From an uncultured Kushneria sp. (GTDB lineage: Bacteria > Pseudomonadota > Gammaproteobacteria > Pseudomonadales > Halomonadaceae), in the NCBI RefSeq assembly GCF_947497025.1, contig NZ_CANMFC010000004.1, forward strand, positions 248,001-312,000: a stretch of DNA of 64,000 nt. The letters run 5' to 3'. Of this stretch, positions 1-64,000 are shown in pieces. Positions within the stretch are counted from its first letter, which is position 1. Every line of letters starts with the position of its first letter. The notes beneath the pieces were generated by a model that saw nothing but the letters and a program-made list of their open reading frames with translations, was not told the DNA's origin and did not search any database. Position numbers and translations under genes: made by a program.

Positions 1-2257
1 AGTTGAACACCTCGCCATCGAATCCATCGCAGAACAGGCCGATATTCATGCCCATCTCGTTGGCGCGGCGCTGGGTCTCCTCGTGAACGTCAGGATCCCG
101 GGAGATCGCGAAGAAGGCCTCCCGCACGTCCTCGGTCTTGCAGGGGCGTGCCTCCTCGAAGGTCAATCGTGCGGCACGCATAATGGCATCGCGCACCATG
201 CGTCGATCGGCACGCCGGAAGCGCCGCTCCTCTTCTTCCTCACCACCGGTGATCATCAACCGTGCGGTGATCTCCATTTCGCCGAGTAGATCACGCTTGT
301 CCTCGTCGAGATCCTCCTCCTCGTCGTCATCCTCGATCGGTGCGGGCAGCGCGTCGTCGACGCTCTCCCCTCGTGCACGCGCTTCGGCATCCTCGGCAGC
401 GCGACGGCGGGCGTGTTCGTCCTCGAGCAACCGGTGGGCTTCCAGAAACGGCGCCAGTGACACCCCGGAACCCGGCGACAGTTTGACCTTGTTGACGCTC
501 AGGCCGTTGCGCTCGAAGTAGTCGGCGAGCAGCCCAAAGCTGTTACCGACCTCTAGAATGAACAGACGTGGCCGACGCACCGCCATGAGCTGGGCACACA
601 TTGCCGTCAGCGATGCCGACTTGCCCGCCCCCGTCGGTCCACTGATGAAGGCGTGGGCGTTCTTCTCGCGATCGGCCAGATGGAAGGGGTCGAAGGAGAG
701 CGTTTCGCCGCCACGATTGAACATCGTCAGTCCCGGACGACCGGTGCCTCGAGCCCGTCCGAAGAACGGGCTCAGATTGGCCAAGTGCTGGACGTAGTTG
801 TAGGCCGTGTACCAGCGGTTGCGCGCGTCCTTGTCAGGATCGAACGCCATCGGCATCCAGCGCAGATAGGTATTGAGCGAAGCGATCTCGTCTTCCGGCT
901 CCACCGGTTTCAGGCTCGACTGATACAGCTTGGTGCTCAGTGCCTGACACTTCTGTCGCAGATCCGTCTCGTCCTCGCCACGCACGTAAAACACCAGCGA
1001 CGACTGATACAGGTAATGGCGCTCGGCCATGAACTCCTTGGCCTTCTCGCAGTCCCGACGCACGCTGACCGCGAGCACGCTATCCCCGTGAGCCTTGTCC
1101 TTGAGCCGATTGATATGATCCTCGAGCGGCTCTTGCGGTGACGCGACAATGGTCAACACCATCACGGTTCCCTCGGGGAGCACGTCCATCAACGCGTTCG
1201 AGACCTTGGATTTGCTACCCTGACGCTTGACCTCGCCGGTGATGTGACCAATGTCCGGACGTCGGCGCAGCTCATCAACCACCAGGCAGCGGTGCGGCAG
1301 ACCGTCGAAATACCACAGGCCCTTGTCGGCGTCGGACTCGGGGGCGTTGAAGAGCACGTCGCCGCCCAGGTCATAGTCATAGGGCAAATTGTCGTCGCCC
1401 GGGTACTCCACCAGGTCATAGAACGCCTGCGGATCCTCGGGAGACATGGCCGGTCGCGGATTGAGCCAGACCACCATCCAGCGATGGAAGTCGCGTCCGT
1501 CGTAACGCCGCAGTGTGAGGCCCACACCCTCGAGCGCCGACGCCAGTCGGTCATAGACCATGTTGGCCTCTTCCTCGGGCGTCAGCGGCTGACCGCGGCC
1601 GGACTGTGCCTGCTTGTTGAGACGGCGATACAGCACCAATCGTGTGCGCCGGGTCTGACCCTTCCACTGCGTCTGCGTCACCACGTCATCGTGAAAAACG
1701 CCCCCCTCCTGGGAGATGGACTTGAGGTGGCGCTCGAACTGCCCCAGCCACTCCTGGGTGTAGGCCGTCTCCAGCAGCCCGCTGGAGGCCCGGGTCGACT
1801 CCGGATCTGGACAGTCGATATAGGCTTTCAGACGCTCCATGATGTCGCGGTAGTCGACCTCATCCTGCGCGTAGATCTGAGCCACCCAGGGAGAGTTGTC
1901 GTGCTGCGGGAGCGCGTCCTGAAACGCCCCCTCGATCAGGTCACGCTTGGCGGTCAGCCACTCCTCGGAGCGCCCCTCGGTGGCCAGCGGCACGATCTCG
2001 GCCACGATCCCCACCGAGCGACAGTCGTCCATCAGAAAACTCTGCGATGCCGGTAGGTACTCGATGAATGGCAAATAGTTGGCAAACGATGGGGCGCGCT
2101 CGTAGAGCTTGTCGACATCGCGTTCGGTGATCGGCTTGCCGCGCGGCACCGATGTCGGCCGCCCACCACGAGAGGTGCCCTCCTCTTGATTAGCGGCGTC
2201 CTCCTCGCGCTGGTCGGCATGGCCGAACCAGCGGTTCATGAGCGCATTGAGCGACAT
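1..2257 (-). CDS. Conjugative transfer ATPase, VirB4/TraC-like (PFL_4706 family), 3' part outside window
   Basis: This ORF is absent from the ORF track because its stop lies beyond base 1. Translation from ATG 2257 gives about 752 residues in view. A Walker A motif GPTGAGKS lies near residue 540, after an N-terminal domain of the type seen in type IV secretion ATPases. An acidic linker (EDDDEEEDLDED) follows. The protein should energise pilus assembly and substrate transfer at the inner membrane. Its start overlaps the stop of the upstream lipoprotein gene (TGATG), so the two are probably translationally coupled. The family is the PFL_4706-type ATPase of PFGI-1 ICEs, recalled from sequence character rather than a search. 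Confidence 0.92.
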   Translation of the reverse strand, partial: MSLNALMNRWFGHADQREEDAANQEEGTSRGGRPTSVPRGKPITERDVDKLYERAPSFANYLPFIEYLPASQSFLMDDCRSVGIVAEIVPLATEGRSEEWLTAKRDLIEGAFQDALPQHDNSPWVAQIYAQDEVDYRDIMERLKAYIDCPDPESTRASSGLLETAYTQEWLGQFERHLKSISQEGGVFHDDVVTQTQWKGQTRRTRLVLYRRLNKQAQSGRGQPLTPEEEANMVYDRLASALEGVGLTLRRYDGRDFHRWMVVWLNPRPAMSPEDPQAFYDLVEYPGDDNLPYDYDLGGDVLFNAPESDADKGLWYFDGLPHRCLVVDELRRRPDIGHITGEVKRQGSKSKVSNALMDVLPEGTVMVLTIVASPQEPLEDHINRLKDKAHGDSVLAVSVRRDCEKAKEFMAERHYLYQSSLVFYVRGEDETDLRQKCQALSTKLYQSSLKPVEPEDEIASLNTYLRWMPMAFDPDKDARNRWYTAYNYVQHLANLSPFFGRARGTGRPGLTMFNRGGETLSFDPFHLADREKNAHAFISGPTGAGKSASLTAMCAQLMAVRRPRLFILEVGNSFGLLADYFERNGLSVNKVKLSPGSGVSLAPFLEAHRLLEDEHARRRAAEDAEARARGESVDDALPAPIEDDDEEEDLDEDKRDLLGEMEITARLMITGGEEEEERRFRRADRRMVRDAIMRAARLTFEEARPCKTEDVREAFFAISRDPDVHEETQRRANEMGMNIGLFCDGFDGEVFN

Positions 2258-2751
2258 CAGCGCGTCCTCCCTGCCGGTCGCGCGCCCTCCCCGGGCATGG
2301 CGTACTGCGGCTTGTTGTAGAGCGGAAAGACCGTGGAGTAGCCCGGTACCGGCACCGACTCACCACCGGCGAGGTGGGGATAGACGAACATCACCAGGTC
2401 GGGATTGGGTAAACGCGAGAACTGGCTATAGATCTCGTTGGCCGCCTCCCGCGTGTATCGCGTCTGCTCGGCTCGCATCTCGCCGTCTCCAATCGGACGA
2501 CGCAGCGCGCCGCGAGCCGCGTCCACCGCACGCTGGCCGGGGCTGCCGGTCCGCTGGCTGTCGCCCCCGGCCGTGGAACCCTGCTCCCAAAGTTCCTGCA
2601 TGGTCATGCCGTTGGTCGGCATCAGTTCGTCCTTCGAGGTCGCACAGCCCGAGAGCATCGCGAGACTGATCAAACCCAGTGCGGCGATCGCGATGCGCGT
2701 CGCCGCGCGATATTCAGTCGAGCCCGACTGTGGTTGCGGTTGACGTGTCAT
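2257..2751 (-). CDS. ICE conjugative transfer lipoprotein (TIGR03751 type)
   Basis: A 164-residue protein with an N-terminal hydrophobic stretch ending in a lipobox (SGCATS near residue 35), so it should be a lipid-anchored protein. The mature part is polar, with no motif I can assign. It lies between the VirB10-like gene and the VirB4-like ATPase, where PFGI-1 elements carry the short TIGR03751 lipoprotein. It may act like VirB7, stabilising the outer-membrane core; that role is inferred. The gene overlaps the upstream ORF by about 38 bases and touches the downstream ATPase start. Confidence 0.85.
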   Translation of the reverse strand: MTRQPQPQSGSTEYRAATRIAIAALGLISLAMLSGCATSKDELMPTNGMTMQELWEQGSTAGGDSQRTGSPGQRAVDAARGALRRPIGDGEMRAEQTRYTREAANEIYSQFSRLPNPDLVMFVYPHLAGGESVPVPGYSTVFPLYNKPQYAMPGEGARPAGRTR

Positions 2752-4222
2752 AGCGCACCTTCCTCCCTTCGGTCTCGTAATCGATCGGCAGCTGCTTGTT
2801 GATGTGGATGGCCACGTTCTGCCCCGGCGGCACGTAGACCGCCGCGAACGCCTCGCCGTAGAGCTTGTTGACCCACTCGCTCATGTCGTTGACGCCTTGG
2901 CTGAGGATCTGCCCCACGGCCTGGTTGCCGCTCATGGCCTGAGAAATGGAACCGTCGCTGCCGAATGAAGTAATCGACGTCGAGTCATCATCCGAGAGCA
3001 TCGTCGCCGCGCCGGCGCCGGCGGCCGTCAAAAGCCCCTGGGTGCCGAGATACTGCTGGGCGTTGCTGCGGCGCATGCCGCTGATGCAGGGAAGGCCCGC
3101 CTGATCGCTGATCCAGCCGATGGAATCGCCTCCACCGATGGTCTGGTTCTGGTTGCTGCGGTTATCGTTGCCGCCACCGCCCTGATTGACGTCTTCTGGC
3201 GATGGCACCGTGCGGATCGTGCCGTCCTCGAAGACGAAGGTGAGACTGGTGATGTTTCCGCGCACACAGGAGAGGGTCCAGTCACCAGTGGCGGTGCCAC
3301 TGGCGACGGCAGCCCGGACCTCGGGCAGTTCGATGCCGTTGGCCGTGAGGTTGTCCTTGCCGATCATCACCTTGAACGGATACGGGTCGTTGACCGTGCC
3401 GTCGACAGGTACCCGTCCCAACAACGCCGTCATGGCCAGAGAGCCCATCAGGGTCGAGTTCTCGGGGATGGTATAGACCGGCTCCACCGTGGCCTCGTCC
3501 GGCTGGCCGGTCGCGCTGGCCTTGATCGCGCTGTTGGCCCGCGACGCCGCATCACCCACATCGCTCGCCGCCGCCTTGAACGAGGTGGGGAAAGCCGGCC
3601 CCTCGGCTCGTCGCGAGCCATTGCGCCCGGTCTCTTGACGCTGATCCATTGGCTCGACCCACGCCAGATTGCCTCCGGCGCTGTAGCTACCGGTGGGACC
3701 GCCGCCGCCCTCGAGACCGAGACCGATCGGCATGTCGTCATCGCCGCTCTCGTCAGCGTCGCCGGTGAAACCCTCCTTCAGGTTGCGGATCTGGCCCTGA
3801 AGATTGTTGAGCAGGCTTTGATTCTCACGCTGGTTCTGGCGACGCTCTTGCGTGAAATCCTGCTGCTGATCGCGCAGGGCACTGCGGATGCGTCCGTCTA
3901 CATTGTCGTTGCGCTCGGCCAGCTCCTGGTTCTGCTCACGCAGCTTGTCGTTGGCATCGAGAATTCTGTTCATTTGATCGCGCATCAACCGCGTCTGCCC
4001 CACCAGGGTGGCCACCGTGTCCTCCGGCGTGTCCCCCTCGATCCCCAGGGCCTTGAGCTCGTCCTGACTCAACGTCAGCGAAGGATCCTTCTTGTCGAGA
4101 GAACCTTGCTGTGCTGACTGTTGATCCGAGTCCGAACCTGGCCACATCACGACGATGGCCAATGCCAGTGCCAGAAACAGCGGCACGAGCACCTTCAACA
4201 GGCCGTTGCCCTGCAGTTTCAT
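2714..4222 (-). CDS. ICE type IV secretion protein, VirB10/TraB-like (PFL_4705 family)
   Basis: A 502-residue protein with one N-terminal membrane segment (KVLVPLFLALALAIVVMW), a coiled coil rich in Q, E, N and R around residues 60-145, a low-complexity glycine/serine linker, and a C-terminal domain with VPVDGTVNDPYPFKVMIG. This is the layout of TraB/VirB10 proteins, which span the periplasm and link both membranes. It sits after the VirB9/TraK-like gene, overlapping it by ATGA. The PFL_4705 (TIGR03752) assignment is recalled from position and sequence. Confidence 0.9.
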   Translation of the reverse strand: MKLQGNGLLKVLVPLFLALALAIVVMWPGSDSDQQSAQQGSLDKKDPSLTLSQDELKALGIEGDTPEDTVATLVGQTRLMRDQMNRILDANDKLREQNQELAERNDNVDGRIRSALRDQQQDFTQERRQNQRENQSLLNNLQGQIRNLKEGFTGDADESGDDDMPIGLGLEGGGGPTGSYSAGGNLAWVEPMDQRQETGRNGSRRAEGPAFPTSFKAAASDVGDAASRANSAIKASATGQPDEATVEPVYTIPENSTLMGSLAMTALLGRVPVDGTVNDPYPFKVMIGKDNLTANGIELPEVRAAVASGTATGDWTLSCVRGNITSLTFVFEDGTIRTVPSPEDVNQGGGGNDNRSNQNQTIGGGDSIGWISDQAGLPCISGMRRSNAQQYLGTQGLLTAAGAGAATMLSDDDSTSITSFGSDGSISQAMSGNQAVGQILSQGVNDMSEWVNKLYGEAFAAVYVPPGQNVAIHINKQLPIDYETEGRKVRYDTSTATTVGLD

Positions 4223-5121
4223 GAGTCACCTCCTACCCGAATGCCATCCTCGAAGGAGGCGGAGTCCCCGCCGTCGGATGAACCGTAGAGCGGTAATGCC
4301 TGCGCCAGGGGCTGGCCACGCGTCACGATGAAGGCGGTCGTGGTATCACGAACGCTACCGCGCTGGCCGAGCGTCGGATGCATGAAGGTGGCGCTATAGA
4401 GATCGCCCTGCAGCCAGCGTGGATCGAGTTCGAAGGCGCGCGAAGGGTCGCGATTGGAAAGCCGCACCGCCGTGACCACCCAGCCGTCGAGTTTCCACGC
4501 AGCGATTGGCGTAGCCGTCACCGGCAGCGCTGGCAATAGCGATGGCATGCGCTCGGGCAGTCGCATGGCCACGCGATTGATGCCACGAACAGGCTCGATG
4601 GTGCGGGTCGGCGCGTAGAGAGACTGTGCCGCGTAGCGAGTCAGCACGACCGGGACGGGGGTGTGACCCTGCGATGCATCACTGGATTGCCGATCGGTTT
4701 TCTCGGAGGACGAAGTGGCGTCAGAGGCACTGCTGTTGGCATCGGCGGATTCGCCATCCGGGAACACCACCTGAATTTCCTCGTCGCTCGCCCCGTTTTC
4801 TCTGGCCGTGAGGTCGAACAGAACGACCTCGTTGGTTTCGACGTCCTGAATGCGAACGCGCTGCGTGTCGAAAGGCTTGTTCGCCTTGAGATAGATCGCG
4901 CCGCCGGCACTCTGCACCCGCAGCGTCTCGGCATCAGCGATCTCCCGGGGCAGTCCGACGCGCACGTTGCGATCCAGCACGATAACGCGCTCGCTACCGA
5001 CGGGCAGGTCGACGGGCAGTGGCTTGCGGTCCCAGTGCAGGATCTCGACGGCCTGCGCCTGGCTCGCCACGAGAAGCGCCACCAGGACGAGACCGTGGCG
5101 GAGGATCGAGATTGGATTCAT
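4219..5121 (-). CDS. ICE type IV secretion protein, TraK/VirB9-like (PFL_4704 family)
   Basis: A 300-residue protein with a clear Sec signal peptide ending in ASQAQA near residue 25, so it is exported to the periplasm. The mature N-terminus (VEILHWDRKPLPVDLPVG) is typical of the PFL_4704 (TIGR03749) family of ICE proteins, thought to be the TraK/VirB9-like part of the outer-membrane core. The gene overlaps both its neighbours by 4 bases (ATGA), indicating one co-translated operon from VirB8-like to VirB10-like proteins. Confidence 0.9.
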   Translation of the reverse strand: MNPISILRHGLVLVALLVASQAQAVEILHWDRKPLPVDLPVGSERVIVLDRNVRVGLPREIADAETLRVQSAGGAIYLKANKPFDTQRVRIQDVETNEVVLFDLTARENGASDEEIQVVFPDGESADANSSASDATSSSEKTDRQSSDASQGHTPVPVVLTRYAAQSLYAPTRTIEPVRGINRVAMRLPERMPSLLPALPVTATPIAAWKLDGWVVTAVRLSNRDPSRAFELDPRWLQGDLYSATFMHPTLGQRGSVRDTTTAFIVTRGQPLAQALPLYGSSDGGDSASFEDGIRVGGDS

Positions 5122-5813
5122 GGCTGGGCCACCTCGCTGGAAGAGTCTTCATCGCTGTCGTCGTCGGCATAGCCCAGTCGCTGAGGCACGCCGGCAAAGC
5201 AGCCTTCACTGGAACCGATCTGCAGGCCCCAGGGATTACTGTCGGGATCGTTGTCCACGCGACTGACGTAGACCGGATAGCGGACGTAGGCGTCCCTGAC
5301 GGAGGTGCCGGCATAGGATTCGCTGACCCCCATGTCGAGCGTGGCGATCCAGTGATCGCGATCGATCACACGCACGCCACCCGGGCCGTTGGGCGACTCG
5401 TTCTGGAACCCACGACCGGGAATCTCGTAGATGCCCCTCACGCGCCCTTTCAATTCACCGCGAGAGCGGCGCTGCTCGTATTCGTTCTGGAGATAGTTCT
5501 TGCACGCCGGCGTCAAAAAGGTGCCGTAGGCGTCGATATTGCGTCGATAGTCGGCTTCGCCATTGGCGGGCCAGCGGTTGAGGGTCTGCCAGACGTAAAC
5601 CGCGAAGGTGTAGATGTTGGGCTCGGGGACTTTCCACCACTCACGCGTGCTGCCCGTGCGCAAGTCGGGCGGGGTATAGACCGTCAATCGATCCGGCGCG
5701 GTCTTCCAGCCCCAGAAAAGCCCCGCGCAGATCAAGACGAGAATGCCGATCGCGGCGCGCAGCGACGTGATGTGCGCGTCGCGCGCCGACAAGGCATGGC
5801 GCTTACGACTCAT
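5118..5813 (-). CDS. ICE type IV secretion protein, TraE/VirB8-like (PFL_4703 family)
   Basis: A 231-residue bitopic inner-membrane protein with one N-terminal hydrophobic helix (IGILVLICAGLFWGW, residues 22-36), followed by a periplasmic domain containing YTFAVYVWQTLNRWPANGE. Size, topology and position between the VirB3-like and VirB9-like genes match the PFL_4703 (TIGR03746) family, the likely TraE/VirB8 equivalent. The start overlaps the upstream gene by 11 bases. Confidence 0.9.
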   Translation of the reverse strand: MSRKRHALSARDAHITSLRAAIGILVLICAGLFWGWKTAPDRLTVYTPPDLRTGSTREWWKVPEPNIYTFAVYVWQTLNRWPANGEADYRRNIDAYGTFLTPACKNYLQNEYEQRRSRGELKGRVRGIYEIPGRGFQNESPNGPGGVRVIDRDHWIATLDMGVSESYAGTSVRDAYVRYPVYVSRVDNDPDSNPWGLQIGSSEGCFAGVPQRLGYADDDSDEDSSSEVAQP

Positions 5814-6225
5814 GATGGATCCCCTGATGACGCTGGCGACGACGGGGTTTTCTGACCACCGGACGTCGCACCGGATCGCGGCGAATTCGCCAACGAATCG
5901 ATTTCTGGATCAGCTCGCTGCCCCCGGGCACCGGGATGCCCATCTTTTCCAGCTGCCACTGGATGCGGCGGTAGACCCAGGAGGTGGGGCGCCCCCGTCT
6001 CAGGCGGCGCATGAAGGTGCCGCCGAACCACAGAAACAGAGCCGCGCCCAGGAACATGCAGGTCGGAACCATGGCCCCCATGCCCACGATGGCCCAGCCG
6101 ACGATCCCGACAGGGATGAAGAACACCAGACCCGACGCGGCGCAGATGACCAGCTCCTTGCCGGTCATGCCGCGAAAGACCACGGGCGTGGCGTTCAGGC
6201 GAGAGGGAATGAACTCGATGGTCAT
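5803..6225 (-). CDS. ICE membrane protein, TraL/VirB3-like (TIGR03750 type)
   Basis: A 140-residue protein with two adjacent hydrophobic segments (residues ~28-48 and 52-70) and a long, strongly basic C-terminal tail (RRDPVRRPVVRKPRRRQRHQ). This matches the TraL/VirB3-like protein of PFGI-1 ICEs, an inner-membrane component next to the VirB4 ATPase. It lies in the expected place between the pilin-like gene and the VirB8-like gene. Function is assigned by family position, not by a catalytic motif. Confidence 0.86.
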   Translation of the reverse strand: MTIEFIPSRLNATPVVFRGMTGKELVICAASGLVFFIPVGIVGWAIVGMGAMVPTCMFLGAALFLWFGGTFMRRLRRGRPTSWVYRRIQWQLEKMGIPVPGGSELIQKSIRWRIRRDPVRRPVVRKPRRRQRHQGIHHES

Positions 6226-6240
6226 GGCCCGACGTCTCCC

Positions 6241-6606
6241 TCAGCCGCCCATGATCGGATCGCCGTAGTTCGCCAGCCAGATGACGACCACGATCATGAG
6301 AACACCGAAACCAAGCACGGCGCCGAGGACACTCCACTCGCCGCGTTTCTTGGACTCGTTGAAGGCCCAGATGAGGCCGACGATATAGACGAGGATCGCG
6401 AATGCCGCGAGCGCGATGAAACCAAGGCTGAAGCCCTCCTGCCCAACGCCCTGGATGGTTCCGAAGAGATCACCGTCGGCCCCCTCGGTGATGCTTTCCT
6501 GCTGAGGCAGTGCGGCCATGGCGACCGAGGGCAGTGCCATGAGAGCGGCTGCGGATGTGTTGAGCGCGCCTCGAACGCGGTGGAAAAGATTCATGATGGA
6601 TTTCAT
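6241..6606 (-). CDS. ICE integral membrane protein, pilin/VirB2-like (TIGR03745 type)
   Basis: A 121-residue protein with a signal sequence (ALMALPSVAMAA), a short polar segment, and two transmembrane helices (residues ~58-82 and 93-112). Small size, cleaved leader and paired helices fit a VirB2/TraA-like pilin precursor; this family is TIGR03745 in PFGI-1 elements. The pilin role is inferred. It is followed after 15 bases by the VirB3-like gene. Confidence 0.82.
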   Translation of the reverse strand: MKSIMNLFHRVRGALNTSAAALMALPSVAMAALPQQESITEGADGDLFGTIQGVGQEGFSLGFIALAAFAILVYIVGLIWAFNESKKRGEWSVLGAVLGFGVLMIVVVIWLANYGDPIMGG

Positions 6607-6706
6607 TGCTCGGTTCTCCTTGGGTCACTTGCTGGTTGGATTACCAACCGACCGCCATGGCGTGGGCGGACGGCGCTGCCCCGACTGGGGCGTTCTGCTG
6701 CACCCG

Positions 6707-6940
6707 CTAGCGCAGAAGCAGCCAGAAAAGAATCACCACGACCATCACACCCCGTATAAAGCTCCAAGACATGACCCACTCGCCGAAGCGGCCACCCGTC
6801 CAGCCGCGCCAGGCGCTAATGGTCAGCCAGGTAAGCCACAACACAGCGAGCGCACAGCCGACACTGGCGATCAGCAGGTAAACGGTATCGGGGCTTGCGC
6901 CCGCGCCGGCCTCGAAGGCGGTACTGGTCGAAACGGCCAT
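6707..6940 (-). CDS. Small ICE membrane protein (PFL_4701 / TIGR03758 type)
   Basis: A 77-residue protein with two hydrophobic helices (VYLLIASVGCALAVLWLTWL and VMVVVILFWLLL) around a short basic loop. Its start codon follows directly on the RAQPRD-type gene (overlap of one base), and a spacer of about 100 bases precedes the pilin-like gene. This size and order match the TIGR03758 family of PFGI-1 ICEs. The exact role in mating-pair formation is unknown. Confidence 0.84.
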   Translation of the reverse strand: MAVSTSTAFEAGAGASPDTVYLLIASVGCALAVLWLTWLTISAWRGWTGGRFGEWVMSWSFIRGVMVVVILFWLLLR

Positions 6941-7311
6941 TACTGCCCCCGATCGTCGAGATAGTCGCCGTCGAGCGGCCGAGGCTGACGCGGCAGCAGA
7001 CGATCCGGCGCGAGATAGGCATCGATACCGCTGGTAATGGAGTGCAGGTCATTGCGTAGACGTGGGATGTCGAAGTACACCCGAGTGGATTCGGGGTCGG
7101 CGTTCTGCTGTCTGGCGTCGATGCGATCGACCACGACCTTGATCTGCTCGATCTGGGTCTGAATCAGGTCCAGGTCGCGGCGCTGGATCTCGTCGATGTC
7201 ACCGGCATGGGCAGACGGCGACAGGCCGCTGGCCAGTGCAAGTGCAAGTGCAAGTGCAAGTGCAAGGCTCGAGACCAAAGGAAAGGAAGAAAAACGTTGG
7301 CGCACCGTCAT
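6940..7311 (-). CDS. RAQPRD-family ICE protein
   Basis: I place the start at ATG 7311 rather than 7350, because residues from MTVRQRF form a normal signal peptide while the longer N-terminus is charged. The 123-residue product is exported (cleavage near SAHAGD) and ends with RQPRPLDGDYLD, the C-terminal signature that names the RAQPRD family of ICE proteins. The hydrophobic core of the signal peptide is (AL)5-like and is encoded by a perfect hexanucleotide tandem repeat. It is the first gene of the VirB-like operon, preceded by the conserved TTAACGTTTCC motif. Confidence 0.87.
   Translation of the reverse strand: MTVRQRFSSFPLVSSLALALALALALASGLSPSAHAGDIDEIQRRDLDLIQTQIEQIKVVVDRIDARQQNADPESTRVYFDIPRLRNDLHSITSGIDAYLAPDRLLPRQPRPLDGDYLDDRGQ
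7237..7266. repeat. Hexanucleotide tandem repeat (AGTGCA)n inside the RAQPRD signal peptide
   Basis: About five consecutive copies of AGTGCA on the plus strand encode alternating Ala and Leu in the signal-peptide core. Loss or gain of a unit keeps the reading frame but changes the length of the hydrophobic segment. Confidence 0.9.
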
Positions 7312-7379
7312 GGTTGAGTCCCGTCGTGAGTGGTGACGACATGACCTCATGGTCGAGGCAACTCACCCGGGGATCAGCC

Positions 7380-7390
7380 GGAAACGTTAA
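7380..7390 (-). promoter_or_regulatory. Conserved ICE upstream motif, copy 1 (TTAACGTTTCC)
   Basis: The motif lies 69 nt before the RAQPRD-family start codon, at the head of the VirB-like operon. Five other ICE units have it at 60-78 nt from their start codons. Confidence 0.6.
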
Positions 7391-7426
7391 GCGAAACAGC
7401 GGGGTATTCTTGATAGGTTTTTAGAA

Positions 7427-7453
7427 ACCCGGCTCGCTGTGGCGAAGCCGGGT
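7427..7453 (-). terminator. Probable terminator after the PFL_4697-type gene
   Basis: An 8-bp perfect stem (ACCCGGCT/AGCCGGGT) lies 20 bases past the stop of the upstream minus-strand gene; a short T/A-rich run follows. It separates the TraD operon from the VirB-like operon. Confidence 0.55.
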
Positions 7454-7473
7454 AAAATCCATTACGAGGTCGC

Positions 7474-8178
7474 TCAGAGGTACTTCTTGAAGCTTGATGT
7501 GGCAATGGCGATCATCATTCCGAACAGCAGCGCACAGGGCAGCAGAAACAGGTTCGGGTGGATCGAAAACGGCAGCGATAGATAAACCAGCCAGCCGGTC
7601 AGGAAAATCGGTGTCACCATGCGCTTGGCATGGTGATAGATGAACGCCGACTCACGCCCCGCACCGAAGCGACGCAGATCGCGACTCACCAGACCGTCGG
7701 TGAATCCGACCAGCGCAGCCAGCACAAACAGTGGAGAGGTCAGAATCAGGATGACGCAGCGTGTGAGCGTCATCAGAGTGACGTACATGCCCGCCTGCAA
7801 GTAGGTCTTGACCACACCAAGCCACCCTTCCGAGTCGCTACCCGATTCGGCCCAGGCGGCAACGCCCGACTTCACGAACAGCCACTGATAGCAGGTATCC
7901 ACGATACGGTTGGCAAATTCGACCGGTGCCGACACCAATAGAGAGCGGGTGAATTGGCTGTCCAGATACCCCATCTCGGACACCATCGTCTGATAGGCAT
8001 GATCGGATCCCGTCTGACTGAACCAATCGAAGTAGATACCAATCCACTCGATCACGATCGAGCAGAAGATCGACACCACGACGATGGCCATGAGCGTGAA
8101 CGGCAGCTTGAGCAACGTACCGACCAGGCCGCTGCGCTTTTTCTCGGCGCGGTGCGCCGGTGCCTCATCCCTCGCCAT
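7474..8178 (-). CDS. ICE integral membrane protein (PFL_4697 / TIGR03747 type)
   Basis: A 234-residue protein with a basic N-terminus and about four hydrophobic segments (residues ~27-48, 130-155 and 185-225). It follows TraD with a short overlap. This size, topology and linkage to the coupling protein identify the TIGR03747 family of PFGI-1 ICEs. It probably assists the coupling protein at the inner membrane; that role is inferred. It is the last gene of the pilL-to-traD transcription unit, before the terminator at 7427. Confidence 0.86.
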   Translation of the reverse strand: MARDEAPAHRAEKKRSGLVGTLLKLPFTLMAIVVVSIFCSIVIEWIGIYFDWFSQTGSDHAYQTMVSEMGYLDSQFTRSLLVSAPVEFANRIVDTCYQWLFVKSGVAAWAESGSDSEGWLGVVKTYLQAGMYVTLMTLTRCVILILTSPLFVLAALVGFTDGLVSRDLRRFGAGRESAFIYHHAKRMVTPIFLTGWLVYLSLPFSIHPNLFLLPCALLFGMMIAIATSSFKKYL

Positions 8179-10342
8179 GACTCACCTCCCCGGCTCCGCC
8201 ATCCACCACGACGGCATCACGCTCGACCGGCTCATGCAGACTCGGCGGATTGCTGAAGTCCATATGAATCGGCGGCGGCATGACGCCCGTCCACCACTGA
8301 TCGCCCGTGGCGTATTTGGCGCGCATGCGACCCGCGATGTCAGCCACGTCCTTCGGCACGTCCTCGGTCTTGTCCGGCAACGGTAGCGGCATGCGGATCT
8401 TCCAGAGCTGGCCGCCCTCGAGCAGCGCGAAGGCCTGCCCCTTGGGGAGATTGATGACATCGTTGGGCGTCAGCATCTCCACGGACTCGGTGCCGATGCG
8501 GTCGCCTGCCGAGGAGCTGAAGTCCTGGTCGCTGTTCACGTCGGCGTTGTCACTGGCCATCGACACCATCAGCCGGGTCGAGACGTTCACCTTGGCCAGC
8601 TGGTCGGTCAGCAACCGCGCGGTGCGCTCCTCGCGCACCCTCAACATGATCAGGTTGTTGAAGTTACCCACCACCTGGCCGGCCTTCGCCGTGGAGCCGA
8701 TCCGCGCTTCGATGTCCGAGAGCGTCTGGGTATAGGCGGTCACCTGGATGCCGGCGCCGCCGCCTTTGTTGATCAACGGGATGAACTCGTCGCCCATCAG
8801 CTCGTTGAACTCGTCGCAGTGCAGGTTGATCGGCAGCTTCTGGCTCCCACCCTCCCCGGGCAGGCCATCCTCGGACCCGAATTTGTAGATGTGACCGGCG
8901 ACCGACACGATGTCGGCGAACATCGAATTGCCCACCGCCTGAGCGACCTCAAAATCACTCAGCGCGTCGAGCCCGACGTAGACCACTCCCTTCTTGCGAA
9001 TGATCTGCTGCCAATCGATGACCGGACGCTCGTCCTCGATGTCGTCGTAGTCCGGCGAGAGCAGCTCGGCGATCTTGCCACTGGTCAGCTTCTCGAGCAG
9101 CGGCAGAAGCGATGCCACGATCTTATCGAAGTAGGTCTTGTCATAGCGCACGGCGGAGAGCAGTCCATCGAGCACGGGATCGCTCAGCGACTCGATAACG
9201 TCCGGCTGTTGCAGGTACTGAACGATCGCGACCACCCGCTTGTGGCGACCCTGCAGGTTACGCGGCGTGTTCTTGTCGTTGATCTTCCCCTCGATGTCGG
9301 TGATCTTTTGGTTCGACCCTGGAAGCTGCTGCTCCAGCATCTGCTGGACGTACTGCATCAAGGGCGCATCGATGTTCACCACATCGGCCAGGATCTGGCC
9401 GTAGCTCGGCCGCTCACCCAGGGCATGCCGGGCGCGAGCCACGATGTTGACGAAACGCCAGGCGAACTGGCGAAACGCGGCAGAATTGCCCTCGCCGGAG
9501 AGCTGGCCGGTTACGCGGGTCGATACTTCGGATAGGCGCGAAAAGCGCCCCACGGCGTTGTAACGGCACGAGACGTCCGGCCAGCCCAGATGGAAGATGT
9601 AGAACTCGTCACCCCGTCCAGCCTTCTGGGCCTCGGCGTACATGCGCATCATCAGATCCGCGTCCCCCTTGGGATCGAAGCAGATCGTGATGTCGCCGCG
9701 CCGGATGTCCTGGGTGATCAGAATCTCGGCCAGACGCGTCTTGCCCACGCGGGTCGTTCCCTCCACCAGGGTATGCCCCACCCGCTCACCGAGCGGCATC
9801 CAGACATCGTGCTCTCGCCACTCGACGGCATGCAGCGCCGGCCGCCCGCCGACCGGTGGTAGCGGCCGGACCGGATTGAACATCGAGTCCCAACGCAGCA
9901 GCGCGGCGATATGTTGGCCGACTGCTCCGCCCTCCATCGACTGCTCGAGACGACGGGCGCGCTGATACCAGGGGCTCGGCTGAACATACCCCTTGGCGGC
10001 GGGCTGGGCCGCTTCGTGCAGCCGCTGGGTGTGCTGGGCATCCCATTTGAAGCCCTTGCCCAGCCACAAACTCCGCCGGCTCAAGGGCACCTTGCGCGCC
10101 GGCAACGCGAAGCGCGGCAGGCGACGCATGTTACGGCGATAGCGCAACACGACCCATGCCTGACGGAATCGCCAGGCGCCGAAGGCGGCAAAGCCCGCTG
10201 CCGTGGTGATGCCAACACTGGGCGCCAGTGCCAGCGACCAGGGTGCCCAGATACACAGGACGACGCAGCCGGCGCAGATCCAGACGGTGTAAAGCTCGAC
10301 GGCGGGTCGCAGGAGGGATTCGAGGGGGTGATTGCTGCTCAT
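8165..10342 (-). CDS. traD: Conjugative coupling factor TraD (SXT/TOL type)
   Basis: I place the start at ATG 10342 (MSSNHPLESL), which overlaps the stop of the PcfJ-like gene as ATGA; the longer ORF in the track is less likely. The 725-residue product has two N-terminal transmembrane segments, a Walker A motif (GTTRVGKT, near residue 195) and a Walker B-like region (LHCDEFNELMGDE, near residue 505). This is the hexameric ATPase that delivers the relaxosome to the type IV secretion channel. The relaxase gene usually found near traD is not in the window. Confidence 0.93.
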   Translation of the reverse strand: MSSNHPLESLLRPAVELYTVWICAGCVVLCIWAPWSLALAPSVGITTAAGFAAFGAWRFRQAWVVLRYRRNMRRLPRFALPARKVPLSRRSLWLGKGFKWDAQHTQRLHEAAQPAAKGYVQPSPWYQRARRLEQSMEGGAVGQHIAALLRWDSMFNPVRPLPPVGGRPALHAVEWREHDVWMPLGERVGHTLVEGTTRVGKTRLAEILITQDIRRGDITICFDPKGDADLMMRMYAEAQKAGRGDEFYIFHLGWPDVSCRYNAVGRFSRLSEVSTRVTGQLSGEGNSAAFRQFAWRFVNIVARARHALGERPSYGQILADVVNIDAPLMQYVQQMLEQQLPGSNQKITDIEGKINDKNTPRNLQGRHKRVVAIVQYLQQPDVIESLSDPVLDGLLSAVRYDKTYFDKIVASLLPLLEKLTSGKIAELLSPDYDDIEDERPVIDWQQIIRKKGVVYVGLDALSDFEVAQAVGNSMFADIVSVAGHIYKFGSEDGLPGEGGSQKLPINLHCDEFNELMGDEFIPLINKGGGAGIQVTAYTQTLSDIEARIGSTAKAGQVVGNFNNLIMLRVREERTARLLTDQLAKVNVSTRLMVSMASDNADVNSDQDFSSSAGDRIGTESVEMLTPNDVINLPKGQAFALLEGGQLWKIRMPLPLPDKTEDVPKDVADIAGRMRAKYATGDQWWTGVMPPPIHMDFSNPPSLHEPVERDAVVVDGGAGEVSHGEG

Positions 10343-12402
10343 GCGGCTCGCTCCACCAGGGACTGATTGAGTGCCGCGATAACGTGCTCGGCGAAAGCTC
10401 GAGCAGCACTGGACACGTGTGTATTGCAATAGCTGTAGAGCTGGTTGAGCTGAAAACCGCCTGCCCCGAGATAAACGCCCAGCGTGGCGCGGTCCGCTTT
10501 TTCAGCGTCAGCGGCAGTGGGTACGATCGAGAAAACGAGATAGCCGCCATGATGGCAGTTCTCGTCATAGACGCTGACACAGTGGTGCATCACGTCACCC
10601 TCGATACGCAGCGCTTCGCTATCGGTTAGCGGCGTCGCCACGAAACGATCCGTCTGAATGGCGTCGATGGGTGACGACCAGGTGAGGTCTTGCGATAGCG
10701 CCCCATCACCCAACCCATCACGCTGCTGATCCTCTCGCCGTCTGCGTGCTTCCGCCTGCACGTGCTCATGCCAGGTATGGGAATGCCGCTCGATGGCAGT
10801 CCAGTTCATGTTGTGGTCCGGGTAACGACAGTCGTGGGACAGGCACCAATCGCTGGCCTGCTGGAGACTGGCCTCGCCCTTCGCCTTGGATCGCATCAAT
10901 TCGCGATACCCCTGATCCCGCCAGACCGTTAGCCGCTCGGCGACCCAGGCGCGCCCCAGGCGCATGACCGCTGGCTGCTTCAGCTTGTCGAGCGCGAGTG
11001 ACGCGTCACATCGTGCAAGGCAGTGCTGCATCAATATCAATCCCGCCCTGATGGCGAGCATTCGGGCGGCGGGACGACGGTCGGTAGACGGCGCAAGCGC
11101 CTGCAAGAAGATGATCCATTTATCGATGTGGCCATGGGCGCTGCCGAAATGCTCCGTCAGCTTCGCCCATCCCAGTAGAATCATGGCCACGCAAACTTGG
11201 GAGGAATCGTTGAGGAAACGAAAGCTCGCCGGCCGTTCCAGGCTACAAAGCCGCCGATCGCAACGAAGCGATCGCCGATCGACGGGCGCCGCCGATCCCC
11301 CCTGACGGACCCAGAGCTTGCGCGAGAACAAGTCGGAGCGTTCCCAGTGACGGGGATGAATCCTGGACAGCATGGGCAACCATTGCGGTCTTTCGCTGGC
11401 GATACGTTCCACCGCGTCGATATTGGCCTGAACCCGCAGCACCTCCCTCAGGTAAAGACACGCGCGTGTCCCCTCGATGCGTGACGCCAGGGAGACCGCA
11501 GGTCGATCCAGTGCGTCGTGCCACAGGGCGGTCATCAACGCCTTGACGCGATAACCACCCAGCGTCTTGAGCTGGGCATAGGAGCGCCCTTCGCCCAGGT
11601 TCAAGGCCCGAAGGTCGCCAAACTGCGCTTTTACCGTGGCCAACCGTTGCATCACCGTGCGTTCGTAATCTGCCTTGCGTTTCTCGTTCTCGGCGCATTC
11701 ATGGCAGTGTTCGGCCCCTCTCGGCTGCCACTCCTCTCTAGATCCGACGTCGACAGCAGTCGCTCTGCGATCATTCCAATCCGTATGGCAGGTCACACAA
11801 CCATCAACTTCCATGGGGTAACGGACATCCGACAGTATTTGCTGCTCCAACGACTGATCGTTGGCGAGTATCGAACACGCCTTCGATAGATCACGGCGAT
11901 CCCAACGAATCACCAGCTCGCCATGGAGATAGTCGTACGCGGACGTCGGCAACCGAAGTGCCTTCGACGCTTGACGGAAGACTTCATCGAAGGCGTCCCC
12001 GATGAGACTTTCCCAGGTGAAAGCCAGCCCCCCTTCTGCTGTAACAGGCAACAGTTTCAGCTCTGGCCAGCGATCCAGATTTCGGTCCCGTCGCCAGCGG
12101 CCACTCGCCAGATCGAGCCGATAGGTATGTGTCTCTCCCGACGTCGTGTGCCGGATCTTCCACAACCCCAGGAGGATGTGGTCGGTCTCACCACGCCTTG
12201 TCACTTCACGCCGGATCAGTCGAGTCGCATTGTATTCGGCCAACCAACTCGCCATGAGCTTCATCACGTGCGACCACATCAGCTCGACTGCTTTCTCCCG
12301 TCGCGTGGTGCTGCGCTTGTAGCGTCGAAAGCATCGATCGACTGACGCCATCAGTGAATGCTTGTCGGGCAGTGGTGACGTCACCGGTTGTTCCCCGCTC
12401 AT
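10339..12402 (-). CDS. PcfJ-like protein
   Basis: A 687-residue protein with no signal or membrane segment. Near residues 600-670 it has the PcfJ-type signature: EGDVMHHCVSVYDENCHHGGYLVFSI, then a segment with TLGVYL and LNQLYSYCNTHVSS. A CxxC...CxxC arrangement (CVTCHTDW and HCHECAENE, near residues 215-245) suggests a zinc-binding site. PcfJ in enterococcal conjugative plasmids assists relaxosome work, but the domain is widespread and its chemistry is unknown. Here it is coupled by ATGA to traD downstream and to the PFL_4695 gene upstream, which points to a DNA-processing or coupling role (inference). Confidence 0.75.
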   Translation of the reverse strand: MSGEQPVTSPLPDKHSLMASVDRCFRRYKRSTTRREKAVELMWSHVMKLMASWLAEYNATRLIRREVTRRGETDHILLGLWKIRHTTSGETHTYRLDLASGRWRRDRNLDRWPELKLLPVTAEGGLAFTWESLIGDAFDEVFRQASKALRLPTSAYDYLHGELVIRWDRRDLSKACSILANDQSLEQQILSDVRYPMEVDGCVTCHTDWNDRRATAVDVGSREEWQPRGAEHCHECAENEKRKADYERTVMQRLATVKAQFGDLRALNLGEGRSYAQLKTLGGYRVKALMTALWHDALDRPAVSLASRIEGTRACLYLREVLRVQANIDAVERIASERPQWLPMLSRIHPRHWERSDLFSRKLWVRQGGSAAPVDRRSLRCDRRLCSLERPASFRFLNDSSQVCVAMILLGWAKLTEHFGSAHGHIDKWIIFLQALAPSTDRRPAARMLAIRAGLILMQHCLARCDASLALDKLKQPAVMRLGRAWVAERLTVWRDQGYRELMRSKAKGEASLQQASDWCLSHDCRYPDHNMNWTAIERHSHTWHEHVQAEARRRREDQQRDGLGDGALSQDLTWSSPIDAIQTDRFVATPLTDSEALRIEGDVMHHCVSVYDENCHHGGYLVFSIVPTAADAEKADRATLGVYLGAGGFQLNQLYSYCNTHVSSAARAFAEHVIAALNQSLVERAA

Positions 12403-12971
12403 TGTTCAATACCCCGCTGGCTGATCAGCGCGGGGTAATGTCGAAGGCCAAGTCGCTCGGCTAGTCCATCACCGGAAACGGGGCGAAGCTCGAGCCCCTG
12501 GGCTGCATCGCGCAGAGCCTGTAGGGACGGCTCATCGGCTACCTGCACCACCAGCCCCACCGCGTTCATCTCGCGCAGGATGTCGCCGCGCTGGGCAAGC
12601 CACTGACGAGATAAGTCGTCATCACCAACCAAAAAGACGGGCGTGAACCCGCCTGGCAGGTCCAGCTGACGCGGCGTCACGGTGCCAGGCGTCAACTGCT
12701 CGCTCTCGAGCGGCAGCATGTCCTGTTCTCCAAAGGGCCGGGCAGGACGCGCCTCGCCACCCAGCTGCGGTGAGTAGCCTTCCTCCTCACCGATCCCGGC
12801 CCCCTTGATCGCCACGTAGTAAGGTCGGGCCGGCTCGCCCCCGTGATCGGCGATCACGGTCAGCTGAGGCAGCCCAGGGGGGCGCTCGGAAGAAGTCTGA
12901 GCCCATGTAGATGTCGACAGCAGCGCTATCGCACCCACTGACAGCAGGCTGAGGCAGCGTGTTTGTTTCAT
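12399..12971 (-). CDS. ICE protein PFL_4695 family
   Basis: A 190-residue exported protein (signal peptide to TSTWAQ). The segment LTVIADHGGEPARPYYVAIKG is characteristic of the PFL_4695 (TIGR03765) family. The C-terminal half resembles a small periplasmic TraC-like/thioredoxin-like fold, but no CxxC is present. It is placed between the lytic transglycosylase and PcfJ-like genes and overlaps the latter by ATGA. Its role in conjugation is unknown. Confidence 0.85.
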   Translation of the reverse strand: MKQTRCLSLLSVGAIALLSTSTWAQTSSERPPGLPQLTVIADHGGEPARPYYVAIKGAGIGEEEGYSPQLGGEARPARPFGEQDMLPLESEQLTPGTVTPRQLDLPGGFTPVFLVGDDDLSRQWLAQRGDILREMNAVGLVVQVADEPSLQALRDAAQGLELRPVSGDGLAERLGLRHYPALISQRGIEQ

Positions 12972-12980
12972 CGGGGTCTC

Positions 12981-13754
12981 CTATCGGACTGCGACTTCGG
13001 CCATCCAGGGCCGCTGCTCTGGCGTTACCCAGGTGACGTCGGTCTCGGGGGTGCGTGGGCCTGGTGTCACCCAGATCAGCGCCTCATCCGACGCTGTTGA
13101 GTGGTCACTTTCCACTGAGGCCAGGGCTGGTCGATGGGATCGCTTCGAGACCGGCGTCTGACGTGCAGCCATCCGTGCCGGCGAGTCAATTTCTAGAGAG
13201 GGGGATGTGCCGAGCCGAGCCAGCTCCTGACTCACCACGGCGCGGTAGCGCTCGGCGGGACGGCCACCTGCTGGACGGTGATAGCGACCGGCAGCGATCA
13301 ACCAGTCACCGGCATCATCGAAGTGAGCGCGTATGAGTGCAGCCGCTTCATCGAGATTGGCGTAGGGATTCAGCCCATCGCAGGGATCCGCGAAACGCTG
13401 GCCAGCGCCGAACAATTGCGGCTGCCAGCGCACGTTGAGCTGCGCGATCCCCACGTCGACGATCTGCGTCGTCTCGAGCGCGTCGGTCAACGCCCGGCAC
13501 GCGGAGGTTCTATCGCCGAAGCGCATCGACTTGCCGGCGACATTCAACGTCCAGGGCCAGGGGCGACGCCCCGCGTCGAGACTCACGACCGACTCGGCGC
13601 TGGCCACGGCGTAGAGCACCGCCGGCGGTACACCATGATCCTCGGCGGCGACCACATAGGCTGATGGGATGTCGGGTTGCTCGGCATGAACCAGGCTGGC
13701 AACTACCGCCGTCACCAGCCCAGTCAGTGCAGCTTTCAACGCGCGCGAGATCAT
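12981..13754 (-). CDS. ICE lytic transglycosylase
   Basis: A 257-residue protein with a signal peptide (VVASLVHAEQ) and a transglycosylase SLT-like domain: the catalytic Glu is probably that in YAVASAESVVS (~residue 54), followed by DVGIAQLNVRW and the LNPYANLDEAAALI...DWLIAAGRYH segments. It should cut peptidoglycan locally so the secretion channel can cross the wall. Its C-terminal 65 residues are low complexity. It lies directly downstream of the PFL_4693-type gene, as in other PFGI-1 ICEs. Confidence 0.88.
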   Translation of the reverse strand: MISRALKAALTGLVTAVVASLVHAEQPDIPSAYVVAAEDHGVPPAVLYAVASAESVVSLDAGRRPWPWTLNVAGKSMRFGDRTSACRALTDALETTQIVDVGIAQLNVRWQPQLFGAGQRFADPCDGLNPYANLDEAAALIRAHFDDAGDWLIAAGRYHRPAGGRPAERYRAVVSQELARLGTSPSLEIDSPARMAARQTPVSKRSHRPALASVESDHSTASDEALIWVTPGPRTPETDVTWVTPEQRPWMAEVAVR

Positions 13755-13757
13755 TGC

Positions 13758-14474
13758 TTAGCCCCTCGGCGCGACACGCGGCAGTTCACTGCTGTCGACG
13801 TTCAGCGAGCCACCATGGTTGAGCGTCACCGTGCCGGCACGCACTTTCGCCGGTGGGATGCCGACCTGAGCCGCCCAGCTTCGAATGCGATCGTCGTCTC
13901 CGTTGGAATCCAGGACCCAGATGTCCATGGCCGCACCGCTGTTCAGCAGACGCTTCACGGTCGCATCGCATTGGTCACACCCCTCGGTGGCCACCACCAC
14001 ATTCAGGCGCTGGCTGGATGCCGATGGGTTGCTGCCGAACACCGATCGGGTCGCGTCTTCACCATCTCTTGTGGAGAATGAGTTGACCGGCATGTCGTTG
14101 GGATAAAGCCGCTGCCAGGCGTCGTCGTAGGCGCGTTGAAACGCGAGTTCCGCCTCGACGCGGGCGCGCTCGGTTTCAACCAGCTTCTCGGCGTACTTCT
14201 GACGCTCGGCCTGACTGCGAGCTTCCAATCCCAAGGCGGTCAGTGGATCCAGATCGGGAGACCAGGTGCCACGCGGCCCCTCCATGATCGACTCATAGCG
14301 TCGATACTCTTGCTGGTTCAGGCCCCAGGCCTCGGCAGCCCGTTGGCTGCTCTGCTCCAGGCGCGTCTGATCGATACGCGTCGACTCGCTCTCTTGCCCT
14401 TCCTGAGCCCACACGGGCAAGGCCGTAAACAGCAGCAGCGCGATAGCCAGGCGTCGATTGCGATTCAGCGTCAT
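13758..14474 (-). CDS. ICE protein PFL_4693 family (periplasmic, CxxC)
   Basis: ATG 14474 (MTLNRNRRLAI) is preferred because it opens a signal peptide ending in LPVWAQE; the track ORF is 37 residues longer. The 238-residue product contains NQQEYRRYESIMEGPRGTWSPDLDPLTALG, typical of the PFL_4693 (TIGR03759) family, and a CDQC pair near residue 165 in a thioredoxin-like context. A redox or disulfide role for secretion-channel assembly is plausible but inferred. Confidence 0.86.
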   Translation of the reverse strand: MTLNRNRRLAIALLLFTALPVWAQEGQESESTRIDQTRLEQSSQRAAEAWGLNQQEYRRYESIMEGPRGTWSPDLDPLTALGLEARSQAERQKYAEKLVETERARVEAELAFQRAYDDAWQRLYPNDMPVNSFSTRDGEDATRSVFGSNPSASSQRLNVVVATEGCDQCDATVKRLLNSGAAMDIWVLDSNGDDDRIRSWAAQVGIPPAKVRAGTVTLNHGGSLNVDSSELPRVAPRG

Positions 14475-14484
14475 GGGGCTCTCC

Positions 14485-15399
14485 TCAAGGAACCGGAACG
14501 ACCACGGTCTGGCCGTTGATGGTGAACGCCGCCGAGTGACCCTCGATCGACGACAGATGCCACTGCCCGATGTTCTGCCCCTCACCGACCAGACGTAGAT
14601 CGCTCAAGCGCCCGGCAGCCCCGGATGCCACGGCGAGATAGCTGCGCCCGCCGCGCAGCTCGACGCCCGACACCGAGAACGGCGGTGACGGCGGCTCGGG
14701 TTGACGTCGTGTCTGACGTTGAGAGCTTGGCTGGCTTTGCTGGGCACTGGTCTTCTGGCTGGCTCGGAGCTTGCGCACCTCCTCGATCGACGACTCGAGC
14801 GACTGCTCTTTTTCCTGCGCCGCACTGAATCGCACGTCCACGGAGCTGGACAGCTCATCAAGGCGATGGGAGAGCGCTTGGACGCGCTCGGGCAATGCCT
14901 GCAGCGGCGAGTCCCGTCGGCTCGTCTCGAGATCGTCGAGGCGTGACGCGATTTCGCCAAGGCGGTTGCTGGTACCTTCGGCCTGACTGCGACGCTCGTC
15001 CTGGCCGCTCTGCAGCTCTTCGATCCGCACGCGCAGTTGGTCGATGACCTGCTGTTGAGACTGTAGCCGAGACTCCAGCGTTGGCCCCTCCGGCTCCGAA
15101 CCGGCAAATAGAACGAAATAGATGAGCCCCAAAACAGCGAGAATCCCAAGCCCCAGGAGCGACAATCGCAGCGGACTCCAACGTCTGCGACTCTCTGCGT
15201 AGGGGGTGTAATTTGGCGCCTCGTGACCGGGTTCCTCGCGGTTGGCGTCACTGAAGTCCTGTCTGTCGTCATCATCGTGATGGGAAAACGAGGGTTCGCG
15301 ACGACCGACGCTTCCCGTATCCGAATCGACTGGCGCTTCTGATCGAGGCTCCTGCTCCGGATCACCGGAATCGACGGGCCGCTGGCGATCATCCGTCAT
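14485..15399 (-). CDS. ICE membrane protein with coiled coil, unassigned family
   Basis: The start is taken at ATG 15399 (MTDDRQRPVD), overlapping the PilL-like gene by 11 bases. The 304-residue product has an acidic cytoplasmic N-terminus, one transmembrane helix (SLLGLGILAVLGLIYFVLFAG, residues ~78-98), a long coiled coil (residues ~105-205) and a small C-terminal domain ending in TINGQTVVVPVP. The layout resembles periplasm-spanning components such as PilP- or TraO-like proteins. I cannot name a family with confidence. Confidence 0.75.
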   Translation of the reverse strand: MTDDRQRPVDSGDPEQEPRSEAPVDSDTGSVGRREPSFSHHDDDDRQDFSDANREEPGHEAPNYTPYAESRRRWSPLRLSLLGLGILAVLGLIYFVLFAGSEPEGPTLESRLQSQQQVIDQLRVRIEELQSGQDERRSQAEGTSNRLGEIASRLDDLETSRRDSPLQALPERVQALSHRLDELSSSVDVRFSAAQEKEQSLESSIEEVRKLRASQKTSAQQSQPSSQRQTRRQPEPPSPPFSVSGVELRGGRSYLAVASGAAGRLSDLRLVGEGQNIGQWHLSSIEGHSAAFTINGQTVVVPVP

Positions 15400-16012
15400 G
15401 ACCGGTCTCCTCAATCAGCCGCTGATCGCGTACCTGGTAGCAGATGGTTCGCGCGATGGGGTCGGCCTGAACCTCGAAAGCGCTACCGGCGAGTACCTGC
15501 AGGGCTTCTCTCAGGGGCATCGGCCCCAGGCGGAAGTGCGCCGCCGGCAAGGGTCGGCTGTAGAGCAGTTGCTGCGGTTCACCCTGGGGAGCACAAAGGC
15601 TGTAACCGGTGTGCTGCAGGGTGTAGCGCAAGCCATCCTCCACCGATGGGCTCATGGAGGCAGGGATCGAGACATTGACGGTCTGCTCGAGGAGGTTGCG
15701 CTGCTGCAACGTGGCGTTGGCCGTGACCAGGGCGTAGCGCCCGCCTCGCATCACCTCGACTCGTGACGCATCGCGATCACGATAGACGTCAGGCTCGACA
15801 TCGTGGGTGGGCTGATCCAGACCGGTGGCCACGACGCGGGCATGATGCCCTTCCTTGTTTCCCGCAAGGGCCAACTTCTCGGCGTCGGGATAGTCGGCGG
15901 CCAGGCGCTCGCTCTCGCTTGGCTGTGGGGATGGTTGCTGATGCGCGCAACCGGCGAGCAGCGCAATCAAGAATGCTAAGGGGACGACACTGGTTTTCTG
16001 GAAGGGATACAT
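15389..16012 (-). CDS. PilL-like lipoprotein of ICE
   Basis: ATG 16012 (MYPFQKTSVV) opens a lipoprotein signal with lipobox LLAGC; upstream residues in the track ORF are ignored. The 207-residue product contains RGGRYALVTANATLQQRNLLEQTVNV and a C-terminal segment (PLREALQVLAGSAFEVQADP) like secretin-domain or TraH/PilL N-terminal regions. It matches the PilL-type (TIGR03748) protein at the head of the mating-apparatus operon in PFGI-1 elements. The rest of the type IVb pilus cluster found in PAPI-1/PFGI-1 is not next to it. Confidence 0.8.
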   Translation of the reverse strand: MYPFQKTSVVPLAFLIALLAGCAHQQPSPQPSESERLAADYPDAEKLALAGNKEGHHARVVATGLDQPTHDVEPDVYRDRDASRVEVMRGGRYALVTANATLQQRNLLEQTVNVSIPASMSPSVEDGLRYTLQHTGYSLCAPQGEPQQLLYSRPLPAAHFRLGPMPLREALQVLAGSAFEVQADPIARTICYQVRDQRLIEETGHDG

Positions 16013-16089
16013 CGAGTTTGGCCTCGCGCGGTGAACCTGAATGATCGTGATCGGGTTCACCGTGCCGAAGCCCACCCGCACTCGCGACG

Positions 16090-16100
16090 GGAAATGTTAA
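16090..16100 (-). promoter_or_regulatory. Conserved ICE upstream motif, copy 2 (TTAACATTTCC)
   Basis: The motif lies 78 nt before the PilL-like start codon, at the head of the pilL-to-traD operon. The rest of the 16101-16318 gap holds no gene that I can support. Confidence 0.6.
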
Positions 16101-16318
16101 TTGCACCGGCAGGGCTTTTGCAGGCGGTCGGCGACCTCACCCAAAAGGGATCACCGAAGCCTTGAGCTATTTCTTTCAAGGGCTCTATCTATTGCGACGC
16201 GTTGGCCCCATGATGCGCGCCAGGGACGATACGACCCCAGGAACACCGGCAAGGATGCGGTCGGGCAAGGACGCCACCTCACCGTCGGTCCGGAGTACTT
16301 TCCACCCTGGCTGACAGC

Positions 16319-16345
16319 CAAAAAAACGCCCCGGGGGGCGTTTTG
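16319..16345. terminator. Bidirectional rho-independent terminator
   Basis: A stem AAAACGCCCC/GGGGCGTTTT has A-runs on its left and T-runs on its right. It lies just past the stop of the minus-strand gene 16353-17126. Confidence 0.85.
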
Positions 16346-16352
16346 AGGTAAA

Positions 16353-17126
16353 TCACTGGAAGTAGGTGGAAAACGAGGTCAGGATCTCGTCGTTGAGTGA
16401 CGCGCCCAGCCTGCCAGCGCAATAGATCAGCGCACTCTGCTGATCAGGTCGATCGGCGATCCATTTCAACCCACCTAACTCATTATCGCGTCGAAAGATC
16501 GACCAGCTGGCCGGCTCGAAGGGATCCGGGCGATAGCCGATCTCAAGACAGTCGTCCGGGCGGAGCTCGCTACAGACCACGACATCGACTGCATTGGGGC
16601 CATAGCCCAGGATCCGCAACAGCGGAAGGCCATGACCGCATGCAGTCATCCCGATCGTGTCGAGCACCTGACCATGCCATCGACTCCCCTTGGCAAACCG
16701 TTGCGCGATCGATGCCACGGCCTCGGCATCCGATCGAAACGGGCCATTGGCGCGGGCCACGACGGCATAGGCGCCATCCACGACATCCAGATACCAGCCC
16801 TCGTGTTGAGGAAAGAATATCGGCCAGCCAGCATCGGCCAAGGATGTCGCCAGACTTGCCGCCGTGTCCGAGTCCCACTCGGGTCGTGACAACTCGGCAC
16901 GAAAGCGCCGAATCAGAATGTCTCGAGCATCCTGGTCGTCAGCGGTACCGCCGAGGTTGAGTTCCTCGCACAGTTTGTCGATGTTGACCACATCCAGACT
17001 CTCGCCCCCGATATCCTGAATCGCATCGGGTATGTCCCATCCGGACGTGCGCTGTAACAGCCTCAGCGCGGCCAGAATGACATCGACGTCTTCCTGGGCC
17101 AGCTGATAGGAGAGAGTATCGCTCAT
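16353..17126 (-). CDS. Hypothetical ICE cargo protein
   Basis: A 257-residue soluble protein that I do not recognise. It is acidic, with an N-terminal helical region (LAQEDVDVILAALRLLQRT) and a central domain rich in aromatic and hydrophobic residues (GWPIFFPQHEGWYLDVVDGAYAVVARANGPF). A good Shine-Dalgarno AAGGAG precedes ATG 17126, but it can pair with GCTCCTT upstream in the leader. It has its own leader and terminator and so is probably monocistronic. Confidence 0.75.
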   Translation of the reverse strand: MSDTLSYQLAQEDVDVILAALRLLQRTSGWDIPDAIQDIGGESLDVVNIDKLCEELNLGGTADDQDARDILIRRFRAELSRPEWDSDTAASLATSLADAGWPIFFPQHEGWYLDVVDGAYAVVARANGPFRSDAEAVASIAQRFAKGSRWHGQVLDTIGMTACGHGLPLLRILGYGPNAVDVVVCSELRPDDCLEIGYRPDPFEPASWSIFRRDNELGGLKWIADRPDQQSALIYCAGRLGASLNDEILTSFSTYFQ

Positions 17127-17201
17127 GGAATTGCTCCTTCGTGTATCGATTGGAAAGGAGCCACCCCCTCGGGGCGTGGCCCCGAATGGGTGAGTAGTCT
17201 C
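17127..17201 (-). promoter_or_regulatory. Structured mRNA leader 1 (two-hairpin family)
   Basis: On the minus strand a GC-rich hairpin (CACCC...CGGGGC-CAC-GCCCCG...GGGTG) is followed by a second helix, GCTCCTT with AAGGAGC. The second helix contains the whole Shine-Dalgarno sequence of the 16353-17126 gene. Four neighbouring genes have the same layout. Confidence 0.65.
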
Positions 17202-17210
17202 GGTAGAGAC

Positions 17211-17453
17211 TTAGATCAGCGTGACCCGCGTCATCGGACGAATGGCGAAAGCGTCAAGCGCCTTCTCGGGTGTGTCACCGGAGAAGGGCCGACCCAACGT
17301 ATCGAATACGATCCAGGGACCGTGGCCATGATCGCGCTCTATGTCGTATGCCAGGCGCAGATACCCGATCGGGCACGCTGGCCAGGCAGAAGCGCCCTCG
17401 TAGACACTGTGTGAATCACCGGCCGAACCGGGTTGCAGGCAGTAGGGTTGCAT
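17211..17453 (-). CDS. Small hypothetical ICE protein
   Basis: I start at ATG 17453 (MQPYCLQPGS), where AGGAG lies 7-9 bases upstream; the track ORF begins 10 codons earlier inside the leader. The product is 80 residues and soluble, with a central YLRLAYDIERDHGHGPWIVFDTLG segment. No family is recognised. It has its own leader (17454-17512) and upstream motif. Confidence 0.65.
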   Translation of the reverse strand: MQPYCLQPGSAGDSHSVYEGASAWPACPIGYLRLAYDIERDHGHGPWIVFDTLGRPFSGDTPEKALDAFAIRPMTRVTLI

Positions 17454-17512
17454 GTGGGTGGCTCCTCGAGAGAATGGAGCCATCCCACCGGGAAATGGCC
17501 CCGGGTGGGAGA
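17454..17512 (-). promoter_or_regulatory. Structured mRNA leader 2 (two-hairpin family)
   Basis: Hairpin I is TCCCACCCGGG...CCCGGTGGGA. Hairpin II pairs TGGCTCC with GGAGCCA across a 10-nt loop and encloses the Shine-Dalgarno GGAG of the 17453 start. Confidence 0.65.
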
Positions 17513-17523
17513 AGAAACGTTAA
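17513..17523 (-). promoter_or_regulatory. Conserved ICE upstream motif, copy 3 (TTAACGTTTCT)
   Basis: The motif lies 60 nt before start codon 17453; leader hairpin I begins immediately after it. Confidence 0.55.
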
Positions 17524-17528
17524 GTCAG

Positions 17529-18113
17529 TCAGGCAGCGTTACAGTCGTGACTGGCCTGTGGTGGATCGATCACAACGCGATCCCAGCGATAACGCCACAT
17601 TCGCCCAGTCGCGTCACGGCCTATGAAGAATGTCGAAGTGTGAGCACGTACAAAGTCGATCGTGATAACAACATCACCCTCACGACTGCTTCCCAGATGA
17701 TAGCGAAGCCGGTCACCCGGTCGAGATTGACTAGCCAGGCGGCGACGACGAGCTTTCGCCTTCCTCAACGTCCGACAAGCCTCTCGCCAGGCGACGGCCT
17801 CAGGACACTGAACATCCGATTGCTTGAGTAATCGCTCTGGACAGTCCTTCACATAAGGCCCCATCGACTCATCCATATCCTTGTACCCCCAGGCGCGATC
17901 ACCTGAGCAGCCCGAGGCCGGCGTCGGCCCCTGCAGCAAGAACACAGCGATGAATCGATAGTCGTCTACTCGATTGTGAAATACGACGTAGAGCACATTG
18001 CCTCGTCGCGAATGATCAAGGATCTCGCATCGACTCGGTTCATGCTGATGCTCCAGCAGCCAGTCGATCAGTTCATCACGAGTCTCGGTTTCAAAGGGGA
18101 AGGTGTAACCCAT
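17529..18113 (-). CDS. Hypothetical ICE protein
   Basis: A 194-residue soluble protein of unknown family. The N-terminal part (MGYTFPFETETRDELIDWLLEHQ, then GNVLYVVFHNR) resembles small DNA- or RNA-associated phage and plasmid proteins of no known function; a very basic patch (RKAKARRRRLASQ) follows near residue 120. A C-terminal YHLGSSREGDVVITIDFVRA segment looks like a small beta-barrel. The gene has its own structured leader that can pair with its Shine-Dalgarno GGAGA. Confidence 0.7.
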   Translation of the reverse strand: MGYTFPFETETRDELIDWLLEHQHEPSRCEILDHSRRGNVLYVVFHNRVDDYRFIAVFLLQGPTPASGCSGDRAWGYKDMDESMGPYVKDCPERLLKQSDVQCPEAVAWREACRTLRKAKARRRRLASQSRPGDRLRYHLGSSREGDVVITIDFVRAHTSTFFIGRDATGRMWRYRWDRVVIDPPQASHDCNAA

Positions 18114-18172
18114 GGGGAAATCTCCAATAAAACGGGAGAGCCCCCCATATCGGGAGAACTCTCCCGTAGGGA
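18114..18172 (-). promoter_or_regulatory. Structured mRNA leader 3 with alternative pairings
   Basis: On the minus strand ACGGGAGAG can pair with a distal CTCTCCCGT (9 bp) or CGGGAG can pair locally with CTCCCG. When the local hairpin forms, the distal CTCTCC is free to pair with the Shine-Dalgarno GGAGA. This mutually exclusive layout is what an attenuator or riboswitch would show. A degenerate upstream motif (GGAAAC then AAAAA on the plus strand) lies 58 nt from the start. Confidence 0.55.
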
Positions 18173-18179
18173 AACAAAA

Positions 18180-18201
18180 ACAGCCTCCCGAAGGAGGCTG
18201 T
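18180..18201 (-). terminator. Rho-independent terminator after the small membrane-protein trio
   Basis: A perfect 9-bp stem (ACAGCCTCC/GGAGGCTGT) with a CGAA loop is followed on the minus strand by TTTTTGTTT. It closes the 18227-18724 unit. Confidence 0.88.
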
Positions 18202-18226
18202 CATGACGTGTAAGAATCTGTCTGAA

Positions 18227-18352
18227 TCAGCGTTTTCGTTTTCGTCGCGCTTCCAACTTGCGATGCACGTAGTAGGCATAACCGCCGGCAATCGTCATCG
18301 CAACGGTCAGAACGACAAAAATCGTGCCAAGCAGCAGAGTCGCAGAATCCAT
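18227..18352 (-). CDS. Small membrane protein, 41 residues (not in ORF track)
   Basis: ATG 18352 opens MDSATLLLGTIFVVLTVAMTIAGGYAYYVHRKLEARRKRKR, that is, one hydrophobic helix followed by a basic tail of the positive-inside type. It is the third of three consecutive tiny membrane-protein ORFs that share one leader and one terminator. No family is recognised. Candidates are a toxin-like or membrane-regulating micropeptide, but this is speculation. Confidence 0.6.
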   Translation of the reverse strand: MDSATLLLGTIFVVLTVAMTIAGGYAYYVHRKLEARRKRKR

Positions 18353-18368
18353 CAGGCATCAGCTCGCA

Positions 18369-18497
18369 TCAGTGATGCCGATGCTTCTGGCGTTTTTGCA
18401 AATCCTTGAGTACCAGCCAGGCGTAGCCCAGACCACCGATCGAGAGAATCAGGAACGGAGCCATTACGGCTGCAAACCGCAGGAATTCATCGTTCAT
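18369..18497 (-). CDS. Small membrane protein, 42 residues (not in ORF track)
   Basis: ATG 18497 overlaps the stop of the 76-residue gene as ATGA, a strong sign of coupled translation. The product has one membrane helix (AAVMAPFLILSIGGLGYAWLV) and a basic, histidine-rich end (KDLQKRQKHRHH). The start codon overlap and membrane-protein composition support a real gene, though it is too short for homology by eye. Confidence 0.62.
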   Translation of the reverse strand: MNDEFLRFAAVMAPFLILSIGGLGYAWLVLKDLQKRQKHRHH

Positions 18498-18724
18498 TGG
18501 CCATCAGCCTCCTTGGCTGCGTCAATGGTTTGATTGATTCTAACCCTCAATACGACAGCGACCAATACCACGACAGTGGCAATACCCCCACCCAACACCG
18601 CATAGGCGAGTTGAATCTGGTGGGCAATGACACCGCCAAGTATGCAGGCCGCTACGATGGTTGAGGCGATGCGCTCGATTGCCTCAGCGATGGCAAGGCC
18701 TAGCGCGTGGTTTTTCTGCTTCAT
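18494..18724 (-). CDS. Small membrane protein, 76 residues
   Basis: The product has two hydrophobic helices (STIVAACILGGVIAHQIQLAYAV and GGGIATVVVLVAVVLRV) with short charged ends. A Shine-Dalgarno GGAG lies 9 bases before ATG 18724, and can pair within the leader (GTATCTC/GAGATAC). It heads the trio of tiny membrane proteins. Function unknown. Confidence 0.65.
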   Translation of the reverse strand: MKQKNHALGLAIAEAIERIASTIVAACILGGVIAHQIQLAYAVLGGGIATVVVLVAVVLRVRINQTIDAAKEADGQ

Positions 18725-18791
18725 AGGCGTATCTCCAGAATATCGCGCCGAGATACACCGCCCGATCGGGGAGTGAATCCCCGGGCGGGTG
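18725..18791 (-). promoter_or_regulatory. Structured mRNA leader 4 (two-hairpin family)
   Basis: Hairpin I is CACC-CGCCCG-GGGGA...TCCCC-GAT-CGGGCG-GTG. Hairpin II pairs GTATCTC with GAGATAC over the Shine-Dalgarno of the 18724 start. A degenerate copy of the upstream motif (GGAATGAAAA on the plus strand, 18791-18800) lies 67 nt from the start. Confidence 0.65.
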
Positions 18792-18800
18792 GAATGAAAA

Positions 18801-18827
18801 CCGTCACTGACGGGAAGCGAGCTTCCC
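18801..18827 (-). terminator. Probable terminator after the DUF3577 gene
   Basis: Two adjacent hairpins (CGGGAAGC/GCTTCCCG, then CCGTC/GACGG) lie just past the stop at 18844 on the minus strand, followed by TTTTC. Confidence 0.65.
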
Positions 18828-18843
18828 GGTAAGTGAGGTGGAA

Positions 18844-19380
18844 TCAGATGACCGCTTCGGCGGCGCCGACCGATCCGCTGACAACGGGTTGGGCAGGCGC
18901 ATCGGTTCCCTGCGACGCTGTTTCGCCAGCCTGGGCACTGGTGGGGGTCGACGCGGTTTCGTCACGCCGTGGCGCTTCATAAACCTTGTCGCCGTCCACT
19001 TTGGCCCAATTGACGAACAGTAGACGCGCCTTGAGGCTCACGGCTGTTTCACCAGCGCGATCGCCCTTGGTCCGCGTGAACAGATCGGGATAGAGATCGC
19101 CGAGTTTGAAACCGATCAGGATCTTGGGCTCGTTAGTCCCTTTCTCCTTGCGATCGGCCACGGTTGCGGCGAATTTTTTGACCAGTTTCTCCGCTTCGGC
19201 CCCACTGACGCGGCAGTCGAAACGGCGATACTCGACATCATTGGCAGGGCCATTCAACGCGGATATGTCGCAAGCCCAGAAGGCATCGCCACGCTTGGGC
19301 GTGATCTTGCGGATCCGATTGACGTAGCCAACGCCGGTGATATGGAGATCGAAGAACTGGTTATCGGTCGAGTTAGACAT
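18844..19380 (-). CDS. DUF3577 / STY4534-family ICE replication-associated protein
   Basis: ATG 19380 (MSNSTDNQFFDLHITGVGYVNRI) is chosen because AAGGAG lies 8 bases upstream and the family begins here; the track ORF extends into the leader. The 178-residue product has FDLHITGVGYVNRIRKITPKRGDAFWACDISALNG, characteristic of DUF3577, and a low-complexity Ser/Ala/Thr tail. The family is annotated in ICEs as STY4534-type replication protein; it resembles an OB-fold single-strand-binding protein. Its biochemical role is not established. Confidence 0.85.
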   Translation of the reverse strand: MSNSTDNQFFDLHITGVGYVNRIRKITPKRGDAFWACDISALNGPANDVEYRRFDCRVSGAEAEKLVKKFAATVADRKEKGTNEPKILIGFKLGDLYPDLFTRTKGDRAGETAVSLKARLLFVNWAKVDGDKVYEAPRRDETASTPTSAQAGETASQGTDAPAQPVVSGSVGAAEAVI

Positions 19381-19461
19381 GGTGTTGCTCCTTGGATCGA
19401 GGTACGGGAATCCAGAAGACACACCATCCCCATCGGGGAAAGTGTTCCCCCGGATGGGTGG
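19381..19461 (-). promoter_or_regulatory. Structured mRNA leader 5 (two-hairpin family)
   Basis: Hairpin I is CACC-CATCC-GGGGGAA-CACT-TTCCCC-GATG-GGGATG-GTG. The following sequence CTTCTGGAT can pair with ATCCAAG, covering most of the Shine-Dalgarno AAGGAG of the DUF3577 gene, and GGTGT can pair with ACACC just before the ATG. Confidence 0.62.
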
Positions 19462-20169
19462 TTCGGCGCGAGGCCGAGTATTCGGAAGTGGCATCCAGCT
19501 CAGATGAGCGCCGTCTCTCGGGATGCGTTAACGGCTTCGGGAATTGCCCGAAGGCAAAAGGCGTCACTGATGACCGTCAGTGACCAGCGGCTTACATCGA
19601 CAGGATTACGCCACTTCTACCCGGCGTCAACCCCAAATCTCGATCGTCAATCGCAAGCCGGGGCAGCGAATTCTCGCCGCCTCGCCTTGGGATTGAGGAC
19701 CAGCACTGCGCGTCCAGTCGGCTACCGATACCGGTTTGGGTAGCAAGTATGAATCAGCCATTATGCCGGCCATCGGCCATGCCCCTCGTAGTCATGGTGA
19801 CGATTGCCGCTGCATCCGGTCCCGAATCATGGCGATGGACCGATACGGTTGTGCGCGGATCCCCGCACAAAGGGAGCCCAGGGGTCAGGCGGTGGGCGCC
19901 GCCACGGTAAAGACAAGTTCAACCGGCCAGCGAGGCACCTGTGACGAGATGCCTGGCTGGCCGGTCGAAATGGGCTTGAAGAAATGGTCGACGACCGGTC
20001 GACCTGAAACATAGGGAACCTGGAACCCGCATACACGCCAATGTAGTGCAAGCGGAGCCTGCGAGGGGGTGCGCTCTTTCGCCAGGTGATAGCGCTTTGG
20101 GTTCGGACCCAAGGAGAGTCCAAAGGGACCAACTGATGACCGTCAGTTGGCAACGGGGTGCAAGAGCAA
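19462..20169. other. Gene-free, inverted-repeat-rich ICE region (possible oriT or origin)
   Basis: No ORF here has supportive composition or a ribosome binding site. The stretch contains at least five strong inverted repeats: 19563-19584 and 20129-20150 (identical core ACTGATGACCGTCAGT with different but complementary 3-bp flanks), 19923-19964 (14 of 15 bp stem), 19986-20004 (GGTCGAC/GTCGACC) and 20097-20112 (TTGGGT/ACCCAA). Such density is usual for transfer or single-strand replication origins. The assignment is inference. A weak relative of the upstream motif lies at 19518-19529. Confidence 0.5.
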
Positions 20170-21030
20170 TTATCGAGGAGTGTCAGCGATCTGGCAAGGA
20201 GCAACGGCTGCCTCCGTGCGCGCCCTGAACCAGCAGCCCCACTCTCGAGTGCGTGGATACCCCAGTCGATCAAGATGCGGAGGTATCGCTCCCCGGGCGC
20301 TGCGATCGGTGCCGTAATGATGGCCACCCTTCTCGTTCAGGTAGTCGATGATCTGCTCGATATGGCGCTCCTTGTCCGGCTCCGATGACAGAAATTCGTC
20401 CACCATGGCCATGGTCCGTTTGAACGGCGTCATGTACTCGGTCTCTCCCCCTTTCGCTCCCGGCTGAGCGATACGCATGTCGGGATTGAGCTGGTCGATC
20501 AACCGATGTGCCGATCGGCGCGCGCCCGGTTGAATGCGTGGCGCGATACGCCGAGTGATGCTGTAGCGCTGCGGGGAAATCTCGACCTCTCCACCGTAGC
20601 GGATTTCCACGGCGGGCTGCTTCTCGATCGACATGAGCCCGATATCGAACTGTCGCAGCAGCCACCACAGCAGATTGTTGGACCGATATTGAGGCCGTTT
20701 GCAGGCGACCCAGATCAGATGAGGCATGCCCGCCTGCTCCGGCCGCGAGTGTGTTCGCCACCGGCTAGCCTGTTCGATCACACCCAGCGTCAACGTGCGC
20801 TTGCACTCGAAGACCTGGCAGATTCCCCGGCGCGTCGCGATGAGATCGGGGCGGCCCGCGAAGGTCTCCAGTACCACCTCGGGATAGGTCTCCCAGGATT
20901 GAGCGCGCAGCCGTTGATCGACTACCCACGCGATTTCCGTCTCGGTCATTTCCTTATCGAAGGCACCCGGCTCCTCGCCAGTTCCGGCAAGATACTCGGT
21001 GCAGTTGGACTCCCACTCATCGTGATGCAT
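20170..21030 (-). CDS. Putative PD-(D/E)XK nuclease linked to TopB
   Basis: ATG 21030 (MHHDEWESN) overlaps the topB stop as TGATG; the longer ORF in the track reads through topB. The 286-residue product has EIAWVVDQRLRAQSW, then RPDLIATRRGICQVFECKRTLTLGVIEQASRW around residues 50-100. The D...(10-12)...ExK spacing (PDLIA, FECK) with a following Q is the PD-(D/E)XK nuclease pattern. Its C-terminal part could be a DNA-binding region. I infer a DNA-processing nuclease that works with topoisomerase III; I do not know a named family. Confidence 0.65.
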   Translation of the reverse strand: MHHDEWESNCTEYLAGTGEEPGAFDKEMTETEIAWVVDQRLRAQSWETYPEVVLETFAGRPDLIATRRGICQVFECKRTLTLGVIEQASRWRTHSRPEQAGMPHLIWVACKRPQYRSNNLLWWLLRQFDIGLMSIEKQPAVEIRYGGEVEISPQRYSITRRIAPRIQPGARRSAHRLIDQLNPDMRIAQPGAKGGETEYMTPFKRTMAMVDEFLSSEPDKERHIEQIIDYLNEKGGHHYGTDRSARGAIPPHLDRLGYPRTREWGCWFRARTEAAVAPCQIADTPR

Positions 21031-22949
21031 CACCCCTGTCCTCCCTGAGCTGTCCTGGGCTTCGATTTGCGGCGTGGCTTCGCCCTCGGTGCTTCGGGGA
21101 GATTCAGCTGGGGACGCTGAAGCGCGATACCGATGAGCTTGTCGAGCAATGTGCTTTGACGCTCCATGAAATCCTCCAGCGTCATCGCCCCCTCGGCGAC
21201 CTGATCCAGCGCCTGCTCCCACAGGGCTGTCATCCCCGGGTTGCTGATCTGAGGTGGCAATGCCGCGATGAGACCCTGGCCAACCGGTGTCGAGACGATC
21301 GTGCGCCCTTTTTTCCGGATGAAGCCTCGCCTGAGCAGCGTCTCGATGATGCCGGCGCGTGTCGCCTCGGTACCGATGCCGGCACTCTCGCGCAGTCGCG
21401 CTCGTAGCCGCTCATCTGTAACGAACCGGGCCGCGTTCTTCATCGCCGAGATCAGCGCACCCTCGGTAAAGGGCTTCGGCGGTTGGGTCTGACGATCCCT
21501 CACCAGTAGATTCCGTACCGAACAGCTCTCCCCCTGACGGAGAGGCGGGAGCGCCTGCGCGCCGGAACCTTCTTGCTCCTCGTCGTCACCGTCCTGCCCT
21601 TTGCCCTTCCCTCGGGGGAAGAGCACCTTCCAACCCTCGACCTGTACCTGTCGGCCCGAGGCCACGAACGTCTCGCCGGCGAGATTTAGCCTGGCATCGG
21701 TCTGGTCAAACTCGTGGGCCGGCAGGAACTGCGCCAGGTAGTGGCGACGGATGAGATCGTAAACCCGGAACTCCTCGTCGCTCATCCGATCGATACGGCA
21801 AGGCGCCGTGGTGGGAATGATGCCGTGGTGAGCTGTGATCTTGCTGTCGTTCCAGACGCGGCTCTTGAGCGTCTGGTCAAGTCGACCGATCACCGGGGAG
21901 AGCTTCTCATCCGAATGCAGGAGCGCCGTCACGACGGCCCCGACCTCGGACAGCATCGATGTCGGCAGATAACGGCAATCGGTACGCGGGTAGCTCGTGG
22001 CTTTGTGGGTTTCGTAGAGGGACTGGGCGATGTCGAGAACCTGCTGGGCACCGAAGCCGTATCGCTTCGAGCACTCCTGCTGCAGCGTGCCGAGATCCAT
22101 CACCAGCGGCGCCGACTCTTTTTTCCGTGACGTCTCGATGGCCGCGACAGTCGCCGCCGCGCCCTGGCATCGGGATGCGACCGCTCGCGCCGCTTCAGAA
22201 TTGACGCATCGCCCCTCCTCGTCGAGCCAGTCAGCGTTGGCCGGCAGCCACTTTGCCTGAAACGAACCGCCCTCCGCCTGCAGGTTTGCCACCACCTCCC
22301 AGAACGGTTTGGGGACGAAGTTCGCGATCTCCTGGTCACGTCGGACGACAAGCGCCAGCGTGGGCGTTTGCACCCGGCCGACTGACAGGACGCCCTGATG
22401 ACCCTGCTGCTGAGCCAGCACCGAGAACGCGCGGGTCAGATTCATCCCAACCAGCCAGTCCGCCCGGGAACGGCCCAGTCCCGCCTGGTACAGCGGATAC
22501 GTCGACTCTCCCGGACGGATGTTGGCCAGCGCCTTGCGAATGGATGCCTGGTCGAGCGCAGACAGCCAGAGGCGAGAAACGCGACCCTGATAGCGGCAGG
22601 CGTCGAGGATCTCGCGACCGATAGTCTCGCCTTCTCGATCGGCATCGGTGGCCACCACTACCTCGCTGCACTGCTTCAGCAGCCCCTGGATCACCTTGAA
22701 CTGCTTACTGGCATCCTTGCGCACCGTGTTTTTCCACTGCGCTGGACGGATCGGTAATGACTCCAGCGACCAGCGCTTCAGCTCGGGATCGTAGGCTTCA
22801 GGAGGGGCTTGCTCGAGGAGATGGCCGAAGGCCCAGGTCACGACGACTCCATCGCCCTGGAGACAACCATCGGCTTTACGGGTCGCCCCCAGAACCGCGC
22901 CAATATCACGCGCCTGAGAGGGTTTTTCGCAGAGAAACAAACGGGACAT
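21030..22949 (-). CDS. topB: DNA topoisomerase III of ICE
   Basis: ATG 22949 (MSRLFLCEKPSQARDI) is the natural start; the track ORF adds five residues. The 639-residue protein has the TOPRIM domain (VVVATDADREGETIGREIL, ~residue 100) and the type IA active-site segment SYPRTDCRYLP with the catalytic Tyr near residue 320. ICE-borne TopB is a marker of PFGI-1 elements and probably decatenates or unwinds transfer and replication intermediates. A Lys-rich tail replaces any zinc fingers. The TTAACATTCCC motif lies 64 nt upstream. Confidence 0.95.
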   Translation of the reverse strand: MSRLFLCEKPSQARDIGAVLGATRKADGCLQGDGVVVTWAFGHLLEQAPPEAYDPELKRWSLESLPIRPAQWKNTVRKDASKQFKVIQGLLKQCSEVVVATDADREGETIGREILDACRYQGRVSRLWLSALDQASIRKALANIRPGESTYPLYQAGLGRSRADWLVGMNLTRAFSVLAQQQGHQGVLSVGRVQTPTLALVVRRDQEIANFVPKPFWEVVANLQAEGGSFQAKWLPANADWLDEEGRCVNSEAARAVASRCQGAAATVAAIETSRKKESAPLVMDLGTLQQECSKRYGFGAQQVLDIAQSLYETHKATSYPRTDCRYLPTSMLSEVGAVVTALLHSDEKLSPVIGRLDQTLKSRVWNDSKITAHHGIIPTTAPCRIDRMSDEEFRVYDLIRRHYLAQFLPAHEFDQTDARLNLAGETFVASGRQVQVEGWKVLFPRGKGKGQDGDDEEQEGSGAQALPPLRQGESCSVRNLLVRDRQTQPPKPFTEGALISAMKNAARFVTDERLRARLRESAGIGTEATRAGIIETLLRRGFIRKKGRTIVSTPVGQGLIAALPPQISNPGMTALWEQALDQVAEGAMTLEDFMERQSTLLDKLIGIALQRPQLNLPEAPRAKPRRKSKPRTAQGGQG

Positions 22950-23012
22950 GACACCGGGCCTCACAGAATGGGTATGGCCTCAGCGTGACGGGCTGGATCA
23001 GGGGATTCAGCG

Positions 23013-23023
23013 GGGAATGTTAA
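23013..23023 (-). promoter_or_regulatory. Conserved ICE upstream motif, copy 4 (TTAACATTCCC)
   Basis: The motif lies 64 nt before the topB start and overlaps the stop codon of the upstream gene. Confidence 0.5.
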
Positions 23024-23439
23024 TCGAGCTGGAGCAGGTAATGGGCGTCGTCGATGATCCAGGCTTCCGCATTGCTGTGGGCAGCGCCGCGTGTGTTGTC
23101 CTCGGCTACGCAGGCGATCTCGGGGTGTCGTGTCAGCGCCAGAGCCAATCGCCGAGCCAGCGATCCACTGAATGGAATGTCAGCATCAAGCCAGAACCAC
23201 TGCGCCGACGAAACGTTGTCGATGGTGATCACCTCACCATTGAGCCAGCGCATCGGGATCAGGTAATGCCCCTGACCGGGCTTGAGAATCGTCGGCTTGA
23301 GCAACATGCCATCGGGAGCAAAACGGCAATCGACCGCGTGATCGATGACAGCCTGAATGTCCGATTCGATCCGCGGGCGACGCCCCGGCAGGGGGCGAAT
23401 GAAAAACCGCTGATAAACCGCTGCCTCAGTCTCTTTCAC
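23020..23439 (-). CDS. Hypothetical ICE protein
   Basis: A 139-residue soluble protein that I do not recognise. It has an N-terminal basic segment (FIRPLPGRRPRIESD) and a C-terminal beta-rich half. It overlaps the preceding small gene by 14 bases and belongs to the ssb-led unit. No catalytic motif is seen. Confidence 0.65.
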   Translation of the reverse strand: MKETEAAVYQRFFIRPLPGRRPRIESDIQAVIDHAVDCRFAPDGMLLKPTILKPGQGHYLIPMRWLNGEVITIDNVSSAQWFWLDADIPFSGSLARRLALALTRHPEIACVAEDNTRGAAHSNAEAWIIDDAHYLLQLD

Positions 23440-23632
23440 CCTTGAGTATCCCTAGGTCGATCCACTCGACGACCGTTTCGTCGCTGATTCCATACTCTCG
23501 CATCAACGCCTTGAGCTGAAGACGACACTCGACGACCCGGCCGGTCTCTTGCGTGTCGTCGAGTTCCCGCAGCATGTTGCCGAGCTGCTCGTCCAGACTC
23601 CAACCATCCTTGATGGTGAAGAAGTTGGGCAT
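23426..23632 (-). CDS. Small hypothetical ICE protein
   Basis: A 68-residue, acidic, helical protein (WSLDEQLGNMLRELDDTQETGRVVECRLQLKALMREYGISDETVVEWIDLG). The middle part has helix-turn-helix-like spacing, but this is not enough to call DNA binding. It is within the ssb-led minus-strand unit, overlapping the next gene. Confidence 0.6.
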   Translation of the reverse strand: MPNFFTIKDGWSLDEQLGNMLRELDDTQETGRVVECRLQLKALMREYGISDETVVEWIDLGILKGERD

Positions 23633-23638
23633 GAGCGA

Positions 23639-24211
23639 TCAGTCCAGCGCAGCGTTCAGGCGCTGTGTCAGCGCAGACTCCATGGCATCCCCGTCATACA
23701 GGGTTCGCTTGTCAGCAGGTGCCCAGCTGTAGTGGATGCGCGAGCCCGAGCCGCTCTTCTCGATCTGAACCCGCTGCAGAATCGAATATCGTGTTCCACC
23801 AAGGGTCTGCCGACCGTAATCGCCGAGATTGTAATAGGCCCCCGGTGTGCGGTCGTGCTTCCAGGCCACATCGCCCATCTGCATTTTGGCCGTCGTGCTC
23901 TCCGGGCTCTCGAAGTCGTTAGGCGAGCGGAATCCCATCGCCGACTTGATCCGAGCATAAGCGGTATCGACATCGACGCGGGAATCGATATCGACGGAAC
24001 CACTTTGACTGCCGAGGCTCTTGGCGTCGACCGTCTGTCCCTCGGCATTGGTCGCCACCTTCTGCGGCGTCTCGCTGGGATCGTAGTTCAGCGGTTCCCC
24101 CGTGACCGGGTTATCGAAGCAAGTGACGCATACCCCGTTCGAATAATAGTGATCCTGTGCCGCACAGCCGGACAAGGCCACCATCCCAGCCAACATCATC
24201 CATCGTTTCAT
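23639..24211 (-). CDS. ICE lipoprotein, unassigned
   Basis: The start is taken at ATG 24211 (MKRWMMLAGMVALSGCAA), which gives a lipobox LSGC; the track ORF adds five residues. The mature 170 residues include two Cys in CVTCFDNP and a C-terminal domain (RYSILQRVQIEKSGSGSRIHYSWAPADKR) that looks like a small beta sheet. Its place in a replication-type operon is odd. Function unknown. Confidence 0.68.
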   Translation of the reverse strand: MKRWMMLAGMVALSGCAAQDHYYSNGVCVTCFDNPVTGEPLNYDPSETPQKVATNAEGQTVDAKSLGSQSGSVDIDSRVDVDTAYARIKSAMGFRSPNDFESPESTTAKMQMGDVAWKHDRTPGAYYNLGDYGRQTLGGTRYSILQRVQIEKSGSGSRIHYSWAPADKRTLYDGDAMESALTQRLNAALD

Positions 24212-24240
24212 ACTCACCTCTGCCATTAGGCGCTTCGTCG

Positions 24241-24642
24241 TTAATTGGATTCGCCGGCCGCTTTTCGTTGCTGCTGCAGCTTTTTCTGAATCAATTCTTC
24301 GGATCGCTTGCTCTCACAGTCATCTCGAATGTCGGCAAGTTCGTCTCTGGTCACCGGTCGTTCCGCTTGACTCAAATGACGTCTCAGAGACGTCGCGACA
24401 CAAGGGGTGCTGTTCAAACTCTCTTTCACTTCCGAATCAGACAATGGCTGTTCCAGGTGGACCTCCCAGGCCAACAATGCGCCACCAGCAATAAAGACCC
24501 CACCCATCAAAAGCGCTTTACTAAACGTCGCTTTCACAGAGGCGAGATTTTTCTTATCACCTCTCGAAACCCACAGGTCGTATCCTGCGACAGCGATAAA
24601 CAACAGCCCTACGACTACTAAACCGACAGCCGCGTAAATCAC
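24241..24642 (-). CDS. Hypothetical ICE membrane protein
   Basis: A 133-residue protein with two N-terminal membrane helices (AAVGLVVVGLLFIAVAGYDLW and ALLMGGVFIAGGALLAW) and a charged, helical C-terminal part rich in Lys, Glu and Gln. It overlaps ssb by ATGA, so it is co-translated with it. No family is recognised. Confidence 0.68.
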   Translation of the reverse strand: MIYAAVGLVVVGLLFIAVAGYDLWVSRGDKKNLASVKATFSKALLMGGVFIAGGALLAWEVHLEQPLSDSEVKESLNSTPCVATSLRRHLSQAERPVTRDELADIRDDCESKRSEELIQKKLQQQRKAAGESN

Positions 24643-25130
24643 GAATCGCTACCGCTTGAGCTTGCTCCGGATTCCATCGGGTTAGCCCACTCTCCTTCGT
24701 CTCCGGCGGACTTGGAATACGCCCCCTGGGGCGAAGGCGGCTGACGAGGTATCTGCTGTCCCTGAGAGGGCTCGAGCACGACCTGGGTGACGCGGAACGG
24801 CAGGATACCGATGCGAACGGCCTGCACCTTGAACTGCGACCGGCTGTTGCCCTCATTGTCCTGCCACTCGTCCAGCACCATGCGGCCCGAGACCATGACC
24901 CGCATGCCCTTCTGGTACAAGCGAGCCCACTGTTCGACATCGCGATGCCAGATCTCGACGTTCGCCCAGAACCCGCCCTTATCGACATTGCCGGTATCGG
25001 TCGGCACCGGATTGTCGAAACGGACGTTCAGGCGCATGACACCACGCGGTGGCTGATTGCCATTGGGGGAGAACATCTTCACTTCCGGATCGGAACCGAT
25101 GTTCCCCTCGCCCATGAAATGCGTGCTCAT
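24639..25130 (-). CDS. ssb: ICE single-stranded DNA-binding protein
   Basis: A 163-residue OB-fold protein: MSTHFMGEGNIGSDPEV, RLNVRFDNP, GFWANVEIWHRDVEQWARLYQKGMRVMVSGRM, then DEWQDNEGNSRSQFKVQAVRIG, all SSB-like. A Shine-Dalgarno AGGAGG precedes ATG 25130. The tail ends in GASSSGSDS and lacks the DDIPF tip with which cellular SSBs recruit partners. It should coat single-stranded DNA during ICE transfer or replication. It heads a unit with the conserved motif 65 nt upstream. Confidence 0.93.
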   Translation of the reverse strand: MSTHFMGEGNIGSDPEVKMFSPNGNQPPRGVMRLNVRFDNPVPTDTGNVDKGGFWANVEIWHRDVEQWARLYQKGMRVMVSGRMVLDEWQDNEGNSRSQFKVQAVRIGILPFRVTQVVLEPSQGQQIPRQPPSPQGAYSKSAGDEGEWANPMESGASSSGSDS

Positions 25131-25194
25131 ATGAACCTCCTGAATCGAATGGATGCCCGGCTACAGTGGCGGCGAGCGGCAAAGGTCGTCAGCG

Positions 25195-25205
25195 GGAAAC
25201 GTTAA
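25195..25205 (-). promoter_or_regulatory. Conserved ICE upstream motif, copy 5 (TTAACGTTTCC)
   Basis: The motif lies 65 nt before the ssb start codon, in the gap between the DUF3158 stop and ssb. Confidence 0.6.
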
Positions 25206-25239
25206 GGCCGGCGTCGCACCATTCCCGTCCCAGGGTGAG

Positions 25240-25686
25240 TCAGACCATGGCCTCGACTTCATCAAGATCGTTGAGCAGGCGGTTCAGGCGATCGACCTGG
25301 CGTGTGGCCGCCGCGATTTTGGCATTGAAGATTGCGCGCTCGGTCTCGATCTCGACCAGTTGACGTTTCATCCCTACCGACACGTCGCCGTACTGGAGCA
25401 CGGCCTCGAGAAGGCGTCGCCCCATCTGGGTCTGCGCCTTGTCGCGCCATTGCACTGCGCGAACTCGTCCCCCGCTGTTGTTGTGCGGTTTAAGCCAAAG
25501 CCCCGCCTGAACCACCGTGCGGTTGTAGCGGTTGGCAAAGTCCGCCGCCTCTTGCCACATCCGACGACACTCCGCATCCAACTCATCCCGAAATCGAAGA
25601 ATCTCCCCTTTACCCTTAAAGGGTTTTAAAAGGCCCTTTGCGTACTGATTCAGTGCAAAGTCCTGACGCTGTTCCAGTGCAGTCAT
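25240..25686 (-). CDS. DUF3158-family ICE protein
   Basis: ATG 25686 (MTALEQRQDFA) is chosen because the longer ORF in the track begins inside the palindrome array; AGGAAAGGA lies 11 bases upstream. The 148-residue helical protein contains YAKGLLKPFKGKGEI, the signature of the DUF3158 family found in PFGI-1/ICEclc-type elements. It follows PFL_4669 after a 325-base gap filled by seven palindromes. Its function is not established. Confidence 0.82.
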   Translation of the reverse strand: MTALEQRQDFALNQYAKGLLKPFKGKGEILRFRDELDAECRRMWQEAADFANRYNRTVVQAGLWLKPHNNSGGRVRAVQWRDKAQTQMGRRLLEAVLQYGDVSVGMKRQLVEIETERAIFNAKIAAATRQVDRLNRLLNDLDEVEAMV

Positions 25687-25750
25687 CGCGCTCACGGTCC
25701 TTTCCTGTTCTCGTTGCAGATACTTGGTTGCCTCACCGATCCTGCGGAAA

Positions 25751-26003
25751 GTGTTGCCAGTGGCAACACCCTGGCCTGTCTCTACCTGGAGTGTTGCCAG
25801 TGGCAACACCCTGGCCTGTCTCTACCTGGAGTGTTGCCAGTGGCAACACCCGCCTGTCTCTACCTGGAGTGTTGCCAGTGGCAACACCCGCTTGTCTCTA
25901 CCTGGAGTGTTGCCAGTGGCAACACCCGCCTGTCTCTACCTGGAGTGTTGCCAGTGGCAACACCCTGGCCTGTCTCTACCTGGAGTGATGGCAGTGCCAT
26001 CAC
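25751..26003. repeat. Array of seven 19-bp palindromes, 38-40 bp apart
   Basis: Six perfect copies of GTGTTGCCAGTGGCAACAC start at 25751, 25791, 25831, 25869, 25907 and 25945. A seventh at 25985, GTGATGGCAGTGCCATCAC, differs at four positions but stays perfectly self-complementary. Spacers are 19 or 21 bp and nearly identical (CTGTCTCTACCTGGA). The array lies between PFL_4669 and DUF3158. It is a candidate partition or operator site. Confidence 0.97.
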
Positions 26004-26011
26004 CTGCAGCA

Positions 26012-26779
26012 TTAGTCCTCCGAGGCACCGGACTGGGGCAGCAACTGGTCGTCGTCCAGGTCCGCGCCTTCGAGCTTGTGTGCCTGATCGCTGCCGGACG
26101 ATGAGGCCTCCTCACGCCGGATCGTCGGCGCAAACTCGCTGCGGCGCGTCCCTTCCAGAATGTCCTGCGGCAGCTCACCGTATTTCTCGAGAGCGTCCCG
26201 CGCCTTGGCGTTGTTGGCCGCGAAGTCATCCCGCGTTGCCCCGCTGAACCCGGGGAACTTGACGGGGGCGTAGCAGAGCGAGCGCAAGGCATGACCGCCC
26301 TGATCACGGATCATCGCGCCGCGCTGCTTATTGCCCAGCAAGCCAATGTGATGCGCCAGCAGGACATCGCGCACGATGCTGTCGTACTGCATCAGCAACA
26401 TGACGGCCTGCCAGCCCATCTGCCCGCCGGTAAACACGGGCGTCACGAACGGTTGCTGGCTGACGTTGCGGCTGACATCGAGTCCTTCCGGGATCTGCTT
26501 CAGCACACTGCTGACTCGAGTTTCCAGCTGCTGCAGCGCCTGTCGGGTCTCGTCGACCTTCTCCTCGAGCATGAGCAGCCAACTATCGGCATAGGGATCG
26601 TCTCGGCCCGCTGCCTGATGAACACGACCAGCAAGCGACAGGAACTGCTTGAGGCCGACTACCTGCGGTTTGCCGCTCTCGACGCCGCGCCCATGCCAGG
26701 CAAGCACTGCCGGATAGGTATGCAGGGTCATCTCGATCTTGCTGCGTAGCTGCCCTACACGGGGCTCAGTGCTGGCCAT
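26012..26779 (-). CDS. ICE protein PFL_4669 family
   Basis: ATG 26779 (MASTEPRVGQLRS) has AGGAG 6-7 bases upstream; the track uses a GTG two codons earlier. The 255-residue product has QLRSKIEMTLHTYPAVLAWHGR and PFVTPVFTGGQMGWQAVMLLMQYDSIVRDVLLAHHIGLL, which identify the PFL_4669 (TIGR03761) family. Its role is unknown, but it always lies in the replication/partition part of these ICEs. The stop at 26012 is 8 bases before the palindrome array. Confidence 0.88.
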   Translation of the reverse strand: MASTEPRVGQLRSKIEMTLHTYPAVLAWHGRGVESGKPQVVGLKQFLSLAGRVHQAAGRDDPYADSWLLMLEEKVDETRQALQQLETRVSSVLKQIPEGLDVSRNVSQQPFVTPVFTGGQMGWQAVMLLMQYDSIVRDVLLAHHIGLLGNKQRGAMIRDQGGHALRSLCYAPVKFPGFSGATRDDFAANNAKARDALEKYGELPQDILEGTRRSEFAPTIRREEASSSGSDQAHKLEGADLDDDQLLPQSGASED

Positions 26780-26848
26780 AATCACTCCTGAGTCGTCGAT
26801 GCACTGGATGGGATGCCAGCATCAGGGGTCGATGAGCATTGCCCTACC

Positions 26849-26859
26849 GGAAATGTTAA
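26849..26859 (-). promoter_or_regulatory. Conserved ICE upstream motif, copy 6 (TTAACATTTCC)
   Basis: The motif lies 70 nt before the PFL_4669 start codon, between it and the STY4528 stop. Confidence 0.6.
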
Positions 26860-26877
26860 ACGCGATCTCACGGGTTT

Positions 26878-28122
26878 CTAGCGCCGCAGTCCGAGGCGCT
26901 TGAACATCTCCCCTCGCGCCTGTTCGGTTGCCGCCGACATCGGCTGCGGTTCCAGCTCGGCCGGCTTGGGCGGCGACATCGCCACCACCGGCGCGGTAAC
27001 GACCTGGTTCTGTTCGTCACTCGTCTCGGCCTGGCCTCGCCGCTTGTTGGCGACGCTGCGCCCGAAGTGGGTCAGCTGGAAATTGTCCGAGGCGGCACGC
27101 TTGGCCAGGGTGTGTAGGAAGCCCAGGGTGTTCTTGACCTTGCCGGCATCGACCCGCCCGGCGGCTTCGTCGATCACCGCCTGCTGCGTCTCGGTCGACA
27201 ACCCCGTCAGCAGGAACGCGACCGATTCCCGCTCGTCGGCAGTCAGCTCGAGTGGCCAGCTCCAGACCAGCGAAGTGTCGCCCGGCTCGCGCGCGGTGGT
27301 TTTACACACACTGTTTGTATAACTACGTACTGTAGGGCGAGTTGCATCGGAAACTGCGTCGTAAGTGTCTGATTCACGCATGAGTTTCCGCTGGAAACTG
27401 GGGGAATTCGCTTCCGGAAACTGTCCGAGTTTCCGCTGGAAACTGGGTGCATTTGGCTGAGTTTCCGCCGGAAACTGGGTATCTGGTGACTGAGTTTCCG
27501 CTGGAAACTCTGCGCGCTTCTGCCGCTCCGCACGCTGGTCGATGACATCGAGTCGGGTCGGCAGTTCGAGCACACCGCCCTCGGCCAACTCGTCGCGGAC
27601 GAGTTGCGCCACCTCGGCGACATCACGGTTGTGGTGTCGAGTGCAACGGATGACGTACTCGATGTACTCGGCATCCAGTGACAGCGACTCGGCGGGTGCC
27701 AGCGGCTCGTCGTGCAGCACGTAGACGTTACCGATCATGCGTCCGTTACCGGTGTTCCGCGCTTTCATACCCAACGTCATCCAGCGGGTCAGCCTGAGGA
27801 TCGCGATGACACGCGCCACGGTCTTGCGTGACGCCTTGCGGTTCGCACCGGAACGCAGCAACGGCTCCAGTTCGTCATAGGTTGGGAAAGCGGTGGTGCG
27901 GTCAGCATTCGAGAGCAGTCGGATCATCTGCCACCCAAGCACGTCGACCGCGCCCAGGCGTTGATCGAGTAGCAGGGCTCGGGGAACGGTTTCATGGGGA
28001 TTGCCCATGAACAGCAGACCGTCGAGCGCATCCTCCTGACCGCTTGACGCCGAGGCGGCCTCGCCTCGGCGTTGAGTCATGGATGACGCGGCGCGCCCGA
28101 TGAGCGCGTCAAAATGTTTCAT
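26878..28122 (-). CDS. STY4528-family ICE replication initiator (putative)
   Basis: ATG 28122 overlaps the DUF2857 stop as TGATG. The 414-residue product has an N-terminal region with winged-helix-like segments (VLGWQMIRLLSNADRTTAFPTYDELEPLLRSGANRKASRKTVARVIAILRLTRWMTLG, residues ~62-120). A linker of about 60 residues follows, encoded by the palindrome array, and then a C-terminal domain (TADERESVAFLLTGLSTETQQAVIDEAAGRV). Annotated relatives are called pathogenicity-island replication proteins of the STY4528 family. Initiator function is inferred from the family, from the internal iteron-like repeats and from the DnaB, SSB and TopB neighbours. Confidence 0.8.
   Translation of the reverse strand: MKHFDALIGRAASSMTQRRGEAASASSGQEDALDGLLFMGNPHETVPRALLLDQRLGAVDVLGWQMIRLLSNADRTTAFPTYDELEPLLRSGANRKASRKTVARVIAILRLTRWMTLGMKARNTGNGRMIGNVYVLHDEPLAPAESLSLDAEYIEYVIRCTRHHNRDVAEVAQLVRDELAEGGVLELPTRLDVIDQRAERQKRAEFPAETQSPDTQFPAETQPNAPSFQRKLGQFPEANSPSFQRKLMRESDTYDAVSDATRPTVRSYTNSVCKTTAREPGDTSLVWSWPLELTADERESVAFLLTGLSTETQQAVIDEAAGRVDAGKVKNTLGFLHTLAKRAASDNFQLTHFGRSVANKRRGQAETSDEQNQVVTAPVVAMSPPKPAELEPQPMSAATEQARGEMFKRLGLRR
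27383..27509. repeat. Iteron-like palindromes inside the STY4528 gene
   Basis: AGTTTCC-GCT-GGAAACT or close forms occur at 27383-27399, 27428-27444, 27460-27476 and 27493-27509, with degenerate copies near 27409-27420 and 27348-27355. Spacing is 32-33 bp in the right part. Two copies are read as EFPAET-type and two as SFQRKL-type peptides, so the conservation is in DNA, not protein. A T/A-rich tract (27296-27340) flanks them. Confidence 0.9.
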
Positions 28123-28733
28123 CACGCTACCCCTTCACGCACCACGCCCTCGTCCTCGGCAAGCAGGCTTTGTTGTCGCGCCTGCTCCGGCTGGGTCCAC
28201 TGCTTGATCAGGGTCCAGATCACCGCCAACGGCAGCGCGACCTCTTCAGCCAGGACCAGCATGCCGCGAATGTCTTCCACGGCACCGGGACCGGACGGAT
28301 CGTCAGAAATGGTCTGCCAGCGGTGGTACGCCTCGTGCTCTATCTTCTCCTCCGGCATGGGCAGGCGTCCCTGCCGGCTCGGCACGCCCAGCAGCGTGCG
28401 ACGCGCCGAGCAGTCGTTCGGGGTCAGACCGAAGAAGGTGCTCAGCATGTGCACGCTGGCCCCGTGTCGAATGCAGTGATCGACGAGCCCATCGCGATCC
28501 TGGTCGCGATCGACGCGGCGCAGCGCCGCTTTGAAGGTGTCGTGATCCAGCTCGAACCGGGCCACGCCCGGAAACTCGTGGATCAGGGACTCGATCTCGC
28601 TGGCCCGCAGCCGACTGAGACTCTGCAGCTCATCGTCGCGGAAGCCCAGCGCGCGAGCGCGACGCATGTCGCCCTCACGAATCAGGATCAGCGCCTGGTT
28701 GAACAGCGCATGGTTGAGTTGCGGTGTCGCCAT
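28122..28733 (-). CDS. DUF2857-family ICE protein
   Basis: ATG 28733 overlaps the parB stop (TGATG); the track adds a GTG codon before it. The 203-residue protein has LNHALFNQALILIREGDMRRARALGFRDDELQSLSRL and later ASVHMLSTFFGLTPNDCSARRTLLGV, typical of DUF2857. It is conserved between ParB and the STY4528 protein in PFGI-1 ICEs, suggesting a helper role in replication or partition. Confidence 0.85.
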   Translation of the reverse strand: MATPQLNHALFNQALILIREGDMRRARALGFRDDELQSLSRLRASEIESLIHEFPGVARFELDHDTFKAALRRVDRDQDRDGLVDHCIRHGASVHMLSTFFGLTPNDCSARRTLLGVPSRQGRLPMPEEKIEHEAYHRWQTISDDPSGPGAVEDIRGMLVLAEEVALPLAVIWTLIKQWTQPEQARQQSLLAEDEGVVREGVA

Positions 28734-30772
28734 CACGAATCCCCCTCTGCATTGAGCACGTCACGCAGCACCCGGATCAGCCGGGTCAGCCAGAACACAC
28801 GAACGAAGAGACCGTCGGGCAGACGCACCTCGGTGTCGTCACCATGACTGCCCACCAGTTCTCCCAATAGCGAGATGTCGCTCGGCATCACCGGATCGAT
28901 GTTGCCCTCGAGACCGGCGAGCAGTTGCCAGACGAGCTGAGCACGACGGCTGGGTGCGCCCTCAAGGGGACCGAGTTCGTAACCGATACCGTCGCGCGCA
29001 TTGAGGCGAATGACCTCGCTGGATCCGCTGGCCTCAACGCCGGCCCAGCTGGCCAGCACCTGGACCACTTCACCAATCTGCATGCGTAGATCCTGAGCGT
29101 TGCGACGCCAGGTCGGCACATGCCAGAGATCCGTGATCGGGGCGACACGGCCACCGTCCTGCAGCGGTACGCTTTTGAGTGCCGCTGCCTCGAAGTCGAT
29201 GGCCTCCTCGCCGTGTTCCTTCGCCTGCCAATGACGCAGCTGGCGATGGCCCTCCGTCTCGTGGTGTGGAGAGAGGGTCAGATCGGCGGCGATGGTCGCC
29301 TGCTCTTCGGCAGAGCGGGTCGGCTGAAGTGTGTGCTCCTGCAGCAGACCATCGGTGTCCAGTAGCCCGCCGGCGTTGTCGTTCCAGTCGTCATCGAAGC
29401 TGCCGCCCTGTGGGGCCACCGGTGTTCGCTGGGTCTGAGCCTCGAGTTCGGCGTTGCGCTGCTCGAGCTGCTCGAGCTGGGCGCGCATCTGTTTCATGGC
29501 GACCGACTCGCCTACCCCGCCCGCATCCGGCACACCGCGCGCCGGCGACGGTTCCGGCGCGGGATCGAGGTCGCTCTGGCCATCGCCGAAGGTCAGATCA
29601 TTGGGGTCGAGTTCATCGTCATCGCCGGTGGGTTCGCTACCGCTACGAGAGGTTTTGGCGGTCGATGGCAGAGAGGAAGGAGCCGACGACTTGCCGGACG
29701 ACGAGCCACCCGGAGAAGTATCCGGTTTTGGCGGATAAAGGTGGCGCTCCTGGGGATGACGCAGGCGCTCCAGTTCACTATCGACAGTGGTCCAGATATC
29801 CGCGCGCTCCTCGTCCGTTGCCGCCCGGGCATACTTGCGTACGGTGAACCAGTTCTTCCACGCCATGTCGATGGGGTTGAAGTGCAGACCGGTGTGCTCG
29901 TTGAGCATGCCCTTCAAGCGATCTTCGACGATGTTCCAGCGGAATTCGGTCTGCCCCTCGTGATCGAGCTGGGCCATCTCCTCATGCCAGGCCAGCGCGA
30001 AATCGCCGTCGACGACGTTGTTGGCCCAGTGTTCCCCCTCGCCCAAGTCATCGGCGTGCTCGATCCAGTAGTCGGCACAGCGGGTCCAGCACTCGTCACA
30101 GAACTGGCGATAGGAGATCAGCTTCTCGATCTGGGGACGGCCCATTCCCGCATCCAGTGATAAAGGTAGCGTGGGGAGAAAGTGCTCGATGGTGTAGAGC
30201 ATCCGACTTACGTGGCCATGATTGATGGTGTAACCCAGCACGCGAAGCCGCTTGGTCAACTCGCGCTGGGAGATGGTCTCGCCGGCGTCCTCCTCGATCA
30301 TGCGTTTGGCCTCGAAGATCCCGCGTGCCCGCTCGATCCAGCTCAGTTGCCCCCGGTTGTCGTTCTCGGCCAGGTGGCCGGCAAGCACGTTGATCTCGCC
30401 CTGCCACGGGATGAAATGGCAGTCCTGGTGATAGAAGGACTGATCGCCCGTCTCCTGATACAGCTCATTGAGAATGGTCAGGCGGGTATTGCCCCCATCG
30501 GAGATCATGTAGCGGTCATCGCCGGGACGCTGCGTGACGGTCAACTTCTGCTTGAGTCCGACTGCCTTGATCGACGCCTTGATCTCATCGAACTTGGGGT
30601 TGTGATGGGTTCTGGGGTTGCGATCGTAGGGACGCAGCTGATCCAGCGTGAGCGACATCGCCTGTTCGCGGGTCGGTGCCGGCAGCCGATCGGTGGGCTG
30701 GCTCCTGAGCGTCGGCCCCGGCTGGTTCAGCTTGGCCGTGATCTGATCGGGGGTAACGGATGGTTTACTCAT
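28733..30772 (-). CDS. parB: ParB-family partition protein of ICE (PFGI_1 class)
   Basis: ATG 30772 (MSKPSVTPDQ) is chosen; the track ORF begins three codons earlier. The 679-residue protein has the ParB-type N-terminal nuclease/CTPase-like segment (LRPYDRNPRTHHNP...GLKQKLTVTQRP...ISDGGNTRLTILNEL, residues ~48-110), a helix-turn-helix region (SQRELTKRLRVLGYTINHGHVSRML, ~170-195), and long low-complexity and coiled-coil parts toward the C-terminus. It should pair with ParA to keep the excised ICE in daughter cells. Its binding site is unknown; the palindrome array 2.7 kb downstream is a candidate. Confidence 0.9.
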   Translation of the reverse strand: MSKPSVTPDQITAKLNQPGPTLRSQPTDRLPAPTREQAMSLTLDQLRPYDRNPRTHHNPKFDEIKASIKAVGLKQKLTVTQRPGDDRYMISDGGNTRLTILNELYQETGDQSFYHQDCHFIPWQGEINVLAGHLAENDNRGQLSWIERARGIFEAKRMIEEDAGETISQRELTKRLRVLGYTINHGHVSRMLYTIEHFLPTLPLSLDAGMGRPQIEKLISYRQFCDECWTRCADYWIEHADDLGEGEHWANNVVDGDFALAWHEEMAQLDHEGQTEFRWNIVEDRLKGMLNEHTGLHFNPIDMAWKNWFTVRKYARAATDEERADIWTTVDSELERLRHPQERHLYPPKPDTSPGGSSSGKSSAPSSLPSTAKTSRSGSEPTGDDDELDPNDLTFGDGQSDLDPAPEPSPARGVPDAGGVGESVAMKQMRAQLEQLEQRNAELEAQTQRTPVAPQGGSFDDDWNDNAGGLLDTDGLLQEHTLQPTRSAEEQATIAADLTLSPHHETEGHRQLRHWQAKEHGEEAIDFEAAALKSVPLQDGGRVAPITDLWHVPTWRRNAQDLRMQIGEVVQVLASWAGVEASGSSEVIRLNARDGIGYELGPLEGAPSRRAQLVWQLLAGLEGNIDPVMPSDISLLGELVGSHGDDTEVRLPDGLFVRVFWLTRLIRVLRDVLNAEGDS

Positions 30773-31275
30773 GAGGTCCACTCCGGCTGCCGCGAGGCGC
30801 AGCCATCAGAATCGAAAAAATGGTTCAACTGCTGGTTGAGACGACCGATGCTCTGGGTCAACCCGTGCAGGCTCAGGTCGCTGCGCGTCTGCGGCGGATG
30901 CTGCTGGCACAGCGCCTGCAGGCCACGACGCAGATCGAGCAGGTTGTCATTGACGATCACCAGCAGCTCGAAATCGCTGAGGTCGAAATACTGGAGCTGT
31001 GCCCAGCGCAGGCTGTGGTGGGGCTCCATCTCAAGCCGACTGGCCCTGTCGCAGGCCATGTGGAAGACCAGCCAGGTATCGGCGAGCAGCGAGCGCAGCG
31101 CATCGTTGCGCTTGTTGTGCGCCCGGGGATGCGCCGCGAACCAGGACTCCAGTGTCTCGACCCAGCCGGCAAAGGGATCGAGCAGTCCCAGGGCCAGACA
31201 TTCCCGGCCCAGCAGATAGCGTTCCATGCCCCGGTCGGTCGCAGCGCGTGTCGGAAACGTGACGATCTCAGCCAT
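30769..31275 (-). CDS. Conserved ICE hypothetical protein
   Basis: I start at ATG 31275 (MAEIVTFPTRAATDRGMERYLLGRECLALGLLDP); the 80 residues before it in the track are read from the overlapping upstream gene. The 168-residue helical protein precedes ParB and overlaps it by ATGA. The same position in PFGI-1 elements holds a protein of similar size and unknown function. No motif is assigned. Confidence 0.75.
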   Translation of the reverse strand: MAEIVTFPTRAATDRGMERYLLGRECLALGLLDPFAGWVETLESWFAAHPRAHNKRNDALRSLLADTWLVFHMACDRASRLEMEPHHSLRWAQLQYFDLSDFELLVIVNDNLLDLRRGLQALCQQHPPQTRSDLSLHGLTQSIGRLNQQLNHFFDSDGCASRQPEWTS

Positions 31276-31957
31276 GGGACAGCTCCTTGTGTTGGTCGCG
31301 ATCGACGCCGCCATGCAGGCGCGCGTTACGACCAGCGGCGTACCCACGGGCCATTGCACGCTGATCGTCACGGCGTTGACCGCGGTCGATGGCCTCCATC
31401 GCCTCGAGCTGTGGATAGAAGCGCTGCTGGAAGTGCGCGATTGCCGCGACTGACGCCTCCGTTTTCTGCACCGGGACGATGTGCTCATACGCTCCGGCGA
31501 CCCATGCCAGCGCATAGGCGTCTGCCCGACGGATCTTGGTGACGCGCTTCGCGCGCTTGTGCATGCCGTTCAGGAATGACTTGCGATCGCTGATCAGCTG
31601 ACGCTGCAGCACCTCGAAGGCATACGCCGCGATGCGCACCTGGCTCGCCTCGCCGAGGAAGGCGAAGTACCCCTGCCAGCTCTCGAACGTGGGACGCGGT
31701 TCGTAGACCGTGGCGGTACCGAAGGCGGCATTGACCAGGCTGGCCAGATGATCGAGCCAGCGCGGCGGCTTGCGCCCGGTTGGCGACTTGACGGCCACAC
31801 GGTCGATGGTCGATGCCGCGACATCGATCTCACTGACGCCGTACTCGTCCATCAGATGCTGCGCCTGACGCAGGGCCGTTCCGGCCTCGTGCTCGTTGGC
31901 AGAGCATGACAGCGCCAGACAGCGCTCGATCTTGCGAAGGATGCGATCGGGAGTCAT
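31268..31957 (-). CDS. DUF2786-domain protein
   Basis: ATG 31957 (MTPDRILRKIERCLAL) is preferred to the longer ORF. The 229-residue product opens with RILRKIERCLALSCSANEHEAGTALRQAQHLMDEYGVSEID, the DUF2786 pattern. A C-terminal helical region includes AYALAWVAGAYEHI. DUF2786 proteins occur in phages and ICEs and their function is unknown. The gene is divergent from the plus-strand ORF at 32065. Confidence 0.83.
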   Translation of the reverse strand: MTPDRILRKIERCLALSCSANEHEAGTALRQAQHLMDEYGVSEIDVAASTIDRVAVKSPTGRKPPRWLDHLASLVNAAFGTATVYEPRPTFESWQGYFAFLGEASQVRIAAYAFEVLQRQLISDRKSFLNGMHKRAKRVTKIRRADAYALAWVAGAYEHIVPVQKTEASVAAIAHFQQRFYPQLEAMEAIDRGQRRDDQRAMARGYAAGRNARLHGGVDRDQHKELSHG

Positions 31958-32064
31958 TGGACACCTCCCGCCGCACCGTTGGGAAAAGGTGCCGGGCGCA
32001 TCCCGTGGTAGGTTGAAAACGCTCCCCAAGAGCACATCTCAACACTGGCCACAGGAGGCCCGAC

Positions 32065-32364
32065 ATGACGGAAAAAGCGGAATTTGTCTATCGAGTGAAT
32101 TACGAGATGGAGACCTCGCACGGTCAAAGTGAACCACTGAGAATCCTGAAACGAACAGATCACTTGCTTTACAAGCTCGCAGAACCACCCGTCATTCCTC
32201 GACAAGGCGAATACGTCGCCTTCAAGGACGATCTGTTGTCGACTGATATCGAATGGCTGAAAGTGAAGAACGTGTTTCATGGCATCACTCCTGGTCCACT
32301 CGGGGATCTACAACATCACTGGGTGACCGTCCTGCTAACTGCTGACGAATCCATTCCGGAGTGA
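32065..32364 (+). CDS. Hypothetical protein, only plus-strand gene of the ICE part
   Basis: ATG 32065 follows a very good Shine-Dalgarno (AGGAGG, 6-base spacing), which argues that this is real despite its lone orientation. The 99-residue product (FVYRVNYEMETSHGQSEPLRILKRTDHLLYKLAEPPVIPRQGEYVAFKDD) looks like a small beta protein; no family is recognised. Its 3' end overlaps the convergent minus-strand gene by 80 bases. Confidence 0.7.
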   Translation: MTEKAEFVYRVNYEMETSHGQSEPLRILKRTDHLLYKLAEPPVIPRQGEYVAFKDDLLSTDIEWLKVKNVFHGITPGPLGDLQHHWVTVLLTADESIPE

Positions 32365-32605
32365 TACCAAGAAATGCCAGGACCTCTCTGACATCACCGT
32401 TGAGAACGATCATCTGATCGACGCTTAACGCACATCGACCGCGCATACCCGGAAACGCATGGTGTGCGCGGTACCAATGCCGCGTGCAGCTGGGCAGGCT
32501 GTAGATAGGCTCATCCGAGGTGCTCATCGGCAGCATCAAGTCAGCCAGCAGGCCTCTCGCTCGAGGGCTCAAGTCATTGATGGCTGGGTTGGAGTTATCC
32601 TTCAT
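32285..32605 (-). CDS. Hypothetical ICE protein
   Basis: A 106-residue protein whose start overlaps the HicA-like gene by ATGA and is preceded by GAGGAGGG. It includes ALSVDQMIVLNGDVREVLAFLGITPEWIRQQL, helical in character. The last 80 bases overlap the plus-strand ORF on the other strand. No family is recognised. Confidence 0.65.
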   Translation of the reverse strand: MKDNSNPAINDLSPRARGLLADLMLPMSTSDEPIYSLPSCTRHWYRAHHAFPGMRGRCALSVDQMIVLNGDVREVLAFLGITPEWIRQQLAGRSPSDVVDPRVDQE

Positions 32606-32832
32606 ACCTCACCCTCCTCATGTCGCTGAACCCTACGTAGGCGTGCCAGCACGTTCTTCTCGGCTCGCGCGTCGCTGGGTGAAAAGCCGGTGAAGACGGG
32701 CGGGCAGCCCGGCTTGACGAAACGAACGTGACCGCCACGTGTGCGCTCAACGTTCCAGCCATGAGTCACGGCGTAACGCACTACACGCTTCAAGGCGCGG
32801 GTCGAGCAGCGGATCGGGAGTGCGTCAGGCAT
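32602..32832 (-). CDS. HicA-like mRNA-interferase-fold protein
   Basis: ATG 32832 (MPDALPIRCSTRALKRVV) is chosen; the track ORF is 23 residues longer. The 76-residue product has RYAVTHGWNVERTRGGHVRFVKPGC and SPSDARAEKNVLARLRRV, the HicA-type dsRNA-binding pattern with GGH as the catalytic His. No HicB partner is next to it, so it may be a phage/ICE HicA-like domain with another use. Confidence 0.65.
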   Translation of the reverse strand: MPDALPIRCSTRALKRVVRYAVTHGWNVERTRGGHVRFVKPGCPPVFTGFSPSDARAEKNVLARLRRVQRHEEGEV

Positions 32833-33028
32833 GGGGCACCTCCCCGATGAATTGATCGGTGTGATCAAGCTGCTGACGAAACAGATCCAGTTGGCCTTCA
32901 AGCGACCGGATCAGTCGCTCTCGTTCACCTCGAAGCAGTCGACATTCGCGGTTGAGCCGCGCAAGTTCGTCGCGTTTTTCAGCGAGGCGAGTTTCGAGAT
33001 GCAGTAGTTCCTGGGCTGCACTGTTCAT
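32825..33028 (-). CDS. Small coiled-coil protein
   Basis: ATG 33028 overlaps the dnaB stop by ATGA. The 67-residue product (MNSAAQELLHLETRLAEKRDELARLNRECRLLRGERERLIRSLEGQLDLFRQQL) is almost wholly a coiled coil. It is co-translated with DnaB and could bind it, but I do not know of a family. Confidence 0.6.
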   Translation of the reverse strand: MNSAAQELLHLETRLAEKRDELARLNRECRLLRGERERLIRSLEGQLDLFRQQLDHTDQFIGEVPHA

Positions 33029-34434
33029 GAGCGCGCCTCCTGTACCTGTTTCCACGCCAAAGACTCGAACCGGGTGCTCGAGCCCACGAACGTCAGATGC
33101 ACCGTGCCGGTGGGACCGTTGCGCTGCTTGCCGATGATCAGCTCGGCCAGTCCCTTGTTGTCGGGGTTATCAGTGTTGTAGACCTCATCGCGGTAGACGA
33201 ACCCGATGACGTCGGCGTCCTGCTCGATCGCGCCGGAGTCGCGCAGATCGGCCATACAGGGGCGCTTGTTGGGTCGATTTTCTAGCGTGCGATTAAGCTG
33301 AGAGAGCGCCACCACCGGGCAGTTGAGATCCTTGGCGGTGGCTTTGAGAATCCGCGAGATCGCGGAGATCTCGTTGTTGCGGTTCTCGCAGCCCGGCTCC
33401 TCGAGCAGCTGCAGGTAGTCGATGAGGATGAGGGCCGGCTTGCCATGGCGGCGCATCAGCCGACGGGCACGAGACTTGAGTGAGGTTGCGGAAAGCCCGC
33501 TGGAGTCGTCCACGAACAGGCGCTCTTCGAACCCGAGTATGCGATTCGTGGCGGAGGTCAGCTTCTCCCAGCCTCCATCGTCGAGCTGCCCTGAGCGCAG
33601 CTTGCTCAGATCCAGCCGCCCCATGCTTGCCATCAGGCGCAGCATCAGCTGCTCCTCCGGCATCTCGAGCGAGAAGACGAAGATCGGTGCCGTGGCCAAC
33701 TCGGTACGGCCCGCCGTGGCAACCAATGCATTCTCGACGAGGTTCATCCCCAACGTCGTCTTGCCCATCGACGGGCGGCCGGCGAGGACGATCAGATCGG
33801 AGTCCTGCCAGCCGCAGGTCAGCGCATCGAGATCCTGGTAGCCGGTCGGCGTGCCAGTAATGCCGTCCTTGGCGTTGAAGGCGCGATCAATGGTATCGAT
33901 CGCCGCCGTCAGTGCCGGACGTATGCCGGTTTCCTTGCCCTGCCGATTTTCGGCCAGCTCGAACAGTTGACGCTCGGTGGCTTCGATCAACGCCTGACTG
34001 AGCTGCTGCCCATCCAGCGCCCGCTGACTGAGATCGCGCCCCATGTTGGCCAGTTGCCGGCGACGCTGATGCTCGCGAACGATGCCGGCATAGGCGACCA
34101 CATTGGTAGCCGACGGTGTGTGACGGGCCAGCTCGGCCAGGTAGGACAAGCCGCCGCAGGTCTCGAGATTCCCATCGCGCTCCAGAACTTCGGAGAGCGT
34201 CACCACATCCAGCGGCTTTTCGTCATGGGATAGCGCTTCCATCGCCTTGAAGATCAGCCGGTGCGGGTACTGATAAAACGCGCCGGCATCGACGATTACG
34301 CAGATGTCATCCCACTTGGTGTTATCGAGCATCAACGCACCCAGCGTGGACTGCTCGGCCTCGATGCTATGCGGTGGCAGAAGCCCCATGGCCTCGGCTT
34401 CGGCGGATGCCGGGGATGCGGCTTCAATGGACAT
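33025..34434 (-). CDS. dnaB: Replicative DNA helicase, DnaB-like, of ICE
   Basis: ATG 34434 (MSIEAASPASAEAEA) is the likely start; the track adds 99 residues read from parA. The 469-residue protein has an N-terminal DnaB domain (PHSIEAEQSTLGALMLDN), a linker, and a RecA-like C-terminal domain with Walker A (AGRPSMGKTT, ~residue 215), ILIDYLQLL and SQLNRTLENRPNKRPCMADLRDSGAIEQDAD. It should unwind DNA at the ICE origin. Its presence as an ICE-encoded helicase, beside an SSB and a possible initiator, supports autonomous replication after excision. Confidence 0.94.
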   Translation of the reverse strand: MSIEAASPASAEAEAMGLLPPHSIEAEQSTLGALMLDNTKWDDICVIVDAGAFYQYPHRLIFKAMEALSHDEKPLDVVTLSEVLERDGNLETCGGLSYLAELARHTPSATNVVAYAGIVREHQRRRQLANMGRDLSQRALDGQQLSQALIEATERQLFELAENRQGKETGIRPALTAAIDTIDRAFNAKDGITGTPTGYQDLDALTCGWQDSDLIVLAGRPSMGKTTLGMNLVENALVATAGRTELATAPIFVFSLEMPEEQLMLRLMASMGRLDLSKLRSGQLDDGGWEKLTSATNRILGFEERLFVDDSSGLSATSLKSRARRLMRRHGKPALILIDYLQLLEEPGCENRNNEISAISRILKATAKDLNCPVVALSQLNRTLENRPNKRPCMADLRDSGAIEQDADVIGFVYRDEVYNTDNPDNKGLAELIIGKQRNGPTGTVHLTFVGSSTRFESLAWKQVQEARS

Positions 34435-35314
34435 GACCCACCCCCGATTTTTCGGTGCCGGTTTTACCGCTCGGTGCATTGGTGCCCACCGCGCGAATGG
34501 CATCGGCCCACTCGGGATAGAGATCGATGGCCACGGCTTTGAGCTGGTCGGCACAGGCCGGTGCCTTACGGCTGTATGGCTTGCGCGGCTCGACCCGGTG
34601 AACGGGCAAGCCCTGCAACGCTGCCGAACGATAGGCGGAGAGATTGACCAGCGGCGTCTCGAGCACGCTAATGCCGTGATCTTCGACCTCGGCATACATG
34701 GTGCGAATACTGTCGGCAATGTCGCGGGCATCGCGCAGCTGGTCGGTCATCTTGTTGAGCAGGATGGAGACCGGCGGCACCTCGAAACGGGTATAACGTG
34801 CCAGCTCGCGCAGCTCATTGAGCATGCCCTGGGTGCCACGCACGAATTCGCGCGCGGTGAGCAGTTCGGGAACGATGGGAGAGATCAGCCGATCGGCGGC
34901 CATGACGGCCATCTCGAGAATCACCGAGCGCGCGCCCTGGGTATCGATCAGGATGGCGTCATAGCGATCGGCGAAGCGATCGAGCAGGTCGATCAGCCGG
35001 AAGCGACCATTCGGGGCATTGAGCAATAACTGCTGCAACTGATTCCGATAGTCGTTGGAGACGATGATGTCGAGATTGGGGATAGCGGTGTGCGAGATGA
35101 TCTGGTCGAGGTCGACCAGTTCTGTCGCGAGCAGCTCGTACACCCCACCAGGGGCAGGCTGGGACAGCTCATAGTAGGAAGAGAGGGTTGGCTGGGAGTC
35201 GAGGTCTATGAGCAGGACCCGTAGACCGGCGTCTGCCAGGAGACCGCCCAGATTGGCCGTCGTGGTGGTTTTCCCGACGCCGCCCTTGGAGCAAACCGTT
35301 GCTGAAACACGCAT
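34424..35314 (-). CDS. parA: ParA-family partition ATPase of ICE
   Basis: A 296-residue ATPase with the deviant Walker A CSKGGVGKTTTT (residues 8-19), YDAILIDTQGA as the Walker B segment, and LLIDLDSQPTLS. It opens the replication/partition operon nearest the tRNA attachment side, as soj-type genes do in PAPI-1 and PFGI-1. It works with ParB. A short inverted repeat GGTAT/ATACC lies 55-70 bases upstream and may be an operator; this is inferred. Confidence 0.93.
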   Translation of the reverse strand: MRVSATVCSKGGVGKTTTTANLGGLLADAGLRVLLIDLDSQPTLSSYYELSQPAPGGVYELLATELVDLDQIISHTAIPNLDIIVSNDYRNQLQQLLLNAPNGRFRLIDLLDRFADRYDAILIDTQGARSVILEMAVMAADRLISPIVPELLTAREFVRGTQGMLNELRELARYTRFEVPPVSILLNKMTDQLRDARDIADSIRTMYAEVEDHGISVLETPLVNLSAYRSAALQGLPVHRVEPRKPYSRKAPACADQLKAVAIDLYPEWADAIRAVGTNAPSGKTGTEKSGVGHVH

Positions 35315-35394
35315 AACTGCACCTCATCCGTCAGTGATTGGAATGAGTGCAGAGGCGGTATTACATACCAGGATGTTTTGTCTAAGCGTTCGGC

Positions 35395-35470
35395 TGGCTC
35401 CCTGAGCAGGACTCGAACCTGCGACCCAGCGATTAACAGTCGCTTGCTCTACCAACTGAGCTATCAGGGA
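35395..35470 (-). tRNA. tRNA-Asn (GTT), ICE-proximal copy
   Basis: A complete cloverleaf of 76 nt with encoded CCA. The acceptor stem is TCCCTGA/TCAGGGA and the anticodon loop CTGTTAA reads GTT. It differs from the two neighbouring tRNA-Asn genes in the anticodon and T stems, each time with both strands changed so the stems still pair. The ICE begins at its 3' end, so this is the probable attachment site. Confidence 0.95.
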
Positions 35471-35504
35471 TCGATATGAATGCTTCCCGACACGATGATA
35501 GCGA

Positions 35505-35580
35505 TGGCTCCCCGAACAGGACTCGAACCTGTGACCCAATGATTAACAGTCATTTGCTCTACCAACTGAGCTATCAGGGA
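35505..35580 (-). tRNA. tRNA-Asn (GTT), middle copy
   Basis: A 76-nt cloverleaf with CCA and anticodon GTT. The acceptor stem pairs TCCCTGA with TCGGGGA, giving one G-T wobble; its 5' arm matches the first copy and its 3' arm the third. Confidence 0.95.
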
Positions 35581-35601
35581 ACAACGAAGTATCAGATTTT
35601 T

Positions 35602-35677
35602 TGGCTCCCCGAACAGGACTCGAACCTGTGACCCAATGATTAACAGTCATTTGCTCTACCAACTGAGCTATCGGGGA
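35602..35677 (-). tRNA. tRNA-Asn (GTT), third copy
   Basis: A 76-nt cloverleaf with perfect acceptor stem TCCCCGA/TCGGGGA, anticodon GTT and CCA. Apart from the acceptor 5' arm it is identical to the middle copy. Confidence 0.95.
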
Positions 35678-35789
35678 ATGTCTTCCGAATACGCGGCGTA
35701 GTATACGTATTTCAGAAAAAACGTCAAGGGCCTGATAAAGACCCCGGCGTTATTCGCGACGATCATACGACACGAATATTGCCTGTCGC

Positions 35790-35866
35790 TGGTGGCTACG
35801 CCCTGATTCGAACAGGGGACCCCATCATTATGAGTGATGTGCTCTAACCAGCTGAGCTACGTAGCC
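35790..35866 (-). tRNA. tRNA-Met (CAT)
   Basis: A 77-nt cloverleaf: GGCTACG/CGTAGCC acceptor stem, anticodon loop CTCATAA, T arm CCCTG-TTCGAAT-CAGGG, encoded CCA. A fully paired first base pair indicates an elongator rather than an initiator tRNA. Confidence 0.93.
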
Positions 35867-36072
35867 ATGCGACCGTGCGCATTGTACAGAAGCACCACCG
35901 ATATGCCAATCCCTCATGTACTCCCTTCACCCATGACCGCTCGCCCGCCACTGCCCTCACCTCTTTCACCAGGAGTCTCATTAAATGAGAACACTCACAC
36001 TCGAAACCACACAGGTTTATTGTTTGTCTGTCATAAAACCTGTGCGCCAGAAGCGCCAAACACATCACCCAT

Positions 36073-36098
36073 TTTTATTGATTGATCGTTCAATAAAA
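36073..36098. promoter_or_regulatory. Probable BetI operator upstream of betIBA
   Basis: A 9-bp inverted repeat TTTTATTGA/TCAATAAAA around TTGATCGT lies 52 bases before the betI start. BetI repressors autoregulate such sites next to betI in the absence of choline. A second inverted repeat (CACAGGTTTAT/ATAAAACCTGTG, 36009-36044) is also present. No gene lies in 35867-36149. Confidence 0.6.
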
Positions 36099-36149
36099 AA
36101 TGACTACCCTGAATAACCTCACAGGTGTTCACAACAGGAGAAGCGGCCA

Positions 36150-36746
36150 GTGCCCAAGGTAGGTATGGAGCCCATTCGTCGGCAACAACTCATTGATGCC
36201 ACCATGGCCACAATCGATGAAGCAGGCCTGGCCGACAGCACCATCATTCAGATCTCGCGTCGTGCGGGGGTCTCTGCCGGCATTATCAGTCACTATTTTG
36301 GCGGGAAGGACGGGCTTCTGGAAGCCACCATGCGTCATATTCTCGCAGACCTCGGCGCCTCGGTTGCCCGAAGACGTCAGGCATTGAGTAGCGATGACGC
36401 GAGAGCGCATCTTTATGCGATTGTGGAAGGCAACTTTGATCGCAGCCAGGTCAGTCAGGCGGTGATGAAGACATGGCTGGCCTTCTGGACCACCAGTATG
36501 CACAAACCGGATCTGCAGCGACTGCAAAGGGTCAATGACCGTCGCCTCTATTCCAATATTACCTATCAGTTCCGAAAACATCTGAACCCTGAACAGGCCC
36601 GCACGGCCGCGCGTGGGCTGGCAGCTCTGATCGATGGCCTGTGGCTGCGCGGTGCGCTGTCGCCCGAGAAATTCGATATTTCAAACGCCATATGGCTTGC
36701 CTGTCGCTATGTTGATGAACAGCTTGATGGCAACGATACCGCCTGA
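36150..36746 (+). CDS. betI: Transcriptional repressor BetI (TetR family)
   Basis: GTG start after AGGAG. The 198-residue protein has a TetR-type helix-turn-helix ([46 protein letters not shown]) and the C-terminal BetI core ([29 protein letters not shown]...[15 protein letters not shown]). It represses the bet genes until choline is present. It leads betB and betA in the usual order and is preceded by a palindromic operator. Confidence 0.96.
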
Positions 36747-36797
36747 CGCCATATGACCTTTTGGCACTTTAAACCCATATTTATTCGGGAGAACCTC

Positions 36798-38267
36798 ATG
36801 GCCGTTTTCGATACCCAGCAGCTTTATATTGATGGCAAACGCGTTGATGCGACCTCTGGTGAAACCTTTCAGTCCATCAACCCCTATAATGGCGACGTAC
36901 TGGCCGAGATTCAGCAGGCTTCACAGGCCGATGTCGACCGGGCCGTTGAATCGGCGCGCCGCGGCCAGAAGATTTGGGCTGCGATGACTGGCGTGGAACG
37001 CTCGCGCATCCTCAACCGCGCCGTAGCTCTACTGCGTGAAAGAAATGACGAGATCGCTCGCATTGAATCGATGGACACCGGCAAGCCTCTGAGCGAAACC
37101 ACCGCGGTGGACATTGTCACCGGTGCCGATCAGCTCGAGTATTACGCAGGCCTTGCCGCTGCCGTTGAGGGTGAGCAGATCCCCATTCGCGCCGATTCAT
37201 TCGCCTATACACGCCGTGAGCCGCTTGGCGTATGTGCCGGCATCGGTGCCTGGAACTATCCGATCCAGATCGCCTGCTGGAAATCGGCACCGGCACTGGC
37301 CACCGGCAACGCCATGATATTAAAGCCCAGCGAAGTCACCCCAATGACCACGCTGATGCTGGCTGAAATTTTCACCGAGGCCGGCCTGCCCGATGGCGTC
37401 TTCAACGTGGTGCAGGGCGATGGACGGGTCGGCGCGATGCTGACCGAGCACCTCGGCATCGACAAGATCTCCTTTACCGGTGAGGTGGGTACCGGCAAGA
37501 AGGTCATGTCGTCTTCAGCCTCTTCTTCACTCAAGGAAGTCACCATGGAGCTGGGCGGCAAGTCTCCCCTGCTCGTCTTTGCCGATGCTGATCTCGATCG
37601 CGCTGCCGATGGCGCCATGATGGCCAACTTCTACTCCACCGGTCAGGTCTGCACCAACGGCACCCGCGTGTTTGTCGAGCGCTCGGTCAAAAAAGCGTTT
37701 GAAGCCAAACTGCTTGAGCGCGTCGAGCGGGTGAAGGCCGGCGACCCCATGGACGCGGCCACCAATTTTGGTCCACTGGTCAGCTTCGAGCACATGGAAA
37801 AGGTCTGCGAATACCTGGAAGCCGGCAAGCAGGATGGCGCCAGCCTACTGGTGGGAGGCTCACGCATGACCGACGGTGAATTTGGCAAGGGCGCCTTCGT
37901 GGCTCCCACCATTTTCACTGACTGCAGCGATGACATGCGCATTGTGAAGGAAGAGATCTTCGGCCCCATCATGTCGATTCTGGCCTTTGATGATGAAGAA
38001 GAGGTCATCCGTCGCGCCAATGACACAGAGTACGGCCTGGCCGCCGGCCTGTTCACTGATGGACTCAACCGCGCACATCGCGTCGTGCACCAGCTTGAAG
38101 CCGGCATCTGCTGGGTCAATACCTGGGGCGACAGCCCGGCACAGATGCCGGTAGGCGGTTACAAGCAATCCGGCGTGGGGCGCGAAAACGGTCTGCTGAC
38201 GCTTGCACACTACACGAAGGTCAAGTCGGTCCAGATCGAAATGGGCCCTTTTGAGTCGGCGTTCTAA
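36798..38267 (+). CDS. betB: Betaine aldehyde dehydrogenase
   Basis: ATG 36798 ([16 protein letters not shown]) follows CGGGAGAA; the track ORF is 15 residues longer. The 489-residue aldehyde dehydrogenase has the active-site MELGGKSP (Glu ~251) and [12 protein letters not shown] (Cys ~285), and [17 protein letters not shown] of the betaine aldehyde type. It oxidises betaine aldehyde to glycine betaine with NAD+, the second step of osmoprotectant synthesis from choline. Confidence 0.97.
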
Positions 38268-38358
38268 ACACGGCGATGTCCCGTTTTAACAAGACGCAGG
38301 CACACGCGACATGCCTGCCTTTTTCGATTACCTGATCAAGGCACGCCAGGAGGGCTCT

Positions 38359-40062
38359 ATGGCTCACACTCGTGAATATGACTACATCATCATCGGTGCC
38401 GGTTCAGCCGGCAATGTGCTCGCTGCGCGTCTGACCGAAGACGATGATGTCACCGTTTTGCTGCTGGAAGCCGGTGGCCCGGACTACCGACTGGACTTTC
38501 GTACCCAGATGCCGGCAGCACTGGCCTATCCGTTACAGGGCAAGCAGTACAACTGGGCCTTTGAGACCGATCCTGAACCCTTCATGAACCATCGGCGCAT
38601 GGAGTGCGGGCGCGGCAAGGGCCTGGGGGGGTCATCACTGATCAACGGCATGTGCTATATCCGCGGTAATGCCATGGACCTGGAAGGCTGGGCCGAGCAG
38701 CCCGGTCTCGATGACTGGGCCTACGCCAACTGCCTGCCCTACTACAAAAAAGCCGAGACTCGCGACATCGGTGGCAACGACTACCACGGTGATCACGGCC
38801 CGGTACATGTGGCCACGCCCAAACCGACTACCAATCCGCTCAACCGCGCCTTTATCGAGGCCGGCAAGCAGGCAGGCTACGGTGAGACCGACGACCTCAA
38901 CGGTCACAAGCAGGAAGGTTTCGGGCCGATGGATCGCACCACCACGCCCAATGGCCGTCGCTCATCGACGGCCCGCGGCTATCTGGATATTGCTCGTCAT
39001 CGCAGCAACCTGACCATCGAAACCCGAGCGATGACCGATCGCATTTTGTTCGAGGGCAAAAAGGCCACAGGCGTTGCCTATTCGCGCAAGGGCCAGGACG
39101 AGCAGGTGCATGCCCGTCGGGAAGTGCTGCTGTGTGCAGGCGCCATCGCCTCGCCGGCCATCCTGCAGCGCTCAGGCGTCGGCGATCCCGAATGGCTTGA
39201 AGAGATGAGCATCGATGTGGTGCACGCGCTGCCGGGGGTGGGCAAAAATCTGCAGGACCACCTGGAAATGTACATTCAGTACGAGTGCAAGCAGCCCATT
39301 ACGCTTTATTCGGCGCTGAAGTGGTACAACCAGCCTAAAATCGGTGCAGAGTGGCTGTTTCAGGGCAAGGGTATCGGGGCCAGCAACCAGTTCGAGGCCG
39401 GTGGTTTCATTCGTACCGACGAAGGCGAATCGTGGCCCAACCTGCAGTATCACTTCCTGCCGTGCGCGATCAGTTACAACGGCAAGAGTGCCGTCCAGGC
39501 GCATGGCTTTCAGGCCCACGTAGGCTCCATGCGCTCCAAAAGCCGTGGCCGGATCAAAATCAAATCGCGCAATCCCTCGGAGGCGCCCAGCATCCTCTTT
39601 AATTACATGAGCGAGGAGCGCGACTGGCAGGAATTCCGGGATGCCATCCGCGTGACGCGACGCATCATTGAACAACCGGCCATGGACCCTTACCGCGGTC
39701 GTGAAATTGCGCCCGGGCCGGAGGTTCAGAGCGATGAGCAGCTCGATGAATTCGTGCGCAACCATGCTGAAACCGCCTACCACCCCTGCGGCAGCTGTCG
39801 GATGGGGGAAGGCCCGGATGCCGTGGTCGACGGTCAGGGGCGGGTGCATGGCATGGAAGGTCTGCGGGTGATCGATGCCTCTCTCATGCCCGTCATCGTG
39901 ACCGGTAACCTGAACGCCACCACCATCATGATGGCGGAGAAACTGGCCGATGTTGTCCGTGGCCGTGCACCGCTGCGCCCTCTGACCGAAGTGCCCTTCT
40001 ACACGGCGCAGAAGGCCAATCAGAACGATCGTGAGGCCGAGACCGCGAAAGCGCACCAATAG
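38359..40062 (+). CDS. betA: Choline dehydrogenase (GMC oxidoreductase)
   Basis: ATG 38359 ([19 protein letters not shown]) follows CAGGAGGG. The 567-residue flavoprotein has the FAD-binding GAGSAG motif (residues ~13-18), the GMC signature [20 protein letters not shown], and the C-terminal HPCGSCRMG with the catalytic His (~474). It oxidises choline to betaine aldehyde at the membrane. It is the last gene of betIBA and is followed by a strong terminator. Confidence 0.97.
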
Positions 40063-40086
40063 CGCCAGGGAAATCTGCCAACAAAA

Positions 40087-40108
40087 ACACCGGGCCATGG
40101 CCCGGTGT
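40087..40108. terminator. Bidirectional terminator between betA and edd
   Basis: A fully palindromic hairpin (ACACCGGGCC-AT-GGCCCGGTGT) lies between two convergent genes, with an A-run on the left for the edd side. Confidence 0.82.
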
Positions 40109-40129
40109 CTGTCGTTCATGATGACCGGC

Positions 40130-42001
<1,872 letters not shown>

Positions 42002-42064
42002 GAAAACCTCACCTGTCACGGTCTTGATGGGAAGTGGATCAGTCTATCCGAATTATCTCATCCT

Positions 42065-42079
42065 TGTAGTTAAACTACC
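42065..42079. promoter_or_regulatory. HexR-like operator of edd
   Basis: TGTAGTTAAACTACC fits the HexR consensus palindrome (TGTARTNNNAYTACA) except for the last base. It lies ~65 bases before the edd start codon. HexR controls edd and related glycolytic genes in many gamma-proteobacteria. Nothing else is seen in the 42002-42328 gap except sequences for divergent edd and mdtA promoters. Confidence 0.65.
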
Positions 42080-42328
42080 TTTTGCGTCTGCCACAATTCC
42101 CGAGCCGTGAAACGACCCCATCCCAATGATGAGGTAAACTGACCGCCTGTAGGCCAAATAATGTCATTCCATGGACCGAGCACATGAATAAGGGCCATGA
42201 CCTCATGTGATGTCCCTGGTTTTTCCTCAATCATCGTCAATAAAAACGTTAACCTGACACTCTCTGCCGACAGGTGCCTGCCCGGCGCCCGTCGTGGAAA
42301 ACAACAGCCTGACAACGGAAGTGGACGC

Positions 42329-43597
42329 ATGCCTCACCCCTCAACGCGCCGTGTTTTCGCCAAGCGTGTGCTTTTCTGGACCCTGTTGCTTTTGATCGGT
42401 CTGGTCGCCCTGTGGTGGTTTTTTCTGCGCGACAGCTCTGAAAGTAATGACAAGAACGGACCAGACGCGTCCATGCCACGGGCAGCCGTGGCGGCTGTCA
42501 CCGCGCAACAGGGAGACTTCCCGGTCACTCTGAGCGCGCTGGGCACCGTGCGTTCGCTTTCAAGCATCGAAGTTCGACCCCGCGTCGAGGGCGAGCTGGT
42601 CTCGGTCGATTTCAGGGAAGGTCAGCGCGTTGAAAGGGGTCAGGTGCTGGCGCATATCGATGATCGTATCTATCAGGCCCAGCTGGCCCAGGCCAATGCC
42701 GAGCTGACCCAGAACCAGGCGCAGCTCGCCACGGCACGAGAAGACTTAAAACGTTACGAAAATCTAAGCCGCGCCAATAATGTCTCGCGTCAGGATCTGG
42801 AGACTCAGCGCCAGCTGGTCCGGCAGTATCAGGGGGCCGTGGAAGGCTCACGCGCCAGCGTCCAGGACGCACAGGTTCAGCTGGACTACACCACCGTACG
42901 GGCCCCGGCCGGCGGCATCATTGGTCTGCGCAACGTAGACCCGGGCAATATCGTTTCGACCGGCGACGACAACCCTATCGCCACCCTGACCTCACTTGAC
43001 CCCATTTCAGTCGTTTTCTCCCTGCCCGGTCAGTATCTCTCCCGGATCCGCAGCAGCATGCAGCAGGGCCCCATGACGGTCAGTATCATGGACGACAGTG
43101 CGACCGACACGATAGCCAAAGGTGAGCTGACCAGCATCGATAGCGCCATTAACACCGACACCGGCACAGCACGACTGCGTGCGCGGTTGGATAACGACGA
43201 CGAGCAGCTTTTCCCCAACGCCTTTGTCAACGTGGAACTTACCCTGGCCACACTGGAAAACGTGGTGATTGTCCCCGAAACCGCCATTCAGAACAGTGAG
43301 TCAGGCAACCATGTCTATGTGGTGGACGACAGCGACACCGTGCACCAGCGCAGCGTGAGCGTGGGGGCCAGTGACGATCTGCATGCCGTGATCGACTCGG
43401 GGATTGAGGTCGGCGAGCGCGTGGTGGTAGATGGTGTGGATCGCCTGCGCGATGGCGCCAGCGTCAATGTGGTCAGCAACAACCTGCCGGGCGAGAGCGA
43501 TACCCGTCACGACACGCCACCGGCGGGTGAGTCCACCAACGAAGGTCAGTTAAAGGCCACTGACGCACCCACGGACGAGGGTGATCGCTCGTCATGA
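42329..43597 (+). CDS. mdtA: RND efflux periplasmic adaptor, MdtA-like
   Basis: ATG 42329 ([16 protein letters not shown]) is chosen because it opens a single membrane anchor ([20 protein letters not shown]); the track ORF adds 44 residues with no signal. The 422-residue product has the HlyD-family layout: lipoyl/barrel-sandwich parts ([40 protein letters not shown]), a coiled-coil hairpin (~100-160) and a beta-barrel domain. It bridges the MdtBC permease to an outer-membrane channel. Coupled by ATGA to the next gene. Confidence 0.92.
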
Positions 43598-46500
43598 ACC
43601 CGTCGCGTCTTTTCATTGTTCGACCGGTGGCGACATCGCTGATCATGCTGGCCATCCTGCTGTCCGGCGTCATGGCTTATCGACTTTTGCCGGTGGCCTC
43701 CCTGCCGGAGGTGGATTACCCCACCATTCAGGTCACGACGCTCTACCCGGGGGCCAGCCCCGAGATCATGCTGTCCAATGTCACCTCACCGCTGGAGGAT
43801 CAGCTCGGGCAGATATCAGGACTCGAGGACATGCGCTCCACCAGTACCGGTGGCGCGTCGCTGGTGACCTTGCGCTTTGGCCTTGACAGCGATCTGGGCG
43901 TGGCCGAACAGGACGTGCAGGCCGCCATCAATCAGGCCAGCAATCTGCTGCCCGATGACCTGCCCATGCCGCCAAGCTACAGCAAGGTCAACCCGGCGGA
44001 TGCGCCGGTCATGACCCTGGCGGTGCGCTCGGACAATCTGCCGCTGACACGTGTCTATGATCTGGTGGATACCCGCCTGGTGCAGCGACTGTCACAGATC
44101 AGTGGTGTCGGTCTGGTATCACTGTCGGGCGGCCATGAACCCGCCATTCGCATTGACGGTGACGCCCGTCAAATGGCGGCACATGGTCTGGACATGGAGG
44201 CCGTGCGCAACGCCATTGCCGCGGCCAACGTCAATCAGCCCAAGGGCACGCTGTATGGCCCCTACCGGGCGCTGACGATCGATGCCAACGATCAGCTCAC
44301 CTCTGCTGACCAGTACCGCGACCTGATCGTCAAATATGACAACGACATGCCGCTGCGCCTGCGCGATATCGCAAGCGTCCACGAGGGCTCGGAAAATGCC
44401 TGGCTGACCGCCTGGGCCAATCGCGATCCGGCGTTGATCATCAGCGTCCAGCGCCAGCCCGGCGCCAATGTCACCAGCGTGGTTGATGATATCCGCCGCC
44501 AGCTGCCCGAACTGCAGGCGAGCCTGCCAGACAGCGTGGATATTTCGGTGCTCAGCGACCGTACCCAGACCATTCGTGCTTCGGTCGAGGATACCCAGTT
44601 CGAGCTCGTACTGGCCGTGGGACTGGTCATCCTCATCACCTTTTTGTTTTTGCGCAACATCCCGGCCACCATCATCCCGAGCCTGGCCGTACCCATGTCG
44701 CTGATCGGCACCTTTGGTGTCATGCACCTAGCAGGATTCAGCCTCAACAATCTCACCCTGATGGCGCTGACAATTGCCACCGGCTTTGTCATCGATGATG
44801 CCATCGTGGTGCTGGAAAACATCATTCGCTACCTGGAAAAGGGCGAAAAACCCATTGATGCGGCGCTCAAGGGCGCCAAACAGATCTTTTTCACCATCAT
44901 CTCGTTGACCGTATCGCTGGTGGCAGTGCTGATCCCGCTGCTGTTCATGCAGGATGTGGTCGGTCGCCTGTTCCGAGAGTTTGCCGTTACGCTGGCCGTC
45001 GCCATCGTGATCTCGGCGTTCATTTCCCTGACGCTGACCCCCATGCTGTGCGCGAAAATGCTCAAGGCGCGCGCACCAAAAGATGGCGCCCACCAGGTAG
45101 ATGAGGCTCAGACACACGCCGAAAGCTACGCGGGGCTTTTCGGCCGACTGCTGCGTCTTTACGACCGCGGGCTTAAATGGGTGCTGCGCCATCAGCGTCT
45201 GACGCTGGCTGTGGCCGTCATCACCTTTGGCGTCACCGCGCTTTTATATCTGGCCATCCCCAAGGGGCTTTTCCCGCAGCAGGACACCGGCGCCATTCGC
45301 GGCATCAGCGAAGCCGATCAGTCCATCTCCTTTGAGGCGATGGCCGAGCATCAAAAGGCGCTGGCAGACATTATCCTCAAGGATCCGGCAGTGGAGAGCT
45401 TCTCCTCGACCATCGGTGTCAACGAGGACAACAGCACACTCAACACCGGACGCTTTCAGATCAATCTCAAGCCACTGGCCGACCGGGACGGTGCTCAGGC
45501 GGTTATCGAGCGGCTCAACGAGAAGAGTCGGTCCGTGGCCGGCATGCGACTTTACCTGCAGCCGCTGCAGGATTTGACACTGGATGACAACGTCAGCCGC
45601 TATCAGTACCAGATGTCGGTGACCAACAACGATGCAGACCTCCTGTCTCACGACGTGGATGCCCTGCTCCAGCGGGCCCGTCAGTCGCCGGCCATTTCCG
45701 GTATGGCCTCGGACCTGCAGGAGCGCGGCCTTCAGCTCTATCTGGACATTGATCGCGACCGGGCCAGCCGGCTGGGCATCAGCGTCAGTGATATCGACGC
45801 CACGCTCTACAATGCCTTTGGCCAGCGCCTGATCTCGACCATTTTTACCCAGTCCAACCAGTACCGGGTAGTGATGAACGTCGCCGACGGCCAGCAGCGC
45901 GGCCCCTCGGCGCTGGACCGTCTCTATCTCGAGGCCGACAGCGGTGACATGGTGCCATTGACGTCACTGGTCAGCGTCGAACAGCGCTATACCAGCCTTT
46001 CACTGTCGCGACAAAACCGCATTGCCGCCGCCAACGTCTCCTTTGACGTGGCGCCCGGCTACTCACTGTCAGAAGCCTTTGATGCCATTGATGAGGCCAG
46101 CCAGCAGGCGGACCTCGACCGGGATACGCAGCTGGCCTATCAGGGCGCCGCACTCGGGTTTGCCGGTTCCACGGCCAATACGCTGCTGCTGATTCTGGCC
46201 GCCGTGGTGGTGATGTATATCGTGCTGGGCGTGCTTTATGAGAGCTATATCCATCCACTGACCATTCTCTCCACCCTGCCCTCCGCGGCCATCGGGGCAT
46301 TGCTGGCGCTGATGATCACCGGGAACGATCTGGGCATGGTGGGCATCATCGGCATCATTTTGCTGATCGGGATCGTCAAGAAAAACGCCATCATGATGAT
46401 CGACTTTGCCCTCGACGGTCAGCGCCGTCAGGGGCTTGCCCCGCATGAGGCCATCTATCGGGCGGCACTGCTGCGCTTTCGTCCCATCATGATGACCACC

Positions 46501-46731
46501 TTTGCTGCGCTCTTTGGCGCCATTCCGCTGATGCTCTCCAGCGGCTTCGGCTCGGAGCTGCGTCAGCCGCTGGGCCTGGCCATGGTGGGCGGACTGCTGG
46601 TCAGTCAGCTGCTGACACTGTTTACCACCCCGGTCATCTATCTGTTCTTTGATCGTCTGGCCAGCAGGTGGCCCCCTCGCGATGACAACAATACTGCCAT
46701 CGACGACACCACCGATGGGCATGCCTCATGA
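43594..46731 (+). CDS. mdtB: RND multidrug efflux permease, MdtB-like
   Basis: A 1045-residue RND transporter: N-terminal helix ([22 protein letters not shown]), periplasmic porter domains, the TM4 proton-relay segment ([21 protein letters not shown] with its Asp pair), and a second repeat of helices near residues 870-1010. It forms a heteromeric pump with MdtC, exporting bile salts, novobiocin-like drugs and detergents in known relatives. Overlaps MdtA and MdtC genes by 4 bases each. Confidence 0.93.
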
Positions 46732-49700
46732 GTCTGTCCTCACCCTTTATTCAGCGACCGATCGCCACCTCGCTTTTGACGATGGCGATCATTCTGGGCG
46801 GGCTGCTCTCCTACATGCGCCTGCCGGTGGCCCCGTTGCCGGCGGTGTCATTTCCGACCGTACTGGTCACGGCCAGTCTCTCCGGGGCCAACCCGGAGAC
46901 CATGGCGTCAACGGTGGCCACGCCGCTGGAGCGTTCGCTGGGCCAGATTGCCGGGATCACCCAGATGACCTCGTCAAGCTCGGAGGGCTCCACCAGTGTC
47001 GTCATCCAGTTCGAACTGGAAAAGGACATCAACGAAGCTGCCCGTGAGGTTCAAGCGGCCATCAACCGGGCCGAGGCGCTGCTGCCCAGCGCCATGACCA
47101 GCTCTCCCAGACTTCGAAAACTCAATCCGGCCGACTCACCGATCATGCTGCTGTCGCTGACCAGCGCCGAGATCGACAAGGGCACACTTTATAATCTGGC
47201 CGATCAGGACATTGCCCCGCGCATTGCACAAGTGGAAGGTGTCTCCCGCGTCAGCGTCGGCGGCAGCTCCTCGCCGGCAGTCCGGATCACGCTTAACCCG
47301 CGCAAGCTCGAAAATGCCGGTATCAGCCTTGATCAGATTCGCGACGCCATCAATGCCGCCAACAGCAACCAGCCCACCGGATTCACCGAAGATGATCGGT
47401 ATCGCTGGAGTATTCATACCGATTCACAAATGTTCGAGCCACAGGGCTATCGCGACCTGATCATCCAGCGTGATGGCGATCACATCATGCGTCTGGGCGA
47501 TGTGGCCAACGTGGAAAAAAGCGTCGAGGACATCTACAACGTCGGTTTTTACAACCGCCAGCCCGCAGTGGTGATCGTGGTCAGCCCGGCCAGCGACGCC
47601 AATGTGATCGAGACCATCAATCGCATCAAGGAGCGCCTGCCCGGTATCCATGCAGCCCTCCCCGCCAGTGCCGACCTGCATACGGTGCTGGATCGCTCAC
47701 CCGGCATCAGCGCCTCGCTGCATGAAACCCAGATCACCCTGATTCTGGCCGTGATTCTGGTGGTCATGGTGGTGTTCATCTTTTTGCGCAACCCGCGGGC
47801 CACGCTGATCCCGAGCGCCGTCATCCCGGTATCGCTTTTGGGCACCTTCATGGTGATGTATCTGCTGGGCTATTCGCTCAACACGCTGTCACTGATGGCG
47901 CTGATCATTGCCATCGGCTTTGTGGTCGATGATGCCATTGTGGTGGTGGAAAACATTGCCAGACACATTGAAGCCGGCATGGATGTGCGCCAGGCCGCTC
48001 TGCTGGGTGCTCGCGAAGTGGGCTTTACGGTGCTGTCAATGAGTGTCTCGCTGGTCGCCGTGTTCGTGCCACTGCTGTTTCTTGGCGGGTTTATCGGTCG
48101 ACTGTTTCACGAGTTTGCCGTGACGCTGGCCACCGCCGTCATGGTCTCACTGCTGGTGTCACTGACCCTGACCCCGATGTTGTGCTCAAGATGGCTGAAA
48201 ATGGCCGCCCACCATCGTGCTCCCGGTCGCCTGCAGCGAGGCATCGAGCATTGCGGGCGGGGCATTCTGACAGGCTATGAGCGCACACTGGATGTCGCGC
48301 TGCGCCATCGGCGCCTGACGCTTTTGTCGCTGGTGGCGGTGATTGTGCTCAACGGCTTTTTGTACGTGCACATCGACAAGGGGTTCGTGCCCGATCAGGA
48401 CACGGGCCGGCTGATCGGCGCGGTACGTGGCGATCAAAGCATCTCGTTTGATGCCATGTCGACCAAGCTGGACATGGCGCGGGATCGCCTGCTGGCCGAT
48501 GACTCGGTCGCCAGCGTTCTGGGCTTTCTGGGTGGCAGCGGCCCGTCCGGTGGCGGCGTCAATTCCGCCACGATGTTTGTGACCTTAAAGGAGGAGCGTA
48601 CGGGTGACACCAATGCCAACGGCAACCGGCTTTCCGGGCTGATGAGCGACATCCCCGGGGTGCAGGTATTCATGCGCGGCCTGCAGGATCTGCGCATGGG
48701 CGGGCGTTCATCCAGCAACAGCCAGTACGAGCTGACGCTTAAAAGCGATGATCTATCGCTGCTGCAGGAGTGGTCTCCGCGCGTGGCGCAGGCCATGCGT
48801 GGCATTTCGGAAATTACCGGCGTGGACAGCGACAGTCGCGATGGCGGCCAGGCCATCAAACTGGTGGTAGACCGCGATCTGGCCGCGAGACTGGGGCTGA
48901 GCATGCGCGACATCGATACCCTTCTGGGCAACGCCTTTGCCCAGGGACAGATTTCAAGCGTCTATGAAGGCACCAATCAGTATTACGTGGTGCTGGAAGT
49001 CGCCCAGCAGTGGCAGCGCTCGGCCAGAGCGCTGGAGATGATGCATATCGTCAACGATGACGGCAGCCCCATACCGCTGTCGGCCTTCAGCCACTACGAG
49101 CGCAGTACCAGCCCAATCAGTGTCAGCCATCAGGGCCAGTTTGCCGCCGCTACGGTGTCGTTCAATTTAAGCGAGGGCGTGTCACTGTCCCGCGCCACCG
49201 ACATCATCAGTGACCGGCTGGATCGTCTGCACCTGCCCACGGATGTACAGGCCGATTTCGAGGGCAGCGCCGCCAGCTTTCAGAGCGGCGTCGAGGCCAT
49301 GCCCTGGCTGATACTGGCGGCCCTGGTCACGGTCTATCTGGTGCTGGGTATCCTTTATGAGAGCTACATCCACCCGCTGACGATCCTGTCCACCCTGCCC
49401 TCGGGCGGTATCGGCGCGCTGCTGGCACTGATGTGGCTGGACAAGCCCTTCACCCTGATTGCCCTGATCGGCATTATCCTGCTGATCGGCGTGGTCAAGA
49501 AAAACGCCATCATGCTGGTCGACTTTGCCCTGAGCGCCGAGCGCGAGCGCGGTCTCTCTGCACAGGATGCCGTTCGTGAGGCGGCCCTGGTGCGCTTTCG
49601 CCCCATCATGATGACCACGCTGGCGGCCATTCTGGGCGCCCTGCCGCTGATGTTCGGCACCGATGAAAATGCCGCCCTGCGGGCCCCGCTGGGCATCTCC

Positions 49701-49790
49701 ATTGTGGGCGGGCTGATCGTCAGCCAGATTTTGACGCTTTATACCACCCCCGTGGTCTATCTCTATCTGGATCGTTTGAGACGACGCTAA
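46728..49790 (+). CDS. mdtC: RND multidrug efflux permease, MdtC-like
   Basis: A 1020-residue RND transporter paralogous to MdtB, starting [40 protein letters not shown]. The TM4 segment [19 protein letters not shown] carries the expected Asp pair, and [23 protein letters not shown] is typical of the family. Together with MdtB it forms the heterotrimer of MdtABC-type pumps. No two-component regulator or outer-membrane factor is adjacent. A terminator follows. Confidence 0.93.
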
Positions 49791-49838
49791 CGACTCATTT
49801 TGTCGATCCCTTTTTTCTGATGACCCTGTGACAAGCAT

Positions 49839-49865
49839 CGTCAGTGTTTCTGACGGTGTTTTTTT
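49839..49865 (+). terminator. Rho-independent terminator after mdtABC
   Basis: A stem CGTCAG/CTGACG with a TGTTT loop is followed by GTGTTTTTTTG. It lies 49 bases after the mdtC stop. Confidence 0.85.
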
Positions 49866-50009
49866 GTGCCTGCCAAGGGTTAACCACACTTAAACCATAA
49901 ACAGCATTTATCAATTTGGTAGCAAATGGTAAGTTACAACGCGACAAAAATAGCCTACGACAATAACAATTCGCTACAAACCTCATAACAAGGATCTTCA
50001 GAACAGCTC

Positions 50010-51437
50010 ATGACATCAGGAACCGATTCACGACGTCTGAAAGCACTGACGCTCTCTCTGAGCATTGCCACGGCCATGACCGCTACCGCCGCGCAGGCCG
50101 CCCCGGAAGACCAACAGACCATCGAGGCACTGCGCGCGCAGCTCCAGCAGATGCAGCAAAGACTTGATCGTCTGGAACAACAGCAGGCAGCCGGCACTTC
50201 CGGTGGCCAACAGGAAGTCGCCAATCAGGGCGGGGAAAAGAGCAATACGGCGACGACGCCTGACCCACAGCAGTCAGAACCACGTCCTCAGCAGAATCTG
50301 GCCCAGGAAAACAGCTCAGCCATCGAGCAGATGCAGCAAACAAAGTTCAGCGGCCAGCTTCAGTTTAATGGCAGCTTCAACGACTGGAGCGAGCAGAGCA
50401 AGGACACCACCGGTGATCTGGATTTCGGCAAGTTCGTCCTCGCGGTCAATGGCGAAGTGGACGATCTGGAATATGATATCGAATATCGCTTCTATGACGG
50501 CTACCAGTTCCTGAAGTCAGGCTGGCTCGGCTTCAATCCCAATGACGATGACACCATCCGGGTCGGTCTGGTCCAGACGCCCTTTGGCAACATGGATTAC
50601 GGCTATCAGGGGTGGTATGGCACCCTGCCCTATCTCGCCGGTTTCAACGACAACCAGAACGCCGGGATCAAGTGGGACCATCATCAGGGCCCGTGGGATA
50701 TTTCGCTGGCCTTTTTCAAAAGTGATAACCTGGGCAGCGGTAACGAACACTATGGCGCCAACGCTGTAGGTGGGACAGATGACGCTGTATATGACGATGA
50801 TGGTGCGCTGACAAGTCGTGGCAATCAGGGCAACAGCGAGGAAAACCAGCTCGCGCTCCGTAGCGGCTACACCTTTAATCACGGCGAGGACTACTCGACC
50901 CAGCTCAACGTCTCGGCCAAGGGCGGTCAGCTGTATAACGAGCAGACCAATCGCAGCGGTGACAACTGGTCGGCGGCCATCGGCGTGGATGGGTCATACG
51001 GCAACTGGCGTACCATGTTTCAGGCCACGACCTATGAATATAACCCCAAGAATCCGTCGGAAGCGCAGTCCGGTATCTCCGATAACGCCATCCAGATCGG
51101 CGCCTTTGGTTTCAACTATCTGATCCCGAAACGCGGTCAAATGTACACGGCCAGCGCCAGCTACAGCATGGATGTCGACTGGGGCCCCGTTGAAAACCTG
51201 TTTTTCTTCAACGACTTCAGTTACATCGACCCGTCCGATGATTTTGCCTCCATCAACGGCGGCTTTGGCGATCAGGATGATCCCATGCTCAATGATCTGG
51301 GCGTGCTGGTCACTGCCGGCCCCTACTTTGCCTGGTTTGACATCATCACCAACAAAAACGGGCTGAACTACTTTGGCTCGCCGGTCAATGACAAGTGGCA
51401 CACCAGCGTCCAGACCAATTTCGGCATCAATTTCTAA
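50010..51437 (+). CDS. Outer-membrane porin with N-terminal coiled coil
   Basis: A 475-residue protein with a signal peptide (MTATAAQAAP), a heptad-rich segment just after it (IEALRAQLQQMQQRLDRLEQQQ), a low-complexity linker, and a C-terminal beta-barrel of alternating aromatic/polar strands ending in the classic ...VQTNFGINF terminus. This layout is that of DcaP-like or OprO/P-like trimeric porins with a periplasmic coiled-coil extension. Substrate is unknown. It is monocistronic, with a terminator on each side. Confidence 0.82.
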   Translation: MTSGTDSRRLKALTLSLSIATAMTATAAQAAPEDQQTIEALRAQLQQMQQRLDRLEQQQAAGTSGGQQEVANQGGEKSNTATTPDPQQSEPRPQQNLAQENSSAIEQMQQTKFSGQLQFNGSFNDWSEQSKDTTGDLDFGKFVLAVNGEVDDLEYDIEYRFYDGYQFLKSGWLGFNPNDDDTIRVGLVQTPFGNMDYGYQGWYGTLPYLAGFNDNQNAGIKWDHHQGPWDISLAFFKSDNLGSGNEHYGANAVGGTDDAVYDDDGALTSRGNQGNSEENQLALRSGYTFNHGEDYSTQLNVSAKGGQLYNEQTNRSGDNWSAAIGVDGSYGNWRTMFQATTYEYNPKNPSEAQSGISDNAIQIGAFGFNYLIPKRGQMYTASASYSMDVDWGPVENLFFFNDFSYIDPSDDFASINGGFGDQDDPMLNDLGVLVTAGPYFAWFDIITNKNGLNYFGSPVNDKWHTSVQTNFGINF

Positions 51438-51451
51438 AGGCCGATGACCAT

Positions 51452-51481
51452 AAAAAACCCCGGCACAGCCCGGGGTTTTTT
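51452..51481. terminator. Bidirectional rho-independent terminator
   Basis: A stem AAAAACCCCGG/CCCGGGGTTTTT sits between the porin and the convergent GNAT-like gene. Confidence 0.95.
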
Positions 51482-51494
51482 ATGATGGTATCGA

Positions 51495-52067
51495 TCAAAC
51501 CAATGTATGGAAATGCTCAAGACCTTCGGTAAAGCGTGTCTTGTAACGCTCAAAAAGTGCGGGATCGCGCTTGAAGGCACGCAGTACGGCATCTGCTTGA
51601 AAATCCACCACCTCCGGCGCCATTGATAATGAATCAACGCTGGAGCGCGCGTTGAAACCGGTGCGCAGCTCACTGTCGGTGTGGCGATACCAGCGTTCGA
51701 AACCAAAGGTGGTAAAAAAGGCTTCAAGCCCTGGGTCAGACGTTGTGACCCGCATTGCGGTGGATTCCCCAAGCCTTGCCACCAGCCGACGGCCATACCC
51801 TCTTCCCCGCTTTTTCTTGGGGGTGCCCAAAAGCCTGAGTGCCACCCCGCGCCCTTCCACTTCAAGCGTAAGGAGCGCTACGGAGCAAAGCCTTTTGCCG
51901 TCATCGAAAAGAGCCACGATACGGGCCGATTCCTGCTCCAGCAGTCGGCTCACACCGGCAAACTCCACCAGAGGCGCAAGCCCCGCTTCTCGTCCGAATA
52001 CGCTGGCACAGAGCATGGCCAGACAGGCATCCCGATCCCGTGTGTCGGTGATATATGAAATCTTCAA
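51495..52067 (-). CDS. GNAT-fold acetyltransferase-like protein
   Basis: A 190-residue protein. LLGTPKKKRGRGYGRRLVARLGESTAMRVTTSDPGLEAFFTTFGFERWYRHTD has the acetyl-CoA-binding pattern of the GNAT fold (RGRGYGRRL). The reading frame has only a TTG for a start at 52067 and no strong ribosome site, so the start is uncertain; an in-frame ATG lies 17 codons downstream. Substrate unknown. Confidence 0.75.
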   Translation of the reverse strand: MKISYITDTRDRDACLAMLCASVFGREAGLAPLVEFAGVSRLLEQESARIVALFDDGKRLCSVALLTLEVEGRGVALRLLGTPKKKRGRGYGRRLVARLGESTAMRVTTSDPGLEAFFTTFGFERWYRHTDSELRTGFNARSSVDSLSMAPEVVDFQADAVLRAFKRDPALFERYKTRFTEGLEHFHTLV

Positions 52068-52412
52068 AGCTGCGTCTGCCCGCCGTTCAAAAGGGCCATG
52101 ATGCCACGCGCCTTTTGCTTCTGGCTAACCTCCTGTCGATATTGATGTTGGCGCATCCCTGCTGATACACCTTCATATATCCGACACATGCCCGCCACAT
52201 GATGGCCATGCAGGCCTCTCGGTATATCGCCGCAGCAGAGGCTGCCATCTATAAGGACAGCGCGGAGCACAACATGGTCAAGGGTTTCAGCGTCATTCCG
52301 GCGGAGAAGGTTAACGAGGCTGAGGCCCCTTCGTCTGTTTGATGATGATGGACAACGCCTGTCGACCCGGCCCAGACTTGCCGATATCACCTGTCCCATG
52401 GAGTCCTGAGAT
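52068..52412. other. Intergenic stretch with a possible 47-residue plus-strand ORF
   Basis: No recognised gene. A plus-strand ORF 52199-52342 (MMAMQASRYIAAAEAAIYK...) has bacterial-looking codons but no Shine-Dalgarno; I do not call it. The track ORF on the minus strand here lacks support. Confidence 0.4.
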
Positions 52413-53177
52413 ATGCAGCTGCCTCGCTATATTGCCCACCGCGGGCTGTCCGCCCACGCGCCTGAAAACACGCTGGCCGCCATTCAGGCAGCGGCGGATG
52501 CCGGCTGTGAGTGGGTTGAGCTCGATGTTCAGTGCCTGGGAGACGGCACCCCGGTGGTCTGGCATGACGACAGCGTCGATCGCTGCAGCGATGGCAAGGG
52601 GGCGCTGATCGACCTGACACGGGATCAGATCCGCCAGCTGGATGTAGGCAGCTGGTTTTCCTCTGCCTTTCGCGGTGAGCGCATGGCGCTGCTCGATGAA
52701 GCGCTGTCGCTGGTCAGTGCGCTGGAGATGGGGCTTAATCTTGAGCTCAAGATCAACGCAGGCCATGACCCGGCAGAGCTTGCCCGCATTGCGGTCCATC
52801 GCGCCCGCCAGGTCCTGCCGCTTGATCGTCTGCTGGTATCAAGCTTTGACCGAACAGCGCTTGAAGCCGCCCGGTCACAGGATGAAGCACTGGCGCTGGG
52901 GCTTTTATATGAAGCAGTGCCGCGGCACTGGGCCAGCGATGCCGAGCGGCTTCGCCCGACCAGCGTGCATGCCGACTGGACACAGCTTGACCAGGAGCGA
53001 CTCATCGAGATCCAGAGCGCCGGACTTGCCATGCTGTGCTATACGGTCAACGACCCCGAACGCTTTGCCTCCTGGTGGGATCATGGGGTCAACGGTGTCT
53101 TTACCGACGACCCCGGGCTGTTTGATGACCGCTATCAGCGTCAGTCGCGAGGTGACGGGCGCCGCAAGCCGCGCTGA
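52413..53177 (+). CDS. ugpQ: Glycerophosphodiester phosphodiesterase
   Basis: A 254-residue GDPD protein: HRGLSAHAPENT, EWVELDVQCLGDGTPVVWHDDSVDRCSDGKG and ELKIN are the metal-binding and catalytic segments of the TIM-barrel family. It lacks a signal peptide, so it is a cytoplasmic UgpQ-like enzyme that releases glycerol-3-phosphate from glycerophosphodiesters. It is monocistronic and convergent to trpC. Confidence 0.93.
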   Translation: MQLPRYIAHRGLSAHAPENTLAAIQAAADAGCEWVELDVQCLGDGTPVVWHDDSVDRCSDGKGALIDLTRDQIRQLDVGSWFSSAFRGERMALLDEALSLVSALEMGLNLELKINAGHDPAELARIAVHRARQVLPLDRLLVSSFDRTALEAARSQDEALALGLLYEAVPRHWASDAERLRPTSVHADWTQLDQERLIEIQSAGLAMLCYTVNDPERFASWWDHGVNGVFTDDPGLFDDRYQRQSRGDGRRKPR

Positions 53178-53213
53178 AAAACCTGGAAAGTCGAATGTAA
53201 AACGCCCCGAACG

Positions 53214-53242
53214 AACACTGCCAGCGCAGGGCTGGCAGTGTT
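53214..53242. terminator. Inverted repeat between ugpQ and trpC
   Basis: A perfect 12-bp stem (AACACTGCCAGC/GCTGGCAGTGTT) with a 5-nt loop between convergent genes. There is no T-run directly after it on the plus strand; on the minus strand a TTTT occurs 12 bases later. Confidence 0.55.
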
Positions 53243-53284
53243 GATTCGAGGCACTTTTAACGGGTTCGGTCGAATCGATCGAAC

Positions 53285-54085
53285 TCAGGTAAAAAAGAGC
53301 TGGCGAAGGGCATCGCCCGGGTCCGGTTCGCGCATGAAGCGCTCCCCGACCAGAAAGGCATTGACGTTGCCGCGGCGCATGCGCGCCACGTCTTCACGAG
53401 TCGCAATGCCTGATTCGGTCACCACGCGAACGCCCTCGGGGACCTTCTCCAGCAGCTCGAAGGTCGTGTCCAGCCGAGTCTCGAAGGTATGCAGATCCCG
53501 GTTGTTGATGCCGACCAGCGCCAGATCCAGCTTTAGCGCCCGCTCAAGTTCTTCAAGACTGTGCACTTCAACCAGCACGTCCATGCCCAGCTCGATGGCC
53601 AGCGTGTTGAGCGCTTTCATCTGGCGATCTTCAAGCGCCGCCACAATGAGCAGGATCGCATCGGCACCCATGCTGCGTGCTTCATACACCTGATAGGGTG
53701 CCACGATAAAGTCCTTGCGCAGCACCGGCAGCTGGCAGGCCCCGCGTGCAGCGATCAAAAAGCGCTCGCTGCCCTGGAAATAGTCGGCATCGGTCAACAC
53801 GGACAGACAGGCTGCACCACCGGCCTCGTAACGCTGGGCAATGGCCACCGGATCAAAATCGGCACGAATAATGCCCTTTGAGGGCGAGGCCTTCTTGATC
53901 TCGGCGATCACTGCCGGGTCGCCATTGGTCAGACGTTGATTGAGGGCTGCGGCAAAGCCACGGGTGGGCGGCGCCTGCTCGGCGCGCGCACGCAGCGTAT
54001 TCTCGCTGATGCTGGCCGAGCGCTCGGCAATTTCTTCATGCTTGCGGGCAATGATTTTCGTCAAAATGGTAGGCAGCGTGCTCAT
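53285..54085 (-). CDS. trpC: Indole-3-glycerol phosphate synthase
   Basis: A 266-residue TIM-barrel enzyme with [62 protein letters not shown] and [15 protein letters not shown], the IGPS signature segments. It converts CdRP to indoleglycerol phosphate. It is the free-standing form, not fused to TrpF. It follows trpD after 64 bases. Confidence 0.97.
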
Positions 54086-54149
54086 GCAGTGTTCCCTGAA
54101 AATCGACCGGCCGTGACAGGACGCAACGCCCGGTCGCTATTATGATAAT

Positions 54150-55178
54150 TCAGTCGCCGGCCTCGGCCAGTCGGGCAGAAAACTCTGCCAGTGCGTCCAG
54201 TTTTGCCAGTCCCTGACCTTTGGCAAGTGCCTCGCGCACGGTCTGCACGCCCTCCCTGAGGGAGCCGGCCACATCGGCCACGTACAGGGCAGCGCCTGCG
54301 TTGAAGGCCACCATGTCAGCCGCCACGCCTTCGCCGCGCAGGGCCGCCTTGACCAGCACCAGGCTGGCCTCGCTGCTGTCGGCGCGAATTGCCTCCAGCG
54401 GCTGGCGCTCCAGTCCCACATCCTCGGGCGTGACCACATACTCGTTGATCTCGCCGTGATGCAGTTCGGCGACCCGGGTCTTTGATGCAATCGAGAACTC
54501 ATCGAGTCCGTCCTCGGCATGGACCACCAGCACATGCTGGCTGCCCAGACGGCGCAGCACCGTCGCCATGGGGACCAGCAGATCAGCGCTGTAGACCCCG
54601 ATGACCTGACGCGTGGCGCCGGTGGGGTTGGTCAGCGGCCCCAGGATATTGAACATGGTACGCACACCCAGCGCCTTGCGGACCGCCACGGCATGACGCA
54701 TGGCCGTATGGTGATTGGGGGCGAACATGAAGCCGACCCCGATCTCCTCGATGCAGCGGGCAATCTGTTCAGACGACAGTTCGAGCGACACGCCGGCGCG
54801 TGCAAGCAGATCGGCACTGCCGGAGCTGCTGGACACGCCCCGGCCGCCGTGTTTGGCAACACGGGCCCCGCAGGCCGCAGCAGCGAAGCTGGAGGCCGTC
54901 GAGACATTGAACAGCCCGGCACCATCCCCGCCGGTACCCACGATGTCGACCACGTGATCGGCATCGACATGTACCGGGTACATCAGCTCGCGCATGACCA
55001 TCACGGCGGCCGTAATTTCATCAACGGTCTCCCCCTTCATGGCAAGACCGACCAGAAAGCCGCCCATCTGCACCGGGTCAGCTTCCCCGCACATGATGGT
55101 CGACATGACCGTTCGCATCTCGTCCAGCTCGAGATCCTCACGGCGCGTTACGCGTGAAATGGCTTCCTTGAGCTCCAC
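54150..55178 (-). CDS. trpD: Anthranilate phosphoribosyltransferase
   Basis: A 342-residue enzyme with DIVGTGGDGAGLFNVSTASSFAAAACGARVAKHGGRGVSSSSGSADLLARAGV, the PRPP-binding glycine-rich region, and GVGFMFAPNHHTAMRHAVAVRKALGVRTMFNILGPLTNP. It joins anthranilate to PRPP. It lies in trpGDC order with 77 bases before it. Confidence 0.97.
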   Translation of the reverse strand: MELKEAISRVTRREDLELDEMRTVMSTIMCGEADPVQMGGFLVGLAMKGETVDEITAAVMVMRELMYPVHVDADHVVDIVGTGGDGAGLFNVSTASSFAAAACGARVAKHGGRGVSSSSGSADLLARAGVSLELSSEQIARCIEEIGVGFMFAPNHHTAMRHAVAVRKALGVRTMFNILGPLTNPTGATRQVIGVYSADLLVPMATVLRRLGSQHVLVVHAEDGLDEFSIASKTRVAELHHGEINEYVVTPEDVGLERQPLEAIRADSSEASLVLVKAALRGEGVAADMVAFNAGAALYVADVAGSLREGVQTVREALAKGQGLAKLDALAEFSARLAEAGD

Positions 55179-55255
55179 GAGTCTTTCTCCATGCCACGAG
55201 TAGCAGGCGCCACCCGAAAGGGGTTATCACCTCAAAGGGACCATACGTCAGGGCC

Positions 55256-55876
55256 TCAGGCCTCGGCCGCAACCCCCTGCGGAACGTCGCGCGGCTGACG
55301 CTTGAGGAAGTTGGCCAGAAGCTCGTGGCCCTGACGTGACAGAATCGACTCCGGATGAAAGAGCACGCCTTCCATATCCAGCGTTCGGTGACGAATGCCC
55401 ATCACGATGCCGGGCGTCACGTCGTCACTGACGGTTGTCGCCGTAATCTCGAAGCAGTCGGGCAGCGTCTCGCGCGCCAGAATCAGCGAATGATAACGCG
55501 TCACTTCCAGTGGATTTTCAAGCCCTGCAAACGCGCCCTGACCGTCGTGATCCACCATCGACGTCTTGCCGTGCATTACCATCGGCGCCCGGATCACCTC
55601 GCCGCCATAGGCCTGGCCAATGGCCTGAAAGCCCAGACAGATCCCGAAGATCGGAACCCGGCCGGCAAAATGACGAATCAGATCCAGCGAAATACCGGCT
55701 TCACTGGGGCTGCAGGGCCCCGGTGAAATCATTAAATGGGTAAAGTCACGCTGCTCGATCTCCTCGATCGTGAGCGTATCGTTGCGGATTGTCTCGACCT
55801 CGGCCCCCAGCTCGCCCAGATACTGGACGATGTTGAAGGTAAAGCTGTCGTAGTTGTCGATCATCAATACTTTCAT
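55256..55876 (-). CDS. trpG: Anthranilate/aminodeoxychorismate synthase amidotransferase
   Basis: A 206-residue class I glutamine amidotransferase: [54 protein letters not shown] with the catalytic Cys, and [18 protein letters not shown] with the His and Glu. In the commonly seen GVCLGHQ the residue after Gly is His; here it is Phe. It supplies ammonia to TrpE and possibly PabB. trpE is not in the window. Confidence 0.95.
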
Positions 55877-56185
55877 GGCCTACAAGCCCCGTGGTTACTG
55901 GCCTCGATGTATGGCGGCCTTGGTTTTTACCCAGAATTTTACCCAGATCGATAAATGTACCGGGCAAGACCATAAAAAGTGACGGCCCAGATAATAGCAG
56001 ACGTGTCAGGCAATTAGGATACGACTCCACATGCTGCCGTGAGAAGTGTTAAAGGAACATTCGCAGATGCCGATGAACCCAATGCGCACGTGAGACATGC
56101 GCACTTTGATGGATTACTTCGCCCGGACGATCCCCTCGTTCCGGGCTTTTTTGTATGCTGTCAGAAATGCCATGAGTAATGGCCA
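55877..56185. other. Boundary region between trpG and prophage
   Basis: No gene is seen. It should contain the trpG promoter. A plus-strand terminator at 56121-56152 has no gene upstream on its strand. One prophage end should lie here, but no attachment core can be identified without the other end. Confidence 0.5.
56121..56152 (+). terminator. Orphan plus-strand terminator
   Basis: The stem GCCCGGA/TCCGGGC is followed by TTTTTTG. No plus-strand gene precedes it in the window, so it may end a small RNA or a truncated transcript. Confidence 0.75.
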
Positions 56186-56458
56186 ATGCCAGCACCCACC
56201 TATCGGACGAACTCAGAGCGCTGGGCAGCCGACGCAACCGGCAAGATGCCCGGCGACCTGATCCTGCTGGGTCAGCGTCTGATCGAACAGGCCGAGCTCG
56301 ACGCGCGGCACCGTGATAATCGGTTGCGCGACATTCTGGGGGACAACTGGTGGGGTAACATGATCAAGATGGCCAGCAGGAATCCTGATCGGTCAAAGCA
56401 GCTTTGGCGACATCTGATTGAGCGACGCAGCATGCCGTCATGGATCAACAGGCGATGA
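56186..56458 (+). CDS. Hypothetical protein at prophage edge
   Basis: A 90-residue plus-strand ORF (MPAPTYRTNSERWAADATGKMPGDLILLGQRLIEQAELDARHRDNRLRDILGDNWWGNMIKMASRNPDRSKQLWRHLIE). The composition is that of a real helical protein, though no strong Shine-Dalgarno precedes it. No family is recognised. It is the only plus-strand ORF of the prophage part. Confidence 0.5.
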   Translation: MPAPTYRTNSERWAADATGKMPGDLILLGQRLIEQAELDARHRDNRLRDILGDNWWGNMIKMASRNPDRSKQLWRHLIERRSMPSWINRR

Positions 56459-56525
56459 TCACCGCCTCGAGACCATCACCGCCTCGAGACCATCACCGCC
56501 TCGAGACCATCACCGCCTCGAGACC
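56458..56525. repeat. Four perfect 17-bp tandem repeats
   Basis: The unit ATCACCGCCTCGAGACC occurs four times in a row directly after the 56186-56458 ORF, beginning within its last codon. Confidence 0.97.
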
Positions 56526-56592
56526 GACACTCAGCACCGCCAATAATCACGTTGCTTAATACGGTCGATACCTGATCGACTGACAATGACGG

Positions 56593-56771
56593 TCATTCGT
56601 CGACGTAAAACCAGAAGCTCGCCTCGCCAATCATCGGCAGCTAGATCAGCAGCACCGAGCCCTGCCCCTTGTTCTGCAGAGCCATCTGACCACCAGCAGG
56701 TATTCCGCTGGCTTCGTTGAGATTGACCCATGCTTCTCGGCCGGTGAATACGTCAGGTTTGTCCTTGCCAT
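56593..56771 (-). pseudogene. Decayed small phage tail-region gene
   Basis: A good Shine-Dalgarno (AGGAGG) and ATG 56771 open a frame that is out of register with the sequence after it. One base later the frame reads GKDKPDVFTGREAWVNLNEASGIPAGGQMALQNKGQGSVLLI and then meets a TAG; a third frame continues AADDWRGELLVL. The middle part looks like the small beta-rich phage proteins found beside tail fibres. A one-base loss after the start plus a later frameshift is the simplest reading. Confidence 0.6.
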
Positions 56772-56779
56772 AAGGCCTC

Positions 56780-58162
56780 CTAAAACTTATCCGCCCTCTG
56801 CCAACTGTTTTCTACAGTTTTGTAATCCCACATACCTTTACCTTTATGGGACAAAGAAAACTTGAACATATCATCGTGAGTAATAAGACCAACCTCTGAT
56901 GAAAATTTTGACGTCAAAAAATTCTCCCCCAAGAGGCCTGGGCCGGAGTCTCTCCATATACCTCTGCGCTTACCGGATAATATAGTTTCGCATGCAGACT
57001 CAAGAGCGGACCAAAGAAATACTGATCTTCTTCTTGCGGCAATAAAACTGTTCAAAATTTCACGCTGATGAGGAGGAAGGTTACTTCTGTAATAAAAGTT
57101 AACGCACTTCTCAGAATCCAGCATTAGGTTTGAAAAAGTTTCTTTTGGAAGGAAATCAATATCTACGTAAACCCCACCATTTAAATATAAGTATGCCAGC
57201 CTAAATAAATCGGCCTCTTGAGCAGGATGCAATGACAAATCAAAAGCTTTAAGAAAATTGATAGGAAAATGAGTATTTATAAAGGCTCTAGCCTGTTCTC
57301 TGTTGTAAAGAACATGATTAAACCCTTTTACGCGACTCCAATTATCCAAAGAATCGCGCACATCATCAGTTAACGTCTCAGGATTATCCCAGTACTGAAC
57401 AATGCTCCTGCAGCCATGCAAACAGTCTGAAAGCTGTAAATATTTAGAATCTTTAGACATTATGCCCTGAGCATCCATAGAAATCATTAAAGACATTTCT
57501 TGGCGGCTATAATCTTTTAACTTTTTATTTTTATCGACTACTTTAAAAAAGCTTTCACGTGAAATTGGACCTAACAAACTTGAAGCCGACAAAAACATTA
57601 TCGCCGTATTTTTTCGCTTCAAGTCATTTAAGGATATTTTTGAGATTGCATGGCGCGCTTTTTCTATATTTGAGGATTTTACTATGCTTTCGAGATACTC
57701 TGACACCCAATCTTCGTTAGAAATCTTTTCTTCGTCAATTTCACCTAAGACACTTATAGCTTCATCTGAAGACCTGTTCTTCTTTATAAAACTGGCATAA
57801 AAAGCCAAGTTTGAAATATTATTTTCAACATTATAATATTTTTCAGCCCATACGATCGAATCTTTGTGCCTACCGGCCCTATGTGAAATATCTGCCTTTT
57901 TCCTTAAAGCATCAGGCCTTTTTGGATCACTCTTGAGGCAATTATCTATCATTCTGTCGGCGAAATCATACTCTTTTGTTTTTATACATACAGAAACAAC
58001 TTCGCTTAAAAGCTCTTGATTCGGAACAAATCCTATTTTCTTTATCAACAAGCCGGCCTGATTGAAGTCCCCGGCATTTCTCAAACCCCTTATCTTATTT
58101 GAAAGCTCAGATTGGTTTTTTTTATTAACTAGAAAAATTTTCTCAATTACTTTTTTAAACAT
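56780..58162 (-). CDS. Phage-borne glycosyltransferase with TPR-like N-terminus
   Basis: A 460-residue protein. Residues ~10-215 are helical repeats of the TPR type (LRNAGDFNQAGLLIKKIGF, IKTKEYDFADRMIDNCLKSDPKRPDALRKKADISHRAGRHKDSI). Residues ~270-440 look like the sugar-binding DXD family (OCH1/Gly_transf_sug type): LHPAQEADLFRLAYLYLNGGVYVDIDFLP with the DxD at ~334. The codon use is strongly AT-rich, unlike every neighbour, which signals recent acquisition. It lies directly past the tailspike terminator. It could change host surface sugars (lysogenic conversion) or modify the phage fibre; both are inference. Confidence 0.78.
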   Translation of the reverse strand: MFKKVIEKIFLVNKKNQSELSNKIRGLRNAGDFNQAGLLIKKIGFVPNQELLSEVVSVCIKTKEYDFADRMIDNCLKSDPKRPDALRKKADISHRAGRHKDSIVWAEKYYNVENNISNLAFYASFIKKNRSSDEAISVLGEIDEEKISNEDWVSEYLESIVKSSNIEKARHAISKISLNDLKRKNTAIMFLSASSLLGPISRESFFKVVDKNKKLKDYSRQEMSLMISMDAQGIMSKDSKYLQLSDCLHGCRSIVQYWDNPETLTDDVRDSLDNWSRVKGFNHVLYNREQARAFINTHFPINFLKAFDLSLHPAQEADLFRLAYLYLNGGVYVDIDFLPKETFSNLMLDSEKCVNFYYRSNLPPHQREILNSFIAARRRSVFLWSALESACETILSGKRRGIWRDSGPGLLGENFLTSKFSSEVGLITHDDMFKFSLSHKGKGMWDYKTVENSWQRADKF

Positions 58163-58164
58163 TG

Positions 58165-58190
58165 TAAAAGCCCGTCGCCAGTTGACGGGC
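58165..58190 (-). terminator. Terminator between tailspike and glycosyltransferase
   Basis: The stem GCCCGTC/GACGGGC is followed on the minus strand by TTTT; it ends only 3 bases before the ATG of the glycosyltransferase, where a Shine-Dalgarno would be expected. Confidence 0.8.
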
Positions 58191-58215
58191 GCAACACTAT
58201 CATAACGATCAATAT

Positions 58216-60126
58216 TTAGTAATTTATTTGGCTAATAAAGCTCCTTGCAAGAGCTGACTCCAAGCAAAGAGCTTCTTCATAGCAAACGCCATAGTAACCT
58301 TTAGAATCGATGTTTACGATGCCATACTCCATGGCATCCAAGCCCTCGGCTCTGAAGCATTCGATCACCTGCTGAGCAAGAACCCCAATGTGGAGCTTTC
58401 CTAGGTTGCTTTTTAAACGGTACTTGCCGTATTCGACATTTGACCATGCTCTAAGCTCTGCTGAAAGATCAGATGACCACTGCTCTTTTAGCCTGGCATC
58501 TGAGGTGCTTACAGTTCCGCTGGGAGTTCGGACAGTGGGGGCATTCAGTAGGATGTCATCAGAGCGCCATTCAATTTTGGTGACAGTATTTCCTGATCGA
58601 CTGACTATCTCGTAGTTAACGTTTGTTGTTTCAGCGTCGTTAGAGACCTGCCGGACACGATTGCCCATATCCACAACATCTTTCCAGACCCGGTTGTCAG
58701 TCGCAGCGTCCGTCTCTTTCATCACAGAGCGCGGCGCAGAAGCAACCCGTTTATCGAGGTCATCCTCAAAGATGATGGAGTCGTACCGTATACTTGCATC
58801 CTTCACGAGGAGTGAGTACGTCGCCCCGCTGTTTGACACTGAAGGGGTCTTTGCGCGCACATTACGCGTATTGTCGCGGGCATTGATGTACACACCACCC
58901 CCACCCGCCAGTACGTCCCCTGTGATGGTAACCCCTGACGCGTCGCTAAAGTCGTACACATTCGAGAGGTTGTTACCGGGCATGTTGTTATGCAGGGTCA
59001 GTGCACCTGATCCGTTCAAGGTCTTTAGCATGGAGTGCGTGCCGGCAAAGGCGGTTACGCTGTGATCCGGCTGCGCTGTGATTGCGCCGATGCTACAGAC
59101 GGCGCAGTCGTCAAGGATGATGGCATTCCAGTCGTGAGTAGCACCAGGCCAACCGTTCTTGTGTCGCCGAATAGTGACATCATGGATACCGCGGGCATCT
59201 GATCCTATAAGATGGATACCCGTGTGTTGTGCATTGATGTTGCCTCCCCATATTTTAGGTTCATTGTAATGGACCGTTCCAGTGGTGCCGATACCGTTGT
59301 AGGCAGCGATGAGATCAAATGCAGTCAGGGTATAGAATACCGCGTCCCCAACTGTAATCGTTTCATACACTTGACCTATCTCGATATTTGACATGCGGGC
59401 ACTGAGAATGGCTGACCCGTTCGAAGAAGCATCAAGCAGAATACCCCCATCATGAAACTGGGAGGCAGGGTCCTGTTTAATATCGAACTGACCTTGATGT
59501 ACATAGTTAACAATGTCGATACCAACGCCATCGCCTACATGCAGTCCGTATTCGAACCCGTAATCCCATGCGAATCCGTGCTTCTCAGGCACTCGATTCT
59601 CGCCACGAAAGAAGAGCTCAGCAAAATGCCAGCTTGTGTAGTAGTCAAAATACTGGCTTGAGTCCTTCGGAGTTGTGAACGCGCGCCCCATGTTCGCCCT
59701 GGATGCAATAACTTGCATGCCGATTGCGCCGCCTTGGCGGCCTACCACATCTGAAGGTTGGAAGACAAAGCCGTCGTGCGACTCAGGCCCGCGCAGTATG
59801 ATACGAGTCCCACGGCCTTTGCCGATGAAAATAACCGGTTTTCCGGTTACCTGCTTTTCGAGAACAATGTCACCGGCTGGCAGCTGGATAATTGAAGCAC
59901 CCTGTTGGTCAGCAGCCGTCCATGCGGCTTGTAGGAAATTCGCTTGGCTGCTGCCGTCGCCAGTGACGCTGTACTGTGACGCGTGGATAACGCCACTTGT
60001 GGTGGACTTCAGGATGCCACCGGCATCGACCAGATCAGAAACTTTAACCCTACGCCCTGTGTCACGGTCAATGATGCCGCGTCCTGCAAAATCTGCAATT
60101 GGTAGTGTGGCTGTGGATTCAGACAT
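58216..60126 (-). CDS. Phage tailspike / tail fibre with C-terminal chaperone domain
   Basis: A 636-residue protein. The N-terminal 30-40 residues probably attach to the tail; residues ~55-480 have the right-handed beta-helix pattern (ANFLQAAWTAADQQGASIIQLPAGDIVLE then short Asp/Asn/Gly-rich turns), typical of polysaccharide-binding or -cleaving tailspikes. Near residue 541 is SDARLKEQ, the start of an S74-type intramolecular chaperone that is cut off after folding. It should determine host recognition. It overlaps the tail-fibre base gene by 8 bases. Confidence 0.9.
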   Translation of the reverse strand: MSESTATLPIADFAGRGIIDRDTGRRVKVSDLVDAGGILKSTTSGVIHASQYSVTGDGSSQANFLQAAWTAADQQGASIIQLPAGDIVLEKQVTGKPVIFIGKGRGTRIILRGPESHDGFVFQPSDVVGRQGGAIGMQVIASRANMGRAFTTPKDSSQYFDYYTSWHFAELFFRGENRVPEKHGFAWDYGFEYGLHVGDGVGIDIVNYVHQGQFDIKQDPASQFHDGGILLDASSNGSAILSARMSNIEIGQVYETITVGDAVFYTLTAFDLIAAYNGIGTTGTVHYNEPKIWGGNINAQHTGIHLIGSDARGIHDVTIRRHKNGWPGATHDWNAIILDDCAVCSIGAITAQPDHSVTAFAGTHSMLKTLNGSGALTLHNNMPGNNLSNVYDFSDASGVTITGDVLAGGGGVYINARDNTRNVRAKTPSVSNSGATYSLLVKDASIRYDSIIFEDDLDKRVASAPRSVMKETDAATDNRVWKDVVDMGNRVRQVSNDAETTNVNYEIVSRSGNTVTKIEWRSDDILLNAPTVRTPSGTVSTSDARLKEQWSSDLSAELRAWSNVEYGKYRLKSNLGKLHIGVLAQQVIECFRAEGLDAMEYGIVNIDSKGYYGVCYEEALCLESALARSFISQINY

Positions 60127-60916
60127 TGGTTTTGATCTCCGTACCTTCGCTAATGGTGACGATGGTGCCGTCAGGGATGTTTACGGTGACGCCGTCACCA
60201 ATGGTCACAACGGGCCCAATCAGCAGGCCGTTACTGTTTGCAGGCCACAGCGGGTCTTCGGTGATGGTGTTGCTGTGAAAGATGCCGGGAGTCTCCGAAT
60301 AGAGAGCGCCACGCGGCTTGTAGACGAGCGCGCCGGCCTCGAAGCGGTAACGGGCATTGCGCCCGTACTTCGTCTCGTCTTCAAAAATCTCGACCACCTG
60401 CCCTTCTTCCAGGGTGGCCGCCTCGGCTTCGGCGTAGTTATCGAAATACCGCACCGATCCGGATGACTCGGAAGCCACACGCGACTCCTTGGCGTAGGCC
60501 TCGGAGAGGTTGGCCGAAAGCCCTGCCTGATAAGCGTCCTGCTCGGTGGCCAGCGCTGCCCGCTCCGCCCGATCACGCGCCGCCAGCGCGGCCTCAAAAA
60601 GCTTGATGGATGGGTAGCGCTTCACCTCTTCGGCCTGGCCGTTGACGACCTGGTACAGGATCACGAACTCCTGCTCGATCTCGGACAGCACCGAGAAGAA
60701 CGCGCCCTCGCCCGTGGCCGCCAGCCCTGATGCCAGATCCTCATGCAGGGCAAAGTTGGGCATGTAGCTGGCGACCAGCTTGGCCAGTGACGGCCGGCTC
60801 TTGCCGTCAAGTGTGGCGTCCATCTCAGGCCCGCCGAGCATTACCTCGTCAAAGAACCTGACCTGCTCGCCCAGCCGGTTCGTATAGCTGGTGATGTTGC
60901 CGGTATCAGAAGCCAT
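60119..60916 (-). CDS. Phage tail-fibre base/connector protein
   Basis: A 265-residue protein, no signal. The first 150 residues are helical (ALAARDRAERAALATEQDAYQAGLSANLSEAYAKES), followed by a beta-rich part and a C-terminus with regular short beta repeats (TIGDGVTVNIPDGTIVTISEGTEI), as in fibre-tip connectors. AGGAGA lies 6 bases before ATG 60916. It is placed between the tail-tip protein and the tailspike; it probably joins them. Confidence 0.75.
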   Translation of the reverse strand: MASDTGNITSYTNRLGEQVRFFDEVMLGGPEMDATLDGKSRPSLAKLVASYMPNFALHEDLASGLAATGEGAFFSVLSEIEQEFVILYQVVNGQAEEVKRYPSIKLFEAALAARDRAERAALATEQDAYQAGLSANLSEAYAKESRVASESSGSVRYFDNYAEAEAATLEEGQVVEIFEDETKYGRNARYRFEAGALVYKPRGALYSETPGIFHSNTITEDPLWPANSNGLLIGPVVTIGDGVTVNIPDGTIVTISEGTEIKTNV

Positions 60917-60930
60917 GTTTTCTCCTGGCG

Positions 60931-60954
60931 TAAAAAAACCGCCCGGAGGCGGTC
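60931..60954 (-). terminator. Terminator between tail-tip and fibre genes
   Basis: The stem ACCGCC/GGCGGT with a CGGA loop is followed on the minus strand by a run of T. It lies between the start of the fibre-base gene and the stop of the upstream TipJ-like gene. Confidence 0.85.
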
Positions 60955-60977
60955 GTGTTATTTATCGTGTGAAGGGA

Positions 60978-63698
60978 TCAGGCGGTGGCCGGCGGCTCGG
61001 CATCGTCATAGGCGTAGACCTCCGGCGCGTAGTTCACGCCATCGACCTTGACGCCATCCATGCCCGACGGGCTGGCACTCATCACCAACACCGGGAAGGA
61101 CCACGTCTCGAGCGTGCCGAACTGCACGATGGTCGGCTCCATCTGATCCTCGATAGTGACCGGGTCAAAACGTGGATCCGCACACAGCAGCACATGAGGA
61201 TCATCGGTCTGCTCTGCCGCCAGCGGCCCGGCCGTGGTGCCATCGGGCCGGCGCAGGGATGCCACATGCACCTCACCTTCCTGCCAGCGCAAAGGCTCGG
61301 TGAGCATCAGGCGCATACGCCCATCGTCCTCACGCGCCCAATCAAGCACCAGCGCGCTCTGGCTGTAGCCGGGCACGTCATCCGATACCGGGCAGTAGGA
61401 CAGGTACCGACTATTGAGCGCGTCCATCTCGGTCTCCCAGCTGTACTGGAACCGCTGATATTTGATGCGCATCAGCTCGCGCATCCCGATACGCCATGCC
61501 CGGGTTTCGTCCGTTATTCCCTCCACCTTGAGCGATTTGGTCTTGCGCTTCTCGGATCCCGGCAGCGCGCACATCACCGTGGTTTTCTGCCAGGTGATGG
61601 CCGAGGTGAACTCGACTTCTACAGAGTCATGGTCGTCATCGCTGGGCGCTGAATACTGTCGCGTCAGCGGGCCGGTCATGTTCTGCGGGCTGTACTGGTG
61701 GTCCCACACTTCGCGGGGCCCATCGCGCACCGGCAGCACCTGCCCGTGCTGAATGGTGAAGTCGGCGTAGCCCGGCGTCAGCGCCAGCTTGAGGGCTTCT
61801 TTCACCGTAGTCTCGTCCTCGATCGTGCAGTCCAGCGTGTCACCGCGTTGGCGCCACAACACGTCGAGCCGGTCCAGCGCATCAAGGTCGATCTCGGCGT
61901 CCTTGTATCCGCGCGATTTCAGTATGTAGGCCACGAACGGCGCGATGTCCCGGGTAGGCTCCGGCGGTTGCCAGACGCCGTTACGACGCACCGGCAGCAT
62001 CCGGGTGCCGATAGCTGAGATCAGGTTCTCGGACTGGCTGGCGAGCTTCTGGCCTCCCTTGAGCGTGATGGCAATCGTGGTCACGCCTTCATAACGATCG
62101 GGCGATTCGATGCGAGAGCGCAGCCCGTACCACTGCACGTCATCCTGTATCTGGGTGTCGGTGCTCTTCTCACCGATGCGGCGCATGCGCACTTCGGGGC
62201 GCATGGCATAGGGCAGGCTGATGCGTTGCGTGAAACCCAGCTGATCCAGCGTTGAATCCTTGAAGGTGCGCTTGACGGAGGTCCAGGCGCCGCGGTCCGC
62301 GATGTCGCGCCACTGGATCTCGACCTGTACCGAATACTCTTTCAGATCGCCATCATCATCGATCTCCGCCAGCCCGCTGGGGAACATCACATCCCACTCG
62401 ATGGCACTGGTCGTGGCCCCATAGGGGCAAGCCACGAACGCGCCGGCCCAGTCGCCCTCAACGGTCGAGGCATCCAGCACCACGGTCGTGTCACGGCTGG
62501 TCTCAGAATTGAAGCCCGGCCAGTCCTGGTCGGATTCACCCGCGTCGTTGAGACGCGACACCGTAATCTGCTGGCTGGATGCCGACACAATGGAATACTT
62601 GAAACCGGGAAACCCAAAGGCGCTGCGCTTCGAACCGGTGGCCAGATAACGGGCTGGCTGTCCGTTGGTGTTGTTGAGCGTGATGCGCCCGGGCTGGCCG
62701 TCTTCGTGCGAGTAGCTGGCCACCACATAGGTGCCGGCATTATCGCCCGCCAGCTCGACCGGCATGCCTTCATACGGGTCCAGCGCAGTGAAGTCGCCCT
62801 CGATGATGTCAGCGGCATCGCCACCGTCGATCACGATGACATCCTGCGGTACCCGAATGATGGCGATCATGCCCGACTGCCAGCCGTCCGGGAACGAACC
62901 GGCATCGTTGGGTATGGTGACCAGTGAGCCGCTCAGGATGTAGGCACTGGCCGAGGGATTGCGGCTGACCGAATACGTGGTGGCCAGCTCGACACCGGCG
63001 GTACCGGTAGACGTACCGCCAACCTCCGGCGCGTCATGCCAATGGATCCGCGCGGGGTGATCGATGAATTCGCCCGGGCCAAAGATCTGGTATTCGCCAC
63101 CCGAGCCCAGCGAGATGATGGGCGTGTCGCCCACATAGACATCTTCGGGATCGATCAGGTACTGGCCATTGGCAAAGCACAGCAGCATTTCCGTGCGTTG
63201 CTCGCGCTTTGATTCAAACCAACGCCGCGGCGGGTTGAGATAGTCCGGATACCGGCGCATGCGGCCGGCGACTTCTGGGCGCACCGCGCCCAGCTTGGGC
63301 TTGTTGCCCTTGGCATTCGCGCCGTAGAGCTCCTGCCCCTTGCCCGGTGAGTTGTAGTCGTTGCCGGAAATGCTGGGCGTGTTCACGAACAGCTTGAACA
63401 CGCTGTTGATCACGCTGGAAACAATCGAGCCGATCGCTTCAAAGGCGCCGCCCTTGGGCTCGATCACGATCTTCACGCAGTCGTCACCGGTAATGCGTGT
63501 GTGCGCCCATGCCATTGGCGGGATCAGGCAACCGTTGAGCGTGATGCTGATCGGCGGCTGCTGGCCGGCCTGCGCCAGATACGCCACGTTCTGGTAACCG
63601 TGCACCTCCGCCAGCAGCCACTGCTCGAGCGTCACGTCATCGGCGTAGTGCGTTTCAGCCGGGCGTCCTTCCAGGCTCGATGGGTAGATCTCGATCAC
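60978..63698 (-). CDS. Phage tail-tip / host-specificity protein (TipJ-like)
   Basis: A 906-residue protein. The first ~110 residues (LEQWLLAEVHGYQNVAYLAQ...ISITLNGCLIPPMAWAHTRITGDDCVKIVIEPKGG) match the start of TipJ-type tail-tip proteins, followed by several beta-rich and fibronectin-like parts (residues 190-560), and a tail-tip core with CTIEDETTVKEALKLALTPGYADFTIQHGQVLPV. It is the siphovirus central tail-tip (J-like) protein that holds the fibre. The gene overlaps the upstream phage gene by 44 bases. Confidence 0.85.
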   Translation of the reverse strand: MIEIYPSSLEGRPAETHYADDVTLEQWLLAEVHGYQNVAYLAQAGQQPPISITLNGCLIPPMAWAHTRITGDDCVKIVIEPKGGAFEAIGSIVSSVINSVFKLFVNTPSISGNDYNSPGKGQELYGANAKGNKPKLGAVRPEVAGRMRRYPDYLNPPRRWFESKREQRTEMLLCFANGQYLIDPEDVYVGDTPIISLGSGGEYQIFGPGEFIDHPARIHWHDAPEVGGTSTGTAGVELATTYSVSRNPSASAYILSGSLVTIPNDAGSFPDGWQSGMIAIIRVPQDVIVIDGGDAADIIEGDFTALDPYEGMPVELAGDNAGTYVVASYSHEDGQPGRITLNNTNGQPARYLATGSKRSAFGFPGFKYSIVSASSQQITVSRLNDAGESDQDWPGFNSETSRDTTVVLDASTVEGDWAGAFVACPYGATTSAIEWDVMFPSGLAEIDDDGDLKEYSVQVEIQWRDIADRGAWTSVKRTFKDSTLDQLGFTQRISLPYAMRPEVRMRRIGEKSTDTQIQDDVQWYGLRSRIESPDRYEGVTTIAITLKGGQKLASQSENLISAIGTRMLPVRRNGVWQPPEPTRDIAPFVAYILKSRGYKDAEIDLDALDRLDVLWRQRGDTLDCTIEDETTVKEALKLALTPGYADFTIQHGQVLPVRDGPREVWDHQYSPQNMTGPLTRQYSAPSDDDHDSVEVEFTSAITWQKTTVMCALPGSEKRKTKSLKVEGITDETRAWRIGMRELMRIKYQRFQYSWETEMDALNSRYLSYCPVSDDVPGYSQSALVLDWAREDDGRMRLMLTEPLRWQEGEVHVASLRRPDGTTAGPLAAEQTDDPHVLLCADPRFDPVTIEDQMEPTIVQFGTLETWSFPVLVMSASPSGMDGVKVDGVNYAPEVYAYDDAEPPATA

Positions 63699-64000
63699 GG
63701 TAATACCTCACCCGGGTGTATTGACGTTCGAATTCAGGGATGCGCATCCAGCGCGGGCCGCCAGGGCGCGTCTCCAGCACGGCGAGATCACCTTCTATCT
63801 CGACCACCACGGCGACGTGCAGGCACAGACGACCGCGATAAACCGCCGCGATGGCACCGGGGAATGGCTCGCATTCCTGCATCAACTCCCGCTGTCGATC
63901 GTGGGCCTCTGTCAGAGACTCCTTGTCCATGGCATGGATACCGCCGAAGGATGGCAGCAGCGGCAGCCCGTAGAGCCGGTGGCGTACCTCGCGCACCAAT
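63655..64000 (-). CDS. Phage tail-tip assembly protein, 5' part outside window
   Basis: About 115 residues are in view and the reading frame stays open to base 64000. LCLHVAVVVEIEGDLAVLETRPGGPRWMRIPEFERQYTRVRYYRD resembles the C-terminal half of small cysteine-peptidase-like (NlpC/P60-like) tail-tip proteins, which lie just before TipJ-like genes; the catalytic segment is not clear. The ORF track start at 63999 is likely only the window edge. Confidence 0.6.
   Translation of the reverse strand, partial: LVREVRHRLYGLPLLPSFGGIHAMDKESLTEAHDRQRELMQECEPFPGAIAAVYRGRLCLHVAVVVEIEGDLAVLETRPGGPRWMRIPEFERQYTRVRYYRDRDLPIEPGRTPG

What the first reader, a model, noticed from the sequence alone, without database searches (positions are those of the whole stretch)
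17127..19461. Five tandem leader RNAs of one family that can hide the Shine-Dalgarno sequence
Seen in sequence: five transcription units in a row (starts at 17126, 17453, 18113, 18724 and 19380) have minus-strand leaders with the same order: hairpin I, then a second helix whose 3' strand includes the Shine-Dalgarno. Second helices are GCTCCTT/AAGGAGC, TGGCTCC/GGAGCCA, CTCTCC/GGAGA (with an alternative CGGGAG/CTCCCG), GTATCTC/GAGATAC, and CTTCTGGAT/ATCCAAG. Hairpin I shares CACCC...GGGG-(CAC)-CCCC...GGGTG in four of five, and its stems vary in sequence while pairing is kept. Inference: a cis-acting RNA that controls translation of a set of unknown ICE genes in response to a common signal, protein or RNA. 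I do not know of a description of this family; a relation to RNA motifs reported upstream of ICE genes cannot be ruled out.
Basis: partly seen in the sequence, partly recalled or inferred. Interest (0 to 1): 0.82.

Follow-up and report, generated by a model that had tools for sequence, protein, structure and literature searches.

The report
Bistable Shine-Dalgarno-hiding leaders of ICE genes
Many unrelated genes of a widespread family of mobile elements begin with the same undescribed RNA switch, two hairpins that hide the ribosome-binding site and a third, mutually exclusive hairpin that would expose it, so one RNA design probably controls translation of a whole set of mobile-element genes.

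Summary
The window lies in a PAPI-1/pKLC102/ICEclc-type ICE of a Salinicola-like gammaproteobacterium. A covariance model finds all five leaders, five more in the same ICE, and nothing else in the 3.53-Mb genome above chance. In 59 related loci it gives 269 matches, 268 on the sense strand. In a pooled set of 196, nearly all end on an ATG that opens an ORF, in about 32 protein clusters. Helices I and II covary strongly. No Rfam family matches; radC RNA (RF01754) is a separate upstream element. New here: the 5' arm plus loop of hairpin I imitates the ribosome-binding site and is complementary to the anti-SD strand. It can form a third hairpin (III) that excludes I and II and frees the SD. This complementarity is leader-specific (86 leaders z=-15.8; 49 independent leaders z=-13.5, against re-paired leaders). 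Best reading: a bistable translational latch, by default OFF, trigger unknown. Leader-peptide control was tested and not supported; no CsrA or ProQ gene lies in the ICE. Main rival: III is a terminator in some leaders. In the window III is strong in A and C, comparable in B and E, weak in D.

The parts
19378..19462 (-). Leader A of the STY4534/DUF3577 gene. Hairpin I 19458-19445/19441-19429; helix II with the SD 19427-19409/19398-19379; hairpin III (1:3) 19455-19435/19431-19410, 20 bp
   Evidence: Folds; R1 seed; R2 69.6 bits; homologous leader visible in essentially all of 80 DUF3577 loci
18844..19380 (-). STY4534 family ICE replication protein (DUF3577), gene of leader A
   Evidence: PF12101 E 8.9e-51, NF040584 above cut-off
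18722..18796 (-). Leader B. Hairpin I 18788-18778/18772-18762; helix II 18759-18750/18735-18726; III 18787-18779/18753-18744 with 18775-18768/18763-18756
   Evidence: R1 E 3.5e-4, R2 42 bits; folds
18494..18724 (-). 76-aa small, probably membrane protein, gene of leader B
   Evidence: ORF; no family above cut-off; membrane nature judged by eye from the sequence
18111..18174 (-). Leader C. Hairpin I 18166-18161/18156-18151; helix II 18149-18135/18125-18111; III 18166-18153/18146-18133, followed by UUUUAUU
   Evidence: R1 E 0.005, R2 E 1.6e-4, not in either training set; terminator-like 18167-18132; folds
17529..18113 (-). 194-aa protein of unknown function, gene of leader C
   Evidence: ORF; no Pfam or NCBIfam match; falls into a cluster of 18 leader-bearing relatives in other loci
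17451..17514 (-). Leader D. Hairpin I 17510-17499/17493-17483; helix II 17482-17476/17465-17459; III only 8 bp (17502-17495/17483-17476), not favoured
   Evidence: R2 E 0.0012, not in the training set; folds; 8-bp complementarity read from the sequence
17211..17453 (-). 80-aa protein of unknown function, gene of leader D
   Evidence: ORF; no match
17124..17197 (-). Leader E. Hairpin I 17190-17179/17175-17166; helix II 17161-17154/17140-17133; III 17183-17176/17164-17157 (GGGGCCAC/GUGGCUCC)
   Evidence: R1 E 6.8e-5, R2 39.1 bits; folds
16353..17126 (-). 257-aa protein of unknown function, gene of leader E
   Evidence: ORF; no match; 7 leader-bearing relatives
19480..19602 (-). Conserved element directly upstream of leader A, repeated almost identically upstream of the second leader cluster of the same ICE; sits where radC RNA sits in other ICEs
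   Evidence: Alignment with L125; not recognised as radC by Rfam

Best explanation
Each leader is a self-contained bistable translational switch of four segments. Segment 1 is the 5' arm and loop of hairpin I (GGGGnn..CAC, an imitation of the RBS). Segment 2 is the 3' arm of hairpin I. Segment 3 is the anti-SD strand (GGUGnnnCUCC). Segment 4 is the SD up to the start codon (GGAGnnnCACC-AUG). In the more stable state 1 pairs with 2 and 3 with 4, so the SD is hidden and translation is off. In the alternative state 1 pairs with 3 (hairpin III), which opens both helices and leaves the SD free. Model energies put the states a few to about 10 kcal/mol apart with large barriers, so the RNA should act as a latch set while it is made: if hairpin I forms undisturbed the leader ends OFF; if hairpin I is opened or delayed, III forms and stays ON for long. 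Shown by sequence analysis: the family, the covarying SD-hiding helix, and the leader-specific 1:3 complementarity. Inferred: that III is the ON state in cells, the latch kinetics, and that some factor of the active ICE opens hairpin I in many leaders together.
For: Sense-strand, start-codon-anchored leaders before about 32 unrelated protein clusters. 16 of 19 pairs of helices I and II with changes on both sides, 204 compensatory cells against 61.5 in shuffles. 1:3 complementarity in the own leader against re-paired leaders: z=-15.8 in 86 leaders and z=-13.5 in 49 independent leaders; this pairing is not part of the covariance model. Bases of segment 3 left unpaired by helix II pair with segment 1 in III in 61% against 23% after permutation. 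Growing-chain folding goes I, then III, then I+II in 65% and 78% of leaders of the two sets, against about 20% in chimeras. Barriers of about 14-21 kcal/mol. No enrichment of leader peptides.
Against: No experiment. Energies and barriers are nearest-neighbour estimates. Leader D has only a weak III and B and E are near balance. A fixed-register flank test of III was weak, z=1.7. The direct-path barrier from I to III is about 18 kcal/mol, so III needs something to open hairpin I, and that factor is unknown. U-rich tails after III suggest that III does something else, or more, in part of the leaders.
Confidence: 0.55

Rival explanations
1. Transcription attenuation: hairpin III with its U-rich tail is an intrinsic terminator or pause hairpin and hairpin I is the antiterminator. 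Helix II is a secondary safeguard. Modified transcription complexes might read through.
For: After III the best 8-nt window holds 4.33 U on average against 3.73 (SD 0.07) with shuffled loops; at least 5 U in 45% and at least 6 in 22% of 101 leaders. Leader C is scored as terminator-like. III, not I, is preferred just before the SD is made.
Against: More than half of the leaders, A among them, lack a U-run. U-richness does not follow the strength of III or the position in the operon. A pure attenuator does not explain the covarying SD helix. Serial terminators before each gene would make operons strongly polar unless antitermination exists.
Confidence: 0.22
2. A plain SD-hiding leader controlled in trans by a protein or small RNA of the ICE (CsrA-like, ProQ-like or new) that recognises hairpin I; hairpin III is then minor.
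For: It is compatible with the latch model if the factor is its trigger.
Against: Apart from the leading A and a G that can pair in III, almost no conserved base is left unpaired. The CsrA core ANGGA overlaps the SD in only 30% of leaders; the only CsrA and ProQ genes lie on other contigs, not in the ICE. Segments 1 and 3 match within a leader rather than across leaders, which argues against one common antisense RNA and against III being a by-product.
Confidence: 0.13
3. RNA thermometer or static low-efficiency leader without regulation.
For: The SD and often the start codon lie in a helix, as in thermometers.
Against: The helices are GC-rich and strong, and a thermometer or a static leader needs neither hairpin I nor the 1:3 complementarity. 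Melting was not computed.
Confidence: 0.07
4. Chance structure or repeated DNA without RNA function.
For: GC-rich leaders fold easily; single z-scores are moderate.
Against: 268 of 269 matches on one strand, anchored at start codons, with covariation and leader-specific 1:3 pairing.
Confidence: 0.02

Closest known systems
radC RNA motif (Rfam RF01754; in the 2010 list of candidate RNAs, PMC2864571, rated RNA 'Y', cis-regulatory 'y')
   Same: Lies in the same leaders of ICE genes, directly upstream of the two-hairpin leader of operon-first genes
   Different: 149-nt element with other hairpins, found at operon starts and not before every gene; the leaders here do not match its model; its function is unknown in what was searched
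erm-type translational attenuators (from own knowledge; PMC5118997 describes the inhibitory stem-loop and the stalling leader peptide)
   Same: Alternative pairing of segments that hides or frees the SD of the gene
   Different: There a ribosome stalls on a leader peptide; here no leader ORF is enriched (7% against 19% in shuffles)
Metastable leaders: MS2 5' UTR, hok, aapA3 (PMC6733600)
   Same: Mutually exclusive hairpins formed in order during transcription decide access to the SD; in MS2 a transient fold allows translation before the final fold, as hairpin III might
   Different: Single genes or toxin mRNAs there; here one compact design copied before many unrelated genes, all pairing within about 70 nt
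Conjugation operons with internal terminators and an antitermination system (pLS20 type, PMC8955417)
   Same: Repeated regulatory hairpins in operons of conjugative elements, with an RNA element at the operon start here as well
   Different: There terminators; here SD-hiding leaders at start codons. Terminator function is untested and only part of the leaders have a U-run

Membership tests
Any Rfam 15 family | Match to a curated covariance model at the gathering score | tested here: not met
   Window, 16-21.3 kb at E up to 10, and 216 kb of related loci with many leaders: only radC, psRNA2 and tRNA, none on the leaders checked
radC RNA (RF01754) | Match of the leader itself to the 149-position radC model | tested here: not met
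   In L003 and L005 radC matches end upstream of hairpin I (leader coordinates); in the window none
Translational riboswitch | SD sequestered in one of two alternative folds | tested here: met
   By sequence and model energies only
Translational riboswitch | Conserved, mostly unpaired aptamer core that binds a metabolite | tested here: not met
   Conservation outside the helices is low; exceptions are the first A and a G that can pair in III. Ligand binding itself is not testable here
erm-type translational attenuator | Leader peptide ORF translated in the leader | tested here: not met
   7% of 28 leaders far from an upstream gene against 19% in shuffles
CsrA/RsmA-controlled leader | ANGGA sites at the SD, usually in hairpin loops | tested here: not met
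   ANGGA at the SD in 30% of leaders; in the folds the SD lies in a stem
Transcription attenuator / intrinsic terminator | Hairpin followed at once by a U-run | tested here: inconclusive
   At least 5 of 8 U in 45% of leaders, 30% in shuffled loops; C in the window meets it, A does not
RNA thermometer | SD helix that melts in the physiological temperature range | not tested
   No melting computed

The most novel reading that the evidence does not exclude
ICEs of the PAPI-1/ICEclc type run an RNA-level regulon: the same aptamer-free three-hairpin latch is copied before dozens of unrelated genes and is set during transcription. It may act together with the radC-type RNA at the operon start, which would modify the transcription or translation machinery (for example as a processive antiterminator that carries RNA polymerase past terminator-like hairpins III), so that only deliberate, full-operon transcription yields protein while stray read-through transcripts stay silent.
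Probability: 0.15. Interest if true: 0.88.

Novelty: new variant of a known kind. Interest (0 to 1): 0.72.

Why it matters
How large ICEs stay silent in most cells and switch on dozens of genes together is studied mainly at the level of promoters. This would add a post-transcriptional layer with a defined, easily mutated switch, present in 32 of 369 sampled gammaproteobacterial genomes and in elements such as pKLC102. It may also give a handle on radC RNA, a motif listed in 2010 for which no function was found in the papers searched here. Finally it offers a natural set of more than 100 leaders in which two competing folds have both been kept, useful for testing models of RNA folding during transcription.

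Tried and rejected
Rfam membership: rejected (only radC RNA nearby). A MAFFT alignment of 34 DUF3577 leaders misaligned hairpin I because loop lengths vary; RNAalifold on it joined segment 1 to the anti-SD, which looked like an artefact but led to hairpin III. Automatic SD/anti-SD assignment by complementarity failed because segment 2 also resembles an anti-SD; covariance-model columns were used instead. A flank-only test of III in fixed register was weak (z=1.7) and is not relied on. A simple timer reading (III forms by itself, then decays) was downgraded because the direct-path barrier from I to III is about 18 kcal/mol. Translational coupling to the upstream gene as a required feature was rejected: leaders start from about 5 to several hundred nt after the previous stop. 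Leader-peptide attenuation and CsrA control were tested and not supported. Papers on PAPI-1 and ICEclc regulation (PMC8565334, PMC2892462) were searched for hairpin, leader and translation terms and gave no description of such leaders; supplementary files could not be read.
Full report
What was checked. The five leaders lie on the minus strand of an ICE of the PFGI-1/PAPI-1 type: PilL2 (TIGR03748), a single-stranded-DNA-binding protein and the STY4534/DUF3577 protein are recognised. The window is contig C4:248001-312000 of a 3.53-Mb genome; its DUF3577 protein is 100% identical to one of Salinicola rhizosphaerae (L008). Each leader folds into hairpin I followed by a helix that holds the SD, except C, where an alternative hairpin wins.

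Known or not. Rfam 15 has no family for the leaders: no gathering-score match in the window, nothing relevant at E up to 10 in the region, and in 216 kb of related loci with many leaders only radC RNA, psRNA2 and a tRNA. radC RNA (RF01754) stands upstream of the leader of operon-first genes; in the cases aligned it ends before hairpin I. Paper searches found no description of these leaders. The library holds only open-licence papers, so an earlier description elsewhere cannot be excluded.

Size of the family. The leader of the DUF3577 gene was inspected in 80 loci from gamma-, beta- and alphaproteobacteria chosen by protein homology alone; hairpin I followed by an SD helix is visible in essentially all. 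Model R1 (11 DUF3577-type and pKLC102 leaders) found 143 matches in 40 loci, many before other genes. R2 (86 of these) found 269 matches at E<=0.05 in 59 loci and 921 kb, 268 of them in the sense orientation. Of 196 pooled matches, 194 end on ATG (the model includes the ATG); 98% of the closed ORFs have at least 50 codons, against 47% for random ATGs of the same loci, which the model does not build in. The ORFs fall into 32 clusters, among them DUF3577, a helicase, DUF932, DUF5983, a cytosine methyltransferase and many unknown proteins. Pilus genes of the same annotated loci have none.

Specificity. In the window's genome R2 matches at E<0.1 lie only in the ICE: with the finer local search, five leaders in the window and five at C4:228.1-232.7 kb, one of them directly before an ORF that looks like an ArdC-type antirestriction gene, an identification made by eye. 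Among 101 Halomonadaceae genomes 13 have matches, and 12 of these 13 also carry DUF3577; the thirteenth, G070, carries about ten leaders in 12 kb without a DUF3577 match. Matches occur in 32 of 369 Gammaproteobacteria and 16 of 399 Pseudomonadota genomes, often several close together.

Covariation. On 139 distinct leaders 92.8% of cells are paired, 16 of 19 pairs have changes on both sides, and 204 cells are compensatory, against 61.5 in shuffles and 8-66 in slid controls. The alignment was fitted to this structure, so the counts lean towards it. The slid controls and the homology-chosen DUF3577 set reduce that concern.

Hairpin III. Segment 1 (CGGGGnn..CAC) looks like the RBS (GGAGnn..CACC) and is complementary to the anti-SD. 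In 86 non-redundant leaders the 1:3 duplex in the own leader averages -12.8 kcal/mol, against -8.7 (SD 0.26) for re-paired leaders (z=-15.8, 0 of 10,000). This pairing is not in the model. A second set of 49 leaders from other genomes, filtered to be unlike the first, gives -15.6 against -11.2 (z=-13.5, 0 of 10,000). Bases of segment 3 that helix II leaves unpaired are paired with segment 1 in III in 61% per leader, against 23% (SD 4%, maximum 35% in 300) after permutation, so 1:3 is more than a by-product of 1 resembling 4. A stricter fixed-register test of flanking pairs gave only z=1.7.

Order of folding. Equilibrium folding of the growing chain gives hairpin I after segment 2, hairpin III once segment 3 is made (81% of 62 leaders; 79% just before the SD), and I+II in the complete leader (III preferred in 15%). 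Chimeras made of hairpin I of one leader and the rest of another show III in 21%. In the independent set the values are 90%, 80% and 2%, against 27%, 21% and 1%. The OFF state is favoured by a median of about 6 kcal/mol, or 8 with the SD region kept single-stranded in the ON state. Direct-path barriers are about 18 kcal/mol for I to III and 14 for III to I+II. These are model energies; they suggest a latch set by whether hairpin I forms, not a freely equilibrating switch.

The five window leaders. A: III has 20 bp and is the best fold of the prefix. C: III dominates even in the full leader and is followed by UUUUAUU. B and E: III and I are close in energy. D: III has 8 bp and is not favoured. 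The window alone would not have proved hairpin III; the family does.

Transcription. The tail after III is richer in U than the rest of loop II (4.33 against 3.73 of 8; at least 5 U in 45%), so III could be a terminator in a subset, C among them. U-richness follows neither hairpin strength nor operon position. Part of the excess could come from avoiding SD-like purines next to the anti-SD. This stays the main rival.

What triggers it. No leader peptide is enriched and ANGGA is uncommon, the single CsrA and ProQ genes lie on other contigs, and almost nothing conserved is left unpaired. An effect of a helicase, the ribosome or RNA polymerase, or an unknown ICE protein, remains possible.

Verdict. 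SD control is upheld as an inference from structure, the common signal is open, and the family is better described as a bistable translational switch with mutually exclusive hairpins.

Noticed in passing
19480-19602 (-), and the matching stretch upstream of L125:4642-4717 (-): A stretch of about 120 nt before leader A is almost identical before the first leader of the second cluster of the same ICE, while the DNA further upstream differs. It ends, like radC RNA, in a hairpin followed by GGAUGC and holds CCGUUAACGC (radC: CguuagCGC); possibly a diverged radC RNA of Halomonadaceae that Rfam does not recognise.
   Followed up: partly
L002-L005, L034, L058: radC RNA occurs two to four times per ICE, upstream of leaders of operon-first genes, but was not found in seven Halomonadaceae loci scanned.
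   Followed up: partly
L126 (G070:C2:149000-161000): About ten leaders in 12 kb of a genome without a DUF3577 match: the leader also serves another kind of element.
   Followed up: partly
18202-18179 (-): Strong intrinsic-terminator-like hairpin followed by TTTTTGTTT right before leader C, inside the row of genes; Rfam scores it weakly as Phe_leader through the terminator alone.
   Followed up: no
18496-18230 (-): Two very small ORFs between leaders B and C, apparently membrane peptides, without this leader (read).
   Followed up: no
about 25740-26000: Short tandem repeat read as repeated peptides by ORFs on both strands (WQHP/SGNT/VAT motifs in the ORF list).
   Followed up: no
L007:5474-5642 (+): Rfam psRNA2 match (146 bits) just upstream of a DUF3577 gene on a Burkholderia glumae plasmid; whether it is a DUF3577 leader element was not examined.
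   Followed up: no
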